DNA of 64,000 bases from Flavobacteriaceae bacterium (lineage in GTDB: Bacteria; Bacteroidota; Bacteroidia; Flavobacteriales; Flavobacteriaceae). The position numbers and the translations under genes are program-made. This document shows positions 1 through 64,000 of this stretch, piece after piece (the first letter of the stretch is position 1; every line of letters begins with the position of its first letter). The stretch is taken from contig JABSPK010000007.1 in assembly GCA_013214065.1 (NCBI GenBank), positions 62,001 to 126,000 on the forward strand. Direction: 5' to 3'. Below the pieces are notes generated by a model. It was not told the origin of the DNA and did not search any database. It saw nothing but the letters and a program-made list of their open reading frames with translations.

Positions 1-523
1 CCTTAACACCGGCAGTTTCGTTTTCTAGCTGTTGTACGGCTTTGACACCGGTACCTGAGACCGATTGGTAGGTCGAAACTACCACCCGTTTCATTTGATA
101 CTTTTTATGCAAAGGGTTCAAGGCCATTACCATTTGAATCGTCGAACAATTCGGGTTCGCAATGATCTTGTCTTTTGCGGTCAAAATATTGGCATTGATT
201 TCAGGGACCACTAATTTTTTGTCGGGGTCCATCCGCCATGCCGAAGAGTTGTCGATGACCGTGGTGCCGACTTCGGCGAATTTCGGGGCCCATTCCAATG
301 ATGTCCCCCCTCCGGCCGAGAAAATGGCAATATCCGGTTCGGCGGCAACGGCCTCCTCCAGTCCGATGACCGTATAGGACGTTCCTTTATAGTCGATTTG
401 CTTCCCGACTGATCGCGGAGAGGCGACCAAAAGCAATTCATCAATCGTAAAATCACGTTCGGCCAGTACTTTCAACATCACTTCACCGACCATTCCAGTC
501 GCTCCGACAACCGCTACTTTCAT
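1..523 (-). CDS. asd: Aspartate-semialdehyde dehydrogenase, 3' end beyond the window
   Basis: This enzyme reduces aspartyl-4-phosphate to aspartate semialdehyde, the branch point to lysine/diaminopimelate, threonine and methionine. About 174 codons are visible. The N-terminus carries the Rossmann NADP-binding motif VAVVGATGMVG, and the catalytic cysteine lies in NPNCST near residue 126. A QSVSGTG segment typical of the family follows. The gene runs off the left edge, so about half of a normal 330-residue protein is missing only because of the window boundary. The ATG at 523 is preceded by a clear Bacteroidota promoter (545-574), so the gene has its own transcription start rather than depending on mscL. 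Identification is secure. Confidence 0.95.
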   Translation of the reverse strand, partial: MKVAVVGATGMVGEVMLKVLAERDFTIDELLLVASPRSVGKQIDYKGTSYTVIGLEEAVAAEPDIAIFSAGGGTSLEWAPKFAEVGTTVIDNSSAWRMDPDKKLVVPEINANILTAKDKIIANPNCSTIQMVMALNPLHKKYQMKRVVVSTYQSVSGTGVKAVQQLENETAGVK

Positions 524-544
524 CCCAATTCAATTTTGAGGGAA

Positions 545-574
545 CAAAAGTAAACTACCTGTGAAACTGCACAA
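545..574 (-). promoter_or_regulatory. Bacteroidota-type promoter for asd
   Basis: On the minus strand TTG (572-574) is followed after exactly 19 bases by TACTTTTG (545-552), a full match to the TTG/TAnnTTTG consensus of Bacteroidota housekeeping promoters. It lies about 20 bases upstream of the asd ATG. Confidence 0.75.
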
Positions 575-615
575 GCATTTTTACAAGAATGTCAAAATTC
601 AACAAAAAGTTACAA

Positions 616-653
616 ATAAAACAACCGCTGGCTATTGGGATAACCAGCGGCTT
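616..653 (-). terminator. Intrinsic terminator after mscL
   Basis: An inverted repeat pairs CCGCTGG (625-631) with CCAGCGG (644-650) and extends inward with one mismatch. On the minus strand it is followed by the T-rich tract TTGTTTTATTT. It lies about 60 bases downstream of the mscL stop and separates mscL from asd. Confidence 0.7.
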
Positions 654-712
654 TAATACATGGTGTAGCGGTCCCCTTTGGTGATTTACCAAAGAAGCGT
701 AATCCGTATAGC

Positions 713-1114
713 TTACTTTTTCAGGGCATCCCTGATTTCAGCCAATAGTTCTTCTGCCGTTGGCCCTTTTGGTGGCTCCGGGGCAGGTTCTTCTTTTTTC
801 TTCGTTTTGTTCACGCCTTTAACGATCATGAACATGACGAATGCCACGATGATAAAGTCGATGACGTTGGTTAAGAAATCACCATACAATACGGCGACCT
901 CACCAACGGTTTCTCCTGCGTCATTCACTGTGCCTTCATTTAATACGTATTTGAGATCCCTGAAATCGGAATCGAAAAGCAATCCGATCAACGGTGAAAC
1001 GATGCCTCCCGTAAATGAGGTGACGACCTTGTTGAACGCGGCACCCATAACGAAACCAACGGCGATGTCGACGAGGTTTCCTTTCATTGCGAATTCCTTG
1101 AATTCTTTAAGCAT
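713..1114 (-). CDS. mscL: Large-conductance mechanosensitive channel MscL
   Basis: MscL is a homopentameric inner-membrane safety valve that opens under hypo-osmotic shock. The 133-residue length is normal for the family. The N-terminus MLKEFKEFAMKGNLVDIAVG is the amphipathic helix leading into the pore-lining first membrane helix. The sequence then has a periplasmic loop and a second helix (NVIDFIIVAFVMFMIVKGV, about residues 84-102). It ends in an acidic/basic C-terminal helix (PTAEELLAEIRDALKK) that bundles in the cytoplasm. It lies downstream of alr on the same strand with a 62-base gap and is closed by a terminator at 616-653. Confidence 0.97.
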   Translation of the reverse strand: MLKEFKEFAMKGNLVDIAVGFVMGAAFNKVVTSFTGGIVSPLIGLLFDSDFRDLKYVLNEGTVNDAGETVGEVAVLYGDFLTNVIDFIIVAFVMFMIVKGVNKTKKKEEPAPEPPKGPTAEELLAEIRDALKK

Positions 1115-1176
1115 GATGTATAGTTTAAATGGTTATTATGCCAAAAAGGTAGGAAAAAAATGTCTGCTAAGCGCTT

Positions 1177-2283
1177 TTATTCCAATATTTTACGACTAAC
1201 ACGCTGAGAAACAGCGGTCAACAATTCATACGAAATGGTGTCTGCTGCATTGGCGATTTTTTCGGCCGAATGGCCGCTTCCGAAAACGATGACCTCATCG
1301 CCTGAACGACAATCGATGCCGGTAACATCGATCATGATCATATCCATACAGACGTTGCCTATGATTGGTGCCTTTTGGTTGTTTATCCAAACGAATCCAT
1401 TTCCATTTCCATAGGTTCTTGCGATGCCATCGGCATGACCGACAGGTAAGGTGGCGATTTTTTGATAACCGGTTGCGGTAAATGCCCGGTTATAACCTAC
1501 GGTCTCCCCAGGTTCGATCTGATGGAGCTGTGAAATAATGGTCTTTAATGCCGCAACAGGGCGAAGTGCTTCATCTTCAGCCGCGTGATTGCCATAGCCA
1601 TAGAGTCCGATACCGCTGCGGACCATATCGAACTGGGCTTCCGGGTAATTTACGATTCCCGATGTATTCAAAAGGTGTCGAAGTGGTACTTGGCCCAGGG
1701 CTGAATCCATGGCTTGACAGATGGTTATGAACGTTTTGATCTGTCTTTTGCTGAACTCCGTTTCTTTGGGATCCTCTGAAGCGGCCAGATGCGAAAACAG
1801 GGCCTTGATGCTGATTTCATCCCGACCTTGTAGCTGCTCCATGATATAGTCGACATCGTTTTCCCAAAACCCAAGTCGGTTAAGGCCGGTGTTGAACTTG
1901 ATATGGACCGGATAGCCTGATACCTTCCTGTTTTTCGCGCATTCCAAGAACAACCGCAAAATGCGTGGGGAATAAAGACTTGGTTCGAGTTCGTAGTCGA
2001 TTAGGGTGGTGAAGTTTAGGGGTTGTGGATGGAGTACCAAAATAGGTAGTCGTACGCCCGCCTCTCGCAGCGCGACTCCTTCTTTGACATAGGCCACCGC
2101 AAGGTAGTCGGCACCCAAATCTTCCAGTTTTTGCGAAACTGCAACAGCATCGCTACCATAAGCGAAGGCCTTGACCACCGCCATGAACTTGGCATCCGGA
2201 TCTAGTTTTGATCGCAAATAGTGGTAATTGTGGGCTAGGGCCCGAAGATCGATTTCGAGCGTCGTTTCCCCGACTTTATTCAT
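1177..2283 (-). CDS. alr: Alanine racemase
   Basis: A PLP enzyme that interconverts L- and D-alanine and supplies D-Ala for peptidoglycan. The protein has 368 residues, normal for the family. The PLP lysine is Lys38 in [10 protein letters not shown]; the usual KANAYG is KAFAYG here, which leaves the lysine intact. GYNRAF and [11 protein letters not shown] (the latter holding part of the active-site entrance) are also present in the C-terminal beta domain. Its start overlaps the tdk stop by 8 bases (2276-2283), so translation is probably coupled. The high-scoring shadow frames inside the gene are not real genes. Confidence 0.97.
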
Positions 2284-2920
2284 TCGATCGTTCCTTTTTG
2301 GAGTCGATTTCCTCTACATCGACCTCCATTTTACCAATTTTTTCACGAAGCATCGCCTTGTAAAAGGCAGCTCGGCTCAAAGGTTCATATTCTTCGGTTT
2401 CCCCAAGCAAGACCAGGTTGTCATCATCCGATTTTCGAAAACTGTAATTGGCAAGGTTTCCGGTTCGGGTGCAAACGGCATGCACTTTGGTGACGTATTC
2501 GGCTGTCGCCATCAGGGCGGGCATGGGCCCAAAGGGGTTTCCTTTGAAATCCATATCGAGTCCGGCAACTACTACACGCACCCCGCGGTTGGCAAGGTCG
2601 TTGCAAACGGTGACGATTTCATCATCGAAAAATTGGGCCTCATCGATGCCTACCACGTCACAATCATCGGCCAATAAACGGATATTCGCCGCAGCGGGAA
2701 CGGGCGTCGAACGGATTTCGTTCGCGTCATGTGACACGACCATTTCCTCATTGTAACGGGTGTCGACCAGGGGTTTGAAAATCTCCACCTTTTGCCTGGC
2801 GAACTTCGCCCGCTTCAGTCGACGTATCAATTCTTCGGTCTTGCCTGAAAACATCGAACCACAGATGACCTCGATCCATCCGAACTGCTCCTTGTGGTTG
2901 ACGGTGTTTTCTAAAAACAT
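2276..2920 (-). CDS. tdk: Thymidine kinase (type II)
   Basis: It phosphorylates thymidine to dTMP with ATP in the salvage pathway. It has 214 residues. The Walker A motif GSMFSGKT covers about residues 21-28, and the Walker B region is [10 protein letters not shown] near residue 91. The C-terminal lasso domain of many type II kinases holds zinc with two CxxC pairs; here the segment reads [14 protein letters not shown], with only one cysteine, so zinc binding looks lost. I believe this is common in Flavobacteriia, but this was not checked. It overlaps alr by 8 bases. Confidence 0.95.
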
Positions 2921-3078
2921 AGGGTAGTTTTGAACGAAAATAAGAGGTTTCTACGTTAATATCTAAAGCGATTGATAGAATTAGTCCGGCAGCAAGGGTC
3001 GGGCGAACAAATTTTAACCTTTTGTTCTTAGTCAATTATCAGAATACCAACTATTTTTATACGAAAGAACCACGGCAT

Positions 3079-3759
3079 ATGAAGCGCAAATTAAGGGAAG
3101 AACTCATCAAACTCTCCACCGATATCATCACCTCTCGTGAAGACAAGGAATTGACCGAATTGTACGATCAGGCCAAGGACCTCTATGAAAAATTGGCCGT
3201 GCTCAAATTCATCGACGAAAAATTGAACGACATCGAGGTCGACGTTTCGAAAAACGTCATCGCCGCGAAGTTCGAAAAGATGGCCACGGCCGTCATCAGT
3301 GGTAATACCGCCATCCCGGAGAGCAACCCCCATGAAGAGGATATCATCACGCCGGGTATGGATACGATAAAAGATATGGTTTCCGAAATGCCCAGTGAGG
3401 CCGTAGAATATATTTTTGGGGATTTCATCGCCAAGCCCGAAACCATGAAGAACGATAAGGACTTGGTCACCCCCGACACCATCGAACAACCAGAACCACC
3501 GAAAGCGAAATCATTGAACGATACCTTATCCAAAGAACTCCAAGTCGGTCTGAATGATCGTTTGGCCTTCGTCAAACATCTCTTCGATGACAGCATGGAC
3601 GATTACAATAGGGTGATTTCACAGCTGAATACCATTGATACGGAAGAGCGATCGGTAGCTTTTATCACCAATATGGTCAAGCCGGAATACAACCAATGGG
3701 AAGGTAAGGAAGCTTATGAAGAGCGCTTTATGGACCTTATCGCCAGAAAATTCGCCTAG
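3079..3759 (+). CDS. Conserved acidic protein of unknown function
   Basis: I do not recognise a named domain. From the ATG at 3079 the protein has 226 residues; the frame stays open upstream to 3022, but the extra residues (FLVNYQNTNYFYTKEP) look like untranslated leader. It is acidic, with no signal peptide or membrane segment. The N-terminal 60 residues are charged and probably coiled-coil (REELIKLSTDIITSREDKEL). A low-complexity Pro/Glu linker (EQPEPPKAKS) sits near residue 140. The C-terminal 80 residues are the most folded-looking part (LNDRLAFVKHLFDDSMDDYNRV). It is divergent from tdk and upstream of the DoxX-like gene and rsmI. Confidence 0.8.
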   Translation: MKRKLREELIKLSTDIITSREDKELTELYDQAKDLYEKLAVLKFIDEKLNDIEVDVSKNVIAAKFEKMATAVISGNTAIPESNPHEEDIITPGMDTIKDMVSEMPSEAVEYIFGDFIAKPETMKNDKDLVTPDTIEQPEPPKAKSLNDTLSKELQVGLNDRLAFVKHLFDDSMDDYNRVISQLNTIDTEERSVAFITNMVKPEYNQWEGKEAYEERFMDLIARKFA

Positions 3760-3804
3760 TAGCCCTTTATTCTTACCTTTAGGGGGAACCAACTTCATAC
3801 GAAC

Positions 3805-4159
3805 ATGCTAAAAAAGATCCTTTTTTTGGGCGTCCACGGGTATATTGACCCTAGTGATGTGCTTTTCGGTCTACAACTACTTTTTCAATACGGGGATGAT
3901 TTCCGAATTCTTCGTGAATATGGGCTATCCGACCTATTTGATCTACCCCTTGGCCATTGCCAAACTTCTTGGGCTGGTCGCCGTTTGGGGCAATTTTTCC
4001 AAGTGGCTCAAAGAATGGGCCTACGCCGGATTTTTCTTCAACACCGTTTTGGCGTTCTTCGCCCACTATATGATCAGCGACGGGCAACATATGGGTGCGG
4101 TCATCGCATTCTTGGCGGTACTCGTTTCCTATTTCACGGGAAAAGAAGTTAGACCCTAA
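3805..4159 (+). CDS. DoxX-like membrane protein with a frameshift at a T7 tract
   Basis: The downstream frame encodes a DoxX-like small membrane protein with segments such as MISEFFVNMGYPTYLIYPLA and GFFFNTVLAFFAHYMI, giving three or four membrane helices. That frame has only a TTG at 3845 and lacks the first helix. The ATG at 3805 opens the neighbouring frame as MLKKILF, then goes out of frame at the T7 run (3821-3827). Removing one T gives MLKKILFWASTGILTLVM joined in frame to the rest, which is exactly a DoxX-type N-terminus. So there is one gene of about 117 codons broken by a one-base insertion, a sequencing error, or translated by slippage. Confidence 0.75.
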
Positions 4160-4168
4160 ATCCGGTTC

Positions 4169-4840
4169 ATGGGGAAACTTTTTCTGGTACCGACTCCTAT
4201 TGGAAACTTAAAGGATATCACCCTTAGGGCATTGGAAGTCCTGAAAGAGGCTGATGTCATTTTGGCCGAAGATACCCGAACCAGTGGCAAACTCCTCAAG
4301 CATTATGAGATCACCACACCAATGCAGAGCCACCACATGCATAATGAACATGCCCAACTCAACCGATTGATCGACTTGATCGTGCAAGGGTCGAATGTGG
4401 CCCTGATTTCCGATGCGGGTACCCCTGCGATTTCCGACCCGGGTTTCTTGCTGACCCGTGCCTGCGTCGAACAAGGCATCGAAGTCGAATGCCTTCCGGG
4501 AGCGACCGCCCTTGTACCCGCATTAGTGAACAGTGGCCTGCCCAACGATCGATTCGTTTTCGAAGGTTTTTTACCGGTCAAAAAGGGAAGACAGTCGCGT
4601 TTGAAAACCTTGACCGAAGAAACCCGTACCATGGTGTTTTATGAATCACCCCATAAATTACTAAAGACTTTGGGCCAATTTTCGGACTATTTTGGAGCAG
4701 ACAGACCGGTCTCGGTATCTCGAGAATTGACCAAATTACACGAAGAAACCGTACGGGGTAGCCTTCAAGGGGTTTTGGCGCATTTTTCGGAGAAAGCCCC
4801 TAAGGGCGAGTTGGTTATCGTCGTTGCTGGAAAGCCTTGA
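4169..4840 (+). CDS. rsmI: 16S rRNA 2'-O-ribose C1402 methyltransferase
   Basis: An SAM-dependent tetrapyrrole-methylase-fold enzyme that methylates the ribose of C1402 in the 30S decoding centre. It has 223 residues. Family signatures are LFLVPTPIGNLKDITLRAL at the N-terminus, AEDTRTSGKLLKHY near residue 35, ALISDAGTPAISDPG near residue 80 and ECLPGATALVPALVNSGL near residue 110. It starts 9 bases after the DoxX-like gene ends and the two are probably cotranscribed. At this length it probably lacks the small C-terminal extension of the E. coli protein. Confidence 0.96.
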   Translation: MGKLFLVPTPIGNLKDITLRALEVLKEADVILAEDTRTSGKLLKHYEITTPMQSHHMHNEHAQLNRLIDLIVQGSNVALISDAGTPAISDPGFLLTRACVEQGIEVECLPGATALVPALVNSGLPNDRFVFEGFLPVKKGRQSRLKTLTEETRTMVFYESPHKLLKTLGQFSDYFGADRPVSVSRELTKLHEETVRGSLQGVLAHFSEKAPKGELVIVVAGKP

Positions 4841-4886
4841 ACTGTTAGTTATTGGTTTCGTTTCCGACTGATTTTGGAACCAACCT

Positions 4887-5948
4887 ATGGCCAAAGTGGT
4901 ACAGAAATTACATCCGGAAATCAACAAGGTCTATTTCATCAATACCTACACCTTACTGCGAATTCTGTCAGGTTCAGGAACCATCCAAGTCGATTTCAAG
5001 AACTATGACGATTGGCAAGACAAGGCCATCTATCTGGAAAAAGGACAGTACATCAAATTTTTTTCAGAGGATTTCGTAGTTCAAAAAATCGAATTCCCCA
5101 GCAAGACCATTTTTGAAAAGAAAGAGGTCCGGGTGTTGTTCAAGCACTTGATCTCTTTGGGTTATGTCGACTTCAATGAATGTGATGCCTGCAAGCGATA
5201 CTTGGAGAACACGGTATTTTCTGGCCATACCTCTGAAATCATCGACATTTCCTCCGAACAATGGTATTGGCAAAATCCATTCAAGGCAAGCAAACAGGAA
5301 TACCAGATCATCTTTGATGTCAAAGATATTATCGACGAAAACTACTACGGCAATTTCAACAATGACGACCTTAGCCAGCTCATGACCGAAAGGGGTTATG
5401 AGGCCCAAGCATTGGTAAAGGATAAAATCGGCTTATCGATCAAAAATTTGATATCGAATAAGAAGTTGATGGAAGGAAAAAAGAAAATCGTTTTTAGCGA
5501 TAAGAGCATACAAGAGGTCTCGTATGAAACCGGGTTCAAAGATCCCGCCTATTTCAATAGGGTGTTCAAGCGAACCACGGGAATGACCCCTTCCGATTTC
5601 CGAAATGACTTTGATTACGAAAACCGGGATACGTTCGTACGGAACCTTATGGAACTATTGAAAACCTTCCACACCCAACAACGCACCCTTGGTTTTTATG
5701 CCGATAAAATGAACCTCTCCGTAAAGGCGCTTTCCAAAAAAACAAGGGCCAAAATGAATGCTTCCCTGGGGCAATTGATCCGCAACGAATTGGTATCCAC
5801 CTCGAAAAAAATGTTGGAACAAGATGCCCCCATCAAGGAAATAGCCTTCGCTTTGGGTTTCGAGGAGCCCCAACATTTCACCCATTTTTTTAAAAACCAT
5901 ACGGGTACTACCCCTTCCGCTTACCGTTTGGAAAAGTACAATCCTTAG
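4887..5948 (+). CDS. AraC-family regulator with two tandem HTH units
   Basis: The 353-residue protein has an N-terminal region of about 110 residues resembling a small cupin-like sensing domain. A first AraC HTH unit follows at about residues 150-240, ending VSYETGFKDPAYFNRVFKRT and GMTPSDFR. A second unit covers about residues 255-350, ending IAFALGFEEPQHFTHFFKNH and TGTTPSAYR. Both keep the hallmark second helix-turn-helix and the TPSxYR closing motif. In the first unit the initial HTH is poorly conserved. Ordinary AraC proteins have one such unit (two HTHs). It stands just upstream of the SnoaL-like, SPW-like and YHS genes, which it may regulate; this is inference from position only. Confidence 0.85.
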   Translation: MAKVVQKLHPEINKVYFINTYTLLRILSGSGTIQVDFKNYDDWQDKAIYLEKGQYIKFFSEDFVVQKIEFPSKTIFEKKEVRVLFKHLISLGYVDFNECDACKRYLENTVFSGHTSEIIDISSEQWYWQNPFKASKQEYQIIFDVKDIIDENYYGNFNNDDLSQLMTERGYEAQALVKDKIGLSIKNLISNKKLMEGKKKIVFSDKSIQEVSYETGFKDPAYFNRVFKRTTGMTPSDFRNDFDYENRDTFVRNLMELLKTFHTQQRTLGFYADKMNLSVKALSKKTRAKMNASLGQLIRNELVSTSKKMLEQDAPIKEIAFALGFEEPQHFTHFFKNHTGTTPSAYRLEKYNP

Positions 5949-6041
5949 CGTCTTTTTTGTAGGCCCCAATGGCCATTCCGTGCTGAAATTTGCAATGTAA
6001 TTACAAACCAAAATTTGTTTAATCATTTAAAAATAACAGCA

Positions 6042-6395
6042 ATGGATATTAAATCTTTAGCCTTGGAAATGGACGGAATCGTAGCCCAAGGCGCGATTGT
6101 AGACGCGGTTCAGCGCTTTTTCGCCAACGATGCCACGACCTCCGATTACAACGGAGTCGCAACGACCGACAAAGCACAAATGGTCGAGAAAATGAAAGGC
6201 TTTGCCGAAGCGATCGCGCAGGTAAACGGCATTACACTCCATCACACGATCGTTGATGGCAACGTATCGGCCTCAGAGTTCACTTTCGATTTCGATATGA
6301 AGGACAACAGTAAAATTTACTGGCATGAGATCATTCGACGGATCTGGAACGAGAACGGCGAGGTGGTGCAAGAGGAATATTTTAACGCCCAGTAA
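6042..6395 (+). CDS. SnoaL/NTF2-like fold protein
   Basis: A 117-residue protein from the ATG at 6042; the upstream in-frame TTG at 6015 would add MFNHLKITA and is less likely. The length and pattern fit the NTF2-like cone fold: an N-terminal helix (AIVDAVQRFFANDATTSDY), then hydrophobic beta strands ending in IYWHEIIRRIWNENGEVVQEEYF, which is typical of the last strands of SnoaL-like proteins. The catalytic or ligand role is unknown. It is first in a short run with an SPW-like membrane protein (one base gap) and a YHS-domain protein. Confidence 0.75.
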   Translation: MDIKSLALEMDGIVAQGAIVDAVQRFFANDATTSDYNGVATTDKAQMVEKMKGFAEAIAQVNGITLHHTIVDGNVSASEFTFDFDMKDNSKIYWHEIIRRIWNENGEVVQEEYFNAQ

Positions 6396-6396
6396 A

Positions 6397-6753
6397 ATGA
6401 AATTCAGATGTATTACCCCTACACTACACGGCGTGGCCGACTACTCGGCCGGAGTCGGTTTGATTTTGGCTCCCTTTTTGCTCGGGCTCGGTGGAACCGA
6501 CCATTGGGCACTCTGGATATCGGTAATCACGGGAGCTGCGGTCGTCTTGGCCAGTATGCTAACGGATTACAAGCTCGGAGCGTTTCGGACCATACCTTTC
6601 CAGATCCATCTGACAATCGATCTTTTGGTGGCCATAGCGTTTATGGTAATCCCATTTGCCCTTGACTTTCAAGGATTGGATGCACATTATTATTGGGTGA
6701 ATGCCGCGGTGGTATTTGTCGTGGTCTCCCTGAGCGCGACCCATGAAGAATAA
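6397..6753 (+). CDS. SPW-repeat-like four-helix membrane protein
   Basis: From the ATG at 6397 the product has 118 residues and four predicted membrane helices, with segments such as VGLILAPFLLGLG, WISVITGAAVVLASMLTDY, LLVAIAFMVIPFALDF and YYWVNAAVVFVVVSLSAT. The pattern (THGVADYSAG-type opening, central TDY) resembles the SPW-repeat membrane family of unknown function. It starts 1 base after the SnoaL-like gene stops, so translation is likely coupled. No enzymatic residues are evident. Confidence 0.75.
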   Translation: MKFRCITPTLHGVADYSAGVGLILAPFLLGLGGTDHWALWISVITGAAVVLASMLTDYKLGAFRTIPFQIHLTIDLLVAIAFMVIPFALDFQGLDAHYYWVNAAVVFVVVSLSATHEE

Positions 6754-6776
6754 CAGAACAATTTAAAAACAGCACA

Positions 6777-7250
6777 ATGAAACATTCATTAAAAACAACA
6801 GTGGCCCTTTTTGCTTTGGCCGTTAGCACGATCGGTTTCGGTCAAGACAAAAAAGCGAACAATATCGATAACAGTAATATCGCCCTTCAAGGGTACAGCC
6901 CGGTATCCTATCTTGATTTGGGAATAGCCCAAAAGGGACTGAAGGAATTCAAATCGACCCATAATAAAGTGGTGTACTATTTCACCGATGCGGAGCAAAA
7001 GAAGCAGTTTGACAAGGCCCCGGAACGCTACGTGCCCCAATATGGCGGTTTCTGTGCCTTTGGGATTTATGCGGGCGCCAAATTCAGACCAGATCCGAAC
7101 AAGTTCATTGTAAAGGATGGAAAGTATTACTTGTTTCTTTACAATCTAGAGTTGGATGCCCAACAATTGTGGATGGCTGAAAACGACCATAAAAAGTTGG
7201 TCAACACGGCGAATACGAATTGGGGAAGCTTAAGTAAAACCTACAACTAA
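6777..7250 (+). CDS. Secreted YHS-domain protein
   Basis: A 157-residue protein with a Sec signal peptide ending near residue 22 (LFALAVSTIGFGQ). The mature part contains a YHS-like domain: ALQGYSPVSYLDLG, VYYFTDAEQKKQFDKAPERYVPQYGGFCAFGIYAG. YHS domains are often linked to metal (copper or iron) handling; here a single cysteine (Cys in GGFCAFG) is present. It is the last gene of the SnoaL/SPW/YHS run and is followed by a GC-rich inverted repeat that may end transcription. Substrate is unknown. Confidence 0.85.
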   Translation: MKHSLKTTVALFALAVSTIGFGQDKKANNIDNSNIALQGYSPVSYLDLGIAQKGLKEFKSTHNKVVYYFTDAEQKKQFDKAPERYVPQYGGFCAFGIYAGAKFRPDPNKFIVKDGKYYLFLYNLELDAQQLWMAENDHKKLVNTANTNWGSLSKTYN

Positions 7251-7277
7251 ACCCGTCATGGGTAGTGATTGGATGAA

Positions 7278-7315
7278 ATACCCCGGACTTTGGCCGGGGT
7301 ATGTTGCTTTTCGTT
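7278..7315 (+). terminator. Probable terminator after the YHS gene
   Basis: ATACCCCGG (7278-7286) pairs with CCGGGGTAT (7294-7302), a 9-base perfect stem with a short loop, followed by a T-rich stretch (GTTGCTTTTCGTT). It lies 27 bases after the stop codon. Confidence 0.6.
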
Positions 7316-7332
7316 AAATTCCACTTGAATTT

Positions 7333-7917
7333 ATGGAACAACTCCTCTCCGAAATCCGAAATTGTGAAGTTTGTGTACCTCATCTAGAGCTTGGCCCGAG
7401 ACCCATTGTCACGGCCCATATCGATTCAAAAATCGCAATTGTCGGACAGGCACCGGGCTCGAAAGTGCACCAAAGTGGGATTCCATGGGACGACCCCAGT
7501 GGCAAACAGTTGCGAAAGTGGTTGGGGGTGAACGATACCCAATTTTACGACGAACGCCTTTTCGCCCTAATCCCGATGGGATTTTGTTACCCTGGAAAAG
7601 GAAGTTCGGGCGATCTGCCGCCACGACCCGAATGCGCCCCGCTATGGCATGATCGGTTATTTGAACGAATGCCCAAACTTCAGCTTATCATTTTGATCGG
7701 CCAATATGCCCAACATCGGTATTTGGATGCCGAAAGCAAAAAGAACCTAACTGAAACCGTACGGACCTTTGAAGATTATTTACCTCGGCATTTCGTTTTG
7801 CCCCACCCTTCACCTAGAAATCGATTTTGGCTGGCGAAGAACCCTTGGTTCGAGACCTTGGTGCTCCCCGAATTGGAACGTCGGGTCAATAGCGCACTGT
7901 CGCCCGGAGCCGACTGA
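7333..7917 (+). CDS. Uracil-DNA glycosylase family protein
   Basis: A 194-residue member of the uracil-DNA glycosylase superfamily. The first catalytic motif appears as IVGQAPGSKVHQSGIPWDDPSG near residue 36 and the second as HPSPRN near residue 156. These match the compact branch that removes uracil or related bases from DNA or acts as an uncharacterised nucleotide-binding relative. The start codon lies 30 bases after the YHS terminator. Its 3' end overlaps the 3' end of the convergent Crp/Fnr gene by 32 bases (7886-7917). Confidence 0.85.
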   Translation: MEQLLSEIRNCEVCVPHLELGPRPIVTAHIDSKIAIVGQAPGSKVHQSGIPWDDPSGKQLRKWLGVNDTQFYDERLFALIPMGFCYPGKGSSGDLPPRPECAPLWHDRLFERMPKLQLIILIGQYAQHRYLDAESKKNLTETVRTFEDYLPRHFVLPHPSPRNRFWLAKNPWFETLVLPELERRVNSALSPGAD

Positions 7918-8467
7918 AGGTTTCCGGTTTCATATTCAGATAAGAAGCCAGGTATTTTTGTGGAATGACCTTTAAATCATCGGGGCACCGTTTCATAAAG
8001 GCGATATAGCGTGCCTCCGCACTTAAAGTCAAAAGCTCCACTTCACGGTACACGCGACCGAACAAGATATCACGGAAAAAATGATGGGCCCATTCGTGGA
8101 ACGCCGGATTTTCGAACAACGCGCGATAATCCCTTCGATCGATGGCCAGCAGGGTCGAGGGCTTTAAAGCTTCTAGGAAGGTGTCGGACGGTTTTTGGTC
8201 TAGAAAAGAATCGAACACTCCTGAAGGACTACCCGCATAGGAAAATCCAAGCACCACTTTTTCGCCTTTTTGATTCAGTAGGTAAATCGCCTGTACCCCT
8301 TCGACGACCACATAAAAATACTTTTCCATCCGCCCGGCTTCGGTAATCAATTCGTTTTGTTTGAAGGTACATGGTTTCCATAATCGAAGGAATCGGGATT
8401 CCGCTTCACCTTGCAACCGGATTGTATTGAAAACGCTTTTCAATAGATTGATCTGACGTTCTTCCAT
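7886..8467 (-). CDS. Crp/Fnr-family transcriptional regulator
   Basis: A 193-residue regulator with an N-terminal cyclic-nucleotide-binding fold (residues about 20-130, including YFYVVVEGVQAIYLL and FSYAGSPSGVFDSFL) and a C-terminal winged helix in which VIPQKYLASYLNMKPETFSR is the recognition region. The cysteine cluster of Fnr is absent, so it is probably not an oxygen sensor of that type. This shape (about 190 residues, 'QKYLASYLNMKPETFSR') is very common in Flavobacteriia. It lies downstream of the DinB-fold gene on the same strand. Confidence 0.88.
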   Translation of the reverse strand: MEERQINLLKSVFNTIRLQGEAESRFLRLWKPCTFKQNELITEAGRMEKYFYVVVEGVQAIYLLNQKGEKVVLGFSYAGSPSGVFDSFLDQKPSDTFLEALKPSTLLAIDRRDYRALFENPAFHEWAHHFFRDILFGRVYREVELLTLSAEARYIAFMKRCPDDLKVIPQKYLASYLNMKPETFSRLRATVRY

Positions 8468-8485
8468 ATCCCATAAAGATACAGA

Positions 8486-9064
8486 TCACCCGTCGGTCGA
8501 CAAGATTCCATCGATTTGCACCATATGCCGTTCCATATGGCAGATTAGGAATTCGAAAGCCTCGGGCAAGTAAAAGCGTACGATCGGGCCTATGGCAGAG
8601 GTCAGTCGCGTTCTTCGAAGCTGTTTCAAACGACTGGCGAGCAATTGTTCTTTTAAGGTGTTGTGGCATTCCGAAAACCGTTCGAAAACCGTCTTTGCAT
8701 CTTCAACGGCCATACCCGTTTTGGGCAGCAAGGGTTCGAACCGCTTCAAGGTCTTCATTTTGAAGGGGCGCTTTTTCCCTTTAGGTCGTTGCCCTTCAAT
8801 GACGAAAGTTTGCCAGAGTCCCACTTTATGGGTCCAAGGGCCTTCTGAATCCGTTTCCGATTCGCTAAGGACGGCATCGATCTTATCGCGGTACAGATCG
8901 TAAGAGATGCTTAAATGTTCCAAGACTTCGAGGAGGTTCCAAGAGGTGGGCGTGGGGCGTTTTAGCAAGGTGTCCAAAGGCAGCTTTTCGAACTGCGAAA
9001 CCCGATGTAAAAGTCGGTTCAACCGTTGGATTTGGTTTTCTGGAGTTAAGATGAGTTTGGCCAT
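8486..9064 (-). CDS. DinB-superfamily protein
   Basis: A protein of 192 residues from the ATG at 9064; a GTG two codons upstream is also possible. It has the DinB/YfiT-like four-helix bundle pattern: an N-terminal TSWNLLEVLEHL segment (first metal-type histidine) and a C-terminal FLICHMERHMVQIDGI segment supplying two more histidines. Such proteins bind a divalent metal and include thiol-transferases, but the substrate is unknown here. The stop lies 18 bases before the start of the Crp/Fnr gene, so both are probably one transcript. Confidence 0.78.
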   Translation of the reverse strand: MAKLILTPENQIQRLNRLLHRVSQFEKLPLDTLLKRPTPTSWNLLEVLEHLSISYDLYRDKIDAVLSESETDSEGPWTHKVGLWQTFVIEGQRPKGKKRPFKMKTLKRFEPLLPKTGMAVEDAKTVFERFSECHNTLKEQLLASRLKQLRRTRLTSAIGPIVRFYLPEAFEFLICHMERHMVQIDGILSTDG

Positions 9065-9158
9065 GACCACTGTTTTTTGATTTAGGTCAAAGGTCAGTCA
9101 AAACGTCAAGGCAAAACTTGATACAGGTCAAGAAAAAGGGTCAGCTGCGAAACTAGGC

Positions 9159-9761
9159 CTAATACCGATTGCCATCATGTTTGCCTTTTTCCCAGCCGTA
9201 CTTACCGAGGTATTGGTCGCCACTTGCAACGGCGCCCTCTTCAATGGAGGTCCCCATAGAGTCGTTCCATCGGTTAAGGTATCCGAAAAGGGAGATGACA
9301 CCAAGCATTTCGACGATTTCACCATCGGTCCAATGTTCGTGCAAGCGGGCCTTGATTTCAGCATTCACCGTATTGGGTACCTGAGACGCTGCTAAGGAAA
9401 AGTCCAAGGCGGCACGTTCCGCTTCTGAAAAGGCAGGATGGGTGCGGTATTCCCAGATATTGTTCAATTGCTCCTGTTCGGCCCCATAGCGTTCGGCGGC
9501 ACGAATGGCATGCGCTTGGCAATACCGGCAACCGGTAGCGTTGCTGCTTACCCAGGCGATCATCCGCTTCAAGGCGGAGGTGACCTTGCCCTCGTTCGCC
9601 ATTACGGCCTTATTCAAGTTGATAAAGGCCTTTGATATCGCGGGGCGATGTTGCATGGTCAATACCGAATTGGGGCAGAAACCTAAGGTTTCATTGAAGA
9701 ATGCAGCCAATTCGCGGGTTTCGGGGTCGTGGTTCGGATCTAAGGGTTCAACAAGTGCCAT
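9159..9761 (-). CDS. AhpD-like carboxymuconolactone decarboxylase family protein
   Basis: From the ATG at 9761 (MALVEPL) the product has 200 residues; the longer frame to 9803 overlaps the divergent OsmC promoter region. The AhpD signature CRYCQAHAIRAAERYG lies near residue 80, with the CxxC pair and the following His that form the peroxidase/disulfide reductase site. C-terminal GVISLFGYLNRWNDSMG is typical of the longer peroxidase-related branch. It is divergent from an OsmC-type gene, so the two together suggest a peroxide-handling neighbourhood. Confidence 0.85.
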   Translation of the reverse strand: MALVEPLDPNHDPETRELAAFFNETLGFCPNSVLTMQHRPAISKAFINLNKAVMANEGKVTSALKRMIAWVSSNATGCRYCQAHAIRAAERYGAEQEQLNNIWEYRTHPAFSEAERAALDFSLAASQVPNTVNAEIKARLHEHWTDGEIVEMLGVISLFGYLNRWNDSMGTSIEEGAVASGDQYLGKYGWEKGKHDGNRY

Positions 9762-9810
9762 GCTGGATTGAATTATCGTATTTTTAATGGCTACAAGAAA
9801 CAATAATCAC

Positions 9811-10239
9811 ATGGCAAATACAAATCACATAACGACCAAATGGAAGGGTGGAATGGCCTTCGAAAGCAATAACCCCTCAGGGCTTACCCTGACCATTGAT
9901 GCAGGCCCGGAAAATGGGGGCGAAGGCGCCGGATTCCGCCCAAAAGCCTTGATGCTTTCCTCTTTAGCGGGTTGTTCCGGACTTGATGTGGCCTCCCTCA
10001 TCCAAAAAATGAAGTTGGAAGTCGATACCTTCCACATTGAGACCATCGGTAACCTGACCGACGAACACCCGAAGTACTATGATACCGTTAAGATCGAATA
10101 CCATTTTTACGGTACCGATCTGAACGAAGCCAAACTGCAGCGTGCCGTAGACCTTTCGATCGAAAAGTATTGCGGTGTCATGGAGATGTTCAGAAGGTTC
10201 GCCGAGTTGGACATCGCAACGATTTTTCACCATAAGTAG
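9811..10239 (+). CDS. OsmC-family protein
   Basis: A 142-residue OsmC/Ohr-like protein; the ATG at 9811 (MANTNHITTKW) is preferred over the one at 9787, which would add MATRNNNH. The family reduces organic hydroperoxides through two cysteines: here ALMLSSLAGCSGLDVASLIQK near residue 60 holds the first and YCGVMEMFRR near residue 120 the second. It is divergent from the AhpD-like gene and lies 9 bases before the TTG start of recJ, so it probably leads an OsmC-recJ-MFS transcript. Confidence 0.88.
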   Translation: MANTNHITTKWKGGMAFESNNPSGLTLTIDAGPENGGEGAGFRPKALMLSSLAGCSGLDVASLIQKMKLEVDTFHIETIGNLTDEHPKYYDTVKIEYHFYGTDLNEAKLQRAVDLSIEKYCGVMEMFRRFAELDIATIFHHK

Positions 10240-10248
10240 CCATTACCC

Positions 10249-11937
10249 TTGCGTTGGACCCTTAAACCAAAACCATTGGCCACGGACATCTTGAGGTTGA
10301 CCGAGGCCCTACAGGTACCCCCATTGATCGCGGAATTGCTTTTGCAACGCGGGGTGACCGATTTCGCAGCGGCCAAGCGTTTTTTTCGACCCCAATTGGA
10401 GGAGTTGCACGACCCCTTTTTGATGGCCGACATGGAACAGGCCGTTTCGCGACTTGAAGCGGCGATGGATAAAGGGGAGTATATTTTGGTCTATGGGGAC
10501 TATGATGTCGACGGTACCACGGCGGTGGCCTTACTTTTTTCCTATCTCAAGAAACGCTACGATAAGGTAGCGACTTACATACCCGATCGCTATGATGAAG
10601 GGTATGGTGTTTCCTATAAAGGGATCGACTTTGCCGATGATAACGGGATTTCATTGATCATCGCGTTGGACTGCGGCATCAAAGCCGTTGATAAGGTCGC
10701 ATATGCTAAGGGGAAAGGGATCGATTTTATCATTTGTGACCACCACCGACCTGGGGACCGGTTGCCCGATGCCTTCGCGGTTCTAGATCCCAAAAGAACC
10801 GATTGTGCGTATCCGTACAAAGAACTTTGTGGTTGTGGGGTAGGCTTTAAACTCATCCAGGCGTTGGAAATCCGCCAAGGGCGTTCGATCGATTCCTTAC
10901 GATCGTATCTCGATCTGGTGGCAACCGCGATCGCTGCCGATATCGTGCCCATGACCGGAGAAAACCGGATCTTGGCGCATTACGGCCTACAACAGCTCAA
11001 TCAAGATCCGCGCATTGGCCTGAAAGGAATTATCGGGCACATCAAAAAATCACAGTTGACCATAACCGATGTGGTCTTTGTCATCGCACCGAGGATCAAT
11101 GCCGCAGGACGTATGCGCCACGGGCAGTTCGCTGTTGACCTTTTGATCGCCGACGATTGGGATCGGGCCCAGGCAATCGCCGCCGAAATCGAAAACTTCA
11201 ATGCAGACCGAAGGGGCACCGACCAGTTGATTACCGAAGAAGCCTTGGCGCAGATTACTTCCAATAACGAAGAAGAACGCCACACCACTGTTGTCCTGGG
11301 ATCCCATTGGCATAAGGGGGTTATCGGCATCGTTGCCTCGCGTTTGATCGAAACCTATTACCGACCCACCCTGGTCTTTACGAAAAGCAGTGACAAATTG
11401 GCCGCTTCGGCCCGTTCGGTCAAAGGGTTCGATGTGTATAAGGCCCTTGAAGCCTGTTCCGAACATATCGAGCAATTCGGGGGCCATAAGTATGCGGCAG
11501 GTCTTACACTATCCGAAGATCAATATGAACCCTTTAAGGCCAAATTCGAACAGGTAGTTGCCGATACCCTACCGACCGAACTGCGTACCCCTGAAATCGT
11601 CATTGACCAACAAATCGCCTTGGGCGATATCAATGCGAAGCTGTTGCGGATCCTAAAACAGTTCGCCCCTTTCGGACCGGGAAATATGATGCCAACCTTT
11701 ATGGCCCATAAAGTGGCCGATTCAGGCTATGCCAAAACCGTCGGGGAGACCGGTAAACACCTCAAACTCGCTTTGACCCAAAACGGCAGTATGTCCATTG
11801 GCGGTATCGGTTTCGGCTTGGGGGAAAAATTGCCCCTTGTAAAGCAACAACGGTATTTCGATGTGGTCTTTGCCGTTGAGGAAAACGAATGGAACGGACG
11901 AAAGAACATCCAACTGAAACTAAAGGACATCCAATAA
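10249..11937 (+). CDS. recJ: Single-stranded-DNA exonuclease RecJ
   Basis: A 562-residue 5'-to-3' single-strand exonuclease of recombination and repair. The DHH-family motifs are all present: DYDVDGTTAVALL near residue 84 (motif I), ALDCGIKAVD near 140, CDHHRPGDRLPDA near 163 (motif III), and the DHHA1 part with GGHKYAAGLTL near 410. An OB-fold-like C-terminus follows. The start is TTG at 10249 (MRWTLKPKP), since no ATG lies near the conserved N-terminus. It follows the OsmC gene by 9 bases and precedes the MFS gene by 12. Confidence 0.95.
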   Translation: MRWTLKPKPLATDILRLTEALQVPPLIAELLLQRGVTDFAAAKRFFRPQLEELHDPFLMADMEQAVSRLEAAMDKGEYILVYGDYDVDGTTAVALLFSYLKKRYDKVATYIPDRYDEGYGVSYKGIDFADDNGISLIIALDCGIKAVDKVAYAKGKGIDFIICDHHRPGDRLPDAFAVLDPKRTDCAYPYKELCGCGVGFKLIQALEIRQGRSIDSLRSYLDLVATAIAADIVPMTGENRILAHYGLQQLNQDPRIGLKGIIGHIKKSQLTITDVVFVIAPRINAAGRMRHGQFAVDLLIADDWDRAQAIAAEIENFNADRRGTDQLITEEALAQITSNNEEERHTTVVLGSHWHKGVIGIVASRLIETYYRPTLVFTKSSDKLAASARSVKGFDVYKALEACSEHIEQFGGHKYAAGLTLSEDQYEPFKAKFEQVVADTLPTELRTPEIVIDQQIALGDINAKLLRILKQFAPFGPGNMMPTFMAHKVADSGYAKTVGETGKHLKLALTQNGSMSIGGIGFGLGEKLPLVKQQRYFDVVFAVEENEWNGRKNIQLKLKDIQ

Positions 11938-11949
11938 AACCAGCGACAC

Positions 11950-13218
11950 ATGGCCTCTAAAATCGATCCCTATGCAGCCTTGCGGTTCCGCGAGTTCAAC
12001 ATATTCCTGTTGGTCCGGTTCGCCATGGTATTCGCATGGTCGATGCAGTTCATCGTCATTGAATGGCAGGTCTACTCCATGACCAAAGATCCCTTGGCCT
12101 TGGGGATCATCGGTTTGATGGAGATCATTCCGGCCGTTAGTATCGCCCTCTTTGCGGGTCATGTGGTTGACCAAAGTGAAAAACGCGATTTATTGGTGAA
12201 ATGCATCATCGGTTTCTCGGTGATCAGCTTCGGACTGTTTTGGGTGACTTTACCTAGTGTGGAAGCGCGTTTTTCATCAAAACAGATTTTGTATGCCATC
12301 TATGGCTTGGTGTTCTTGGGGGGCTTGGTGCGGGCTTTCATCGGTCCGACCATCTTTTCCCTAATCGCCTTGATCGTTCCAAAACGCCTATATCCGAACG
12401 CGGCAACTTGGAGTAGTTCGACTTGGCAGTTCGCCTCCGTAGTCGGACCTGCCTTTGCGGGTTTTTCAATCGGGTGGATCGGGGTGCATTGGTCGCTCTG
12501 TATCATATTCGGGTTTTCGGTCTTGGCCCTGTTGTTCCTCTTCCGGATCAAGCGAAAGCCCATTTTGAACCCAAAGCTCGGCGAGCCCATATTCAAAAGT
12601 TTGAAAGACGGATTACAGTATGTATTCAAAACGAAGGCCATTTTCGGTGCTTTGACGCTCGATATGATCGCCGTACTGTTCGGGGGTGCTGTCGCCCTCT
12701 TGCCCATCTACGCCCAAGATATCCTACATGTCGGCGCCGAAGGCTTTGGCATATTGAGGGCCGCCCCTGCTGTCGGGGCCTCGATAACCATGTTGGGGTC
12801 AACTCGCTTTCCCTTGCATAAAAAAGCAGGGAAGAAACTACTCTGGGCCGTGTTCGCTTTCGGCATCTGCATCATCGTATTCGGAATTTCAGAACTATTC
12901 TGGGTATCCGTAGCGGCCTTGTTCATCAGTGGTGCCGTCGATGGGGTATCGATGATCATTCGACAGACCATATTACAACTCAAGACCCCGGATCATATGC
13001 GGGGCAGGGTGGCTTCGGTAAATTCCATTTTCGTGGGGTCATCAAACGAATTGGGGGCATTTGAAAGTGGATTGGCGGCCAAACTCCTTGGTACGGTGCG
13101 TGCAGTCGTTTTCGGAGGATGTATGACCTTATTGACCGTAGGTACTACCGCTTTGGTTTCTCCGACTTTCCGCAAATTGGATCTCTCAAAAGATGTCGAG
13201 GATCAACAATCGGAATAA
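11950..13218 (+). CDS. MFS exporter (EntS/MFS_3-like)
   Basis: A 422-residue major facilitator with twelve predicted membrane helices. The N-terminal half includes FAGHVVDQSEKRDLLVK, the variant of the loop 2-3 signature (GxxxDRxxRR) found in the MFS_3 family. In the C-terminal half, MRGRVASVNSIFVGSSNELGAFESG is a family hallmark of EntS-like exporters. Substrate unknown; relatives export siderophores and macrolides. It is 12 bases downstream of recJ. Its stop is separated from the convergent cupin gene by 11 bases. Confidence 0.9.
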   Translation: MASKIDPYAALRFREFNIFLLVRFAMVFAWSMQFIVIEWQVYSMTKDPLALGIIGLMEIIPAVSIALFAGHVVDQSEKRDLLVKCIIGFSVISFGLFWVTLPSVEARFSSKQILYAIYGLVFLGGLVRAFIGPTIFSLIALIVPKRLYPNAATWSSSTWQFASVVGPAFAGFSIGWIGVHWSLCIIFGFSVLALLFLFRIKRKPILNPKLGEPIFKSLKDGLQYVFKTKAIFGALTLDMIAVLFGGAVALLPIYAQDILHVGAEGFGILRAAPAVGASITMLGSTRFPLHKKAGKKLLWAVFAFGICIIVFGISELFWVSVAALFISGAVDGVSMIIRQTILQLKTPDHMRGRVASVNSIFVGSSNELGAFESGLAAKLLGTVRAVVFGGCMTLLTVGTTALVSPTFRKLDLSKDVEDQQSE

Positions 13219-13229
13219 CCTTTAGGCAA

Positions 13230-13571
13230 TTAGACCAATTCAACGCGATCACCTCGCGTAGGGGGTGTTGAGATGACCAAAAATTCCAAGGGTACGGCTT
13301 GATCGTTCTTGATGCGGTGTTTGGTGTTAGGAGGTATGGCAATGCCTTCACCGGGATGCAAAAACAGCAGCTGCCCTTCCAATTCAAAAGTAGCCGTTCC
13401 TTGGAGTACCCTAAAGAACTGTTGGGCTTTTTCGTGATAATGCCACTGCTCTTCGGTGTTGGGGGGCATCGATTCCTCGATGATGCACAAATCCTCATTT
13501 TCGACTATAATCCAGCCAGAACATCCTTTCCCCCAAGAATAATGGTTGCTTTTTTCTTTGGATCGTACCAT
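13230..13571 (-). CDS. Small cupin-domain protein
   Basis: A 113-residue single-domain cupin. The metal-binding motif 1 appears as EEQWHYHEKAQQFFRVLQG, motif 2 as LHPGEGIAIPPNTKHRIKN, which provide the usual His/Glu ligands. The function could be a small isomerase, dioxygenase or sensor; the sequence does not tell. It lies 3 bases after the lpxH-like gene, at the end of a long minus-strand run starting at 18307. Confidence 0.85.
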   Translation of the reverse strand: MVRSKEKSNHYSWGKGCSGWIIVENEDLCIIEESMPPNTEEQWHYHEKAQQFFRVLQGTATFELEGQLLFLHPGEGIAIPPNTKHRIKNDQAVPLEFLVISTPPTRGDRVELV

Positions 13572-13574
13572 GGC

Positions 13575-14345
13575 CTAGTCCGAATCTAGTTCCTTTAAGG
13601 TCAAGCGCTCTCCGTCGAAGACGGCATAGGTAAAGTACTTGATCCAGTCCCCTAGATTAATGTAGGTCGATGAAGGATTGAGTTCGATTTCCAAAGGAAG
13701 GTGGCGATGTCCGAAAATGAAGAAGTCATAGTGGGCGGTTTCCAATTTGCGTTTGCAGTACTGTATCAGCCATTCCTTATCCTCACCCAAGAATTTGGCG
13801 TCGGCCTCCCCTGAGATAATGCGGTTGTTGACCGAAAGGTGTTGTGCCAATCGCACCCCTAAATCAGGATGAAGCCAGCGAAAGAGCCACTTCGCGAACG
13901 GATTGGTGAACACTTTCTTCATTCGTTTGAACCCCTTATCACCCGGACCCAGACCATCGCCGTGGCCGATCAAGAACCGCCGTTCGTTAATGGTGATCAC
14001 CTGGGGTTTGTGATGTACGGGAATTTGTAGTTCTTCTTCGAAATAGCCGTTCATCCAAAGGTCATGGTTGCCGACAAAGTAGGTAATGGGGATACCCGCA
14101 TCCGACAATTCGGCCAGCTTCCCCAAAGTACGCGTAAAGCCCTTGGGCACCACTGTTTTGTATTCGAACCAAAAGTCGAAAAGATCACCCATCAAATAAA
14201 TGGCGGCGGCATCCTCTTTGATCGAATCGAGCCATTGTACGAAACGTTTCTCCCGAGGCATGCTCGCTTTGGAAGTAGGGGCCCCCAAATGGTTGTCGCT
14301 GGCGAAATAGACTTTTTTTCCTTTGGGCAGGTTCAAGGTTTCCAT
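13575..14345 (-). CDS. lpxH: UDP-2,3-diacylglucosamine diphosphatase-like phosphoesterase
   Basis: A calcineurin-like metallophosphoesterase of 256 residues from the ATG at 14345; the upstream ATG at 14393 is inside the preceding gene. Metal-binding motifs are FASDNHLG (D-x-H), GDLFDFW, YFVGNHD, LIGHGDGLG and FGHRHLPLEIEL, in LpxH order. LpxH removes UMP from UDP-diacylglucosamine in lipid A synthesis at the inner membrane. The Bacteroidota form is longer than the E. coli enzyme. It is followed after 3 bases by the cupin gene. Family assignment is strong; assignment of the exact substrate is by family resemblance. Confidence 0.85.
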   Translation of the reverse strand: METLNLPKGKKVYFASDNHLGAPTSKASMPREKRFVQWLDSIKEDAAAIYLMGDLFDFWFEYKTVVPKGFTRTLGKLAELSDAGIPITYFVGNHDLWMNGYFEEELQIPVHHKPQVITINERRFLIGHGDGLGPGDKGFKRMKKVFTNPFAKWLFRWLHPDLGVRLAQHLSVNNRIISGEADAKFLGEDKEWLIQYCKRKLETAHYDFFIFGHRHLPLEIELNPSSTYINLGDWIKYFTYAVFDGERLTLKELDSD

Positions 14346-14364
14346 TGGGGTTAAATTTACGAAA

Positions 14365-15549
14365 CTAAGGTGCGTTTGTTCCAAAAAAGGCATCCCAATC
14401 GATACTTCGCCCCATTTCAGCAGAGGCTTTGGCCGCTTCCAAGATCTGCATGGTGATCAAGTTGTTTTCCAAACTCGAAACCCCGAAACGGGGTTCTTGG
14501 TAGCCTTTCGCTACGATTTGGTTCAAAAACGCGAAGGGATCGTGCAACCCCATAGGTAGTGCATCGGCATTGCTATTCTTGACCCCTTCCGACTCGTTTT
14601 CCAAAAAAGCCATTGCCGTACCATCGAGGCAATGGACATAACCCGTTTTGCCATAGATTTCCATGTCTTTTCTATTATGCGACCAGTTCCATGAGGCTTG
14701 TATGATGACTTGGGTAGTATCATAGTCTAGAACAATGGTGGCATCGTCTTCGACTTCAGGATACCGCCCGGGTTTGTATTGCCTGGTGATGGCGGTGACA
14801 GTGTTCGGGGTTTCACCGGATAAAAACCAAGTGGCGAGATTGGCCCCGTAGCAACCAAAATCGGTCAAGGCACCCCCACCGTTCTGAACGGGATCGATCA
14901 ACCATTCCAAAAACTCACTGTTGACCCCGATTTCCTCTGGTCCGGGATGGCCATGATGGAACACCATGCGCTGTATCGCGCCGATTTTGTGTTCTTTGTT
15001 TACCCATTCGTACGCCTTTTGGTTCGAACCGTACCAAGAGGTCTCATAGTTTGTCAAGAGGGCGATACCATGGGTTCTCGCTAGCACAGCCATTTGTTGC
15101 GCGTGTTCCCAATTGACCGCCAAGGGCTTTTCTACCATGACGTGCACCCCTTTGGGCGCAAAGAACCGCACCACCTCCAAATGATCATAAATCGTATTGA
15201 ACGCAGTAACCGCTTCCGGCTTAACCTGTTCGTAAAGGGCGTCCATCGAATCAAAAACGATATCCATTGAATAACCATGTTGTTCGCTGTACCGTTGTGC
15301 CAGTTCTCGATTCGGCTCCACAATGCCCACGATTTCGATATCGCCCCATTTTTCACGCCCCAATATCCAATGGACATGGGTGTGGACCAATCCGATGACC
15401 GCGACTTTCAAAGGGGTTCCTTGATAATAGTCGGTCGTTGCGGTTACATCATCAATGGGCTGGGTATCTTCCATTCGTGGTTGTTTGCAGGCGCTCAGGA
15501 TTAAGAGCAGCGCAAATGTGATAAGCAAATATGAACTTTTGGTTTCCAT
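14365..15549 (-). CDS. Lipoprotein Gfo/Idh/MocA-family oxidoreductase
   Basis: A 394-residue protein with a Rossmann N-terminal domain (KVAVIGLVHTHVHWILG, about residue 48) and a C-terminal alpha/beta domain of the Gfo/Idh/MocA type (MVEKPLAVNWEHAQ near 137). It begins with a lipoprotein signal (LLILSACKQP; lipobox cysteine near residue 21), so it is membrane-anchored outside the cytoplasm. The substrate is unknown; relatives act on sugars and inositols. The canonical glycine-rich motif is altered (VIGLVHTH rather than GxGxxG). It is preceded by the 38-residue membrane peptide gene with a 5-base gap. Confidence 0.88.
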   Translation of the reverse strand: METKSSYLLITFALLLILSACKQPRMEDTQPIDDVTATTDYYQGTPLKVAVIGLVHTHVHWILGREKWGDIEIVGIVEPNRELAQRYSEQHGYSMDIVFDSMDALYEQVKPEAVTAFNTIYDHLEVVRFFAPKGVHVMVEKPLAVNWEHAQQMAVLARTHGIALLTNYETSWYGSNQKAYEWVNKEHKIGAIQRMVFHHGHPGPEEIGVNSEFLEWLIDPVQNGGGALTDFGCYGANLATWFLSGETPNTVTAITRQYKPGRYPEVEDDATIVLDYDTTQVIIQASWNWSHNRKDMEIYGKTGYVHCLDGTAMAFLENESEGVKNSNADALPMGLHDPFAFLNQIVAKGYQEPRFGVSSLENNLITMQILEAAKASAEMGRSIDWDAFFGTNAP

Positions 15550-15554
15550 ACGGT

Positions 15555-15671
15555 TTAATCCCTTTTGAATCGATTCCGGTTTCGAATTCGCATGATCACA
15601 TAAACGGCAATGACCAACACCGCCACCATGGGCAACACGTAGTCGCTATTTAGAAAAGAGAGGACATCCAT
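15555..15671 (-). CDS. 38-residue single-pass membrane peptide
   Basis: Not a long frame, but the sequence is well formed: MDVLSFLNSDYVLPMVAVLV followed by IAVYVIMRIRNRNRFKRD. It has one membrane helix of about 18 residues (LPMVAVLVIAVYVIM) and a strongly basic tail, suggesting an N-out C-in topology. The ATG overlaps the enoyl-CoA hydratase stop by one base (TAATG), and the next gene starts 5 bases beyond the stop; both indicate translation in an operon. No function can be assigned. Confidence 0.7.
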   Translation of the reverse strand: MDVLSFLNSDYVLPMVAVLVIAVYVIMRIRNRNRFKRD

Positions 15672-16438
15672 TATTTTTTGAATTTTTCAAGTGTTTTTTT
15701 GGTAAAGGGCGACAGGGCCAAGCTACCTGAAATTTGTGCCCGTTGTGCGAGCAGCGTATCCCAGTCTTCAGTGCCTTCCCACAAAATCCGTTTCATGGCC
15801 GAAAGGGCATCGGCATTGTAGGACGCCAATTGTTGCAGGTGATGGTCAATTTCTTTATCCATCTCAGAAAGGGTATCGTACACCTTGGCATACAGGCCTT
15901 TTTCTTTCGCCCAGTAGGCGTTTTTCCATTCCGTGGGCGCCAGTGAAAGTTCGCCCAAGGCCGCTTTTCCGATTTTGCGTTCGACGGCCGGTGCTATGAC
16001 AAATGGACCGATGCCAACAGCGATCTCTGAGAGTTTGATGGCCGCATCAACAGTGGCATAGGCATAATCACAGGAGGCCACCAAGCCCACGCCGCCCCCA
16101 ACCGCCTTTCCTTGAATGCGGCCGATGATCGGTTTCGGACACTTGCGCATCGCGTTGATGACCCGGCCGAACCCATTGAAAAAGCGTTTCCCTTCATCAG
16201 GGGTCGAAATGGCCACCAATTCTTGAAACGAGGCCCCGGCGCAAAAGGCGCGCTCGCCTTCCGATTTCAATAGGATGGCGTTCACATCGGGATCATCGGA
16301 AATCTTTTCGATTTCTGCAACAAGACGATCCAACAATTCGGAAACGAAGGAATTACTTGCCGGATGGCCGAATTCGATGATCGCTATTCGGTTGGCGATT
16401 TTAGTATAAAGACTGCCGTTCGGTCTTTCGGTGCCCAT
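15671..16438 (-). CDS. Enoyl-CoA hydratase/isomerase family protein
   Basis: A 255-residue crotonase-fold protein. The oxyanion-hole segments are FCAGASFQELVAI near residue 69 and GRIQGKAVGGGVGLVASCDYA near residue 106. The second catalytic glutamate of true hydratases seems replaced in the AVGIGPFVIAPAVERKIGKAAL region, so the reaction may differ from straight hydration. Its start lies 21 bases after the MATE gene stops and its stop overlaps the ATG of the small membrane peptide gene. The function in the run with MATE/GNAT/Gfo-Idh genes is not obvious. Confidence 0.88.
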   Translation of the reverse strand: MGTERPNGSLYTKIANRIAIIEFGHPASNSFVSELLDRLVAEIEKISDDPDVNAILLKSEGERAFCAGASFQELVAISTPDEGKRFFNGFGRVINAMRKCPKPIIGRIQGKAVGGGVGLVASCDYAYATVDAAIKLSEIAVGIGPFVIAPAVERKIGKAALGELSLAPTEWKNAYWAKEKGLYAKVYDTLSEMDKEIDHHLQQLASYNADALSAMKRILWEGTEDWDTLLAQRAQISGSLALSPFTKKTLEKFKK

Positions 16439-16459
16439 AATATTCGATTTCCATCAAAA

Positions 16460-17797
16460 TTACGGGTTTTGAAGCAAGGGTTTGAATTTTCGTCGGAACT
16501 TCACTACCAGCGCACCTCCCCGGATCGCCATCCACACCACGAAAGCCATCCAAATGGCATAAAAACCCCATCCTAGATACTGTCCGACGTATAAGGTGGG
16601 AATGAAACCAAGGAAGGTGGCCCCAAGCAAAACGTTGCGTAAGTATTTCATCTCTCCGAGCCCTTTGAACAATCCGTCAAAAACAAAAGCCAAGGTGTTC
16701 ATGGGCAGCCCTAGGATCACGATAAAGAAAATACCGTAAAAGGTGTCCAAAACGATGGCTTCGTTCGAGAAAATGCGTCCTAGCGGGTAATAGAATACAA
16801 ATCCCAAGAGCATCAAGACCAGACTGACGACCAGGCCGTAGGTAATGATTTTTTTAGCTAAGGACCATAAGCCTGCATAATCTTTCGCACCCAATAATTT
16901 TCCACCCATACTATTGCCGGCAGCGCCATAACCATCGATGAAGAAGGCGGCGAACAGCCACAGATTGATGGCAATGGTGTGCGCGCCGATAAAACGATCT
17001 CCTAAGGCGGTGGCTTCCCGAACGGCCAAGATCAAGGCCACGTTCAACGAAATGGCCCTGACGAATAAGTTCAAGCTCATAAACACCAATCGTTTGAGTT
17101 CTTTGTTCAAAGGAAACCGCAAACGTAGGCTGAGATCGGTCTTTTTCTTGAACAAAACGAAAACCGAAAGCGCCATGACAGCCTGTGATATCAGGCTGGC
17201 CCAGGCAGCCCCTTCAAGGTACAATGGAGGTATGATGCCGTCGATGCCATAGACCAAGACCAGGTCTAGAACGATATTCAAACCGGCTCCGATCAATGCC
17301 ACGACCATGGGGTAGTAGGTGTTTTGTAAGCCCCTGAATATCCCGAAAACTGCAAAAGTGAACAAGGTCAATGGAAAGCCCCATACGCGGATACCGTAGT
17401 AGGATACACAGAAATCAAGCAGCTTGCCCGAGGCTTCGAAAAGCCGAAAAATATCTTCGATGAAGAATAAGGTCGACACCAATATGACGATGCTGAGCGA
17501 GATATTGAAGAATATGGCTTGGGCCGGAAGGTTTTCGACTTCTTTCAATTTTCCGGCACCTAAATATTGTGAGATAATGGCCGAAATCGAACTACGGGTC
17601 TGGCCCAGTACCCATATCATCATGGAAAGAAAGGAGCCTACGATTCCGGTTGCGGCCAAGGATTCCAATCCATCAACGGGAATGTTGCCGACGATTGCCG
17701 TATCGGTGATCGACAACAGGGGTTCGGCGATTCCTGATATGGTGGCCGGAACCGCTAATTGGTTGATGGATTTGAAGGTAATTCCGCTTTGGGCCAT
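16460..17797 (-). CDS. MATE-family efflux transporter
   Basis: A 445-residue multidrug/sodium or proton antiporter with twelve predicted membrane helices arranged as two six-helix halves. Typical MATE features are LAVPATISGIAEPLLSITDT at the N-terminus (first helix), FGIFRGLQNTYYPMVVALIG near 166 and the second half opening at LFVRAISLNVALILAVREA. Substrate unknown. It follows the GNAT gene with a 9-base gap and leads into the enoyl-CoA hydratase gene. Confidence 0.95.
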   Translation of the reverse strand: MAQSGITFKSINQLAVPATISGIAEPLLSITDTAIVGNIPVDGLESLAATGIVGSFLSMMIWVLGQTRSSISAIISQYLGAGKLKEVENLPAQAIFFNISLSIVILVSTLFFIEDIFRLFEASGKLLDFCVSYYGIRVWGFPLTLFTFAVFGIFRGLQNTYYPMVVALIGAGLNIVLDLVLVYGIDGIIPPLYLEGAAWASLISQAVMALSVFVLFKKKTDLSLRLRFPLNKELKRLVFMSLNLFVRAISLNVALILAVREATALGDRFIGAHTIAINLWLFAAFFIDGYGAAGNSMGGKLLGAKDYAGLWSLAKKIITYGLVVSLVLMLLGFVFYYPLGRIFSNEAIVLDTFYGIFFIVILGLPMNTLAFVFDGLFKGLGEMKYLRNVLLGATFLGFIPTLYVGQYLGWGFYAIWMAFVVWMAIRGGALVVKFRRKFKPLLQNP

Positions 17798-17806
17798 GGG
17801 CTTGGG

Positions 17807-18307
17807 TTATAAAAGCAATTCGTAGCAGTGGAAGGGGGCCGCGCTTTGCTTGGGGAAATACACATCCCCCAGTCTCTGGTAGCCTCGGGCCTCGTAAAAT
17901 CGTTGGTTGCGGGTATTCAAGGAAAAGGTATCCAGACGTACTGAAACGCATCCCATTTGGCGGGCTTGTTGCTCGGCGAAATCCATCAATTGACGGGCAT
18001 GTCCTTTTCCTTGGTGGTCTGGATGGATACAGACGCGATGGATATAGGCATTTCGATCGTTTTCCGTCAGCCAATCGATCGCATGGTATTCGGCATCCAT
18101 ATGTTCAGAAACGACTATGGCCCCGATAAGCTCCGAATTTTCGATTTTCACGAATAGGGCTTCTTGGGCAAGGTCCGTTTCAAAGGCCGAACGCGAGGGG
18201 TAATGTTCGTTCCATTGATCAATGCCATTCGCACTCATGAAACGGGCACACGCCCTCGTAATTGCAAGAATATCATCGATTTCGGGTATCTTTGCACGTC
18301 GTATCAT
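17807..18307 (-). CDS. GNAT-family N-acetyltransferase
   Basis: A 166-residue acetyltransferase. The acetyl-CoA binding motif A reads RVCIHPDHQGKGHARQLMDF near residue 90, with the Q/R-x-x-G-x-G/A core. A C-terminal motif (NTRNQRFYEARGYQRLGDVYF) is typical of GNATs that acetylate small molecules or protein N-termini. Substrate unknown. It is the first gene of the minus-strand run that continues with MATE, enoyl-CoA hydratase, the membrane peptide, Gfo/Idh, the lpxH-like gene and the cupin. Confidence 0.92.
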   Translation of the reverse strand: MIRRAKIPEIDDILAITRACARFMSANGIDQWNEHYPSRSAFETDLAQEALFVKIENSELIGAIVVSEHMDAEYHAIDWLTENDRNAYIHRVCIHPDHQGKGHARQLMDFAEQQARQMGCVSVRLDTFSLNTRNQRFYEARGYQRLGDVYFPKQSAAPFHCYELLL

Positions 18308-18361
18308 ATGATTGCTTTCGATTAAATTGTAAATTTAGAGTATTAACGTAACAACCAAGCA

Positions 18362-19159
18362 ATGAACAATATTTTGGTACCCGTAGGGACCTCTCCCGAT
18401 TCCATTGAGACCCTGAAATACGCTATCGACTTCGCGGCCGATTTCGGATCAAAGGTTTATGTCATGGATGTGTTTTCTGTGAGTTCAGGAGCAGGGAATT
18501 TGGCCAACATCGAGCGGAAAGTAGCGACCAATAGCCGGCAACATATCAAAGAATTGATTGCCGATATCGACACCAAAGGGGTCGATATCAACATCGCCAC
18601 GTACAATGGGGATATCATCGATGGTTTGTTGGAAATCGATAAGGAGTTGGACATCGACCTGATCGTTATCGCCCCGCGTAGTAATGACATCAACGAGGCA
18701 CTGTATTTGGGCAACACCTCAGGGCGTATCGTCAAGGAAACCAATATACCTACGCTAATCGTCCCGAAGGGCACACAATACAAACCTGTCGAAACGGTAT
18801 TGACGGCTTTTAAATCCGGGATTTTGAAACGCAATAAAGTCCTGCATCCTTTGATTTCCATCGTGAACAAACATAAGCCTGAGGTCAATCTGTTGTTGGT
18901 CAAAACCCCGGGATATTCGGAGGCCGACCTTCAGATAAATACGGCCCTGCTTGATCTGAGCAAGAATTTGACGATCAGTGACAATGCGAACACCTATCTA
19001 GGGGTATTGCAACATTTTGAAACCAAGCATCCGGATTTGCTCTGTGTTTTCAGAAGGAAACGCGGCTTTTTCAAAAAGCTCTGGGAAAAGAGTACGGTGT
19101 TGAAATCGGAATTTTACGTTCCGGTACCTGTTTTGGTTTTGAGCGTAAAAAAGGATTAA
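18362..19159 (+). CDS. Universal stress protein family protein
   Basis: A 265-residue protein with an N-terminal Usp domain: NNILVPVGTSPDSIETLKYA opens the fold, and GNTSGRIVKETNIPTLIVPKG (near residue 120) matches the G-x2-G-x(9)-G-S/T type ATP-binding loop in modified form. The C-terminal half looks like a diverged second Usp-like unit ending VPVPVLVLSVKKD. Length fits the tandem-domain subfamily. Transcription diverges from the GNAT gene. Function beyond a stress-related nucleotide-binding role is unknown. Confidence 0.85.
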   Translation: MNNILVPVGTSPDSIETLKYAIDFAADFGSKVYVMDVFSVSSGAGNLANIERKVATNSRQHIKELIADIDTKGVDINIATYNGDIIDGLLEIDKELDIDLIVIAPRSNDINEALYLGNTSGRIVKETNIPTLIVPKGTQYKPVETVLTAFKSGILKRNKVLHPLISIVNKHKPEVNLLLVKTPGYSEADLQINTALLDLSKNLTISDNANTYLGVLQHFETKHPDLLCVFRRKRGFFKKLWEKSTVLKSEFYVPVPVLVLSVKKD

Positions 19160-19167
19160 GCCAAAAC

Positions 19168-19192
19168 ACATTTTGATACTTGTTCAAAATGT
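19168..19192. other. Perfect hairpin overlapping the tRNA promoter
   Basis: ACATTTTGA (19168-19176) and TCAAAATGT (19184-19192) form a perfect 9-base stem with a 7-base loop, 8 bases after the usp stop. The left arm contains the TTG of the tRNA promoter. It could act as a terminator for usp or as an operator, or be chance. No T-run follows. Confidence 0.45.
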
Positions 19193-19202
19193 ATTTCCTT
19201 TG
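19173..19202 (+). promoter_or_regulatory. Promoter of the tRNA-Ala gene
   Basis: TTG (19173-19175), 19 bases, then TTCCTTTG (19195-19202). The second box matches TAnnTTTG except at the second base, and the tRNA 5' end lies 9 bases further on. Confidence 0.6.
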
Positions 19203-19210
19203 CGCACTCT

Positions 19211-19287
19211 GGGGGATTAGCTCAGTTGGCTAGAGCGCTTGCCTGGCAGGCAAGAGGTCACCGGTTCGAATCCGGTATTCTCCACCA
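19211..19287 (+). tRNA. tRNA-Ala (anticodon GGC)
   Basis: A full cloverleaf. The acceptor stem GGGGGAT pairs with ATTCTCC and contains the G3:U70 pair that is the alanine identity element. The D arm is GCTC-AGTTGGCTA-GAGC. The anticodon stem CTTGC/GCAAG encloses CTGGCAG, giving anticodon GGC. The T arm is CCGG-TTCGAAT-CCGG. Discriminator A at 19284 is followed by an encoded CCA (19285-19287). Confidence 0.97.
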
Positions 19288-19327
19288 AAGCCGTCTTTAT
19301 GGATGGCTTTTTTTATGCGGTTATATT

Positions 19328-20038
19328 ATGGGAGGATTAGAAGGAAAAGTTGCTTACATCACCGGAGGCAGTAAGGGTATCGGACTGGGAATTGCCCAGG
19401 CCTTATTGGATATGGGTATGAAGGTGGCCATTAGTGCCCGTTCAGAACACTCCTTGGAGGCGGCCACCAAGCTGTTGGGTCAAGAAAGGGTGCTATATCT
19501 GGTGGCTGACGTATCGGTTTTCGAACAAGAGGAAGCAGCGGTTAGTCGCATTTTGGAGACTTGGGATGCTTTGGATGTGGTAATCGCCAATGCCGGAGTG
19601 GGGCATTTCGCAGCGGTAGATGAGCTTTCGTTGGAAGCTTGGGACCAAATGATCGCGACGAACCTAAGCGGGGCATTCCATACCTTGAAAGCTGCGGTTC
19701 CGGCTTTGAAAAATAGCCAAGGCTATTACTTGTCGATCGCCAGTCTTGCGGGCACGAATTTCTTCGCCAAAGGGGCAGGATATAATGCGAGCAAGTTCGG
19801 TTTGGTAGGTTTTACGCAAGCTGCCATGTTAGATCTTAGACAATATGGGATCAAGGTATCCACCATCATGCCCGGCAGTGTAGCAACGTATTTCAATGGC
19901 AACGAACCTTCTGAAAAGGATGCATGGAAAATCCAACCTGAGGATTTGGGCCAAATCGTGGTCGATCTGCTTAAAATGAATCCAAGGACCTTACCAAGTA
20001 AGGTTGAAGTACGGCCTAGCCGGCCTGATTTGAAGTGA
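19328..20038 (+). CDS. Short-chain dehydrogenase/reductase
   Basis: A 236-residue SDR from the ATG at 19328; the open frame upstream runs through the tRNA and is not coding. The nucleotide-binding motif is TGGSKGIGLGIAQ near residue 11, the structural motif NAGVGHF near residue 85, and the catalytic Tyr/Lys lie in YNASKFGL near residue 152 with the Ser in SIASLAG. Substrate unknown. It sits 40 bases downstream of tRNA-Ala and its stop abuts the stop of the convergent addB-like gene. Confidence 0.92.
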   Translation: MGGLEGKVAYITGGSKGIGLGIAQALLDMGMKVAISARSEHSLEAATKLLGQERVLYLVADVSVFEQEEAAVSRILETWDALDVVIANAGVGHFAAVDELSLEAWDQMIATNLSGAFHTLKAAVPALKNSQGYYLSIASLAGTNFFAKGAGYNASKFGLVGFTQAAMLDLRQYGIKVSTIMPGSVATYFNGNEPSEKDAWKIQPEDLGQIVVDLLKMNPRTLPSKVEVRPSRPDLK

Positions 20039-22792
20039 TCATTCTTCCAAATCGCAAATCGGGGTGTTCGGGTCGAAAATGGCCAAAATCAATTGCTTTA
20101 ACTGCTCGCTGAAACTTGAGATGACCTCTTGGTCGATAAGACGCTCCTTCGTTCTTGAATGTGTTGAAGACTTGGTCGCGAAGTAGCGAAGGCCCTTTTG
20201 AAGGTCTTTTATCGGAACCACAGCAGCGGAAAGCGGGGTGTCGGGATGCTGCGCATTGAACAATAGGGCATAGCACATTAACTGCAGTGCCTTATCTTTT
20301 TTTGGGTCGGAGCACGCATCTTCGAAACCGACGATTTCCGTTGCACTTGGAAGCACGTTCCCGGTTTTATAGTCCAAAATGACCGTTTGGCCATTGATCG
20401 ATTCGATGCGATCGATTTTTCCCTTCAATCGAACAGGATTTGGAATTCCGGGCAATGATAGTCCGGTTTCATAACCAGTTTCAACAGCGATCAAATGGAT
20501 GGAATCTTTTGTGACACGTTCTCGGTCAAAGGCGACCAAACGGGAAACGTAGGTCAGGATCACTTCAAAGGCGATGAGGTTTTTGCCTTTGCGGGCTCCG
20601 TTGTTCGGAAAAAATGCGTTGAAGTGGTCACTAACAACCTTTACTAAGGACGCTTCTATGGTATCCAAGGCGCGTTCGGTGATGGTGGTGCCAACATAAG
20701 GGCGATACAGGTCTTCCAAACTATCGTGGATGATCGTGCCAAAGGTGTTCGGGGCAATGGTGGCTTCAATGCTTTCGATTTCCTTGATGCCCAGGAGGTA
20801 TTGCCTATAGAATTGCATGGGATTGCGGATGTAGGTCGCAAGGGATGAGGGAGAGAATCCTTTTTCACCGAATTGGTGCAAAGCAAGCACCATCGCATCG
20901 GTTTTTGGTATTTCCTTCAATGGGGTATTTTGGTAAGGAACACGTGGTGAAAGTTTGCGATGGGTAATTTGCCAAGGGATGGCGGTATCGGTCAACAACT
21001 GTGAGAGCAATCTACTTTTCTCACCGCTTTCCAAGACATCGGCCTCGGTATTATAGGTCAAATAGACGTTTTTGGCCCTTTGGAGCAAGCGGTAGAAATG
21101 GTAGGTATATATAGCGTCTTTTTCTTTATGGGTCGGGAGCGCGAATTCCTTTTTGATATCATATGGGATAAAGGAATTCATGTTCTTGCCACTAGGGAGT
21201 ATACCCTCGTTTACGGAACAAAGGATGACCGTCTCGAAATCCAAGGAACGGGTTTCTAGCATCCCCATGATTTGGAGTCCTTTAAAGGGATCGCCTTTAA
21301 AGTGTATTCGTGCCGAAGCCACATGGGCATCCAACAGCGGTTTGAGTGCGGCTAGGGTTAGGAGTGCGGGATAGTTGGCCAAGGCTTCCTCAAGTGATTT
21401 TAAAATGGCCCTTAGTTGCCGATGACTTTCCATTTGAAAAGGGCCTTCGAGAATCCCTTTAGCTTCAAGATCGACCAGCATCCCATAGGCCATCTCAATA
21501 AAAAGCCGAGGTCCGAGGGTGGTCGGCCCTATGAACAACCGTTGTAGGAAATCATTTTCTTCAGCAACCAGCCTTTTCAATTGGTCTTGATCAACAAAAA
21601 CCGAGTTTCCTGAGTGGACGAGACGTTCCAAGGCGCTGACCAAGCCCTTTTGATGGATCTCGATGAGCTGTGCCATCAAGGGGTTCCCTAAAACCTGTAG
21701 CAAATCGGTATAGCGCCAACCCTTCTTGGTCTTGGTTAACTGAAAAGCCAGACAATCACTTAGCATGCGATACACAGCGGTACGTTCGACGGGGTATCCC
21801 ATGGTGATGTTCACCGGGCCGATATGCTCCGGAAGGGCGTTCATCAATGCCGGCAATAGGGCTTCATCGGCCAAGACCAAAGCGACCTTGTCAAGATGCT
21901 TTCGTTGTGCGTGGAGCCTGGCCAAAAGGGAACCGGCATACTTTGCTTGTGAAACGTATTTGGGAATGCCGATGACCTCCATGTGTTTCGGTTCGAGGTA
22001 ATGTGCCGAGACTCCTTGCAGGGCATTGTTTTTTAAAAAGGGCCATTCCCTTTGGTATTTCCTGATAAAATAGGAGGCGTCATGTTGTGGGTCGTTCAGG
22101 AAATAGCGATCGGTGTCCCAGTAAATGCTGTTGTTGGGATGTTCCAGAAATTTCTGAAGGATGCGTTGTTCAGACGTATTCAATGCATTGAACCCAATGA
22201 AAACGAAGCTGGAACCACCTTGACGTTCAAGGTAAGCATCGCAATTTTCATACGCTTTTCGGTACAGCAGTCCCTGATGTCCTGCGGATTTGTCAATCAA
22301 CGCACTGACAAAGCGATCATACAAGGGACTTAGGCTTTCCCAAAACCGAAGGTAATTCGAGACCAAACTGTTCGATTCCGCTTGTACGCCCCATTCGTTC
22401 AATCGTTTCGCTGACGCCAAATAAGAAAACAAGGTTTTGGAATCGATCAAATGCCTATCGATTTCATTGAAATCAGCCAAGAGAAGTTGCCCCCACTTAA
22501 GAAAGCTTTCGAGATTTTCCTTTTCAGGGATGTCGGATTCGAGATACGCTTCGTACAACTCGAATTGCAAAAAGGTGTTGGCGATGGGGTCCAAGCCTGA
22601 AATCTCCGCGATAAACGCTTCGATACTCTTTATTTCTGGGGCGATTATCGGAGCATCCAGGTAATTGGCAATGTATTTCCTAAGAAAGGTTCCTGATCTG
22701 ATGCTGGGTACAACGAATACCAAACCACTGAAGTTGGATCTGTCGTTCCAAATCCGGTCGATGATCGTTTCAAGGAATGGTTTCGTTCGCAT
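20039..22792 (-). CDS. AddB-like PD-(D/E)XK nuclease
   Basis: A 917-residue protein that resembles the AddB/RecB-family nuclease subunit of double-strand-break processing complexes. The N-terminal part has FSGLVFVVPSIRSGTFLRKYI in the position of the AddB ATP-binding region, without a canonical Walker lysine. The C-terminal PD-(D/E)XK domain is visible as KGKIDRIESINGQTVILDYKTGNV near residue 790, with the Asp and the D-Y-K core. AddB often holds a 4Fe-4S cluster; no clear four-cysteine set is seen. Its likely partner is the AddA-like protein at 25529-28624. The ATG lies 13 bases after the ompA terminator stem. Confidence 0.85.
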   Translation of the reverse strand: MRTKPFLETIIDRIWNDRSNFSGLVFVVPSIRSGTFLRKYIANYLDAPIIAPEIKSIEAFIAEISGLDPIANTFLQFELYEAYLESDIPEKENLESFLKWGQLLLADFNEIDRHLIDSKTLFSYLASAKRLNEWGVQAESNSLVSNYLRFWESLSPLYDRFVSALIDKSAGHQGLLYRKAYENCDAYLERQGGSSFVFIGFNALNTSEQRILQKFLEHPNNSIYWDTDRYFLNDPQHDASYFIRKYQREWPFLKNNALQGVSAHYLEPKHMEVIGIPKYVSQAKYAGSLLARLHAQRKHLDKVALVLADEALLPALMNALPEHIGPVNITMGYPVERTAVYRMLSDCLAFQLTKTKKGWRYTDLLQVLGNPLMAQLIEIHQKGLVSALERLVHSGNSVFVDQDQLKRLVAEENDFLQRLFIGPTTLGPRLFIEMAYGMLVDLEAKGILEGPFQMESHRQLRAILKSLEEALANYPALLTLAALKPLLDAHVASARIHFKGDPFKGLQIMGMLETRSLDFETVILCSVNEGILPSGKNMNSFIPYDIKKEFALPTHKEKDAIYTYHFYRLLQRAKNVYLTYNTEADVLESGEKSRLLSQLLTDTAIPWQITHRKLSPRVPYQNTPLKEIPKTDAMVLALHQFGEKGFSPSSLATYIRNPMQFYRQYLLGIKEIESIEATIAPNTFGTIIHDSLEDLYRPYVGTTITERALDTIEASLVKVVSDHFNAFFPNNGARKGKNLIAFEVILTYVSRLVAFDRERVTKDSIHLIAVETGYETGLSLPGIPNPVRLKGKIDRIESINGQTVILDYKTGNVLPSATEIVGFEDACSDPKKDKALQLMCYALLFNAQHPDTPLSAAVVPIKDLQKGLRYFATKSSTHSRTKERLIDQEVISSFSEQLKQLILAIFDPNTPICDLEE

Positions 22793-22796
22793 GGGG

Positions 22797-22830
22797 TCAA
22801 AAAGAAAGCCCCGGCAAAATGCCGAGGCTT
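22797..22830 (-). terminator. Intrinsic terminator after ompA
   Basis: AAGCC-CGGC (22806-22815) and GCCG-GGCTT (22821-22830) form a 10-base stem with one mismatch and a 5-base loop. On the minus strand it is followed by TTTCTTTTT. The tail ends 5 bases before the addB ATG. Confidence 0.78.
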
Positions 22831-22860
22831 AAAGTTATAAGGAGATACTCTTACTTAAAC

Positions 22861-24219
22861 TTACTTCACAAGGTTGATTTCAACCCTTCTGTTTTGGGTT
22901 CTACCAGCTCTTGTATTGTTGGTAGCGATTGGCTTGTCTTCACCGTATCCGATGGCGCTCAATCGGTCAGCTCCAATTCCTTTGTCGATCAAGAAATCCC
23001 TTACGGCATTTGCTCTTGACTCAGAAAGTGATTGGTTCAATTTAGCACTACCAACGCTATCAGTGTGACCTTCTACGGTAAACTTAGCAGTTGGGTACTC
23101 GTTCAAGATTTGGATGATGTCTACCATTACTGAAGTTGACTCAGCTTTGATTGAAGACTTACCAGTGTCGAACAAGATAGTTCTTGCGTAGTCGTTCAAT
23201 TGCTTTTGAACTTCTTCAGTTACTTCTGGACATCCGTTGTTGGCAACAGTTCCAGCAACTTGAGGACATTGGTCGTCTTTATCAAGAACGCTGTCACCAT
23301 CGCTGTCTGGCCATGGGCAACCTTTGTTTTCAGCAGGACCTGCCTCACTTGGGCAATCGTCATCTTTGTCAGCAACACCGTCACCGTCAGCATCAGGACA
23401 TCCGGCTAAAGCGGCTGTACCAGCTTCGTTAGGACAAGCGTCGTCTTTGTCGGCAATACCATCGCCATCAGCATCAGGACATCCGTTCATTTCTTTTGAA
23501 CCAGCTTGGTCAGGGCAGCTATCTTTTCCATCTTCGATGCCATCACCGTCAGAATCAGGACATCCGTTGAAAGCTTCCAAACCAGCAACTTCTGGACAAG
23601 CATCGTCTTTGTCGTAGATGCCGTCACCATCGGTATCGGTACCACCGAAACGGATGCTAACACCAGCCAAATGTTGGAAGTGCTTTACACCATAATCTTC
23701 GAAGGCATGCTTGTATTGGGTTTGAACGGTTACACCGACATTGTCGTTGAACCAGTAGTTGAAACCAAGACCTCCATTGAAGGTACCGGCTCCGATTTCA
23801 TCGACCCAAGTATATCCACCACCGATTTCAGCGAATGGATCCAATTTGGTGTTCTTTAAAAAGTTGTATTTGATCGTACCATCAATAGCGTAGTGTGACA
23901 AATCATCGGCTTCTACATCGCCCAACTTGTCGATTCTGTTCAAAGACCCACGAACGCCTACTGAGAAACCATCACCCACGTAACGGGAAACGGATACATA
24001 CGACAAAGAAGGAATGATGTTCCAGTGGTCGTTGGCGTTGAAGTACTCTTCAAACAAATTGCCTGTTGGGTAAGCAGCAGAGTTGTCATTGGTAGGATAA
24101 ACGTCGATCGCGTTGACACCTATGCTCACCTGCCAAGGGTTATTTTCGTCTTGCGCTTGTAGGTTGTTTAAGCCCAGAACAAGTAAGGCAACAACTAAAA
24201 ATTTGCTAAGATGTTTCAT
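22861..24219 (-). CDS. OmpA-family outer-membrane protein with type-3 thrombospondin repeats
   Basis: A 452-residue outer-membrane protein from the ATG at 24219. A signal peptide ends at LNNLQAQ. Residues about 25-190 are an eight-strand-type beta-barrel. Residues about 190-310 hold five Asp-rich calcium-binding repeats of the form [16 protein letters not shown]. The C-terminal OmpA domain has [32 protein letters not shown] and NRRVEI, which bind peptidoglycan. This is a typical abundant Bacteroidota envelope protein that links wall and outer membrane. Its promoter (24254-24283) is close to consensus and a terminator follows it. Confidence 0.95.
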
Positions 24220-24253
24220 GTTCAAAATTTTAAGTTTAAGTGTTTATCAGCTG

Positions 24254-24283
24254 CAAATGTAAGTTGTTAAGAACTATTAACAA
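24254..24283 (-). promoter_or_regulatory. Strong Bacteroidota promoter for ompA
   Basis: On the minus strand TTTTG ends at TTG (24281-24283), 19 bases follow, then TACATTTG (24254-24261), a full match to the consensus. It lies 34 bases upstream of the ompA ATG, consistent with high expression. Confidence 0.8.
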
Positions 24284-24332
24284 AATCAATTTCTCATTTT
24301 TTTTGGTGCATTACATGGATTATTTCGTACCG

Positions 24333-25526
24333 TTAAACGATTTTTAAAGCCCTTCCAACTTCAACAAAAGCGGCGATTGCTTTGTCCAAATGCGCTTGAT
24401 TATGGGCAGCCGATAACTGCACCCGAATCCGGGCTTTTTCCTTAGGAACCACCGGATAAAAGAAGCCGATGACATAGATGCCCTTTTCCAACAACATATC
24501 GGCCATTTGTTGTGACAGCTTGGCGTTATATAGCATCACCGGTACAATGGCACTGTCGCCATCGATGATATCGAATCCAGCTTCTTTCATCCCTTTTTTG
24601 AAGTATGCGGTATTCCATTCGAGGCGATCGCGCAAGCTGGTATCGTTTTCCAGCATGTCGAATACTTTGATCGACGCCCCGACTATGGCCGGTGCCAGGG
24701 AATTTGAAAATAGATAAGGTCGTGACCGCTGCCGGAGGATTTCGATGATTTCCTTTTTACCGGTGGTATACCCACCCATCGCCCCACCTAAGGCTTTTCC
24801 TAAAGTTCCCGTAATGATATCGATGCGTTCCATGACACCTTTTTCTTCAAGTGTACCGCGACCGGTACCGCCGATGAAGCCGGCAGCGTGACATTCGTCG
24901 ATCATCACCAAGGCGTCATGCTTATCGGCCAGGTCACAGATTTGGTCAAGGGGGGCCAATAGTCCATCCATGGAGAAAACCCCATCGGTTACGATGATCT
25001 TGAATCGTGCACCGTCGGTATTGGCTTGCTCCAATTGGGTTTCCAGATCATCCATATCGTTGTTGCGATACCGATACCTTTTCGCTTTACAAAGGCGTAC
25101 CCCGTCAATGATCGAAGCGTGGTTCAGGGAGTCTGAAATAATGGCGTCTTCGGCCGTCAATAAAGGTTCGAAAACCCCACCATTGGCGTCAAAAGCCGCC
25201 GCATATAAAATCGTATCCTCCGTTTTGTAGAAGGAGGCTATCTTGGCCTCAAGCTCTTTATGGATGTCCTGTGTGCCGCAGATGAACCGCACCGAAGACA
25301 TGCCAAAACCATGGGAATCCAAAGTGGCCTTTGCCGCTTCGATAACTTCAGGATGCGAAGAAAGACCAAGATAGTTGTTGGCGCAGAAGTTGATGACCTC
25401 CTCACCGGTCGCTATCTTGATTACCGCATCTTGTGGTGATACGATGACGCGTTCTTTCTTGAATAGACCGGCTTCTTCGATTCCGTCGAGTTCGGCCTGT
25501 AAATGTGCTTTTATTTTTCCGTACAT
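24333..25526 (-). CDS. kbl: Glycine C-acetyltransferase (2-amino-3-ketobutyrate CoA ligase)
   Basis: A PLP enzyme of 397 residues that cleaves 2-amino-3-ketobutyrate with CoA into glycine and acetyl-CoA in threonine breakdown. The PLP lysine is in [21 protein letters not shown] near residue 243. Upstream, [20 protein letters not shown] is typical of alpha-oxoamine synthases; [18 protein letters not shown] holds the PLP-binding Asp and His. It starts 2 bases after the AddA-like stop, so it is probably co-transcribed with that gene; no threonine dehydrogenase is in the window. Confidence 0.95.
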
Positions 25527-25528
25527 GT

Positions 25529-28500
25529 TTATACCAATAAAGGGTTCACCGTTTCGTTTAGATAAACCAAGATTTTGTGTTCGACAAAGTACCCCATTTT
25601 TGTAAGAATATCGGCATAGGTTTCGATTTGATTTCGATGCGAGGGTGAGGCCTCGCCCGTTTTGTAGTCGATGACCGTTGCCCGCTTTCCAAAGAAGACC
25701 ATCTTATCCGGCCGTAAGACATTCCCATCCTCAAGTAACAACTCGCGCTCATTGTAAACTTCCAGGCCTTCGGTAAAGAAGGGTGCCAAGGTAGGGTGAA
25801 CGATCACTTCCGTAAGGATGTTTCGGATTATCCCTAACCGATCATTGGGCACCTGGAATCTGTTGAGCACGGGCTCCAAATCCGAAACCGAATATACATC
25901 CCCTAGCATACGGTGTAGCAAACTGCCGTGTTCTAGGGCTTCTTGACGTGTAGCGGTAACCTTTTCGGAAGTGGCGACCCAGGCATTGAAACGATCTTGA
26001 TTCGCAAGGGTATATATATAAGGTATAGGTGTCACGGCTTCAGTAGAATGGGTTGGTGCCTTGTTCCTGCTCAGTTGACCGAATCGATACGATGGGGTAC
26101 CGGGCTCATATCGGCCTTGTGTTTTGACAAAACCTTCGAAAAGTTGGGCATAGCCCATACTGCCGCTGTTTTTCGGTGAAGGCTGGGTTGAGATCACAAA
26201 AAGGCCTTTGATGGCCCTGGTACAAGCCACGTAAAGGACATTAAGATCATCTAACTGCGACTTCCATTGTTCGACTTTGGCGATTTCGGCAATCGATTCA
26301 GAGACTTCGGGTAGTTCTGTTGAAGCATTGACAAGAAATTCATCGAAACCTTCGAATTGTTCGGATGCTAAGGGAACCCATAATTTATTCGCTTTTTTCC
26401 GATCGGCGATGACCGTATCGGCATACGGAAAAATCGTAAAGGGGAACTCAAGGCCTTTTGCCCTGTGGATGCTCATGATCCGAACCGCCGCTTTTCCCTC
26501 GAGGGTGGGCAATGCCAGTTGATCTTTATTCCGATCCCAATATTGAAGGAATCCATAGAGGCTATCAGTCGTTCGGTTCGGAAGGGCAACCTCATCAAGT
26601 AAGGCGTTGATATAGGCATTCGAATCTTGGATCAAATTGAATTTTAGGATGGCCTCTTCAAGAATATCCAAGACTTCTTTCGACCCGACTTTGGCGAGGT
26701 CGAACCCATAAACGGTTTTCAAATGATCCGGAAGGATGGGCAAGGTCGCAGCAATGAAGTCGTGGACTTGGTGATGGGCTTTCGCTAAAAAACGCAATAG
26801 ATCGAATCGGACTTCCATTTCGGAAGGCGCTTGGATCAATCGCAACAAACCGACCAAAAAGAGCACTTCTTGGCTGTTTTTCAGCAATAACGAATCGGCG
26901 GTGATGACCGGTATCCCCTTTTCAATCAGGGAGTTCGCCAAAATGGGACCCCGCCTGTTTTCACGGATCAAAATACAGATGTCGTGGAGCGCATGGCCCA
27001 AATCGAGCAGATGGGCAATTCGGTCTGCAACTCTTGCGAGATGGGCATCTTCAGTGGTCTCAGGGTCGGCACCCACGAAATTCAGTTCAACATAGCCGCC
27101 TGGGCGACCGTTCGATTCTTGAAAGGTGGTTTGACTGAAAAGAGCGCGATGTGAAGGGGATTCGAGTTGTTCGGCCACCCCTTTGAAAAAGTTGTTGTTA
27201 AAATCGATGATCTCATCATGACTGCGCCAGTTCGTTTTCAATACCGTGATTTGGGGATCGAGCTGAAACGGATTTTCCAACGATTGGTTCAAGGCCAAGA
27301 ATTGCTCGGGATCGCCCCCTCGCCATCGATAGATCGATTGCTTCACATCGCCCACGAGAAGTAATGATCCCGGTTCACCACGCTCATCCTCGCTTTCAAG
27401 GGCATTGGCGATAAGTGGTATCAAGTTGTTCCATTGCAATTTGGAGGTGTCTTGGAACTCGTCGATGAAGTAGTGCCGGAACTTTTCGCCCAGGCGTTCA
27501 TAGATGAAAGGGGCAGGTTGTCCTTTGATCTGTTTTGAAATGAGGGAGTTGAATTCCGAGATCGGAAGGATCCCGTTTTCAATTTTAATCTTCTCGACCA
27601 TTTTCCCGATTTCGGATAGCAAAGCCAAGGGCACCAAGTTCTTTTGGCAATTCATCAGAAACGCCAAGGTGTAGTGACTTTGTTTGATGGAATTGAAAAT
27701 ATGCGTTAATCGAGGATGCAAGGCATCCAGCTTGGCCTTGATAGGTTCAGGTTTACTTTTGGCATACAGGGGCTGGGAGTCGAATTCTTGTTTCCATACG
27801 GCTTTGAAATCGATTTGAAAGTTCCCGTTTTTGATGGTCTCCATGAACTTTGGGAAGGCCCCCCGATTGAAGTCAGAGGCCTCGAGTCCATTTTCATCGA
27901 TGAGGGCCAAGGCTTCTTCGGCCCAATTTCGCATTTGTTGTTGCAAGGTCTTGACGCGTTCAGCCAGCTTTTTTCTGAGGGCGATGAATCGTGCCAATCC
28001 TTTTTGCTGTATAAGGGCCAATGGGCCTTGATGGTTTTCTTGAAAGAGGATTTTGCCCATGGCTTCCAAATCGAAAGCGATGTTCCAGCTTTTACCCTGC
28101 TGGATCTTTTCAAGTGAAAACTCCAGCAACAGTCTAGTGACGTCCATATCCTCACCGGAAGCTATCAGTAAATCGTTCACCGCTTCCTGCAACAGGCGCT
28201 CAACGTTCAATTCGACCTCGAAATTTTGTGCGACCCCGAGATCCCGGGCAAAGGTCCTGATGATCCTGTGGTTGAACTTGTCAATGGTCGATACCTCGAA
28301 AAACCCGTAGTTGTGGAGTAAGGATTTTAAACTGTATTTGGCTTTGGCCCGAAGGGCTTCATCGGTCAGGTCAAGTTCTTTTTTGACTTCATCGAACATC
28401 GACCTGTTCTTGGCAGGTAGTGGGTCTTGCCCGAAGGCGAAAAGATTGTCGAGGATCCGTTCTTTCATTTCGGCCACCGCCTTGTTGGTGAAGGTTATGG

Positions 28501-28624
28501 CCAAGAGTTCCCGATAAGGTTGTTGCCCTTGTGGCCGCAATAGTTTGACCAGATAGGTTTTGGTCAATTGGTAGGTTTTACCCGAGCCGGCCGAAGCATT
28601 GAAAATGAGGAACCTTTTATCCAC
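25529..28624 (-). CDS. AddA-like UvrD-family helicase-nuclease
   Basis: A 1031-residue helicase of the UvrD/RecB family that fits the AddA subunit. Walker A is [18 protein letters not shown] near residues 8-26, Walker [17 protein letters not shown] near 388, motif [28 protein letters not shown] near 418, and motif [21 protein letters not shown] near 797. The C-terminal nuclease core [13 protein letters not shown] (near 1000) has the D-Y-K signature. Expected partner is the AddB-like protein 2.7 kb downstream; kbl and ompA lie between the two, unlike the usual adjacent addBA. Kbl follows by 2 bases. Confidence 0.9.
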
Positions 28625-28700
28625 TAAGAGTTTATTGCAAAGTACGGAATCTTATCAGGTTGTTAACAAATCTTTTAGCAAGCCTTGTTTGTTAAAACTG

Positions 28701-28708
28701 TATTTTTG
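28701..28708 (+). promoter_or_regulatory. -7 box upstream of sod
   Basis: TATTTTTG matches TAnnTTTG and lies 33 bases upstream of the sod ATG. No TTG at the usual 19-base spacing was seen, so only the -7 element is supported. Confidence 0.5.
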
Positions 28709-28741
28709 TTGAACATAGTACTAACTAAATATATCGATATT

Positions 28742-29350
28742 ATGGCTTTTGAATTACCAAAACTTCCCTATGCTTATGATGCATTGGAACCCCATATCGA
28801 TGCCCGGACCATGGAAATACACCATATCAAGCATCACAATGGATATACCACCAAATTGAACGGCGCGATCGCCGGAACCGATCTTGAAGGAAAGGATATC
28901 GAAGCGATCTTGACGGATTTGGATATGACCAACGGAGCCGTGAGGAACAACGGTGGTGGGTTTTACAACCATTGTCTTTTCTGGGAAGTGATGTCTCCCA
29001 ATGGAGGAGGGCAGCCTAGTGGTGCATTGGCCGATGCCATCAATAGCGCCTTTGGTTCGTTCGATGCGTTCAAAGAGAGATTCAGTGCCGCAGCAGGTAC
29101 CCGTTTTGGATCAGGGTGGGCTTGGCTATGCGTGAACAAGGGAGGAACTGTCGAAGTTTGTTCGACCCCTAACCAAGACAATCCGTTAATGCCCGGAGCC
29201 GGTTGTGATGGCCATCCGATTTTAGGTCTTGATGTATGGGAACATGCCTATTACCTAAATTACCAAAACAGAAGACCCGATTATGTCGCGGCATTCTTCA
29301 ACGTGATCGACTGGGACAAGGTTTCAGCAAATTACGAAGCTTCGAAGTAA
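28742..29350 (+). CDS. sodA: Superoxide dismutase (Fe/Mn type)
   Basis: A 202-residue enzyme from the ATG at 28742. It converts superoxide to oxygen and peroxide. The conserved opening [19 protein letters not shown] is clear. The first metal-ligand region is [17 protein letters not shown] near residue 23, the second [22 protein letters not shown], and the last [21 protein letters not shown] with the Asp and His ligands. Sequence alone does not tell Fe from Mn reliably; I use sodA loosely. It is followed by a terminator (29379-29404) and converges on the small-RNA array. Confidence 0.95.
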
Positions 29351-29378
29351 GATTTCCGATATCTTATTGTAAGAAATT

Positions 29379-29404
29379 AAACGCAGCATTTTGCTGCGTT
29401 TTTT
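29379..29404 (+). terminator. Intrinsic terminator after sod
   Basis: AAACGCAGCA (29379-29388) pairs with TGCTGCGTTT (29392-29401), a perfect 10-base stem with a 3-base loop, followed by TTT. It lies about 28 bases after the sod stop. Confidence 0.85.
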
Positions 29405-29433
29405 ATTGGTGCAAGTTGGGATGACCCCAATAG

Positions 29434-29503
29434 AAAAGGGCGGGAAAGCTCCCACCCTTTTCGTCCCAAATCTTACCATAAACTTAACCTACTTATGCTA
29501 TGG
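29434..29503 (-). ncRNA. Predicted small RNA, copy 1 of a tandem array
   Basis: On the minus strand the 39-base box (29465-29503) begins CCATAGCATAAGTAGG and ends ATTTGGG. A 12-base-pair hairpin follows (29434-29461, arms AAAAGGGTGGGA/TCCCGCCCTTTT, loop GCTT, one G-T pair) with a short T-rich tail. Upstream, TAGTTTTG (29504-29511) touches the box; the alternative TAATTTAG (29509-29516) stands 5 bases off and has TTG 18 bases further back. Predicted transcript about 70 nt. Compared with copies 2 and 3 the box carries one change. No known RNA family was identified by eye. Confidence 0.5.
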
Positions 29504-29628
29504 CAAAACTAAATTACTGGTATTGTGGGAAATAACAAAAGAATTTTAGGAAATTTTTGAAGGGAGAAAGACCGCAATGAAGCTAAAAGGAATCGAATTC
29601 AAAGGATAATTCGTTGGCTTTCAAACAT

Positions 29629-29698
29629 AAAGAAGGCGGATAGATATCCGCCTTCTTTCCCCAAATCTTACCATGAACTTAACCTACTTATGCTATGG
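29629..29698 (-). ncRNA. Predicted small RNA, copy 2 of a tandem array
   Basis: On the minus strand the 39-base box (29660-29698) is followed by a 13-base-pair hairpin (29629-29658, arms AAAGAAGGCGGAT and ATCCGCCTTCTTT) and the tail ATGTTTG. Upstream, TACATTTG (29704-29711) is a perfect -7 box with a 5-base gap to the box; a TTG at the usual spacing was not seen. Inside the box the ends ACCAT and ATGGT can pair (a 5-base stem around AGCATAAGTAGGTTAAGTTC). Predicted transcript about 70 nt. Confidence 0.5.
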
Positions 29699-29703
29699 TT
29701 CTC

Positions 29704-29711
29704 CAAATGTA
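29704..29711 (-). promoter_or_regulatory. -7 box for small RNA copy 2
   Basis: TACATTTG on the minus strand, a perfect TAnnTTTG match, 5 bases upstream of the 39-base box. The -33 element is not clear. Confidence 0.5.
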
Positions 29712-29842
29712 TCCCAAGGCCGGGGATCGCTGAATTCTTTTAGACAAAAGCCCTTTAATTCAGTTGAAATACACACCAAGAAAATTGGACTATAATTTGT
29801 TGGGAAAAGGAGTACAACGAATGAGGAAAAACGAAGGAAAAT

Positions 29843-29913
29843 AAAAAAGGTGGAGATTGCTCCACCTTTTTTGCCCCAAATCTTACCATGAACTTAACCT
29901 ACTTCTGCTATGG
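29843..29913 (-). ncRNA. Predicted small RNA, copy 3 of a tandem array
   Basis: On the minus strand the 39-base box (29875-29913) is followed by a 13-base-pair hairpin (29843-29872, arms AAAAAAGGTGGAG and CTCCACCTTTTTT) and a tail continuing TTTTTTATTTTCC, the most terminator-like of the three. Upstream, TACTTTTA (29920-29927) is a near match to the -7 box, 6 bases from the box. The box differs from copy 2 at one position (TTATGC to TTCTGC on the plus strand). Predicted transcript about 71 nt. The purF stop is at 30006, on the same strand. Confidence 0.5.
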
Positions 29914-30005
29914 TAGACTTAAAAGTAATCCGGTTCGCTCTCGAAATGTTAAAAACACGGTGAAAGGTTCGTTTTCATCGACAAAACACCCAAAAAGGGA
30001 ATTTT

Positions 30006-31904
30006 TCAATACGCCCGTTGATTTTTACCCTCGTAAAAGTTGATAAATGCCCTATTTACGACCCGGTTTCCTCCAGGTGTCGGGTAGTCTCCGGTAAAGT
30101 ACCAATCCCCTAGATTTTTAGGACATGCAGCGTGAAGATGCTCAATGGTCTGGTAGATGATCTGGACTTCGGCTCCGATTTCCCGTGGACTAAGGATTTC
30201 TCCGATTTTCGCTGAGATTTCCTCTGCGGTAAAGGGCGCGTATAGCTCTTTCACATGGTTGATGACATCCTTGTCTTTCGAATCCCGTTGTTCGAGGCAT
30301 TTGGCATAGATCGAATCGATGACCGAAGTCGTGTTGCGATCCTTATGGAGCTCCAGTGCCGCTTTAAAGGCGACGAAATCCTCCAGTTTCGCCATATCGA
30401 TCCCATAACAATCAGGATAGCGTATCTGTGGCGCCGAAGAGACGACCACTATTTTCTTGGGATGCAGTCGATCCAACATCCTAAGGATGCTTTTTTTCAA
30501 AGTGGTGCCCCTAACGATGCTGTCGTCGATAATCACCAGGTTGTCATCTTCACCGACCGACCCGTATGAAATGTCGTAAACGTGGGCCACCAGGTCGTCA
30601 CGACTACTGTCTTGGGTAATGAACGTACGAAGTTTTGCGTCTTTGATGGCTACTTTTTCAATACGTGGTCGTTCTGCCAATATGCGATGCAGCTCTTCTT
30701 TGGTCATGTTCGGACCCAAAGCGAGAATCTGTTCTTCTTTTCGCTTGTTGAGGTAGTTCTGTGCTTCTTTGACCATTCCGAAAAACGAGGTTTCGGCCGT
30801 ATTCGGGATATAAGAGAACACCGTGTTTTTAAGGTCGTTGTCGATAGCTTTCAAAATATCGGGAAATACCAATTTGCCCAGAAGCTTGCGTTCTTCATAG
30901 ATCTCAAGATCGCTTCCCCTTGAAAAATAGATGCGTTCGAACGAACAGGCTTTGCGCTCACGGGGTTCCAATATTCGGGAAACCGTCACTTTTCCGCTCT
31001 TCTTGATGATCAGGGCATGGCCGGGTTCCAATTCTTGCACGGCGTCGTAATCCACATTGAAAACGGTTTGTATGGCCGGCCGCTCCGAAGCGACGACTAC
31101 CACTTCGTCGTCTTGGTAATGATAGCAGGGGCGAATACCGGAAGGATCTCGGAGCATGAAGGCATCCCCGTGTCCCATCATTCCGCCCATAGTATAGCCA
31201 CCATCCCAATTCTTGGATGATTTCCTCAGGATCTTGGCGATGTTCAATCGCTCGGCGATATGGGGTGAGGCCTCCTTTTTGCTATACCCTTCTTTTTTGA
31301 TCTCTTTATAAAGTTTGGCTACGGCGTCGTCCAAAAAGTGCCCGATTTTCTCCATGACCGTTATGGTATCGGCCATTTCTTTGGGGTGCTGCCCCAAGTC
31401 GACCAAGTTGTCGAACAACTCATCGACATTGGTCATATTGAAGTTGCCCGCCACGATTAGGTTACGGTGCATCCAATTGTTCTGCCTTAAGAACGGGTGC
31501 ACACTTTCAATGCTGTTCTTTCCGAAGGTACCGTATCGTACATGCCCCAAAAGCAATTCACCGATATAGGGGATGTGTTTTTTCTGCATTTGCACATCGT
31601 CCCAATATTGTGGATGATCGGCAATGGCATTGTTGATGCGATCGTTGATCTGGGCGAAAATATCCTGTATGGGTTGTTGCTTGCTCGAACGCACCCTGCT
31701 CATGTAACGTTCCCCAGGGGCCATATCCAATTTGATGCTCGCAAAACCAGCACCGTCTTGACCACGGTTGTGCTGCTTTTCCATCATGAGGTACATTTTG
31801 TTTACCCCGTAAAATGCGGTCCCGTATTTCTCTTTGTAGTATTCCAAAGGTTTTAACAACCGGATCAATGAAATACCGCACTCGTGCTTAATGGCGTCGC
31901 TCAT
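30006..31904 (-). CDS. purF: Amidophosphoribosyltransferase, long Bacteroidota form
   Basis: This transfers the glutamine amide to PRPP, giving phosphoribosylamine, the first step of de novo purine synthesis. The 632 residues exceed the usual 470-510. The Ntn-type glutaminase opens at Cys9 in HECGISLI, after a short propeptide-like leader; RGQDGAGFASI is family-typical. The PRPP-binding loop is LVIIDDSIVRGTTLKKS near residue 460. The extra length comes mainly from added segments in the N-terminal domain (around residues 60-200) and the C-terminal tail. Two PurF homologues often coexist in this group, so this could be the second, and its purine role is therefore inferred. The ATG lies 17 bases after the pfkB terminator. 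Confidence 0.8.
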   Translation of the reverse strand: MSDAIKHECGISLIRLLKPLEYYKEKYGTAFYGVNKMYLMMEKQHNRGQDGAGFASIKLDMAPGERYMSRVRSSKQQPIQDIFAQINDRINNAIADHPQYWDDVQMQKKHIPYIGELLLGHVRYGTFGKNSIESVHPFLRQNNWMHRNLIVAGNFNMTNVDELFDNLVDLGQHPKEMADTITVMEKIGHFLDDAVAKLYKEIKKEGYSKKEASPHIAERLNIAKILRKSSKNWDGGYTMGGMMGHGDAFMLRDPSGIRPCYHYQDDEVVVVASERPAIQTVFNVDYDAVQELEPGHALIIKKSGKVTVSRILEPRERKACSFERIYFSRGSDLEIYEERKLLGKLVFPDILKAIDNDLKNTVFSYIPNTAETSFFGMVKEAQNYLNKRKEEQILALGPNMTKEELHRILAERPRIEKVAIKDAKLRTFITQDSSRDDLVAHVYDISYGSVGEDDNLVIIDDSIVRGTTLKKSILRMLDRLHPKKIVVVSSAPQIRYPDCYGIDMAKLEDFVAFKAALELHKDRNTTSVIDSIYAKCLEQRDSKDKDVINHVKELYAPFTAEEISAKIGEILSPREIGAEVQIIYQTIEHLHAACPKNLGDWYFTGDYPTPGGNRVVNRAFINFYEGKNQRAY

Positions 31905-31913
31905 GTAATAAAA

Positions 31914-31939
31914 TCAAAAAAGCCCTGACGGATCAGGGC
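31914..31939 (-). terminator. Intrinsic terminator between pfkB and purF
   Basis: GCCCTGA (31922-31928) pairs with TCAGGGC (31933-31939), loop of 4 bases, and on the minus strand the stem is followed by TTTTTT (31916-31921). Only 10 bases remain to the purF ATG. Confidence 0.75.
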
Positions 31940-31945
31940 GTATTG

Positions 31946-32872
31946 TTATTCCAATTCGATATTGAATTGCGTCAATTCCTTAAACTGTTGCAACCTCGAA
32001 TCGACTTCCTCCTTTTCTAGCCGTTCCATGCGTTCGGTACCGAAACGTTCGACACAGAACGAGGCCAGGTTCGATCCGTAAATGATGGCGTTCTTCATAT
32101 TCTCGAAAGAGATGTTGCTCGTACTTGCCAAGTATCCGGCAAACCCTCCCGCAAAAGTATCCCCGGCACCGGTCGGATCGAAAACCTCTTCCAACGGTAG
32201 GGCAGGGGCAAAGAAAATTTGCTCATCCTTGAACAACAAGGCGCCGTGTTCCCCTTTCTTGATCACCACATAACTTGGACCCATGGTATGGATCTTTTGG
32301 GCGGCCTTCACCAGGGAGTACTCGCCGGTCAATTGGCGGGCTTCCTCATCATTGATGGTAATGACGTCGATTTTTTCGATAACGGCCAACAGTTCGTCCC
32401 AAGTGTTGTCCATCCAAAAATTCATGGTGTCGAGGATGATGAGTTTCGGCCGGGTTTCCATCTGCTCGATAACCCCCAATTGGATGTTCGGATGCAGATT
32501 GCCCAACAGTACGATATCGGCGTCCTTAAAGTGAGCGGGTACGATCGGGTCGAAATCGGCGAGCGTATTCAACTCGGTCACCAAGGTATCCCTTGAATTC
32601 AAATCGTTGTGGTATTTCCCTTTCCAATAAAAGGTTTTGCCCCCTTTGACGATCTCAACGCCGTTAAGGTCAATGCCCTTGTTCTTCAATAGATCGAGGT
32701 AACTGCCTGGAAAGTCTTCACCAACGACCGAAACTATGGCCGATTCGACTTTGAACTGGGCAGCGGCCAGGCCGATAAAGGTAGCGGCACCGCCTAATAT
32801 TTTACCTGTTTTCCCAAAAGGGGATTCAATCTCATCGAAGGCCAAGCTGCCAACGATCAAAAGTTTGCCCAT
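31946..32872 (-). CDS. PfkB-family sugar/nucleoside kinase
   Basis: A 308-residue ribokinase-family kinase. The anion-hole/ATP signature is VFDPTGAGDTFAGGFAGYL near residue 225, with the catalytic Asp (GAGD) present. The N-terminal motif GKILGGAATFIGLAAAQFKV resembles the family's first signature. Substrate cannot be told; relatives phosphorylate adenosine, ribose or fructose derivatives. The neighbours purF and purN hint at a nucleoside or ribose substrate, which is inference. The gene lies 39 bases from the RNase H gene and is closed by the terminator at 31914-31939. Confidence 0.9.
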   Translation of the reverse strand: MGKLLIVGSLAFDEIESPFGKTGKILGGAATFIGLAAAQFKVESAIVSVVGEDFPGSYLDLLKNKGIDLNGVEIVKGGKTFYWKGKYHNDLNSRDTLVTELNTLADFDPIVPAHFKDADIVLLGNLHPNIQLGVIEQMETRPKLIILDTMNFWMDNTWDELLAVIEKIDVITINDEEARQLTGEYSLVKAAQKIHTMGPSYVVIKKGEHGALLFKDEQIFFAPALPLEEVFDPTGAGDTFAGGFAGYLASTSNISFENMKNAIIYGSNLASFCVERFGTERMERLEKEEVDSRLQQFKELTQFNIELE

Positions 32873-32911
32873 CCGTTCAAATTTGCTGCAAATATACCGT
32901 AATAAAATGAA

Positions 32912-33547
32912 CTATTTCCTCCCAAAATCAGCAGGTATTTCACCCCAAGCCTTGGTCTCCCATTTCACCACCGGCGTCTTGTACGAATTGGATTTCAACC
33001 AGGCTTCCGCTCTTTTGATGAGGGTGAAGACATCGGCGTTTTTGGCGTTGGGTACAAGTTTGGTCTTGCACTGTTTTTTACGGACCCAACCCATGGCGAT
33101 TCGCGAATCGGTGTAAACCAGGCGATCACTGTCTTTCTTTTTCAAGAAGGCCAAGGCATGCACGATCGCCAAAAACTCACCGATATTATTGGTGCCTTGT
33201 TCGAATGGGCCTTGTTTGAACAACACTTTTTTCGTTCCGGTATCGACACCTTGATACTCCATTTTACCGGGGTTCCCACTTGAAGCCGCATCGACCGATA
33301 TCGAATGCAAGTTGGGATCGCCGATCTTAAGCAATTCTTCAGGCGTCAATGTTGGCCGTTTTTTAGAACTTCCCTTATACTCGAGATAATTGCCGTTGAA
33401 TGCCTTCTTTGCTTCATCGAAAGTGGCGAACGATTTGTATTGGGCGCCTTTGAACCCTTCGATTTGCGCCTTGCAGTCTGCCCAAGAATCGAAGATTCCC
33501 GGATGTTTGCCTTTCCAGACCACGTAAATCTTTTGTTTTTTAGCCAT
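32912..33547 (-). CDS. Ribonuclease H with viroplasmin N-terminal domain
   Basis: A 211-residue protein from the ATG at 33547; the longer frame to 33616 would overlap purN deeply. The first 45 residues are a viroplasmin/HBD-type hybrid-binding domain (YVVWKGKHPGIFDSW, TFDEAKKAF). The RNase H fold follows: SVDAASSGNPGKMEY (first catalytic Asp), NIGEFLAIVHAL (Glu), LVYTDSRIAMGWVRKK (Asp) and a C-terminal NADVFTLIKRAEAWLK. It cleaves RNA in RNA-DNA hybrids. The start overlaps the purN stop by 8 bases. Confidence 0.92.
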   Translation of the reverse strand: MAKKQKIYVVWKGKHPGIFDSWADCKAQIEGFKGAQYKSFATFDEAKKAFNGNYLEYKGSSKKRPTLTPEELLKIGDPNLHSISVDAASSGNPGKMEYQGVDTGTKKVLFKQGPFEQGTNNIGEFLAIVHALAFLKKKDSDRLVYTDSRIAMGWVRKKQCKTKLVPNAKNADVFTLIKRAEAWLKSNSYKTPVVKWETKAWGEIPADFGRK

Positions 33548-34112
33548 GGGAGTCCAATAATTCAGCAATGACTTTCGGGTAATAGCGGTACTCAAGTTCG
33601 TGGACTTTGGCAGCAATGGTTTCGATCGAGTCGCCTTTATCCACTACAACGCGCACCTGTTCGATGACAGCCCCTTCATCATAGGCCTCGTTCACATAGT
33701 GAACGGTAATGCCGGTTTCGGTGTCGCCACTGTCCTTCACGGCACGGTGTACGTTTTCGCCATACATCCCTTTTCCACCGTATTGTGGTAGAAGGGCCGG
33801 ATGGATGTTGATGATTTTTTGTGGAAAGGCGGTTACCATGGCTTCGGGCACCTTCCAAAGGAAACCGGCCAGCACGATCAAATGGGGGTCGATGGCCCCA
33901 AGGAAGTCTTGCACCACCGATGATTTCGAAAATGCGATGCGATCAAAACAAAGCGTAGGAACTTGTAAGCGTTTGCAGCGTTCTAGGACTTTCGCCTTGG
34001 GATTATTGGTCAGCACGCAAGTGATCGTAACTGACGGGTCGTCATTGAAAAACCTAATGATGTTCTCAACGTTCGATCCCGACCCCGAGGCGAACAAAAC
34101 GATTTTTTTCAT
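33540..34112 (-). CDS. purN: Phosphoribosylglycinamide formyltransferase
   Basis: A 190-residue enzyme that formylates GAR with 10-formyl-tetrahydrofolate in de novo purine synthesis. The nucleotide-binding opening is VLFASGSGSNVENIIRFF at residues 4-21. The catalytic core is KIINIHPALLPQYGGKGMYG near residue 98, with the catalytic Asn and His, and the catalytic Asp lies in AYDEGAVIEQ. It is the first gene of a minus-strand run with RNase H, pfkB and purF, diverging from acpP. Confidence 0.96.
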   Translation of the reverse strand: MKKIVLFASGSGSNVENIIRFFNDDPSVTITCVLTNNPKAKVLERCKRLQVPTLCFDRIAFSKSSVVQDFLGAIDPHLIVLAGFLWKVPEAMVTAFPQKIINIHPALLPQYGGKGMYGENVHRAVKDSGDTETGITVHYVNEAYDEGAVIEQVRVVVDKGDSIETIAAKVHELEYRYYPKVIAELLDSHG

Positions 34113-34210
34113 GGGCGGTTTAAGCTATTGCAAAGGCGTTCGGTATGGGTGGCTAAGTTAAGTAGCCCACCTATAAAACGGTAATTTACAGTACATTTTA
34201 TCGACAAATA

Positions 34211-34240
34211 GTGTATTTAATCCAAAGTTTTATATTTTTG
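34211..34240 (+). promoter_or_regulatory. Promoter candidate for acpP
   Basis: TATTTTTG (34233-34240) is a full TAnnTTTG match, 30 bases upstream of the acpP ATG. At 19-base spacing GTG (34211-34213) stands in place of TTG. Confidence 0.55.
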
Positions 34241-34270
34241 CCAACGATTAAATTTTAAAACGATAATACT

Positions 34271-34504
34271 ATGTCAGACATTGCATCAAGAGTAAAGGCT
34301 ATCATTGTTGATAAACTAGGTGTTGACGAAAATGAAGTTGTTCCAGAAGCAAGCTTTACCAATGATTTGGGTGCCGACTCTTTGGACACTGTTGAGCTAA
34401 TCATGGAGTTCGAAAAAGAATTTGACATTCAGATTCCGGACGACCAAGCTGAAAATATCGCTACTGTCGGTCAAGCCATTAGCTATATTGAAGAAGCAAA
34501 ATAA
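34271..34504 (+). CDS. acpP: Acyl carrier protein
   Basis: A 77-residue acidic carrier that presents growing fatty acids on a phosphopantetheine arm. The attachment serine lies in [16 protein letters not shown] near residue 38, the DSL motif. The overall acidic four-helix pattern and length are typical. It has its own -7 box and is followed by a perfect intrinsic terminator before fabF, fitting very high, independent expression. Neighbours fabF and rnc complete the classic cluster. Confidence 0.98.
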
Positions 34505-34530
34505 TTGATGATATCTTATTAAAGAGCATA

Positions 34531-34572
34531 AATTATCCATGCGGAAAGATCCGCATGGATAATTTTTTTTAA
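34531..34572 (+). terminator. Strong intrinsic terminator between acpP and fabF
   Basis: AATTATCCATGCGG (34531-34544) pairs perfectly with CCGCATGGATAATT (34551-34564), a 14-base stem with a 6-base loop, followed by eight T. It lies 26 bases after acpP and 30 bases before fabF, so fabF needs read-through or its own promoter. Confidence 0.9.
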
Positions 34573-34602
34573 TTTAAGGGTAAATAGGTTAAAAGTAAAG
34601 CT

Positions 34603-35853
34603 ATGCAATTAAAGCGTGTTGTAGTTACCGGATTGGGGGCCTTGACCCCAATTGGGAAGGATTTAAAAACCTATTGGGAAGGATTGAAAAACGGGAAGAG
34701 CGGCTCTGCCGGAATTACCTATTTCGATACCGAAAAATTCAAAACCAAGTTCGCATGCGAACTTAAGGGCTATAACCCCCAAGATTTTTTCGATAGAAAA
34801 GAGGCCCGTAAACTAGATCGGTTCGCACAATATGCCTTGGTTTCTTCGGATGAAGCGATCAAAGATGCCGGACTGGACCTTCAGAAGGTCGACAAGTTTC
34901 GCGTCGGAGTGGTTTGGGGTGCTGGTATCGGCGGCCTTGAGACTTTTCAAAACGAGGTGGTCGGTTACGCACAAGGAGACGGAACCCCACGGTTCAATCC
35001 CTTCTTTATTCCAAAAATGATCGCTGATATCGCCCCTGGCAACATCTCGATCAAGCATGGATTCATGGGACCCAACTATACAACGGTTTCTGCATGTGCC
35101 TCTTCTGCAAATGCGATGATAGATGCCCTGAACTACATTCGATTGGGCCACTGTGATGTGGTCGTTACCGGGGGTAGCGAGGCGGCGGTGACCATTGCCG
35201 GAATGGGCGGTTTCAACGCCATGCACGCGCTTTCGACCAGAAACGAAAGCCCTGAAACGGCGTCGCGACCCTTTGATGCGACCCGAGACGGCTTTGTTTT
35301 GGGAGAAGGGGCCGGGGCCCTCATCTTGGAAGATTACGAACATGCCAAGGCGCGCGGCGCGAAAATATATGCCGAGGTACTCGGTGGGGGCTTGTCAAGT
35401 GATGCCTACCACATGACCGCACCACACCCAGAAGGGATAGGGGTCGTACGCGTCATGGAAAACTGCCTAAGAAACGCCGGACTCCGACCTGAGGATGTTG
35501 ACCATATCAATACCCACGGAACTTCGACACCGCTTGGTGACGTTGCTGAATTGAAAGCGATTTCAAAAGTGTTCGGAGACCATGCCTCTAAAATCAATAT
35601 CAACTCGACCAAATCAATGACCGGTCACCTATTAGGTGCTGCGGGCGCTATCGAAGGAATCGCCTCGATATTGGCCATGCAACACAATTTGGTGCCGCCC
35701 ACGATCAATCACAGTACGGTCGATGAGAATATCGATCCTAATCTCAACCTGACCTTGAACACCGCCCAAGAGCGCGAAGTGCGGGTTGCCATGAGCAACA
35801 CCTTTGGTTTTGGAGGGCACAACGCCTGTGTGTTATTTAAAAAAATGGATTAG
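34603..35853 (+). CDS. fabF: 3-oxoacyl-ACP synthase II
   Basis: A 416-residue condensing enzyme of fatty-acid elongation. The catalytic triad Cys-His-His lies in TVSACASSANAMIDA (near residue 165), NTHGTSTPLGD (near 306) and KSMTGHLLGAAGAIEGI (near 342). The N-terminal VVVTGLGALTPIG is family-typical. It extends acyl-ACP with malonyl-ACP; FabF is also the temperature-responsive elongation enzyme. Its start is 98 bases after acpP, with a terminator between them, and rnc follows by 15 bases. Confidence 0.97.
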   Translation: MQLKRVVVTGLGALTPIGKDLKTYWEGLKNGKSGSAGITYFDTEKFKTKFACELKGYNPQDFFDRKEARKLDRFAQYALVSSDEAIKDAGLDLQKVDKFRVGVVWGAGIGGLETFQNEVVGYAQGDGTPRFNPFFIPKMIADIAPGNISIKHGFMGPNYTTVSACASSANAMIDALNYIRLGHCDVVVTGGSEAAVTIAGMGGFNAMHALSTRNESPETASRPFDATRDGFVLGEGAGALILEDYEHAKARGAKIYAEVLGGGLSSDAYHMTAPHPEGIGVVRVMENCLRNAGLRPEDVDHINTHGTSTPLGDVAELKAISKVFGDHASKININSTKSMTGHLLGAAGAIEGIASILAMQHNLVPPTINHSTVDENIDPNLNLTLNTAQEREVRVAMSNTFGFGGHNACVLFKKMD

Positions 35854-35868
35854 AGATCATTTAGCTCA

Positions 35869-36603
35869 ATGAAATTCGCACCCAAAATATTCAGTTCCCA
35901 TTCGAAATCGGATGGGGATTTTTTTTTGGGGATCAAACGGATCTTGGGCTTTAAACCCAAAGATCTCGACATCTATAAAATGGCCTTCCTCCATCGCTCG
36001 ATGAACATCAAGGATGAGTTCGGAAACCCGATGAACTATGAACGCCTTGAGTTTCTTGGCGATGCGATGCTCGGCACGATCATTTCAAAACACCTGTATA
36101 ATGAGGTTCCCGAAGGGGATGAGGGTTACTTGACCAAAATGCGCTCTAAAATCGTCAGCCGTAAGCACCTTAATGAATTGGGGAAAGATCTGGGGCTCCT
36201 GGAATTCGTGCAAAGTAGGATACCGAAGTCACATTTTGGCGAGAACATTCACGGTAATGTATTCGAAGCGGTTGTCGGGGCCATTTATCTCGATAAAGGA
36301 TATGGGTTTTGCGAACGCTTTATCGGAGAACGGGTGATCGACCCCTATGTCGATATCGAACAACTCGAAGGTAAGGTAATCAGCTACAAGAGCTTGGTCA
36401 TCGAGTGGTGCCAAAAGCAGAAGAAAGACTTCCACTACGATGTTTATGAAGATACCGGAAATGATGAACTCAAACATTTCGGGGTCAAACTTTCCATCGA
36501 TGGGCGTGTGATGGCCAAGGCTAGGGCTACTTCGAAAAAAAAGGCCGAAGAAAAGGCTTCACGTCGGGCCTATTTCGCACTTCAACATAAAATCGAGAGT
36601 TGA
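35869..36603 (+). CDS. rnc: Ribonuclease III
   Basis: A 244-residue double-strand-specific endonuclease that processes rRNA precursors. The signature NYERLEFLGDAMLGT sits near residue 58; the catalytic Glu/Asp pair occurs here and in NVFEAVVGAIYLDKGYG near residue 128. A C-terminal dsRNA-binding domain (SYKSLVIEWCQKQKKDFHYD ... AEEKASRRAYFAL) covers the last 70 residues. It lies downstream of acpP-fabF, the usual flavobacterial order. It is also a candidate processing enzyme for the paired regions in the small-RNA array. Confidence 0.95.
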   Translation: MKFAPKIFSSHSKSDGDFFLGIKRILGFKPKDLDIYKMAFLHRSMNIKDEFGNPMNYERLEFLGDAMLGTIISKHLYNEVPEGDEGYLTKMRSKIVSRKHLNELGKDLGLLEFVQSRIPKSHFGENIHGNVFEAVVGAIYLDKGYGFCERFIGERVIDPYVDIEQLEGKVISYKSLVIEWCQKQKKDFHYDVYEDTGNDELKHFGVKLSIDGRVMAKARATSKKKAEEKASRRAYFALQHKIES

Positions 36604-36717
36604 TTCATTAAGAAATAGTAAACTCAATCGTTTTCGTAACTCCTTGATTTCGTAAAGAATCACTTCCTTTAGGCAGGTTTATGTATTAATCCTATATTTA
36701 CAATTCGCAAAATTTTA

Positions 36718-37179
36718 ATGGTAACGACCCACAAGATTTCGGCTGAATTGTATGACGATTCATTTGAATTGATCGCTTTGCACACTGGTTTGGAAGGCTA
36801 TGCAATGGCCTATCAATTGAACAGTACCGTCGGACTCAGGCTGCATCGTTGTAAGAGTGATATCGAATTCGGGGACCATGCCTTTCCGGTATTCGAATGG
36901 CAAGATGATCTTTCTGAAGAGTATTGGGTGTTGTACAAGAACATCGAAAAGACCATGGAAGAAAGTGGATCTATCGGGTTGTTCTCCCAGAGTATGTCGA
37001 CAAAAACCGTCTATTTGATAGAAGAACGCAAAGAAGTCGACTTTTTCTTAAAGGTGACCTCTGATGACCGATCTAAGGTCAAGTCGGCTTTGAACCGAAT
37101 CAATACCATTCCAAAAGTGGTGACCGCGTACCAAGTAGAACACGCCTCACTCAAATCAAGAAGAAATTTAATATTGTAA
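36718..37179 (+). CDS. IPExxxVDY-type protein
   Basis: A 153-residue protein that resembles the IPExxxVDY family common between rnc and pyk in Flavobacteriia. The end INTIPKVVTAYQVEHASLKS corresponds to the family's naming motif, although the residues differ slightly. The middle carries YWVLYKNIEKTM and FLKVTSDDRSKVKSALNRIN. It is acidic at the N-terminus and has no signal or membrane segment. Function unknown. Pyk starts 2 bases after its stop, so both are cotranscribed. Confidence 0.85.
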   Translation: MVTTHKISAELYDDSFELIALHTGLEGYAMAYQLNSTVGLRLHRCKSDIEFGDHAFPVFEWQDDLSEEYWVLYKNIEKTMEESGSIGLFSQSMSTKTVYLIEERKEVDFFLKVTSDDRSKVKSALNRINTIPKVVTAYQVEHASLKSRRNLIL

Positions 37180-37181
37180 GC

Positions 37182-38609
37182 ATGCCAACTAAAAAGAAAA
37201 CCAAAATCGTAGCTACCCTAGGTCCGGCGACCAGTAAAAGGGAGGTATTAAAAGAGATGATGGAAGCGGGTGTCGATGTCTTTCGGATCAACTTTTCGCA
37301 TGCGAATTATGAAGATGTCAAAGAGCGGATCGATCTGATCCGTGATCTAAACAACGAATTGCAGGTCAATACCTCGATCCTTGCCGATTTACAGGGGCCG
37401 AAACTGCGCGTCGGGGTCATGGGAGGTGAAGTGGTGGTCAGCCCAGGCGACGAGATCCTTTTCGTCACCGGAGAACCTTTTGAAGGTGACGCGGAGCGGG
37501 TGTATATGAACTATGCTAGTTTTCCACAGGATGTTCGCCCCGGGGAACAGATTTTGCTTGACGACGGAAAGTTGATTTTCGAGGTGGTTTCAAGCAATGG
37601 GGAAAGTGAAGTCAAAGCGAAAGTGATCCAAGGAGGCCCTTTGAAGTCCAAAAAGGGGGTCAACCTACCGAACACCAATATTTCACTGCCGGCATTGACC
37701 GAAAAGGATGTCAAAGACGCCATTTTCGCCATTTCAATGGAAGTCGATTGGATCGCCCTTTCTTTCGTACGATTCAGCCAAGACCTCATCGATCTTCAAA
37801 ACCTGATCAAAGAGCATTCCGAGCATAAGATTCCGATCGTGGCTAAGATCGAAAAGCCCGAGGCGGTCGAGAATATCGACAAAATCGTTGCTTATTGTGA
37901 CGGCCTGATGGTCGCCCGTGGTGATTTGGGTGTTGAAGTACCCGCCCATGAGGTGCCCCTGATTCAAAAGCAATTGGTGCTTCGTGCCAAAAAAGCTAGG
38001 ATTCCCGTAATCATCGCTACCCAAATGATGGAGACCATGATTACCAGCCTTACCCCGACCCGTGCCGAGGTGAACGATGTAGCCAATTCCGTCATGGACG
38101 GTGCCGATGCCGTCATGCTATCCGGTGAGACCTCGGTGGGGAATTACCCGGTACAGGTCATCCAGAAAATGACCAGCATCTTGAAAAGTGTCGAAGGATC
38201 GAACTTGATCAGCGTTCCGCAGAACCCTCCGCATATCCGAACCAAACGGTACATCACCAAATCGGTTTGTTACCATGCCTCGTTGATGGCCAATGAAATC
38301 CAAGCCAGGGCGATTTCGACTTTGACCAATAGTGGCTATACCGCTTTTCAGATTTCGGCGTGGAGGCCTAGTGCGCATATCTTGGTATTTACCTCCAACC
38401 GCAGGATCTTGACCCAATTGAACCTCTTATGGGGGGTAAAGGCCTTTTTCTATGACCGTTACGTTTCTACGGATGAAACGATTGAGGATGTGAATAAGAT
38501 CGCAGCTGAAAAGGGATTCATCACTACAGGTGACATGGTCATCAGCCTGGCGGCGATGCCTATTAAGGATAAGGGGATGGTCAATACGTTAAGGGTGACC
38601 GAAATTTAA
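37182..38609 (+). CDS. pyk: Pyruvate kinase
   Basis: A 475-residue glycolytic enzyme converting phosphoenolpyruvate and ADP to pyruvate and ATP. Signatures include KIVATLGPATSKREVLKEM at the N-terminus, GVDVFRINFSHA, VARGDLGVEVPAHEVPLIQK near residue 244 (metal/phosphate-binding), and TRAEVNDVANSVMDGADAVM near 290. The C-terminal domain shows the allosteric-site region. Its stop overlaps the convergent PAS-protein stop by 4 bases (38606-38609). Confidence 0.97.
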   Translation: MPTKKKTKIVATLGPATSKREVLKEMMEAGVDVFRINFSHANYEDVKERIDLIRDLNNELQVNTSILADLQGPKLRVGVMGGEVVVSPGDEILFVTGEPFEGDAERVYMNYASFPQDVRPGEQILLDDGKLIFEVVSSNGESEVKAKVIQGGPLKSKKGVNLPNTNISLPALTEKDVKDAIFAISMEVDWIALSFVRFSQDLIDLQNLIKEHSEHKIPIVAKIEKPEAVENIDKIVAYCDGLMVARGDLGVEVPAHEVPLIQKQLVLRAKKARIPVIIATQMMETMITSLTPTRAEVNDVANSVMDGADAVMLSGETSVGNYPVQVIQKMTSILKSVEGSNLISVPQNPPHIRTKRYITKSVCYHASLMANEIQARAISTLTNSGYTAFQISAWRPSAHILVFTSNRRILTQLNLLWGVKAFFYDRYVSTDETIEDVNKIAAEKGFITTGDMVISLAAMPIKDKGMVNTLRVTEI

Positions 38610-39127
38610 GCAACCTCTTTCTCGAAAGCGATGAAATTGACCACCTTACCTTTGCGGTCGCGAATAGGTGCACCTTTGATCCAGCATTTGTAGGTCGAAC
38701 CGTCTTTGCGGTAATTCAAGATGACCGCTTCAAAAGGGCGCTTTTCCATCACGTTCTTACGGATATGGGAGGCCGTTTCTTGACAGGTTTCCGCACCTTG
38801 AAACATCTTCGGTTTCTTACCGAGGATTTCATCAGGATGGTAACCGTTCATCTTCATGATGTTCGTGGTGGCGTGAACGATATTCAATTCTGGGTCGGTC
38901 ACCACAACGATATGGTTCTTCTCAAGGATTTCTTTTTCGAATAGCGCACTCTTTTCCCATCGATTTTCTTTGGCGATATCGGAGATGACGGATACATCCT
39001 TTAGGTTTTCGCAAACCGAGGTGAACGCTTCCGAAAAAATATCCCATCCCAAAACCGGAAGGTTCCGAAAAGGGTGGCTGTCATAGAATCGCTTGGCAGC
39101 CCGGTCGTAATGTTGGATTTCCTGCAT
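38606..39127 (-). CDS. PAS-domain protein
   Basis: A 173-residue protein with a PAS domain in its second half: VVTDPELNIVHATTNIMKM NGYHPDEILGKKPKMF (residues about 75-110), followed by the PAC-like NYRKDGSTYKCWIKGAPIRD. There is no kinase, GGDEF or HTH output domain, so the partner is unknown; it may be a stand-alone sensor. The N-terminal half (about 70 residues) has no known domain. Transcription diverges from the AraC gene at 39305. Confidence 0.88.
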   Translation of the reverse strand: MQEIQHYDRAAKRFYDSHPFRNLPVLGWDIFSEAFTSVCENLKDVSVISDIAKENRWEKSALFEKEILEKNHIVVVTDPELNIVHATTNIMKMNGYHPDEILGKKPKMFQGAETCQETASHIRKNVMEKRPFEAVILNYRKDGSTYKCWIKGAPIRDRKGKVVNFIAFEKEVA

Positions 39128-39304
39128 ATTCCCTACAATACTAGAAAAACCCCGATGTGTGCGAAAATATTTTTGATTGATTAACAGTTCTGTTTAAATT
39201 ATTCGACCGAATTGCCTTGGAAGCCCGCTGTAAGAGTAAACAGAAAAATCGGACTAATTCGATGAAATGCAGCATCTTGCTTCTAACTTTTGACTGTAAC
39301 ATCC

Positions 39305-40153
39305 ATGAAACATGAGTATTACGAGCATCGATTAAACGCAATTTTAGGACTTACCGACGACATTGCAAATGACGTTGACCGCTTTTCGGTACGTGCCAAT
39401 ACGATCAAATTTTTATGGAATAGAAACCCCCAGACGACCACGATCACCATCGACGGGCAACCCTTGGATCTAGCCCCTGATCAGTTGGTAACGGTTACCT
39501 ATCTTCAAAACGTGTCGTTTGATGAAACCCGGCATCCATTGACCGCGTTCGTGTTCAATAGGGAGTTTTATTGTATTTCCGATCATGATCAAGAGGTGTC
39601 TTGCAATGGCATCCTGTTCTTCGGAACCCAAGATGTACCGATTATAACCATACCTCCGGATCAAAAGAAACGATTTGAGTTGCTCTTCGAGATTTTCGTA
39701 GAAGAATTCTCGACACCCGATAAGATACAGGGCGATATGCTGCAGATGCTGTTGAAGCGTTTGATCATTATGAGTACCCGACTCGCTAAGGAACAATTGA
39801 TCGTAAAGCAATTGGACAACGAGCAGATCGAGGTCATCCGCAAGTTCAATTTTTTGGTTGACATGCACTACAAATCGAAACGCAAGGTGAGCGATTACGC
39901 CGAAATGCTCTTCAAATCCCCTAAGACCCTGTCGAATTTATTTTCCATCTACAATCAAAAGAGCCCACAGCAGATCATCTTAGATCGCTTGGCGTTGGAA
40001 GCCAAGCGGTTGATTCATTTCACGGATAGGCAGAACCAAGAAATCGCCTTCGATCTAGGGTTCAACGATCCTGCCCATTTTAGCCGGTTCTTCAAAAAAA
40101 TGACCGGCAAAACCCCATCTGAATACCGCGAAAGTCCCTTTTTGGGCGCCTAA
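39305..40153 (+). CDS. AraC-family transcriptional regulator
   Basis: A 282-residue regulator from the ATG at 39305. The N-terminal 150 residues form a cupin-type sensing domain (for example LVTVTYLQNVSFDETRHPLT). The C-terminal HTH pair covers about residues 180-280 and ends IAFDLGFNDPAHFSRFFKKM and TGKTPSEYR. Downstream on the same strand are a small His/Cys-rich peptide, an AhpD-like protein and a cupredoxin, possible targets; this is positional inference. The first AraC gene (4887) has the same layout with its own small operon. Confidence 0.9.
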   Translation: MKHEYYEHRLNAILGLTDDIANDVDRFSVRANTIKFLWNRNPQTTTITIDGQPLDLAPDQLVTVTYLQNVSFDETRHPLTAFVFNREFYCISDHDQEVSCNGILFFGTQDVPIITIPPDQKKRFELLFEIFVEEFSTPDKIQGDMLQMLLKRLIIMSTRLAKEQLIVKQLDNEQIEVIRKFNFLVDMHYKSKRKVSDYAEMLFKSPKTLSNLFSIYNQKSPQQIILDRLALEAKRLIHFTDRQNQEIAFDLGFNDPAHFSRFFKKMTGKTPSEYRESPFLGA

Positions 40154-40243
40154 GGGAAATTTGGGCAAGCCTTCGGGAAATTCCTCCTAACATCCCGCTT
40201 GATCCCCGTTGCATCTTTGTATTGAATTTAAAAATCAATAGCA

Positions 40244-40414
40244 ATGAACGCAACACAGCAATCCATTTTCAATTTAATCGCGCTGTTTCGAAGTGCGAAA
40301 AAAACGGTTGTACAACCCATTTCCGCTGAACAGCATTGCGAACGCATGCACCATCATGATTTCTACTGTGATGCGGAGAAACCCTTTGTAGAAAAATTAA
40401 ATCAAAATAAATAG
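40244..40414 (+). CDS. 56-residue His/Cys-rich peptide
   Basis: A short frame of 56 residues starting MNATQQSIFNLIALFRSAKK and continuing to the metal-binding-like core AEQHCERMHHHDFYCDAEKP. Two cysteines and four histidines fall within 11 residues, resembling a metal site; no signal peptide is clear. It lies between the AraC gene and the AhpD-like gene, with 33 bases to the next ATG. No start-site motif supports it beyond a weak A-rich stretch. It may be real or chance. Confidence 0.5.
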   Translation: MNATQQSIFNLIALFRSAKKTVVQPISAEQHCERMHHHDFYCDAEKPFVEKLNQNK

Positions 40415-40447
40415 TAACCTGATCTTAATTGATCATAAAGAAAGATT

Positions 40448-40996
40448 ATGAGCACATTCAACGTACCCAAAAGAGCAGAAGTTTCAACAAATAACCAGGC
40501 CATTTTCGACACTTTGGAGAAAGCCGTCGGTTTCGTTCCGAACTTGTACGCCACCTATGCCCATTCTGAAAATGCATTGGGAAATTATTTGACCCTTTCG
40601 AATGCCAAAACCTCTTTGAGCGCTAAGCAAAAAGAAGTCGTCAACCTTGCGGTGAGCGAAGTGAACCAATGTATCTATTGTTTGTCGGCCCACACCGCCA
40701 TTGGAAAAATGAACGGCTTTTCCGATGATCAAATCTTGGAATTGCGTGCAGGTCAAGCCTCCTTTGACACCAAGCTTGACGCTTTGGCACGATTGGCAAG
40801 GAACATTACTGAGAACAGGGGTGCGACCGATGCCGTTGTCGTCGAGGCTTTTCTGAATGCCGGATGGACCAAGGAAAACCTGATCGACACCATTGTTTTG
40901 GTTGGCGATAAGACCATCTCGAATTATTTGCACAAAACAACGAACGTACCCGTTGACTTTCCTGTGGCACAACCCTTGGAAGCCGTCAACGCTTAA
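40448..40996 (+). CDS. AhpD-like carboxymuconolactone decarboxylase family protein
   Basis: A 182-residue protein. The AhpD active site is CIYCLSAHTAIGK near residue 78, with CxxC and the following His. An upstream Glu (VNLAVSEVNQC) completes the usual proton relay. It probably reduces peroxides or a partner disulfide in the cytoplasm. The cupredoxin gene starts 33 bases after its stop. Compared with the AhpD-like gene at 9159 it is shorter and differs in flanking regions. Confidence 0.9.
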   Translation: MSTFNVPKRAEVSTNNQAIFDTLEKAVGFVPNLYATYAHSENALGNYLTLSNAKTSLSAKQKEVVNLAVSEVNQCIYCLSAHTAIGKMNGFSDDQILELRAGQASFDTKLDALARLARNITENRGATDAVVVEAFLNAGWTKENLIDTIVLVGDKTISNYLHKTTNVPVDFPVAQPLEAVNA

Positions 40997-41029
40997 CAGA
41001 ACCCAAAAATCATTTAAATACAGTAAATC

Positions 41030-41407
41030 ATGAGAAAAGTAGTTTTAGCGATTTTATTCGTAGTCGGTGTTGCATTCAACACCAATGCCCAAGATAGTAT
41101 GGCCAAAGTCATCAAATTGGAGCAAACCCCTGGGGAGTTTACCCAGAAAAGCCTAACGGTAAAAGAAGGTACCTATACGTTCGAAATTTCGAATGTGGGC
41201 GTCGACCATAATGTAGGATTCGTTTTGGTCAAACAAGGGGATGATATCAGCAAACCCGAAAACCACATCCAAACGGCCTATGTGACCGCTCCGGTCGGTA
41301 CCGATGAGACCCAAAGTTCGAAACCGACAACCTTGGAAAAAGGGACCTATGTGTACTTCTGTCCTTTGAACCCGACGGCCACCGACAACACTTTGGTGGT
41401 AGAATAA
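41030..41407 (+). CDS. Secreted cupredoxin-like protein
   Basis: A 125-residue protein with a signal peptide ending AFNTNAQD. The mature part is a single cupredoxin domain. Type-1 copper ligands are suggested by VDHNVGF (His) and VYFCPLNP (Cys), but the second His and Met of the usual HCxxH...M set are not in the standard places. The site may therefore be altered or non-copper. It ends the AhpD/cupredoxin run and is followed by a terminator at 41428. Confidence 0.78.
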   Translation: MRKVVLAILFVVGVAFNTNAQDSMAKVIKLEQTPGEFTQKSLTVKEGTYTFEISNVGVDHNVGFVLVKQGDDISKPENHIQTAYVTAPVGTDETQSSKPTTLEKGTYVYFCPLNPTATDNTLVVE

Positions 41408-41427
41408 AAGGGTATCGCATATAAAAT

Positions 41428-41453
41428 ACCCGGCTATTTGGCCGGGTTTTTTT
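41428..41453 (+). terminator. Intrinsic terminator after cupredoxin
   Basis: ACCCGGC (41428-41434) pairs with GCCGGGT (41441-41447), loop of 6 bases, then TTTTTTT (41447-41453). It abuts the end of the convergent TetR gene (stop at 41452). Confidence 0.85.
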
Positions 41454-42030
41454 ATGTCATTTTGACTTCTGCAAACAAAGATGGCGCGATGCGTTTGGCC
41501 AAATGTATGGGCCAGTCGTTTTTGTGGAGATGACTCTCGGTAATCGCACTTTCGTATAGCATATAAAGCCCGCCGGATATTTTCTCGGTTTCGGCTTTTG
41601 AGATGTTGGCGAGGTTATCGCCCACCACTTCCCCCAAATAGAGCAAGAGCTCTTTTTTTTGTTGTTGGATGACGGCCAAGATCCGCTCATTGTCAGGCGG
41701 CAGTTCCCCTAAGGTCTTAATGGCCCAACAACCATGGAAATCGCCTTGGCGATATTGGTCACGTAGGTAATCGAAAATACCCAAAAGCTTCTGACCGCCC
41801 TCCGATTTCCGTGAGATGGTCGCTTTGAGGGCCGTCATGAAAGCGGCATGTCGCTTTTCCAAATAGGCTACGCAAATGGCCTCCTTCGATTTGAAATGGT
41901 GGTATAAGGTCGCTTTTGCTATTTCGGCTTTGGCGATGATCTCATTGATCCCCGTCGCATTGTAGCCATTGGTGTAGAACAATAGGCTAGCCGTGTCAAC
42001 GATGTGTTCGGAAACATTGGTTTTTTTCAC
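41452..42030 (-). CDS. TetR/AcrR-family regulator
   Basis: A 192-residue repressor-type protein. The N-terminal HTH is visible: SEHIVDTASLLFYTNGYNAT and EIIAKAEIAKATLYHHFKSKEA. The ligand-binding part follows with no recognised effector pocket. It stands alone, with DinB polymerase IV lying upstream on the same strand after a 91-base gap. Its regulon is unknown; possible targets are its own gene and its neighbours. It converges on the cupredoxin terminator. Confidence 0.92.
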   Translation of the reverse strand: MKKTNVSEHIVDTASLLFYTNGYNATGINEIIAKAEIAKATLYHHFKSKEAICVAYLEKRHAAFMTALKATISRKSEGGQKLLGIFDYLRDQYRQGDFHGCWAIKTLGELPPDNERILAVIQQQKKELLLYLGEVVGDNLANISKAETEKISGGLYMLYESAITESHLHKNDWPIHLAKRIAPSLFAEVKMT

Positions 42031-42121
42031 GTGTGTCGGTCAGTGTTAGCAGAATGGTCTTAAAATTAGGCAAAATTTCAAGCAAACTTTGACATCGGTG
42101 GTATTATTTCCCGCATATTCC

Positions 42122-43228
42122 CTAAAAATCGAACTTCAATTGGACCGAAACCGAATTTTCCGAATGTGGGTTTTCATTTTTCTTATCCTCGGTGTTTAAA
42201 TTGGCCAGGGAGATACCGAGAAGGCGTACCGAATTCTGAAGGGGGGCCTGATAAAGCAACTCTTTGGCGATTTCTAGGATGAGGTCGCCATTGGCGATAT
42301 AATAAGGCAAGGTCTTGCTTCGGGTCTGTAAGGTGAAATCACTGTACTTGATTTTCAAGGTCAATGTTTTACCGGCGATTTTCGATTTGAGCAAGCGTCT
42401 TTCGAGCTCTTGGGCGATATTTTCGAGTTTTCCGAGCATAAAGACCTCACTGCTCAGGTTCTCGCTAAAAGTGCGTTCGGCCCCGACCGATTTCGGAATA
42501 CGTTTTGGTTTGACCGCACTGTGGTGTATGCCCCTGACCACATGGTAGTAAAACGAACCGCTTTTCCCGAAATGGGTATCCAGGAACTCCAATGACTTTT
42601 GTTTGAGGTCGTTTCCGGTGAAAATCCCCAAACGGTACATTTTTTCGGCCGTGACTTTTCCTACCCCATAGAACTTTCGGATATCAAGCGCCTCGAGAAA
42701 GGCGATGACCTCTTCCGGGTTGACCGTCTTTTGCCCGTTGGGTTTGTTGTAATCGCTGGCGACCTTGGCGATGAACTTGTTGATCGAGATACCGGCAGAG
42801 GCGGTCAAACCGGTGGTTTCGAAAATCTTATTCCTGATTTCCCTCGCGATCAAGCTCGCTGACGGATTGCCTTTTTTATTTTCAGTGACATCCAAATATG
42901 CTTCATCGAGCGAAAGGGGTTCGACCAAGTCGGTATACTCGAAAAAGATGTTCCTGATTTGGAGCGACACTTCTTTATAGCGATCGAACCTGGGTTTGAC
43001 GAAAATGAGTTCAGGGCAGTTCTTTTTGGCCAAATAACCGCTCATGGCACTTCGTACCCCGAACTTTCGCGCCTCGTAGCTTGCAGCGGAGACCACACCA
43101 CGTTTAGACCCCCCACCCACGGCCACCGGTTTTCCTTTCAATTCGGGCCGGTCGTGTTGCTCGACGGAAGCGTAAAAGGCGTCCATATCGACATGGATGA
43201 TCTTTCGAAGGGGCACACTCATATCCAT
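42122..43228 (-). CDS. dinB: DNA polymerase IV (DinB)
   Basis: A 368-residue Y-family translesion polymerase from the ATG at 43228 (MDMSVPL); 43222 is also possible. The catalytic residues are HVDMDAFYASVEQHD (near residue 12) and VEPLSLDEAYLDVT (near residue 103). HhH motifs follow at FYGVGKVTAEKMYRLGI. The C-terminal little finger is present, and the sequence ends SVSVQLKFDF, a plausible clamp-binding tail. It performs error-prone bypass; no LexA-like box was identified upstream. It is divergent from the CYTH gene. Confidence 0.95.
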   Translation of the reverse strand: MDMSVPLRKIIHVDMDAFYASVEQHDRPELKGKPVAVGGGSKRGVVSAASYEARKFGVRSAMSGYLAKKNCPELIFVKPRFDRYKEVSLQIRNIFFEYTDLVEPLSLDEAYLDVTENKKGNPSASLIAREIRNKIFETTGLTASAGISINKFIAKVASDYNKPNGQKTVNPEEVIAFLEALDIRKFYGVGKVTAEKMYRLGIFTGNDLKQKSLEFLDTHFGKSGSFYYHVVRGIHHSAVKPKRIPKSVGAERTFSENLSSEVFMLGKLENIAQELERRLLKSKIAGKTLTLKIKYSDFTLQTRSKTLPYYIANGDLILEIAKELLYQAPLQNSVRLLGISLANLNTEDKKNENPHSENSVSVQLKFDF

Positions 43229-43255
43229 ACCCAAAATTAGGTTATATTTAGTTGG

Positions 43256-43735
43256 ATGGAACAGCTGGAAATCGAACGGAAATTTTTAGTGAAAACGAAG
43301 GGCTATCTAGAAACGGCGATTTCGAAAACCCACATCGTGCAAGGATTTCTCAATACACATCCAGAACGAACGGTGCGGATAAGGATCAAAGGTGAAAAGG
43401 GGTTTTTGACGGTTAAGGGAAAAGGAAACCGCTCGGGAACCACCCGTTTCGAATGGGAAAAGGAACTCTCGAAGGAAGAAGCCCTACCCCTTTTGGATCT
43501 TTGCGAACCGGTGTTTTTAGAGAAAATTCGGTACGAGGTCCCGTCGGGCCGGCATACATTTGAAGTAGATGAATTTTTAAAGGAGAACTACGGGTTGGTC
43601 GTCGCCGAAATCGAATTGGAAAGCGATGGGGAATCTTTTGAAAAACCGGATTGGCTGGGTGAAGAGGTCACCGGACAAGTCAAGTATTACAATTCACAAC
43701 TTAGTAAAATACCCTATTCACAATGGAACGATTAA
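43256..43735 (+). CDS. CYTH-domain protein (adenylate cyclase/thiamine triphosphatase fold)
   Basis: A 159-residue CYTH/triphosphate-tunnel protein. The hallmark EIERKFLV opens the protein at residue 5, and the tunnel-lining Lys/Arg/Glu pattern continues with RTVRIRIKGEKGFLTVKGKG and EVDEFLKENYGLVVAEIELE. Family members hydrolyse inorganic triphosphate or thiamine triphosphate. The reaction here is not certain. It overlaps the next gene by 13 bases (43723-43735). Confidence 0.9.
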   Translation: MEQLEIERKFLVKTKGYLETAISKTHIVQGFLNTHPERTVRIRIKGEKGFLTVKGKGNRSGTTRFEWEKELSKEEALPLLDLCEPVFLEKIRYEVPSGRHTFEVDEFLKENYGLVVAEIELESDGESFEKPDWLGEEVTGQVKYYNSQLSKIPYSQWND

Positions 43736-44235
43736 GCCTAGTGGCACTATTGACGGTCTTGTTGACCCTCTCGTGCCAAGACCGAACACAAGAACCCAAT
43801 ACTGCCGAAGTCGTCATCAAAGAAAAGAGCATCGCTACGATGAAAGCCGAACTGACGGAACAAGGCTTCCAGATTTTCGATTATGTTGACGAAGAGACCA
43901 AAGACACGGTAATCATGCAACAATACTTTATCGCTTTTTTAAAACGCGGCCCCAATCGCTCTCAAGACCAGGCGGCCGCAGACAGCATACAAGCCTTGCA
44001 TATGGCCCATTTGGGGCGCATGTACGAAGCGGGGTATGCCGATATTTCAGGACCCTTCGGTGATGACGGCGATATTCGGGGCATTACCATTTACAACGTT
44101 CCGACCTTGAAGATGGCCGATAGTTTGGCCAATATGGATCCTGCCGTGCAGGCCGGCCGTCTTGAAATCGAGGTGCACCCCTGGTGGGCGGCCAAAGGAT
44201 TCCCTTTGCGTTGTCGTTCATGGCAACCGGTATGA
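43723..44235 (+). CDS. YCII-domain lipoprotein
   Basis: A 170-residue protein starting with a lipoprotein signal (LTVLLTLSCQD, lipobox Cys near residue 18) followed by a YCII-like domain. The conserved histidine occurs in LHMAHLGRMYEAGYADISGP, followed by GDDGDIRGITIYNV. YCII domains resemble ferredoxin folds with a proposed His-Asp catalytic pair, and a lipoprotein version suggests action outside the cytoplasm. The C-terminal WWAAKGFPL is family-typical. The next gene overlaps by ATGA. Confidence 0.8.
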   Translation: MERLSLVALLTVLLTLSCQDRTQEPNTAEVVIKEKSIATMKAELTEQGFQIFDYVDEETKDTVIMQQYFIAFLKRGPNRSQDQAAADSIQALHMAHLGRMYEAGYADISGPFGDDGDIRGITIYNVPTLKMADSLANMDPAVQAGRLEIEVHPWWAAKGFPLRCRSWQPV

Positions 44236-44888
44236 CATCACGGATCTTTTGGAACGGGTTAATCGTACTGAGCGCCGTGGTTTCCATTATGTTGGATCAT
44301 GTTGAAAACGAATGGTACGCCATCAGTAAACCTCTGACCACACTGTTGATTATCGTTTTGCCCTTTTTCAGGAACGAGGCGGACACCAAGTTTAGGCGTA
44401 CGCTCATCGTGGCCCTTTGCTTTTGCCTTTTGGGGGATGTCCTTCTTTTAAAGAACGCTTATTTCGTTTTTGGACTGGGCTCTTTTCTGATAGCTCATGT
44501 TTGCTTCGCCATAGGATTTATTGGGTTAGGGGGATTTCAAAGAAACCCTGGTATTGCCGTGGTATTATTGCTGATCGGAATCGGGCTGTACTCTTGGCTA
44601 TACCCTGATTTGGGCGCATTGAAATATCCGGTTGCGGCCTACGTTTTGGTCATTTTGTTCATGGCGTGGCAAGGTATTGGGATATACGTAGTGGAAAAAA
44701 CCAAGGCCTTTGGTCTCATCGCCTTTGGTACGGTATTGTTCCTGTTTTCGGACAGTATGATCGCCGTAGATCGATTTAAAGCTCCTTTTGAATTTTCAGG
44801 GATGGTGATTTTGGCAACCTATTGGTTGGCCATTGCGCTGATCGCAAACGCCGCACTGCTCATTTCAACAAGTGATCAAAAAAAGTAA
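44232..44888 (+). CDS. YhhN/TMEM86-like membrane protein
   Basis: A 218-residue membrane protein from the ATG at 44232, whose ATG overlaps the previous stop (ATGA); ATG at 44220 is the other option. It has about seven to eight hydrophobic helices. The family's Asp-containing helices appear at ALCFCLLGDVLLL (Asp near residue 66) and LFLFSDSMIAVDRF. Eukaryotic members are lysoplasmalogenases; the bacterial role is not established. It is translationally coupled with the YCII lipoprotein gene. Confidence 0.88.
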   Translation: MTSRIFWNGLIVLSAVVSIMLDHVENEWYAISKPLTTLLIIVLPFFRNEADTKFRRTLIVALCFCLLGDVLLLKNAYFVFGLGSFLIAHVCFAIGFIGLGGFQRNPGIAVVLLLIGIGLYSWLYPDLGALKYPVAAYVLVILFMAWQGIGIYVVEKTKAFGLIAFGTVLFLFSDSMIAVDRFKAPFEFSGMVILATYWLAIALIANAALLISTSDQKK

Positions 44889-44954
44889 GGGCAACAAGCG
44901 TGTCCCTTTCGAGCGCTTGCCTTCGATTGACTAAAGGGAAGCTACTTCGGATAT

Positions 44955-45683
44955 TCACTTCGCGATTTGGGCTTCGTTCCGATAAACGGAGGTCATCTCG
45001 ATCATGGCCGTTAAATGCGCATGCAATCGCTTGACATCCTCCCCTTCGATACACCATCGGTATCGGCCGATTTTTTCACCGATCCGACTTTGTAAACCCC
45101 TGAAGTCAAAGCCTTCCGTGGTCGGGCTTACGTGTTCGGGATTTGGAAAGTGATCGGCAGCCCATTCCGTAATGCCATAGCCATACTCCCAAGCCATACG
45201 TTCTTCCTCTTTGTAATCTTTAATGACATCATCCCAACTTACGATCAATTTGCGCAAACTATCGTTTTGAATGAGGTTTAGATCACCCGAATTGATAATC
45301 GAACGTATAGTGCCTTGGTAGGGGTCGAAAGAAGGGCAATATAAAAAATCACGGAAGTTGGCTAAGAAGGCCTTTTGTTGGACCTTTTCCGAGTCCAAAG
45401 GAAATTCGGTGGCTATGGTTTCTCCGGCATTGACTAATACGAGGATGTTTTGCTGTACTTCATTGAATTGTTTTAGGTTGTCTTGCATCTCCACATTCAT
45501 CTGCTGGATCAAAAACCGTTCACGGTCCCGGTCCAATCGATCGGTATTCCAATTATTGATCTGCAGGGCTATCAAGATCCCGATGACCACTAAGATGATC
45601 TCACCCAACGCATACAAAAGGTATTTTGAGAATTTGTTCTCAGAAAGCAAAGATTGACGGATACGGCGGAAAAACTTTAGCAT
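44955..45683 (-). CDS. DUF6090 family protein, copy 1
   Basis: A 242-residue protein typical of the Bacteroidota DUF6090 family. The N-terminus FFRRIRQSLLSENKFSKYLL is followed by one membrane helix (LGEIILVVIGILIALQINNW, about residues 27-46). The remainder is a helical, probably periplasmic domain without catalytic signatures. Function unknown. Copy 2 lies immediately upstream (1-base gap, 45685), forming a duplicated pair. Confidence 0.85.
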   Translation of the reverse strand: MLKFFRRIRQSLLSENKFSKYLLYALGEIILVVIGILIALQINNWNTDRLDRDRERFLIQQMNVEMQDNLKQFNEVQQNILVLVNAGETIATEFPLDSEKVQQKAFLANFRDFLYCPSFDPYQGTIRSIINSGDLNLIQNDSLRKLIVSWDDVIKDYKEEERMAWEYGYGITEWAADHFPNPEHVSPTTEGFDFRGLQSRIGEKIGRYRWCIEGEDVKRLHAHLTAMIEMTSVYRNEAQIAK

Positions 45684-45684
45684 C

Positions 45685-46392
45685 TTATTCTTGGATCAAT
45701 TCTTTTAGTCGCTCCGCATTTTCAACGAATTCTTGCAAATAGCCTTTAGCGATACCGTAATGGACGAAATAATAACTCGCGACCCGATTTTTATAGTCCG
45801 TATCGGTCAGGGTGTATGCGATGAAGGTATCCAGGTTTCGACGCAAAATATAATCAGGGTACCAGCTGTGGTTTTGCTTCCAGTGTGAAAAGTTGTCTTC
45901 GATGTCCGAAATAATATAGTCGTTTAAAAATTCGAATCGGCTGGTCGTTAGGTTGTAAAATTCGGTAATGGCAATTTGTAGCGGGTCTTCGGCTGCCGTA
46001 TCGTCAGAAGCACTTTTTAAAAGATCGAAACCACGTGTCGTTACCCAAATCCGTGGCGCATAGGTGACCAAACTGAAGTAGGTAGAGTCGCTGTAGTCAT
46101 CCTTGCTCAATGTACCGTCGAGAACATGTTGGGTGTAGGGTTCCCTTCTTTCGTAGTATGCGATGATTTCATTAACGGCAGCAATATCACCTTCCAGATC
46201 GGAATTGATCATCGCGTAAATGGTCTGTCGCTTCTTATCGGCTTTCTTTTGTTCGTTCCAGTTGTTGACCTGAAGGGCGATCAATATCCCGATGACCACC
46301 AAAACGATTTCCCCGAACGCATACTTGAGGTATTTGGCCGATCGACCTCTAAAGAGCAGATTTTCGCGAATACGCCTGAAAAATTTGGCCAT
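45685..46392 (-). CDS. DUF6090 family protein, copy 2
   Basis: A 235-residue paralogue of the preceding gene with the same design: basic N-terminus (KFFRRIRENLLFRGRSAKYL), single membrane helix (FGEIVLVVIGILIALQVNNW) and a helical C-terminal domain. The two share little sequence beyond the N-terminus, so the duplication is old or they diverged quickly. The genes are separated by one base. Confidence 0.85.
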   Translation of the reverse strand: MAKFFRRIRENLLFRGRSAKYLKYAFGEIVLVVIGILIALQVNNWNEQKKADKKRQTIYAMINSDLEGDIAAVNEIIAYYERREPYTQHVLDGTLSKDDYSDSTYFSLVTYAPRIWVTTRGFDLLKSASDDTAAEDPLQIAITEFYNLTTSRFEFLNDYIISDIEDNFSHWKQNHSWYPDYILRRNLDTFIAYTLTDTDYKNRVASYYFVHYGIAKGYLQEFVENAERLKELIQE

Positions 46393-46448
46393 GTGGGTAC
46401 GGTTGACGTTGTAAGGTAAGAAATTTACCCATATGCCATGCTGCGAAA

Positions 46449-47576
46449 TTAAGGGTGTTCGGGCTGTGCCGTTTCGATTTTAGGGTCAGCGAGTCGGATC
46501 AAGGTCGATTTCTTGCGCAGGTATCCCACGAACGGATATACCATGCCCATACCCATGAACACGATCGCCGTAAGGATAAGATTGGCCGTAGGCACGAATA
46601 GGGAACCGCTGTTCAAGACGCCCAAGATGATCGAGGTCGAAAAAGGGAACGAAAGGGCCAATAAGGCCACCGCATACCCGCTGTCAAAGGTTTTCACCCT
46701 TTTGCCCTTTTCGAGTTTATCGACAATCGCGATATGGGCGTAAGGCCAAAAACTACAGGCACTTAGACCGAAAGCGAGCATCAGCAACACTTCTTCTTGC
46801 AGTTGTGGACCGAAAAGCGGTTTCACCATACCCACCAACAAGAAAACAAGGCCTGCACGAAGCAGGAGAACCGATGCGATCTGGGCGAATTGGTGTTTTT
46901 TGAATTTCACCGCCAAACCGATGAACAATAACACCAAGGGCGTCATCATCAGACTGAGTTTGGAGAGGCTATCAGCGAAAATGAAAGGTATCGTATCCAT
47001 CGTCAGACCGAAACCCAATAAAATCAGTGCTAAAGCGATGAACAGGTTTACAGGTTCGGTGACCAGGGTCTTTAGCAAAGATGCCAGTTTCGCTTTGCCG
47101 GCCGTATTTTGGATTTGGTTCTTCTGATAGTACCAGCGCATGGCGATCAAATAGAGTACGATCAAAACGAATACTTTGTTTCCTAGATCGGCCATGGCCA
47201 CTTTGGCCAATGCGCCATCACTAAGGAATTCAAGAACAAATGGAAAACAGGAGAGGCCAGGTGCCAAGGAGGGCATCAACAAGCGGGCGGTGCGAAATGC
47301 AGGCGTATCTTTTCGAACCCCGATGATCCGTAAGACGAATGGGGAAATGCCGAATAGGACCACATTGAAGGCTAGGGCGAACAAAGGCAACAGCAAAAGC
47401 GTCATATCGATCCGGATACCCAATAATGCGATACAGATGATCGCCGGAAGGGCGAGGTTCAAGATGATTTTTTTGATTCCGTTGATTTCCTCAGGGGCCT
47501 TGAATTTCGTTTTTAAGGCCAAGCCCAATGCGATGAAAATCAGGAAAACAAGGGTTTTTTCCAGTCCGACTTCCAT
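46449..47576 (-). CDS. Permease-like membrane protein
   Basis: A 375-residue protein with about ten predicted membrane helices. The arrangement (two five-helix halves, with helix 1 VFLIFIALGLALKTKFKAPE) resembles the auxin-efflux/AEC-type or bile-acid-sodium-symporter-like permeases. I do not recognise a specific substrate motif. It starts 2 bases after the aminotransferase gene stops, so they probably form an operon. This suggests export or import of the aminotransferase substrate or product. Confidence 0.8.
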   Translation of the reverse strand: MEVGLEKTLVFLIFIALGLALKTKFKAPEEINGIKKIILNLALPAIICIALLGIRIDMTLLLLPLFALAFNVVLFGISPFVLRIIGVRKDTPAFRTARLLMPSLAPGLSCFPFVLEFLSDGALAKVAMADLGNKVFVLIVLYLIAMRWYYQKNQIQNTAGKAKLASLLKTLVTEPVNLFIALALILLGFGLTMDTIPFIFADSLSKLSLMMTPLVLLFIGLAVKFKKHQFAQIASVLLLRAGLVFLLVGMVKPLFGPQLQEEVLLMLAFGLSACSFWPYAHIAIVDKLEKGKRVKTFDSGYAVALLALSFPFSTSIILGVLNSGSLFVPTANLILTAIVFMGMGMVYPFVGYLRKKSTLIRLADPKIETAQPEHP

Positions 47577-47578
47577 GT

Positions 47579-48760
47579 TTAGACCATTACCTTGGCGAGG
47601 GCTTGGGTGAACAATTTCATCTCATCAAGGGTGCCCATACTGACCCGGCACCATTTCTTATCAAAGAATTGGAAGGCCCTCACCCCGACTTTTTCGGCGG
47701 TCATCTTATCGAGAAAGGCCTTGCCCTCCATTTCGATCGGAAAAATCATAAAACTGGTATGGGAGGGTACCGGTTCAAACCCCATGCTTTTCAAGGTTTT
47801 GAAGGTATACGATCTAGCCTCGGCGTTTCGTTCTCTTGAGGTCGTCAGAAACTCGGTGTCGTCCATCGCGGCTAAAGCGGCGAAAACCGATGGATAGCTG
47901 ATTCCCATTCCGGCTCGGGTAATGCGTTGTAATTCATTCAGGGTCTTTTCTTGGGCAACGGCATATCCGACACGCAGCCCCGCCATACCGTGAATTTTAG
48001 AAAAGGTCCTGGCTATGATGACGTTCTTGCCTTCGTTGACCAAGGAGACCATACTGTGTTTGGCGCCTTCATCCAAAAACCACAAATAAGCCTCGTCGAC
48101 GAATACGGGCACTTGTTCAGATACCCTAGAGCAAAATTCCAACAGTGCCTTACTATCGGTAATGGTTCCGGTGGGATTGTTGGGATTGCAGATATAGATC
48201 AATTTGGTTTCCGAATCGATAGCCTGTTCCATTGCCTCGAGATCATGCGACCAATCGTCTTTCAGCGGAACGGGTTTCCAAGTGCCTCCCGCGGCTTCGG
48301 CTACGCGTATCAATGACATATAGGCCGGGTCGGCCGAGACCACGTTGCCCCCGTTCATAAAAAGGACCATGGCGGTCTTTTCGAGTAAATCAGAAGAACC
48401 GGGCCCCATCATGATGTTCTTTGGACTCACGTTTTCGAACGTGGCGATCTTTTCGATCAATTGAAAGAGTTCTTTCCACGCATAGCGGTTACCTCCGGCA
48501 GCGGCATTTTTGAGGGCCTCCAATGCCATGGGCGAGGGCCCGTATGGATTTTCATTGGCGTTGAGTTTGGCCTCAAGGGGTGGAAATTCCCGAACGACAT
48601 CGGGTAGGAATTCCTTAAAGAACGGACTATAGACCGCATTGCCAGCTTCATCTAGGGTCAAGGGCAGGGTTTCGTTTCTGGAAAACCCCAAATAGGGTGC
48701 GGCCAAGAACCCGCCGGCGGTCAGCGCCGAGGTTTTCAGCCAGTTTCTTCGATTGATCAT
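47579..48760 (-). CDS. Tat-type exported HisC-like aminotransferase
   Basis: A 393-residue class I/II aminotransferase from the ATG at 48760. The mature enzyme has the fold of histidinol-phosphate aminotransferase; the PLP lysine lies in ARTFSKIHGMAGLRVGYAVA near residue 255, and LIYICNPNNPTGT and FVDEAYLWFLDEG are family-typical. The unusual feature is the N-terminus: INRRNWLKTSALTAGGFLAA is a twin-arginine signal peptide, so the enzyme is likely periplasmic. True HisC works in the cytoplasm. The permease gene 2 bases downstream suggests a paired role. Substrate unknown. Confidence 0.85.
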   Translation of the reverse strand: MINRRNWLKTSALTAGGFLAAPYLGFSRNETLPLTLDEAGNAVYSPFFKEFLPDVVREFPPLEAKLNANENPYGPSPMALEALKNAAAGGNRYAWKELFQLIEKIATFENVSPKNIMMGPGSSDLLEKTAMVLFMNGGNVVSADPAYMSLIRVAEAAGGTWKPVPLKDDWSHDLEAMEQAIDSETKLIYICNPNNPTGTITDSKALLEFCSRVSEQVPVFVDEAYLWFLDEGAKHSMVSLVNEGKNVIIARTFSKIHGMAGLRVGYAVAQEKTLNELQRITRAGMGISYPSVFAALAAMDDTEFLTTSRERNAEARSYTFKTLKSMGFEPVPSHTSFMIFPIEMEGKAFLDKMTAEKVGVRAFQFFDKKWCRVSMGTLDEMKLFTQALAKVMV

Positions 48761-48930
48761 TGATTTCGACACGGGTTGGATGTTTTTTGGATTAGCGTTA
48801 CCCAAGTTAGTGGCGCATGCCAAAAAATCCTATGGTAATCCCATAAAAATCAACCACTTAAAATGATAAATCAAAAAAAATAAGCTTGAAAAAAAACGAA
48901 GTGTTCAAAGTTGAACAACGGAAATCGGGT

Positions 48931-49950
48931 TTATAAGGCCGATTTGAACTGCTCTAAAAAGCGGACGTCGTTTTCACTGAGCAGACGGATATCGGAGATT
49001 TGATGCAACAAGAGTGCGATTCGATCGATACCCATTCCGAAGGCGAATCCGGAATAGACTTCCGGGTCGATGCCGCAGTTTTGCAAGACATTGGGGTCTA
49101 CCATGCCACAGCCCATGATCTCTAACCAGCCGGTACCCTTTGTCATTCGATAATCGGTTTCCGTTTCCAATCCCCAATACACATCCACCTCGGCGCTGGG
49201 TTCCGTGAACGGGAAGTATGATGGGCGCAACCTGATTTTAGACTTTCCGAACATTTCTGAGGTAAAATGCTGTAGGGTTTGTTTGAGATCCGCAAAGGAT
49301 ACATCCTTATCGACATACAACCCTTCGACTTGATGGAAGAAGCAGTGGGATCGGGCCGAAATCGCTTCATTTCGATATACCCTACCCGGTGATATGGTTC
49401 GAATGGGAGGTTGGTTCGCTTCCATATAACGGACCTGTACCGATGAGGTATGCGTTCGTAATAGGATATCGGGATCGGTCTGTACGAAGAAGGTATCCTG
49501 CATATCCCTCGCCGGATGGTGTTCTGGCAGGTTCAAGGCAGTGAAATTATGCCAGTCATTTTCGATTTCAGGGCCTTCTGACACATTGAACCCAATGCGT
49601 GAGAAAATGGAAATGATCCGGTTCTTTACGATGGAAATAGGATGTCTTGCCCCGAGTTCCAAAGCTTCCCCTGGCCGCGTGAGATCTCCATATTTTCCAA
49701 CGACCGCCTGGTTATCGGAAAGGCTTTCCTTTAAGGTCTCGACCTTTTCTTGTGCCGCGTTCTTCAGTTGATTGATGGCTTGGCCATAGGCCTTCTTCCC
49801 CTCATTGGGAACGTTCTTGAATTCGGCGAAGAATTCGTTCAAAAGGCCTTTCTTACCCAAATAGGTAATGCGAAAGGTCTCGACTTCATCAAGTGATGAA
49901 GCGGTGAACTTAGAAACGGTTTCCAAATGTTCCTTAATGGTCTCAATCAT
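48931..49950 (-). CDS. pheS: Phenylalanine-tRNA ligase alpha subunit
   Basis: A 339-residue class II synthetase alpha subunit from the ATG at 49950 (MIETIKEHLE); the frame upstream to 49992 is unlikely. The N-terminal coiled coil (residues about 1-85) binds tRNA-Phe. Class II motif 2 is RTISPGRVYRNEAISARSHC (near residue 200) and motif 3 is SGFAFGMGIDRIALLLH (near residue 305). It charges tRNA-Phe together with the beta subunit, which is not in the window. Confidence 0.97.
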   Translation of the reverse strand: MIETIKEHLETVSKFTASSLDEVETFRITYLGKKGLLNEFFAEFKNVPNEGKKAYGQAINQLKNAAQEKVETLKESLSDNQAVVGKYGDLTRPGEALELGARHPISIVKNRIISIFSRIGFNVSEGPEIENDWHNFTALNLPEHHPARDMQDTFFVQTDPDILLRTHTSSVQVRYMEANQPPIRTISPGRVYRNEAISARSHCFFHQVEGLYVDKDVSFADLKQTLQHFTSEMFGKSKIRLRPSYFPFTEPSAEVDVYWGLETETDYRMTKGTGWLEIMGCGMVDPNVLQNCGIDPEVYSGFAFGMGIDRIALLLHQISDIRLLSENDVRFLEQFKSAL

Positions 49951-50036
49951 TGTCGATTGCGTTAATGAGCCGACAAATTTAACAATTTGCACTAGAAAGC
50001 CGAAGGAATTTCGCCTTCCCCGCCATTTGGAGTATT

Positions 50037-50070
50037 AAAAAAGGCCGTAGTCGCACCGACCACGGCCTTT
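50037..50070 (-). terminator. Intrinsic terminator after carbonic anhydrase
   Basis: AAAGGCCGT (50040-50048) pairs with ACGGCCTTT (50062-50070), and the inner loop holds a further GC-rich pair. On the minus strand it is followed by TTTTTAATA. It lies 26 bases downstream of the carbonic anhydrase stop. Confidence 0.75.
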
Positions 50071-50095
50071 CCGTTTGTTCTAACGGATGTATGCG

Positions 50096-50722
50096 TTAAA
50101 AGAAATGCACGCGGCCGTCGGCGATATCGTACATGGCGCCAACAATGGCGATTTCCTTGTTTTCTTCCATCTCGCGTAAGACCGTACTTCGGTCACGAAT
50201 GGCCTGAATGGTCAAAGCGACGTTCTTTTCGGCCACGGTGTTGACAAAGGTACTGTTCTTGGAAGTACGCTCCTCAGCTGATGCCGGTTCCGCAACCGCG
50301 TCTACCGCCGTTCGGATCCTACTCAACAACAAGGTCAGGTTACCGAGTCGGGCATCATCGACCGCGCCTTTGACTGCCCCACAACTGGTGTGGCCTAGCA
50401 CGACGATTACTTTCGTGCCTGCGAGTTTACAGGCAAACTCCATACTGCCCAGCAAATCTTCGTTGACGATATTACCGGCAACACGGGCACTGAAGATATC
50501 ACCTACGCCTTGATCGAAGACCAATTCGGCAGAGACCCGTGAATCGATGCAACTTAATATGGTCGCAAAGGGGTATTGACCGGTAGCGGTCTGTGATACT
50601 TGGGCCAAAAGGTCGCGATCCGCCATTTTCTTGGAAACGAACCGTTCGTTTCCTTCTTTGAGCAGGGCTATGGCCCCTTCCGGAGAAAGGGCGGCTTGTG
50701 TTTCTTTTGTTTGTGTTATCAT
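50096..50722 (-). CDS. Beta-class carbonic anhydrase
   Basis: A 208-residue zinc enzyme that interconverts CO2 and bicarbonate. Zinc ligands are Cys in ILSCIDSRVSAE (near residue 57) and His/Cys in VVLGHTSCGAVKGA (near residue 112). The catalytic Asp/Arg pair is in the same first segment (C-I-D-S-R). It starts one base after the SulP gene stops; a transporter and a carbonic anhydrase together are a known arrangement for bicarbonate use. Confidence 0.93.
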   Translation of the reverse strand: MITQTKETQAALSPEGAIALLKEGNERFVSKKMADRDLLAQVSQTATGQYPFATILSCIDSRVSAELVFDQGVGDIFSARVAGNIVNEDLLGSMEFACKLAGTKVIVVLGHTSCGAVKGAVDDARLGNLTLLLSRIRTAVDAVAEPASAEERTSKNSTFVNTVAEKNVALTIQAIRDRSTVLREMEENKEIAIVGAMYDIADGRVHFF

Positions 50723-50723
50723 G

Positions 50724-52319
50724 TTATGCGGTTTTCTTTTTTCTCAGATTAAAAAATTCAATGTAACTCGGCGGATTCTCAACGATGCCCCGTTCAGAAA
50801 CCAATTTGATGTCGATGTTCCGTTCCTTGGCTTTCGATGAAAAATCTTCGAGGATTTCGATGATATCGTTATCCAAATAACGGGTTTTGCGAACATCAAG
50901 TTCAAGATAGGAATCTTCAGGGATTCGATCCAACTCCTTTAAGATGGCCCCTTTGTTGAAGAAGGTTACCTCTTCGGCCAAGGTCATTTTCATTCGATGG
51001 CTGCCGTTGCTCTTGTCTTCAATGTGCAAGAAGTGGGAGTTTTGGTAGCTTTTGATCAGGATGACCACGATGCCAACCGCAAGACCGAGACCGATACCGA
51101 CCAAGAGATCGGTAAATACGATGCCGACCACGGTTACGGTAAAAGGAACGAACTGTTTCCATCCCAAATTATACATCTTCTTGAATAGTGAGGGTTTAGC
51201 CAGTTTATAACCCACGATGAACAGTACGGCAGCCAATACCGATAGCGGAATTTGGTTCAATAAGGTGGGGATCAACATCACCGAGATCAATAGGAAAAAC
51301 CCATGGATGATGGCCGACATTTTCGTTTTGCCCCCAGACTGGATGTTGGCTGAACTACGAACGATTACCTGGGTGATCGGAATACCTCCGATCATACCTG
51401 AAAGGATGTTACCCGATCCTTGCGCCAGCAATTCACGATTGGTCGGGGTCACCCGTTTTTTAGGGTCCAATTTATCGGTGGCCTCGACGCAAAGGAGTGT
51501 CTCAAGACTTGCGACCAATGCTATGGTAAAGGCGGTGATCCAAATCTCACCTTTTCCTATGGCCGAAAAATCAGGAAAACTGAACTGGCCGATAAAACTG
51601 TCAAAGCTGTCAGGAACGGGCACGCTGACCAAATGCTCTTCCGAAATGGCCAATGATGACGAATCCTTGGTCAGGATGTAAAAAACGATTCCGACGATGA
51701 CAGCGACCAAGGGCCCCTGGACCAACTGAAAGAACCGCCCTTTTTTGGAAAGGACATTGTTCCATAAGATCAGGATGAACATCGCTATGACGGCTACGAT
51801 GGTAGCTCCCAAGGTGAAATTTCCGCTCAAAATACCACTGATGGTATTGAAGATTTCCGAAAAGGTATTTTCACCATCGATTTGGAAGAACGCGAAGTCA
51901 CCTTCAGGGTCTTTGTCAAAACCGAAGAAATACGGGATTTGTTTTAGAATGATGATGATACCGATACCTGTGAGCATGCCTTTGATTACCGAAGAAGGAA
52001 AGTAATATCCTATGATCCCGGCTTTCAACAATCCGAAGATCATCTGGATAACGCCCCCTAAGACCACGGCTACCAAAAAGGGTTCATAACCTAGTGAGCT
52101 GATAGCGGCCAAAACGATGGCTGCCAGACCGGCTGCAGGTCCACTGACCCCGATTTGGGATCCACTTGCGGCACCGACCACGATCCCCCCGACGATTCCG
52201 GCGATAAGACCGGAGAAAAGGGGTGCCCCACTGGCCAAGGCGATACCCAAACACAAAGGAAGGGCAACGAAAAACACCACGATACTTGCGGGCAGGTCAT
52301 TTTTTAAATTCTTGAACAT
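50724..52319 (-). CDS. SulP-family anion transporter
   Basis: A 531-residue SulP/SLC26-type membrane protein. Twelve or more helices fill residues about 10-430, with ISGPAAGLAAIVLAAISSLG (the family's central motif) near residue 58. The last 100 residues form a STAS domain (TLAEEVTFFNKGAILKELDR, YLELDVRKTRYLDNDIIEIL). Relatives such as BicA take up bicarbonate with sodium. Pairing with the carbonic anhydrase makes bicarbonate the most plausible substrate, but sulfate is not excluded. Confidence 0.92.
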   Translation of the reverse strand: MFKNLKNDLPASIVVFFVALPLCLGIALASGAPLFSGLIAGIVGGIVVGAASGSQIGVSGPAAGLAAIVLAAISSLGYEPFLVAVVLGGVIQMIFGLLKAGIIGYYFPSSVIKGMLTGIGIIIILKQIPYFFGFDKDPEGDFAFFQIDGENTFSEIFNTISGILSGNFTLGATIVAVIAMFILILWNNVLSKKGRFFQLVQGPLVAVIVGIVFYILTKDSSSLAISEEHLVSVPVPDSFDSFIGQFSFPDFSAIGKGEIWITAFTIALVASLETLLCVEATDKLDPKKRVTPTNRELLAQGSGNILSGMIGGIPITQVIVRSSANIQSGGKTKMSAIIHGFFLLISVMLIPTLLNQIPLSVLAAVLFIVGYKLAKPSLFKKMYNLGWKQFVPFTVTVVGIVFTDLLVGIGLGLAVGIVVILIKSYQNSHFLHIEDKSNGSHRMKMTLAEEVTFFNKGAILKELDRIPEDSYLELDVRKTRYLDNDIIEILEDFSSKAKERNIDIKLVSERGIVENPPSYIEFFNLRKKKTA

Positions 52320-52394
52320 AAAAGTAGTTTTTTGTCTTCGTTGGTTGTTGCTTGAAATGAAGACAGTTAATAATTAGGATGTTTTCTGGAGCGG

Positions 52395-52694
52395 TTAGGC
52401 GAACGGTTCCGGAGGGGGTAGTACCACTTCGTGGTTGCCTTCGGAAAGCGAGATAAGGGCCGTCATACTGACGGATGCCGTTTGTTCGCTTGCGTAAAGG
52501 GCGAGAAGGCTTTCTATGGGAAGAACACCGTCTTTTTCCCCGATTTTGAGTTCATTCTCACTGCTGTTCTCTTCTTCGTTCAGATCGACGACCAACGATA
52601 GGTCGTTCTTGGCGAATACCAAGGCCTCTACCGAAGGGGCCAGTATCGAACAAATAAGCAAGGACGCTATGAATGAAAAAACCAGGGTTTTCAT
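52395..52694 (-). CDS. Small exported protein of unknown function
   Basis: A 99-residue protein with an N-terminal hydrophobic stretch (VFSFIASLLICSILAPSVEA) that is likely a signal peptide or anchor. The mature part is acidic (VVDLNEEENSSENELKIGEK) and ends VVLPPPEPFA. No known domain; it could be a small envelope protein. A perfect -7 box (52711-52718) lies 17 bases upstream, which favours it being real. It is separated from the SulP gene by 75 bases. Confidence 0.65.
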   Translation of the reverse strand: MKTLVFSFIASLLICSILAPSVEALVFAKNDLSLVVDLNEEENSSENELKIGEKDGVLPIESLLALYASEQTASVSMTALISLSEGNHEVVLPPPEPFA

Positions 52695-52710
52695 GAAATA
52701 CCTTCTAAAA

Positions 52711-52718
52711 CAAATATA
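52711..52718 (-). promoter_or_regulatory. -7 box upstream of the small exported protein
   Basis: TATATTTG on the minus strand, a full TAnnTTTG match, 17 bases upstream of the ATG at 52694. No TTG at typical spacing was found. Confidence 0.45.
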
Positions 52719-52751
52719 AAAGTAATACTATTGAAATCCTGTTAATTTTCT

Positions 52752-53510
52752 TTAAAAGTCTTTCAATAGTTTCAGGCTTTCCGCGGGAATCCAGCCGGTT
52801 TGGCCGTCAGCGATCCAGATTTTGTTCCACTCGTTCAAGGTTTCCAAGACATTGACCTTGGTGCCTTCATGTAAGGTGAATACTTTTTCGCTGCGTTCGT
52901 TGGGTTCTGAAGCGACCACGACTTCACGTTCGAATATAATGGCCGGATTGTCCGAAAGATGGTCTTGCCATTGCAGGTAGGCAAAAACCACCGATAGTCC
53001 GGCGAGGATCAGTGATACCACACTGGCAACGAACATCACCCGCTTCTGGGTGGCCCCGAACAAGGCGTAATACAAGAGGTAAGTGATAACAAAGGCCAAA
53101 ACGAGGAAAACGGTCAAATAGGCCCACTGGTCGAACGTCATGATATTGACCAGATTGTTGTATAATTTCGACCAGGGGGTTTCGGGCATAGTATCAATGG
53201 CATCGAGCCGCATGTTCTGCGCATAGCCAAGGTTGTTCAAGATTTCGGGATCGTTGGGCCGCAGCAACAAGGCCTTTTCGAAATAATAGATACTCGGACC
53301 GATTTCATTCAGTTTGTAATGGCAATTTCCCAAATTGAAGTAAAGGGAAGCCGAATGCTTTCCGTTTTTCAGGATCTCTTGGTAATAGTTGGCGGCTTTT
53401 TCAAAATTTCCATCGTTATACGCCTTGGTCGCCTGCACGAATAAGGTCTCGTTTTGGGCCTGGGCGCCGAGAGCGAAGCACAACATCACGATGAATATCC
53501 GGATCTTCAT
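52752..53510 (-). CDS. batE: BatE: TPR and SH3-type domain protein
   Basis: A 252-residue protein: signal peptide (MLCFALGAQAQ), TPR repeats at about residues 25-105 (ATKAYNDGNFEKAANYYQEI, ALLLRPNDPEILNNLGYAQN), two membrane helices around 130-180 and an SH3-like C-terminal domain (VFTLHEGTKVNVLETLNEWN). The order fits the BatE member of the Bat (aerotolerance) operon. Its start overlaps the BatD stop by ATGA. The last gene of the operon; the complex may respond to oxygen stress, though the biochemical role is not established. Confidence 0.88.
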   Translation of the reverse strand: MKIRIFIVMLCFALGAQAQNETLFVQATKAYNDGNFEKAANYYQEILKNGKHSASLYFNLGNCHYKLNEIGPSIYYFEKALLLRPNDPEILNNLGYAQNMRLDAIDTMPETPWSKLYNNLVNIMTFDQWAYLTVFLVLAFVITYLLYYALFGATQKRVMFVASVVSLILAGLSVVFAYLQWQDHLSDNPAIIFEREVVVASEPNERSEKVFTLHEGTKVNVLETLNEWNKIWIADGQTGWIPAESLKLLKDF

Positions 53511-55285
53511 AGCTGCTTATCGATTTTGGAGATGACATCACTGGCTTTTTCGTAATCTTGCTGCATCTGCACCTCGGTGAATGGACTGTATCGTGCCATT
53601 TCACAATTTTTCAAAAGGCCGATAAAGGAGTCGATGTCGGCGGCATTGACCTGTTTTTCGTGCAATAGCCCTTCTATTTTTTCTTTGCTGAATTCGGAGG
53701 TTTCAATTCGCAATTTCGCTTTTAAATAGTTGTGTAGCGCCTTCTCAAGGGCGATATAGAACTGGTCTTCGTTGCCCAGTACCTTTTTGGCGGTCGAAAG
53801 GTATTTTCGTGCCAATCTGTTCGCTTTTCGTAAACGGTTTCCTTCGACGTTTTGGCTTTGCTTTTGTTGTTGTTTTCGGAAGAGGATGAACAACGGAATG
53901 ATCAATAGGGATCCGAAAATATATCCGAAGAACCGGTTTGAACCAAAAAAGTGATTCGTAGCGATGGGGGTGAGGTTCGGTTTTACCTTGATGAAATGGA
54001 ACTGTTTTCCTGTGGGTATTGTAATTTTCCGGGCTCCCGGGGTGGCGGTCACTGATTCCCCTCCATCCGTTGGCCCTTCCATAACGTTGATGGTTATCTC
54101 GTCGGAATTCAGGGTTTTGTAAGTGGCCGTTTTGGGGTCGAAAAAGCTAAAGGAGATACTCGGAATAGGATATTTGCCTCGAAATGCGGGTACGATCGTA
54201 TAGTTGTTGGCTACTTTGCCTTGCATGCCCGCAGCGGTAGTACGCACGTTTTCATCGAATTCGGGCTCGTAGACTTCCAAGGCACTGGGCAGATCGGGTT
54301 CTGGCAATTGAAACAGCTTCAGATTGCCCTTTCCGGTCACCTCGACCTTGGCCTGTAACGACTCTGAAGCATTCAAGCTCGTCTTGCTGGTGGTCACCTC
54401 AAAATCGAATTCCCCAACAGCACCACTGAAGCCATCGGGTTTTCCTGCCAAGGGTAATGGTTTCACATTCAAGGTGCGACGCCCCGCTGAAACCGTTTTG
54501 CTGGTTTGTTTGAAAATGCGCCCCCCGAAAAAATCCCGGCGATTGGTAGGAACATCCACGTAGATTTCCAACGAAAGGGGTTCGATATTCAACTTTCCTT
54601 CTTTTTGCGGATAGAGCACTACCCGTTTCAAGACCACGCTCCGATACGGTTTGCCTTCATAAGTAGCGTTCTTCGAGTTGTATTTGGTCACCGGGATGTC
54701 CTGACTCCAGAAATTGTTGTATTTCGGACTGTCTAAAGGCCTAAAGTTCGTGACCGAAATGGAGGGACTGACATACAGTTTATACACCACCGTGACGGCC
54801 TCGTTCAGGTACGGATTGCCCTTGGATACTTCGGCGACAAGATGAAGGCTTTCATCGGCCACGTCATCGACCGATTTCGGAGCGTTCGGATTATCCACCG
54901 CCTCCGTAATGGTGACTTTCTTTACCGGGGTCTTATAGGTTTTGCCATCGATTTCGACCGTGGCCTGGCCAATTTTGAAGCTCCCTTTGCTCTTTGGTGA
55001 AAGAATATAGGAATACGTCAACGAGAACGATCGTTTACCGTTGACCCAGCTGTTGCTTTGGGAAAGCGCCGGACCCATGACCACTTTAAAACCCTCGAAA
55101 TCGGGCGGGCTGAAATTATCACCGTTTTTGTTCATGGTGAATTCGACCTTCAACCGTTCGTTGATCCCCAGTCGTTCTTTGCTCAAATTGGTCTGGAATG
55201 AAATGGCCTCATCTTCTTGGCTCCAAGACAAATGGCTTGTCGCCAACAAGAACATCGCGAATCCATATGTTACCCATTTGTTCAC
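53507..55285 (-). CDS. batD: BatD family protein
   Basis: A 592-residue protein from the GTG at 55285, whose G overlaps the BatC stop (TAGTG); a TTG at 55291 is the other option. It has a signal peptide (VTYGFAMFLLATSHLSWS), repeated beta-rich domains with FSLTYSYILSPKSKGSFKIG, one membrane helix near residue 435 (FFGYIFGSLLIIPLFILFR) and a cytoplasmic C-terminus. BatD is the large protein of the operon with Ig-like domains. It fits between BatC and BatE. Confidence 0.9.
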   Translation of the reverse strand: MNKWVTYGFAMFLLATSHLSWSQEDEAISFQTNLSKERLGINERLKVEFTMNKNGDNFSPPDFEGFKVVMGPALSQSNSWVNGKRSFSLTYSYILSPKSKGSFKIGQATVEIDGKTYKTPVKKVTITEAVDNPNAPKSVDDVADESLHLVAEVSKGNPYLNEAVTVVYKLYVSPSISVTNFRPLDSPKYNNFWSQDIPVTKYNSKNATYEGKPYRSVVLKRVVLYPQKEGKLNIEPLSLEIYVDVPTNRRDFFGGRIFKQTSKTVSAGRRTLNVKPLPLAGKPDGFSGAVGEFDFEVTTSKTSLNASESLQAKVEVTGKGNLKLFQLPEPDLPSALEVYEPEFDENVRTTAAGMQGKVANNYTIVPAFRGKYPIPSISFSFFDPKTATYKTLNSDEITINVMEGPTDGGESVTATPGARKITIPTGKQFHFIKVKPNLTPIATNHFFGSNRFFGYIFGSLLIIPLFILFRKQQQKQSQNVEGNRLRKANRLARKYLSTAKKVLGNEDQFYIALEKALHNYLKAKLRIETSEFSKEKIEGLLHEKQVNAADIDSFIGLLKNCEMARYSPFTEVQMQQDYEKASDVISKIDKQL

Positions 55286-56160
55286 TACCAATCCTTCTCG
55301 TTTTTGATCTTGGCACCTTTGACTTTTTTGGCGTCGATTTTTTCCTGGACCTTTTTCTCCTCGTTCTGCATGGCCTCTAAGAGGTTTTGGATCTGTTGTT
55401 TTGAAAGTTGGTTGGGTCGGGGTCGTTTTTGTTTTTCAGGTTCTTCACCTTGATTCGGTTGTTTCTGCTGTTCCTTTTTTTGTTCGCCGTCGCCTTCCTT
55501 ATTTTCTTCGGGTTGGTTTTCCCCTTGGTCACCTTCGTCTCCCTCGTCCTTGTTTTCTTCGTCTTTGTTTTCGCCTTCCTTATCCTTGTCTTGATCCCCT
55601 TCGTTGTTCTGGTCTTGGTTCTTGTCTTTTTGATCCTGTTGGTCTTGGTTCTTGTCGTCTTGGTTTTGGTCGTTGTTTTGTTCGTTCTGTTGCTTTTTTA
55701 GCATTTCTTTGGCCAAGGCAAGGTTGTACCGTGTTTCATCATCCGTTGGGTTGCTTCGCAATGCCTGTTTGTAGGCTTCGACCGCTTTTTCATATTCCTC
55801 GTTCTTCATGAATACATTGCCCATATTGTGAAAAGCCTTGTGCTTACTCGGTTTTTCAGTCGCTTTTTCGCCGGCTTGTTTGAACCTGCCAAAGGCTTCG
55901 GTGAAATTTTCCCTATTGTAATATGCCCGCCCGAGATTGTAGGGTGCGGCGGCGTTTTGATCGCTTTTCGAAATCGCCCTTCGATAATCGGCCTCGGCAT
56001 TGACAAAGTCGTTTTTGGTCAGGGTCTTGTTGGCGTCATAGGTGATATCGGTCGATTCACGCAGGGCCTTTTCAGCTTGCCGCTGTGCTTCGGCATCCTC
56101 TTGGGCATGTGCGAAAACCACGGCGAATAGGAGAAGGGTACTCAATTTAAACTTCATCAT
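55285..56160 (-). CDS. batC: BatC: TPR protein with acidic Gln/Asn-rich C-terminus
   Basis: About 291 residues from the ATG at 56160; the ATG at 56169 is also open. A signal peptide (LSTLLLFAVVFAHAQ) is followed by TPR units at about residues 45-150 (AAAPYNLGRAYYNRENFTEA, AVEAYKQALRSNPTDDETRY). The C-terminal half is low-complexity (QNEQNNDQNQDDKNQDQQDQ and Glu/Asp/Lys-rich stretches). This strongly biased region accounts for the unusual open frames on the other strand. It is typical of BatC. Confidence 0.85.
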   Translation of the reverse strand: MMKFKLSTLLLFAVVFAHAQEDAEAQRQAEKALRESTDITYDANKTLTKNDFVNAEADYRRAISKSDQNAAAPYNLGRAYYNRENFTEAFGRFKQAGEKATEKPSKHKAFHNMGNVFMKNEEYEKAVEAYKQALRSNPTDDETRYNLALAKEMLKKQQNEQNNDQNQDDKNQDQQDQKDKNQDQNNEGDQDKDKEGENKDEENKDEGDEGDQGENQPEENKEGDGEQKKEQQKQPNQGEEPEKQKRPRPNQLSKQQIQNLLEAMQNEEKKVQEKIDAKKVKGAKIKNEKDW

Positions 56161-57196
56161 CGTGCGCATTGAAAAGGTTCAACTTCTTTAACCATCCGGT
56201 TTTTCGATCTAAGAGGAAAATGTCTAAAAATAGAAAGAATAGCGCGATCCCCAAGAACCATTGGAATTGGTCTTTATATTCTGCGAACTGCTTGGCCTCG
56301 AATTCCTTTTTGTCCATTCGTTCGAGTTCCTCCTTGATATATTCGACTGCATCTTCGGTATTCGCCCCATTGATGTATTGCCCATTGCCTTTTTGGGCGA
56401 TGTCCGATAAGACCATTTCATTCAATTTCGAAATGACCACCTCACCCTCTGAATTCTTTTTCAAACTTTCTACGATACCGTTACGTTTAATGGGTATCGG
56501 TGCACCTTTGGGTTTACCCACCCCAATGGTAAATATCCGTATGCCGTTCAACACCGCACCTTCAACGGCATCAAGGGTCGATCCTTCCGAATGGTCTTCA
56601 CCATCCGATATGATAAAAAGGATCCTGTTGGTTTGATCCGCATCGTTGTAATAGGTGGTCGCCAATTCGATCGCCGAATTGATGGCGGTGCCTTGCGAAG
56701 AAAGCATATCGGTATTCATGCTCCTTAAGAACATTTTCGCGGCACTATAATCGGTAGTGATGGGTAACTGCGGGTAGGCTTGCCCGGCATAAGCGATGAT
56801 GCCGATCCGGTCACTGGCCAATTGGTTGATGATCTCGGAAACCAACCGCTTCGCTTTTTCGATGCGGTTCGGGGCGATATCCTCGGCCAACATGCTTTTC
56901 GAGACGTCAACGGCAAAAACGATGTCGACCCCTTCGCGTTTGACCGTTTCAAGTTTGGTGCCGATTTTCGGATTGGCCAACGCAATGACCAAAAAGCTTA
57001 ATCCCAACAACAAAAAAAGCAACTTCAAGGGTCCCTTGACCGTTGATCGATCAGGGGCTAGACGCTTCAACATGGCATGGGAGGCGAATTCACGTTGTTT
57101 GCTTTTTTTCCAAACCTGGAGCAAAAGGAATAGCAAGACCAAAACCGGGACAATGCCCAATAAATAGAAATATAGTTTTTCGTCGAACTGTACCAT
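56147..57196 (-). CDS. batB: BatB: VWA-domain membrane protein
   Basis: A 349-residue protein: two N-terminal membrane helices (YFYLLGIVPVLVLLFLLLQV, LLFLLLGLSFLVIALAN), a von Willebrand A domain at about residues 90-300 with the MIDAS motif FAVDVSKSML and a Thr in TDYSAAK, and a C-terminal membrane helix. Extracellular/periplasmic metal-binding domain architecture fits BatB. It starts 4 bases after BatA and its end overlaps BatC. Confidence 0.9.
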   Translation of the reverse strand: MVQFDEKLYFYLLGIVPVLVLLFLLLQVWKKSKQREFASHAMLKRLAPDRSTVKGPLKLLFLLLGLSFLVIALANPKIGTKLETVKREGVDIVFAVDVSKSMLAEDIAPNRIEKAKRLVSEIINQLASDRIGIIAYAGQAYPQLPITTDYSAAKMFLRSMNTDMLSSQGTAINSAIELATTYYNDADQTNRILFIISDGEDHSEGSTLDAVEGAVLNGIRIFTIGVGKPKGAPIPIKRNGIVESLKKNSEGEVVISKLNEMVLSDIAQKGNGQYINGANTEDAVEYIKEELERMDKKEFEAKQFAEYKDQFQWFLGIALFFLFLDIFLLDRKTGWLKKLNLFNAHDDEV

Positions 57197-57200
57197 TGTC

Positions 57201-58199
57201 CTAAATGAAACTTTTAAATAACGTGGCTTTCAACCCCCATTCCAACAAAAGCAAAAGACCTGCCAAAAAAATCAATGGCCTGAATTTTTCTTCGTATTTG
57301 TAATACTTGAATTCTTCGATTTCGGTCTTTTCGAGTTTGTTGATCTCGTTATAGATTTCTTCCAGTTTTTCGTTGTCAGTGGCCCTGAAATATTCCCCCC
57401 CGGTGACCTCGGCGATCTCTTGCAGCAACTTTTCGTCGATTTCGACTTGGCGCATTCCATATTGGAACGATCCATCCCTCTTATAGGCTATCGGGGTCAA
57501 TGCATTGCCATTGGTACCCAGACCGATGGTGTAGGTTTTGATATCGTATTCGACGGCCAGATCCGCAGCGGTCTGCGGTTCGATAAACCCGGAATTATTG
57601 ACCCCGTCGGTCAACAAAATGATGACCTTGCTGATGGCTTTACTCTCTTTGAGTCGATTTACCGAGGTCGCCAGACCCATACCAATGGCGGTTCCATCTT
57701 CCAGCTGCCCGTAGGTAATCTCACGAAGGGATCCCTGAACGATCGATTTGTCACTGGTTATCGGCGTTTTCGTGTAGCTTTCCCCAGCGTAGGCGACCAA
57801 TCCGATACGGTCACTGGGGCGCTTTTCGATAAAATCGGCTGCCACATCCTTCAAAGCCGCCAATCGGTTCGGTTTAAGGTCTTGGGCCAACATACTCGAT
57901 GACACGTCGATCGCCATCACGATATCGATACCTTTCGTCGTTTTGGTACGTGTCGAGATATCTTCGGTCTGCGGTCTTGCCAGGGCGGTAATGATCGCTG
58001 CCAATGCCAACAGACGAAGTACAAAGAGCAAGGGTTTTAATTTGGGTAACATCCCATTACCTACAAAACCTTTGATACTCGAAAGACGAACTGCGGCTAC
58101 TTCTTTTTTACGCTTGAACAGATACCATAAAAGCGCAAGTGGCAAGAGCAAAAAGAGCCAGAAGAATTGAGGATTGGCGAACTCGATATTGTCAAACAT
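57201..58199 (-). CDS. batA: BatA: VWA-domain membrane protein
   Basis: A 332-residue protein from the ATG at 58199; the ATG at 58202 is equally possible, giving a TGATG overlap with the upstream gene. Two N-terminal membrane helices (LFLLLPLALLWYLF, VLRLLALAAIITAL), VWA domain at about residues 85-290 with the MIDAS motif MAIDVSSSML and Thr in GTAIGMGLATS, and a C-terminal membrane helix (FLAGLLLLLEWGL). It is the paralogue of BatB in the Bat operon. Confidence 0.9.
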   Translation of the reverse strand: MFDNIEFANPQFFWLFLLLPLALLWYLFKRKKEVAAVRLSSIKGFVGNGMLPKLKPLLFVLRLLALAAIITALARPQTEDISTRTKTTKGIDIVMAIDVSSSMLAQDLKPNRLAALKDVAADFIEKRPSDRIGLVAYAGESYTKTPITSDKSIVQGSLREITYGQLEDGTAIGMGLATSVNRLKESKAISKVIILLTDGVNNSGFIEPQTAADLAVEYDIKTYTIGLGTNGNALTPIAYKRDGSFQYGMRQVEIDEKLLQEIAEVTGGEYFRATDNEKLEEIYNEINKLEKTEIEEFKYYKYEEKFRPLIFLAGLLLLLEWGLKATLFKSFI

Positions 58200-59863
58200 C
58201 ATACCTGGGTTTTTACATCGACCGAGGCCAATATACGTTGAACGATCTGTTCGGCGTAGGCATCGCCGTTTTCCCACGTCATGATGACGTGTTGCATAAA
58301 CCCTTTGCCCCCAAAACTGAGGATGGCATATTCGAAACGACGTGAACTGCCGCCGTCAGGTTCTTGCAACTGCCCCGAACCATGGGTTTTCAGGCCCTGA
58401 ACACCTGACTTTGAGAAAAAGTCATCTTGCTTGGTGATGATGTTTCGGACCCCACCTGACTCGAAAGTGGTCAACATGCCTTCAATTGCCCCTTCGAAAT
58501 TGGGATCTTCCTGTTCGACAAAGGTGGTCGAGTTGGTGGTTATGGAAAACAAACCGCGATAATTGCCGTACCCGAACGCCTGGAATTCCTTGACGGCCTT
58601 TTCGGCTTCCTCTGGCAGGGCAACCTCTTGTCTGATCAACACCTCGGGGGTTTCGATTTCTATTGGAGGGAAACCGTAACTGCTGGCAACCCATTCCTTT
58701 TCAAGCAGGGTTTTGGTCGGATAGCCGAAAACGGAATCCTTGACGGTCTTGAATCCGAAATATGCCATGGAAATACCGCTTCCCAAAACGATGAGCCCTA
58801 GAATACTCGCCGCTGCGATATAAATCCGTTTCTTTTTGTTCTTTTGGGCAAGTTCTTCCAAATAGGCCTCGTTATGCATGAGTTCTTCTTCGGAAGGTTC
58901 GGGTAAGGCTTCCTTGGTCTTTACCACCAAACTCTCAACGAATTTCCGGTCTTGCTCAGCCCTTCCCGAAGCGGGTTTCTTTTTGGCGAATTTGACCAAA
59001 TCGGCAGTCTGTAATACGTTCTTGAATTGTAGTATGGTATCGCCCTCCAAACCAAGTTCACCGGCATCTTTGAGCAGCTCCAACCTTTCGATCAATTGGT
59101 CGGTCGTACTTTCCAGGGCAGCGACATGGACATCTTCCTCAAGATACGAGCGGATGATATCGGTCAATTCCGAATAGTATTTCTTGTATTCGTCCTGAAT
59201 GAGGTATTTTGAGTTTTCAAGACGCTTCAATTCCAATAAAGCACGGTCATAAGCAGGCAACAAGGCTTCCTTCTCTTCTTCGCTCAAAGGTTTTTTTCGG
59301 TTGATATACCAATAGGCCGCTCCCCCGATGGCGGCAAGTGCCAACAACACCCATAGCAAGATCATCCAGATTTTGGCGTTGCTTTTTTTCACCTGGATCA
59401 AGGGCTTGATATCGTACATCTTCTGTTTCGTGGTATCGACGACCACATCGGCGACCTTGATGTTAAAAGAATCGGTAAAGAAAGGCTGTTCGTTGATCGC
59501 GATCCTTTGGGGCGGTATGGTGTAGGCTCCGCTATCGAATTGGGTGAGTGCGTAAATGCGTTGCAGGGTAATCCGATCTTTATTTTTGGTCGAATCGATT
59601 TTTAGGGCTTCGACCATTTCAAGGGGCGAGAAGGTTTGGTCTTCCGGAAAGGCGACAATGTTAAGGCTGTCGGTCTCAACAGTGATCGTAAACTGGATCT
59701 GCTCCCCGATCTTTATGGACGCGGTATCGATTTCAGCACGTACTTTGGAATCTTGCTGGGCCATCAATCCATGGACACCCAATAGAAAGCAACACAGCAA
59801 GGTTGTAGCGATGTGCTTTCGAAAAGCGGACGAATGTATGTATGGCACCCCGATCTTCTGCAT
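58199..59863 (-). CDS. BatD-like/DUF4381-type membrane protein of the Bat operon
   Basis: A 554-residue protein: signal peptide (TTLLCCFLLGVHGLMAQ), a BatD-like beta domain with VRAEIDTASIKIGEQIQFTI, a membrane helix near 175 (IWMILLWVLLALAAIGGAAYW), a helical cytoplasmic-type region (KYYSELTDIIRSYLEED, DUF4381-like), and a second helix near 350 followed by a C-terminal domain. It overlaps DUF58 upstream by one base (TAATG). Some Bat operons have a protein of this type upstream of BatA; its role is unknown. Confidence 0.85.
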   Translation of the reverse strand: MQKIGVPYIHSSAFRKHIATTLLCCFLLGVHGLMAQQDSKVRAEIDTASIKIGEQIQFTITVETDSLNIVAFPEDQTFSPLEMVEALKIDSTKNKDRITLQRIYALTQFDSGAYTIPPQRIAINEQPFFTDSFNIKVADVVVDTTKQKMYDIKPLIQVKKSNAKIWMILLWVLLALAAIGGAAYWYINRKKPLSEEEKEALLPAYDRALLELKRLENSKYLIQDEYKKYYSELTDIIRSYLEEDVHVAALESTTDQLIERLELLKDAGELGLEGDTILQFKNVLQTADLVKFAKKKPASGRAEQDRKFVESLVVKTKEALPEPSEEELMHNEAYLEELAQKNKKKRIYIAAASILGLIVLGSGISMAYFGFKTVKDSVFGYPTKTLLEKEWVASSYGFPPIEIETPEVLIRQEVALPEEAEKAVKEFQAFGYGNYRGLFSITTNSTTFVEQEDPNFEGAIEGMLTTFESGGVRNIITKQDDFFSKSGVQGLKTHGSGQLQEPDGGSSRRFEYAILSFGGKGFMQHVIMTWENGDAYAEQIVQRILASVDVKTQV

Positions 59864-60729
59864 TATCCCCTTCGTTTAAAATACCCCAATAATTTCTTCA
59901 CATAGCTCTCATCGACCCGACAATGGATGACCCCACTGCCCGATTTGTTGAACGAATCATTGAAATAATCGACCCGCTCCAGATGGTATTTCCAATATTC
60001 ATGGCGCACCTTTTTCGACCCGGTATTGATCAATTGATAGTTGCCCGACTCGGCATCCATTACCTGGACCATTCCAAGATTGGGAATGTATTCTTCTTTT
60101 TCGTCGTAGACCCTGATCCCGGTAACATCATGCTTGTTGCCGACGATCTTCATGGTCGTATCGTATCCATCGGTGATGAAATCGGAAAGGACGAACACAA
60201 TGGCCTTTTTCTTCATCACATTGGTCAAGAACTTCAAAGCCTCGGCCAAATCGGTTTGATTGCTTTGCGGTTTGAATTCCAACAATTCCCTGATGATCCG
60301 AAGCACATGGCTCTTTCCTTTTTTAGGAGGGATGAACAACTCTACTTCGTCTGAAAAAAGGATGAGTCCTACTTTGTCGTTATTCTGCAATGCCGAAAAG
60401 GCCAAGGTGGCCGAAATTTCGGTAATCACCTCTTTTTTGAACTGATCCGAAGTGCCGAACAGTTCGGAGCCACTCACGTCGACCATCAACATCATGGTCA
60501 ATTCACGTTCTTCTTCGAACACCTTGACGTAAGGTTCGTTGTATCGGGCGGTGACGTTCCAGTCGATGTTTCGAACATCGTCACCATATTGGTACTGCCG
60601 TACTTCGCTGAAGGTCATACCCCGACCCTTGAAGGTCGAATGGTATTCGCCTCCGAAGATATGATCCGACAACCGCCGGGTCTTTATCTCGATCTTACGT
60701 ACTTTTTTTAGCAGCTCCTTTGTATCCAT
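59863..60729 (-). CDS. DUF58 domain protein
   Basis: A 288-residue protein of the DUF58 family, always found near MoxR ATPases. The signature VRNIDWNVTARYNEPYVKVF near residue 50 and EERELTMMLMVDVSGSELFG near 72 are classic; the latter includes a VWA-like DxSxS site. DUF58 proteins are thought to act with MoxR in maturing or assembling envelope complexes, here probably the Bat complex. It is 70 bases downstream of the MoxR gene stop. Confidence 0.93.
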   Translation of the reverse strand: MDTKELLKKVRKIEIKTRRLSDHIFGGEYHSTFKGRGMTFSEVRQYQYGDDVRNIDWNVTARYNEPYVKVFEEERELTMMLMVDVSGSELFGTSDQFKKEVITEISATLAFSALQNNDKVGLILFSDEVELFIPPKKGKSHVLRIIRELLEFKPQSNQTDLAEALKFLTNVMKKKAIVFVLSDFITDGYDTTMKIVGNKHDVTGIRVYDEKEEYIPNLGMVQVMDAESGNYQLINTGSKKVRHEYWKYHLERVDYFNDSFNKSGSGVIHCRVDESYVKKLLGYFKRRG

Positions 60730-60799
60730 CCAAAAGTCAAGATTTCGGTTTGGCCGGTTGCCCTTGAACGACGACCGTCAAGCCAAACCCAAAGTGTGG

Positions 60800-61801
60800 T
60801 TAGGGCACTTCGACCTCGTTGACGATCTTGTTGATGATCTCTTCCGAGGTAATATTTTCAGCTTCGGCCTCATAAGTGATTCCGATACGGTGTCGAAGGA
60901 CGTCGTGTACAACGGCCCTGACATCTTCTGGGATCACATAGCCCCTGCGCTTGATAAAGGCATAACATTTCGAGGCATTGGCAAGATTGATACTTCCCCT
61001 GGGGGAAGCTCCAAAACTGATCAGTGGTTTGAGGTTTTCAAGGTTGTATTTCTCCGGATAGCGGGTCGCGAACACGATGTCAAGAATGTACTTCTCGATC
61101 TTTTCGTCCATATATACCTCTTTGACCGCTTTTTGGGCACTGAGTATCTGTTTGACGGTAACTACCGGTTTGATGGCTTGGCCACCACCGTTCAGATTTT
61201 GACGAATGATCAATTGTTCCTCGTTCAATTTGGGATAATCGATCACGGTCTTCAACATGAATCGGTCGACTTGGGCTTCCGGCAAAGGGTAGGTTCCTTC
61301 TTGTTCTACCGGGTTTTGCGTTGCCATGACCAAAAACGGTGCGTCGAGCGTAAAAGTCTCATCCCCAATGGTGACCTGACGTTCCTGCATGGCCTCGAGC
61401 AGGGCCGATTGCACTTTGGCAGGCGCCCTGTTGATCTCATCGGCCAACACGAAATTGGCGAAAATGGGTCCTTTCTTGATCGAAAAGTCGTTCTCTTTGA
61501 TATTGTAGATCAAGGTACCCACGACATCGGCGGGCAACAAGTCGGGGGTAAACTGGATTCTGCTGAAACTCCCTTTGACGGCTTTGGCCAGGGTGTTGAT
61601 CGCCAAGGTCTTTGCTAAACCGGGTACCCCCTCCAAAAGAATATGGCCTTGCCCCAATAGGCCGATGAGCAAACGTTCGACCATATGTTTTTGTCCGACA
61701 ATGGCCTTGTTCATTTCAAGGGTCAACAAGTCGATAAAAGCGCTTTCCTTCGCAATTTTCTCGTTCACCGCACTAATATCCATCGTAGTATTTTCCTCCA
61801 T
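60800..61801 (-). CDS. MoxR-family AAA+ ATPase
   Basis: A 333-residue ATPase from the ATG at 61801 (MEENTTMDISAV). Walker A is LEGVPGLAKTLAINTLAKAV near residue 56, Walker B FVLADEINRAPAKVQSALLE near 120, sensor 1 MATQNPVEQEGTYPLPEAQ near 163. It acts as a chaperone-like ATPase, often with DUF58 and VWA proteins. It is the first gene of a run through BatE (52752-61801), all genes on one strand with overlaps, apart from the 70-base gap before DUF58. Confidence 0.94.
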   Translation of the reverse strand: MEENTTMDISAVNEKIAKESAFIDLLTLEMNKAIVGQKHMVERLLIGLLGQGHILLEGVPGLAKTLAINTLAKAVKGSFSRIQFTPDLLPADVVGTLIYNIKENDFSIKKGPIFANFVLADEINRAPAKVQSALLEAMQERQVTIGDETFTLDAPFLVMATQNPVEQEGTYPLPEAQVDRFMLKTVIDYPKLNEEQLIIRQNLNGGGQAIKPVVTVKQILSAQKAVKEVYMDEKIEKYILDIVFATRYPEKYNLENLKPLISFGASPRGSINLANASKCYAFIKRRGYVIPEDVRAVVHDVLRHRIGITYEAEAENITSEEIINKIVNEVEVP

Positions 61802-61959
61802 ATACAATTCGTTGTCTCTGTGGATTTTGTTCACCAAATTAATAAAGCGCAAAATGAAAATTAATTTAAAATCGACCTGTTAATTATTGGTTAAAAAAAG
61901 CCGGGAAGCCCAAGTTTTATGAAGAGTTTAAGGGATTAATTTTATACTTTCACCAGCCT

Positions 61960-62832
61960 ATGGACAAGACCGATTTATATTCAAAGATCATTGCCGGAAC
62001 GATGACTTGGGGAAGTTGGGGAAAGCAACTTTCGACCGATGGAATGCGCGATTTGATGCACCATTGCCTTGCCTCCGGAATCACCACCTTCGATCATGCC
62101 GATATTTATGGCGATTATGGAAACGAGGAGGCCTTCGGGGCCGCTTTTTCGGGCAGCGGTATCGCTAGGGAAGACATCCAACTCATCACCAAGTGTGGGA
62201 TCCAACACGTCAAAGGGAGGCCCAATCACGTAAAACACTACCAATACGACAAAGACTACATCATTTGGTCTGCCGAGCGATCGCTCGATTGTTTAAAGAC
62301 CGATTATCTTGATTTGTTCCTATTGCACCGTCCGAGTCCATTGATGCATCCTATGGAAATCGCTGCGGCGGTCGAACATTTGATGGACCAAGGAAAGATC
62401 AAGCAGTTCGGGGTTTCGAATTTCACGCCTTCGCAAATCGCCATGGTAGAATCGGCGGTGGGTGTTTCGGCGAATCAGGTCGAATATTCCATGACCCATG
62501 ACGCCCCCATGTACGATGGCACCTTCGATGATTGTATCGCAGCGAATCGCATGGCGATGGCCTGGAGCCCTTTAGGCGGTTACTTTAGGGAGGACGACGA
62601 CCGAACCGCCAGGATCAAAGCGGCTTTGACCCCCATGTTGGAAAAGTATGAGGCCAATGAAAGCCAGTTGTTGCTTGCTTTTATCATTAAGCATCCGGTT
62701 TCGATCCATCCGGTAGTTGGAACGGCCAACAAAGAGCGTTTGGTCGATTCGATGAAAGCTGCTGAAATCGATATGGAACTTACGGATTGGTTTACCTTAT
62801 TGGCAGCCAGTCAAGGGCATAAGGTACCTTAA
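61960..62832 (+). CDS. Aldo/keto reductase
   Basis: A 290-residue NADPH-dependent reductase. The catalytic tetrad is recognisable: Asp in FDHADIYGDYGNE with the Tyr, Lys in LITKCGIQHVKG and His in DLFLLHRPSPLMHPME. The cofactor end is HPVVGTANKERLVD. Resembles the YdhF-type branch. Substrate unknown. It is followed by the SDR gene after 9 bases, divergent from moxR. The SDR and the AlbA_2 gene follow on the same strand. Confidence 0.93.
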   Translation: MDKTDLYSKIIAGTMTWGSWGKQLSTDGMRDLMHHCLASGITTFDHADIYGDYGNEEAFGAAFSGSGIAREDIQLITKCGIQHVKGRPNHVKHYQYDKDYIIWSAERSLDCLKTDYLDLFLLHRPSPLMHPMEIAAAVEHLMDQGKIKQFGVSNFTPSQIAMVESAVGVSANQVEYSMTHDAPMYDGTFDDCIAANRMAMAWSPLGGYFREDDDRTARIKAALTPMLEKYEANESQLLLAFIIKHPVSIHPVVGTANKERLVDSMKAAEIDMELTDWFTLLAASQGHKVP

Positions 62833-62841
62833 TCATTGCTT

Positions 62842-63597
62842 ATGAAAAAGACGGTATTCATTACGGGAGCCTCGAGCGGTATCGGTAAAGCAACGGCCGA
62901 ACGTTTTGCGAATGAAGGCTACGGCTTAGTGCTCTGTGGTCGACGACAAGAACGGCTCGACGCGCTCAAGGATGCGTTTGGGCGAATGGCCCCGGTCCAT
63001 ACCTTGAATTTCGATGTTCGGGAAAAGGAATCCGTGCAGCGGGCCATCGCTTCCTTGCCAGAAACCTTCAGCTCGATTGATATCTTGATCAATAATGCGG
63101 GTAATGCGCACGGCCTGCACTTTATAGACGAAGGCAGCCTGGATGACTGGGACGCCATGCTCGACATCAATGTGAAGGGACTTCTTTATGTCTCACGGGC
63201 CATTTTACCACGAATGGTCGAACGCAAATCGGGTCATATCATCAATATCGGATCGACCGCAGGAAAGGAAGTGTATCCTAAAGGCAATGTCTATTGTGCG
63301 AGCAAGCATGCCGTCGATGCCATCAACCAAGCCATGCGCATCGATTTGAACGCCCACGGGATCCGTGTCGGGGCGATTAACCCGGGCTTGGTCGAGACCG
63401 AATTCAGCGAAGTGCGTTTTAAAGGGGATACGGAACGGGCCAAAGGCGTTTATGAGGGGTATCAGGCTCTTTTGCCCGAAGATATTGCCGATATCATCCA
63501 TTTTGCGGTTACCCGCCCTTACCATGTGAATATCGCCGATTTGATCGTGATGCCCACTGCACAAGCCAGTTCGACCATTGTGAAGAAAACACCATGA
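62842..63597 (+). CDS. Short-chain dehydrogenase/reductase (YdfG-like)
   Basis: A 251-residue SDR from the ATG at 62842; the frame upstream starts only with a TTG. NADP-binding motif TGASSGIGKATAERF near residue 10, NNAGNAHG near residue 86, and the active-site Ser and Tyr-Lys in INIGSTAGK and VYCASKHAV near 152. The family includes serine/3-hydroxy acid dehydrogenases; the substrate is unknown. The last 4 bases overlap the next gene (ATGA). Confidence 0.92.
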   Translation: MKKTVFITGASSGIGKATAERFANEGYGLVLCGRRQERLDALKDAFGRMAPVHTLNFDVREKESVQRAIASLPETFSSIDILINNAGNAHGLHFIDEGSLDDWDAMLDINVKGLLYVSRAILPRMVERKSGHIINIGSTAGKEVYPKGNVYCASKHAVDAINQAMRIDLNAHGIRVGAINPGLVETEFSEVRFKGDTERAKGVYEGYQALLPEDIADIIHFAVTRPYHVNIADLIVMPTAQASSTIVKKTP

Positions 63598-64000
63598 TCA
63601 ACAAACGCTTGCTGGTCAAGAACTTGCTCGCCCATAATGACGAGAACAGTTTTTATGACAAAAAGCGTTTTATCTCGATCGGTGAAAAGGAAGGCAAGGC
63701 CAAATTCCTCAAACATGTTTGCGCCCTCGCGAACAGCAACCCCAAGAACAATTCCTTTATCGTTGTCGGTGTAGAAGACGAGGACAACAAAATTGTCGGG
63801 GTCGACTTTTTCGATGATAGTAAGATTCAAAACCTAGTCAATGCCTATCTGGCAAACCCACCGAAGATCTCGTATGAGAACATCCCCTTTCCACATTTAC
63901 CGGAGGGCAAAGTAGTAGGCTTGGTCACCATACGGTCTGATGGCAATATTTGTTCGTTGCGCAAGAATATCTGGAAGTATTACGGAGGGTCCGTTTTTTT
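63594..64000 (+). CDS. AlbA_2-domain protein, 3' end beyond the window
   Basis: The first 135 codons of a gene that runs off the right edge. The ATG overlaps the SDR stop (ATGA). The sequence shows KEGKAKFLKHVCALANSNPK, FIVVGVEDEDNKIVGVDFFD and VVGLVTIRSDGNICSLRKNI WKYYGGSVF, the pattern of the AlbA_2 (Schlafen-type, formerly ATP-binding) domain. It may be a nucleic-acid-related or regulatory protein. The remainder is needed to judge any additional domain. Confidence 0.8.
   Translation, partial: MINKRLLVKNLLAHNDENSFYDKKRFISIGEKEGKAKFLKHVCALANSNPKNNSFIVVGVEDEDNKIVGVDFFDDSKIQNLVNAYLANPPKISYENIPFPHLPEGKVVGLVTIRSDGNICSLRKNIWKYYGGSVF

Follow-up and report, generated by a model that had tools for sequence, protein, structure and literature searches.

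The excerpted account of FopS describes a paralogous small RNA (sRNA) family of Bacteroides (RF04319), in which base-pairing with a susC start eliminated translation in vitro, and a phylum without classical sRNA chaperones (PMC11697453). In Flavobacterium psychrophilum, the main text of a second article maps the Rfp sRNAs and reports that Rfp18 pairs, via its third stem-loop, with metalloprotease mRNAs (PMC9723704). That main text mentions no tandem family and neither purF nor superoxide dismutase (PMC9723704). One Rfp transcript could be a member of the sRNA family described below. Outside this phylum, the MicL sRNA of Escherichia coli represses the lipoprotein Lpp.

The locus described here resembles FopS, so far as that account extends, in being multicopy in the same phylum, in joining a conserved 5′ part to a terminator hairpin and in the predicted pairing of its RNAs with start regions of envelope-protein mRNAs. 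Fifteen seed-region bases are also common to the two, with a two-base gap. Conversely, our RNAs occupy one fixed slot, have three classes of putative promoter and carry an extra 5′ pairing segment, and SusC starts are not enriched among their pairings. The likeness to MicL, to the extent that the source covers it, is one of function, namely the (here predicted) action of an sRNA on a lipoprotein mRNA; phylum and machinery differ, and no sequence relation is claimed.

Organisation of the array

The window, by which we mean the whole 64,000-nucleotide stretch of DNA analysed, contains three minus-strand units. Each consists of a 39-base box, a hairpin with a run of T and a TAnnTTTG-like box upstream. 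The features are listed below.

28742..29350, plus strand: superoxide dismutase-like gene (named by eye), convergent with the array
29433..29504, minus strand: predicted sRNA copy 1, type A; box 29465-29503; terminator arms 29433-29445 and 29450-29462 (arms from fold)
29505..29540, minus strand: putative promoter region of copy 1; -7 box TAATTTAG at 29509-29516
29629..29699, minus strand: predicted sRNA copy 2, type B; box 29660-29698; terminator arms 29629-29642 and 29645-29658
29704..29711, minus strand: putative -7 promoter box of copy 2, TACATTTG (from sequence and type-B consensus)
29843..29914, minus strand: predicted sRNA copy 3, type C; box 29875-29913; terminator arms 29843-29855 and 29860-29872
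29920..29927, minus strand: -7 promoter-like box of copy 3, TACTTTTA (from sequence and consensus)
30006..31904, minus strand: purF-like gene (amidophosphoribosyltransferase, named by eye from sequence), upstream of the array

An earlier, sequence-only reading had placed the three boxes at these positions and found them identical at 37 of 39 positions; the sequence, a repeat search and an alignment all agree. Units are spaced 195 and 215 nt start to start, and the copy 3 box reads CAGAAG where CATAAG is expected. Searching the source genome with up to three mismatches recovered these three matches and no fourth copy (reversed control, 0). The three predicted RNAs fold more stably than dinucleotide shuffles (z = -4.18, -4.48 and -3.17).

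That reading had also noted a T-rich tail after each hairpin, and each of the three does end in a T-rich run. It rightly observed that base changes in one hairpin arm have their counterparts in the other, but the hairpin is an intrinsic-terminator stem. This stem is unbroken over at least 8 pairs (G-U allowed), with a T-rich end, in 327 of 328 homologous copies, and there are 105 different left arms. At some marine single-copy loci (L110-type, L036, L038) the sRNA terminator lies no more than about 30 bases from the convergent dismutase gene, or overlaps it. Hence, the terminator may there serve both strands.

The ends of the box had been proposed to pair (ACCAT/ATGGT). Such pairing is usually possible, but among 69 sequences not one pair had changed on both sides. 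In a diverged set, two pairs had one double-changed sequence each, and one pair could not form in 30 of 45 sequences. Neither set supports a conserved 5′ fold of the box. The box itself is near-invariant among homologous copies, and target-mRNA pairing accounts for it better than a fold of its own does.

Family spread, copy types and upstream elements

With up to three mismatches, 93 of 249 family genomes contain a 28-base core of the box, and the control matched in none. Adding a second variant brought the sRNA-positive genomes to 186 of the 249; these lists cover 249 genomes and not 397, and some positives rest on match counts. A covariance model built from 69 copies matched 33 of 395 genomes in a sample of the phylum, and all 33 belong to the own family; 8 more own-family genomes are shown without a match, and the 342 phylum-sample genomes without one are not itemised. 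Matches include the species-rich genus g127, probably Flavobacterium, where the box mostly has CATTAG and UUUAUGG and one base fewer before GAUUU. Rfam 15 at curated scores returned only a tRNA elsewhere in the window and nothing at seven loci with homologues, in line with the earlier reading, which by eye had seen no match to a known family. No earlier description of the sRNA family was found among the open-access articles searched. Judged by these searches, the RNA family appears to extend over much of the Flavobacteriaceae and to lie outside the named Rfam families.

The gene neighbourhood is conserved. Among 139 loci, some of them from close relatives, 130 include an upstream gene, and at 120 of these there is a purF homologue on that side; 126 include a downstream gene, with a dismutase homologue there at 110. 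For variant loci, the numbers are 24/24 and 20/24, respectively (within 3 kb). A REP-like dispersed repeat was considered and rejected: the source genome has its three copies in one slot, purF is upstream at most loci, as just stated, and few loci lie elsewhere. The position is fixed rather than dispersed, which argues against a REP element. Single boxes outside the purF-sod slot were seen at L018, L074, L114, L118, G119:C3:381207 and G247:C1, so the module is able to relocate. There are 1 to 6 copies per locus, at a median spacing of 207 nt. Three copy types are set by the bases after GAUUUGGG, and their order is C, B(n), A in 89 of 90 multicopy loci.

A TAnnTTTG-like box just upstream of each copy, as described earlier, is present; for copy 1 the overlapping TAGTTTTG had been taken instead. 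Such promoter-like boxes stand at a fixed distance from the 39-base box across homologous copies. The conservation of the -7 box rests on box-anchored alignment, since profiles anchored on TAnnTT are circular for this purpose. Aligned in the same way, types A, B and C each have a separate upstream consensus (75 type-A copies). In type A, the promoter spacer CAATACCAGTAATTTAG is strongly conserved and includes an inverted repeat, AATAC-CA-GTATT, which is perhaps an operator. The copy 1 counterpart is AATAC-CA-GTAAT(T) at 29515-29524, and TTTGTTATTT lies further upstream at 29530-29539. One more AATACCAGTA occurs in the source-genome DNA scanned (the window and 20 stretches), at L223. A TTYRTCYRAA-like upstream element, defined after inspection of the upstream sequences, is present in 98/117 type-B copies, 33/64 type-C copies in arrays, 52/70 other type-C copies and 18/75 type-A copies; the equivalent numbers for shuffled sequence are 8, 3, 5 and 9. 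Each unit thus has a predicted promoter and a predicted intrinsic terminator of its own, as a trans-acting base-pairing sRNA should. Taken together, the promoter-like boxes, terminators, near-invariant box, fixed gene slot and lack of an Rfam match support the original proposal of an array of small RNA genes, which would be redundant homologues with a common exposed 5′ region.

Complementarity to lipoprotein leaders

The likeness to FopS, and the pairing of FopS with susC starts, made SusC the first suspected target. Of 30 SusC starts, taken from 30 genomes, only 1 paired with the array form at -25 kcal/mol or below, compared to 51 of 380 background starts; for the variant form the numbers were 0/30 and 25/380. 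Scanning the 380 source-genome starts, which come from stretches chosen around SusC-like genes, gave a weak excess of duplexes, the top three beating all but 5 of 232 shuffles. One of the top matches, the TonB-receptor-like gene P0002, was discarded; an orthologue is present in 30/30 genomes and its start reaches -25 kcal/mol in only 2/30. Other top matches were a 218-aa, a galK-like and a galT-like gene. At L215 15712-17883, the starts of adjacent galactokinase-like and galT-like genes are both within the four best duplex matches. A 15-mer antisense search of the source genome gave no excess (70+62 compared to 90+104 in the control). Similarly, a search for sites with one mismatch gave no excess over the control, and only exact ATGA sites were informative.

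Exact TAACCTACTTATGA sites, which are antisense to the first half of the box and include the start codon, open lipoprotein genes in the source genome and its relatives. The same genes carry CCCAAATC upstream, which is the antisense of the second half. In the source genome, the gene is for a 119-aa lipoprotein (G000:C2, L405 from 1548). Its start pairs at -31.9 kcal/mol, compared to -30.7 kcal/mol for the best of 380 others in equal windows; the gene was chosen by its match, so its first rank is partly built in. The frame is open further upstream, and the signal sequence begins at the predicted AUG. Copy 3, with CAGAAG, makes one pair fewer with this leader.

In 397 family genomes, the bipartite pattern CCAAAN{5,22}ACCTACTWATGR has 97 matches, spread over 83 of the genomes, compared to 37 matches for the reversed control. 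A first version of the pattern mostly matched the sRNA genes of relatives, and its tally is not a target count. We read 81 distinct sites; the remaining matches either were not among the sequences retrieved or duplicated another site over the 60 nt that surround the ATG. Open reading frames of at least 60 aa are opened by 64 of the 81, compared to 177 of 547 background TTATGR sites. A strict lipobox is encoded at 36 of the 64 ORF-opening sites; the count is 36 of 380 for background genes and 7 of 547 for background ATG sites. At least four unrelated lipoprotein groups recur: CAP (21 sites; CAP-domain, PF00188), NNDPI (6 sites; no Pfam match, and including the source-genome target), CSKD (6 sites) and CSDET (5 sites). 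The base before CCAAA, which is outside the pattern, is C at 43 of the 64 ORF-opening sites and 5 of the 17 others (Fisher p 0.011). Hence, a base that was not searched for extends the pairing. ORF-opening sites were found in 39 of 186 sRNA-positive genomes, so most of these have none by the strict pattern, and in 1 of 63 sRNA-negative genomes (p 9e-5; the p-values given here are too small, since orthology of sites and relatedness of genomes violate independence). These sites point to conserved complementarity between the predicted sRNAs and mRNAs encoded elsewhere.

The CAP lipoproteins of g127 permit a comparison in which starts were collected by protein homology and not by leader pattern. 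Seventeen g127 genomes had a CAP match and 14 are in the energy table, with starts picked from in-frame ATGs by signal peptide. For 12 of the 14, the predicted duplex with the g127 sRNA has an energy between -27 and -53 kcal/mol. Background starts, taken over an equal window, give -25 kcal/mol or lower in 17 of 380 cases, with a minimum of -28.9 kcal/mol. In the best leader, complementarity extends for 44 nt, across the AUG. The g127 form, and not the array form, is the best partner for 10 of the 14 (Wilcoxon p 0.007). Background starts prefer the g127 form in 131 and the array form in 244 of 380 cases. Of the other targets, 61 of 64 prefer the array form, which is partly built in by the search. 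Two of the 14 starts had no site, and two with a site preferred the other sRNA form. Two of three extra g127 CAP starts show the site by pattern. In four genomes without a model match, no CAP start paired better than -19.6 kcal/mol with any form. The CAP starts of several array-type genomes, including the source genome, have no clear site, which suggests that targets differ between lineages.

Predicted mechanism and alternative explanations

We consider it likely that the three RNAs are trans-acting base-pairing sRNAs, made from their own promoters, that bind the leaders of a shared set of lipoprotein and secreted-protein mRNAs and block initiation. Each RNA, of some 70-76 nt, would combine the shared antisense box in its 5′ part with an intrinsic terminator, and a separate class of promoter would drive each copy. 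Two pairing segments in the box, CAUAAGUAGGUUA and GAUUUGGG(G), would bind the short leader and start codon (CCCAAAUC..UAACCUACUU-AUG) of mRNAs for surface lipoproteins and other secreted proteins. The predicted partner segments are GUAGGUUA/UAACCUAC and GAUUUGGG/CCCAAAUC. Pairing of this kind would block translation initiation, and the RNAs thus probably switch lipoprotein mRNAs off. This account finds support, by comparison between genomes, in the conservation, the promoter-like boxes, the terminators, the locus, the start-codon sites and the differences between g127 sRNA and leaders. Transcription, repression rather than activation, and the signals involved are what we infer from it. Since the copies have a common box but separate promoters, several signals could converge on one target set.

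Four other explanations bear on these data. The direction of regulation is unreadable from sequence, and the RNAs might instead pair with leaders to activate or stabilise the mRNAs. We think this unlikely; the pairing covers the start codon, where a block of initiation is expected. It is more doubtful still that the leader motif CCCAAAUC..UAACCUACUUAUG acts by itself in translation or mRNA stability, with complementarity to the box secondary or accidental. Such a reading would suit the fact that the sRNA-leader interaction is a prediction. Conversely, it does not account for pairing of up to 44 nt, for the scarcity of sites in sRNA-negative genomes, or for g127 leaders that differ in step with the g127 sRNA.

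The array could also be taken for FopS-type sRNAs that repress SusC-like transporters, given its several copies and the UUCAUGGUA..AGAUUU that it has in common with the FopS model. We disfavour this explanation, and rate it slightly below the previous one. The array scores 21.1 bits where the FopS cut-off is 56, and so is not a member by score; no match over the cut-off was found in 30 genomes, and the three source loci are not among the matches listed. The SusC starts, as described above, pair less often than the background. Finally, there is an AUG inside the box (AUGGUAAGAUUU), as there would be in a small peptide gene. We give this next to no credence, as the other frames hold stops and the array and g127 forms differ by one base, shifting the frame past that AUG. 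We thus return to base-pairing sRNAs acting at lipoprotein starts. By covariance model and by target class these RNAs are not FopS, and would represent a new sRNA family of the base-pairing envelope type.

A broader view, which we hold to be evenly balanced between right and wrong, is that the RNAs form a family-wide hub for the translation of envelope lipoproteins. An antisense module, long kept in the purF-sod gap, would have been amplified to C-B(n)-A arrays in which the promoters are regulated separately. It would repeatedly have recruited unrelated lipoprotein mRNAs, with leader and start codon a near mirror image over up to 44 nt, and sRNA and leaders would have changed together between genera.

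Post-transcriptional control in flavobacteria is little mapped. The family supplies a widely conserved candidate sRNA together with its predicted targets and exact pairing sites; it also has natural variants that differ in step, and some related genomes lack it. Mechanism, target choice and the reason for several copies thereby become directly testable. The data suggest that surface lipoproteins may be an sRNA-controlled class in these bacteria, parallel to FopS and SusC in gut Bacteroides.
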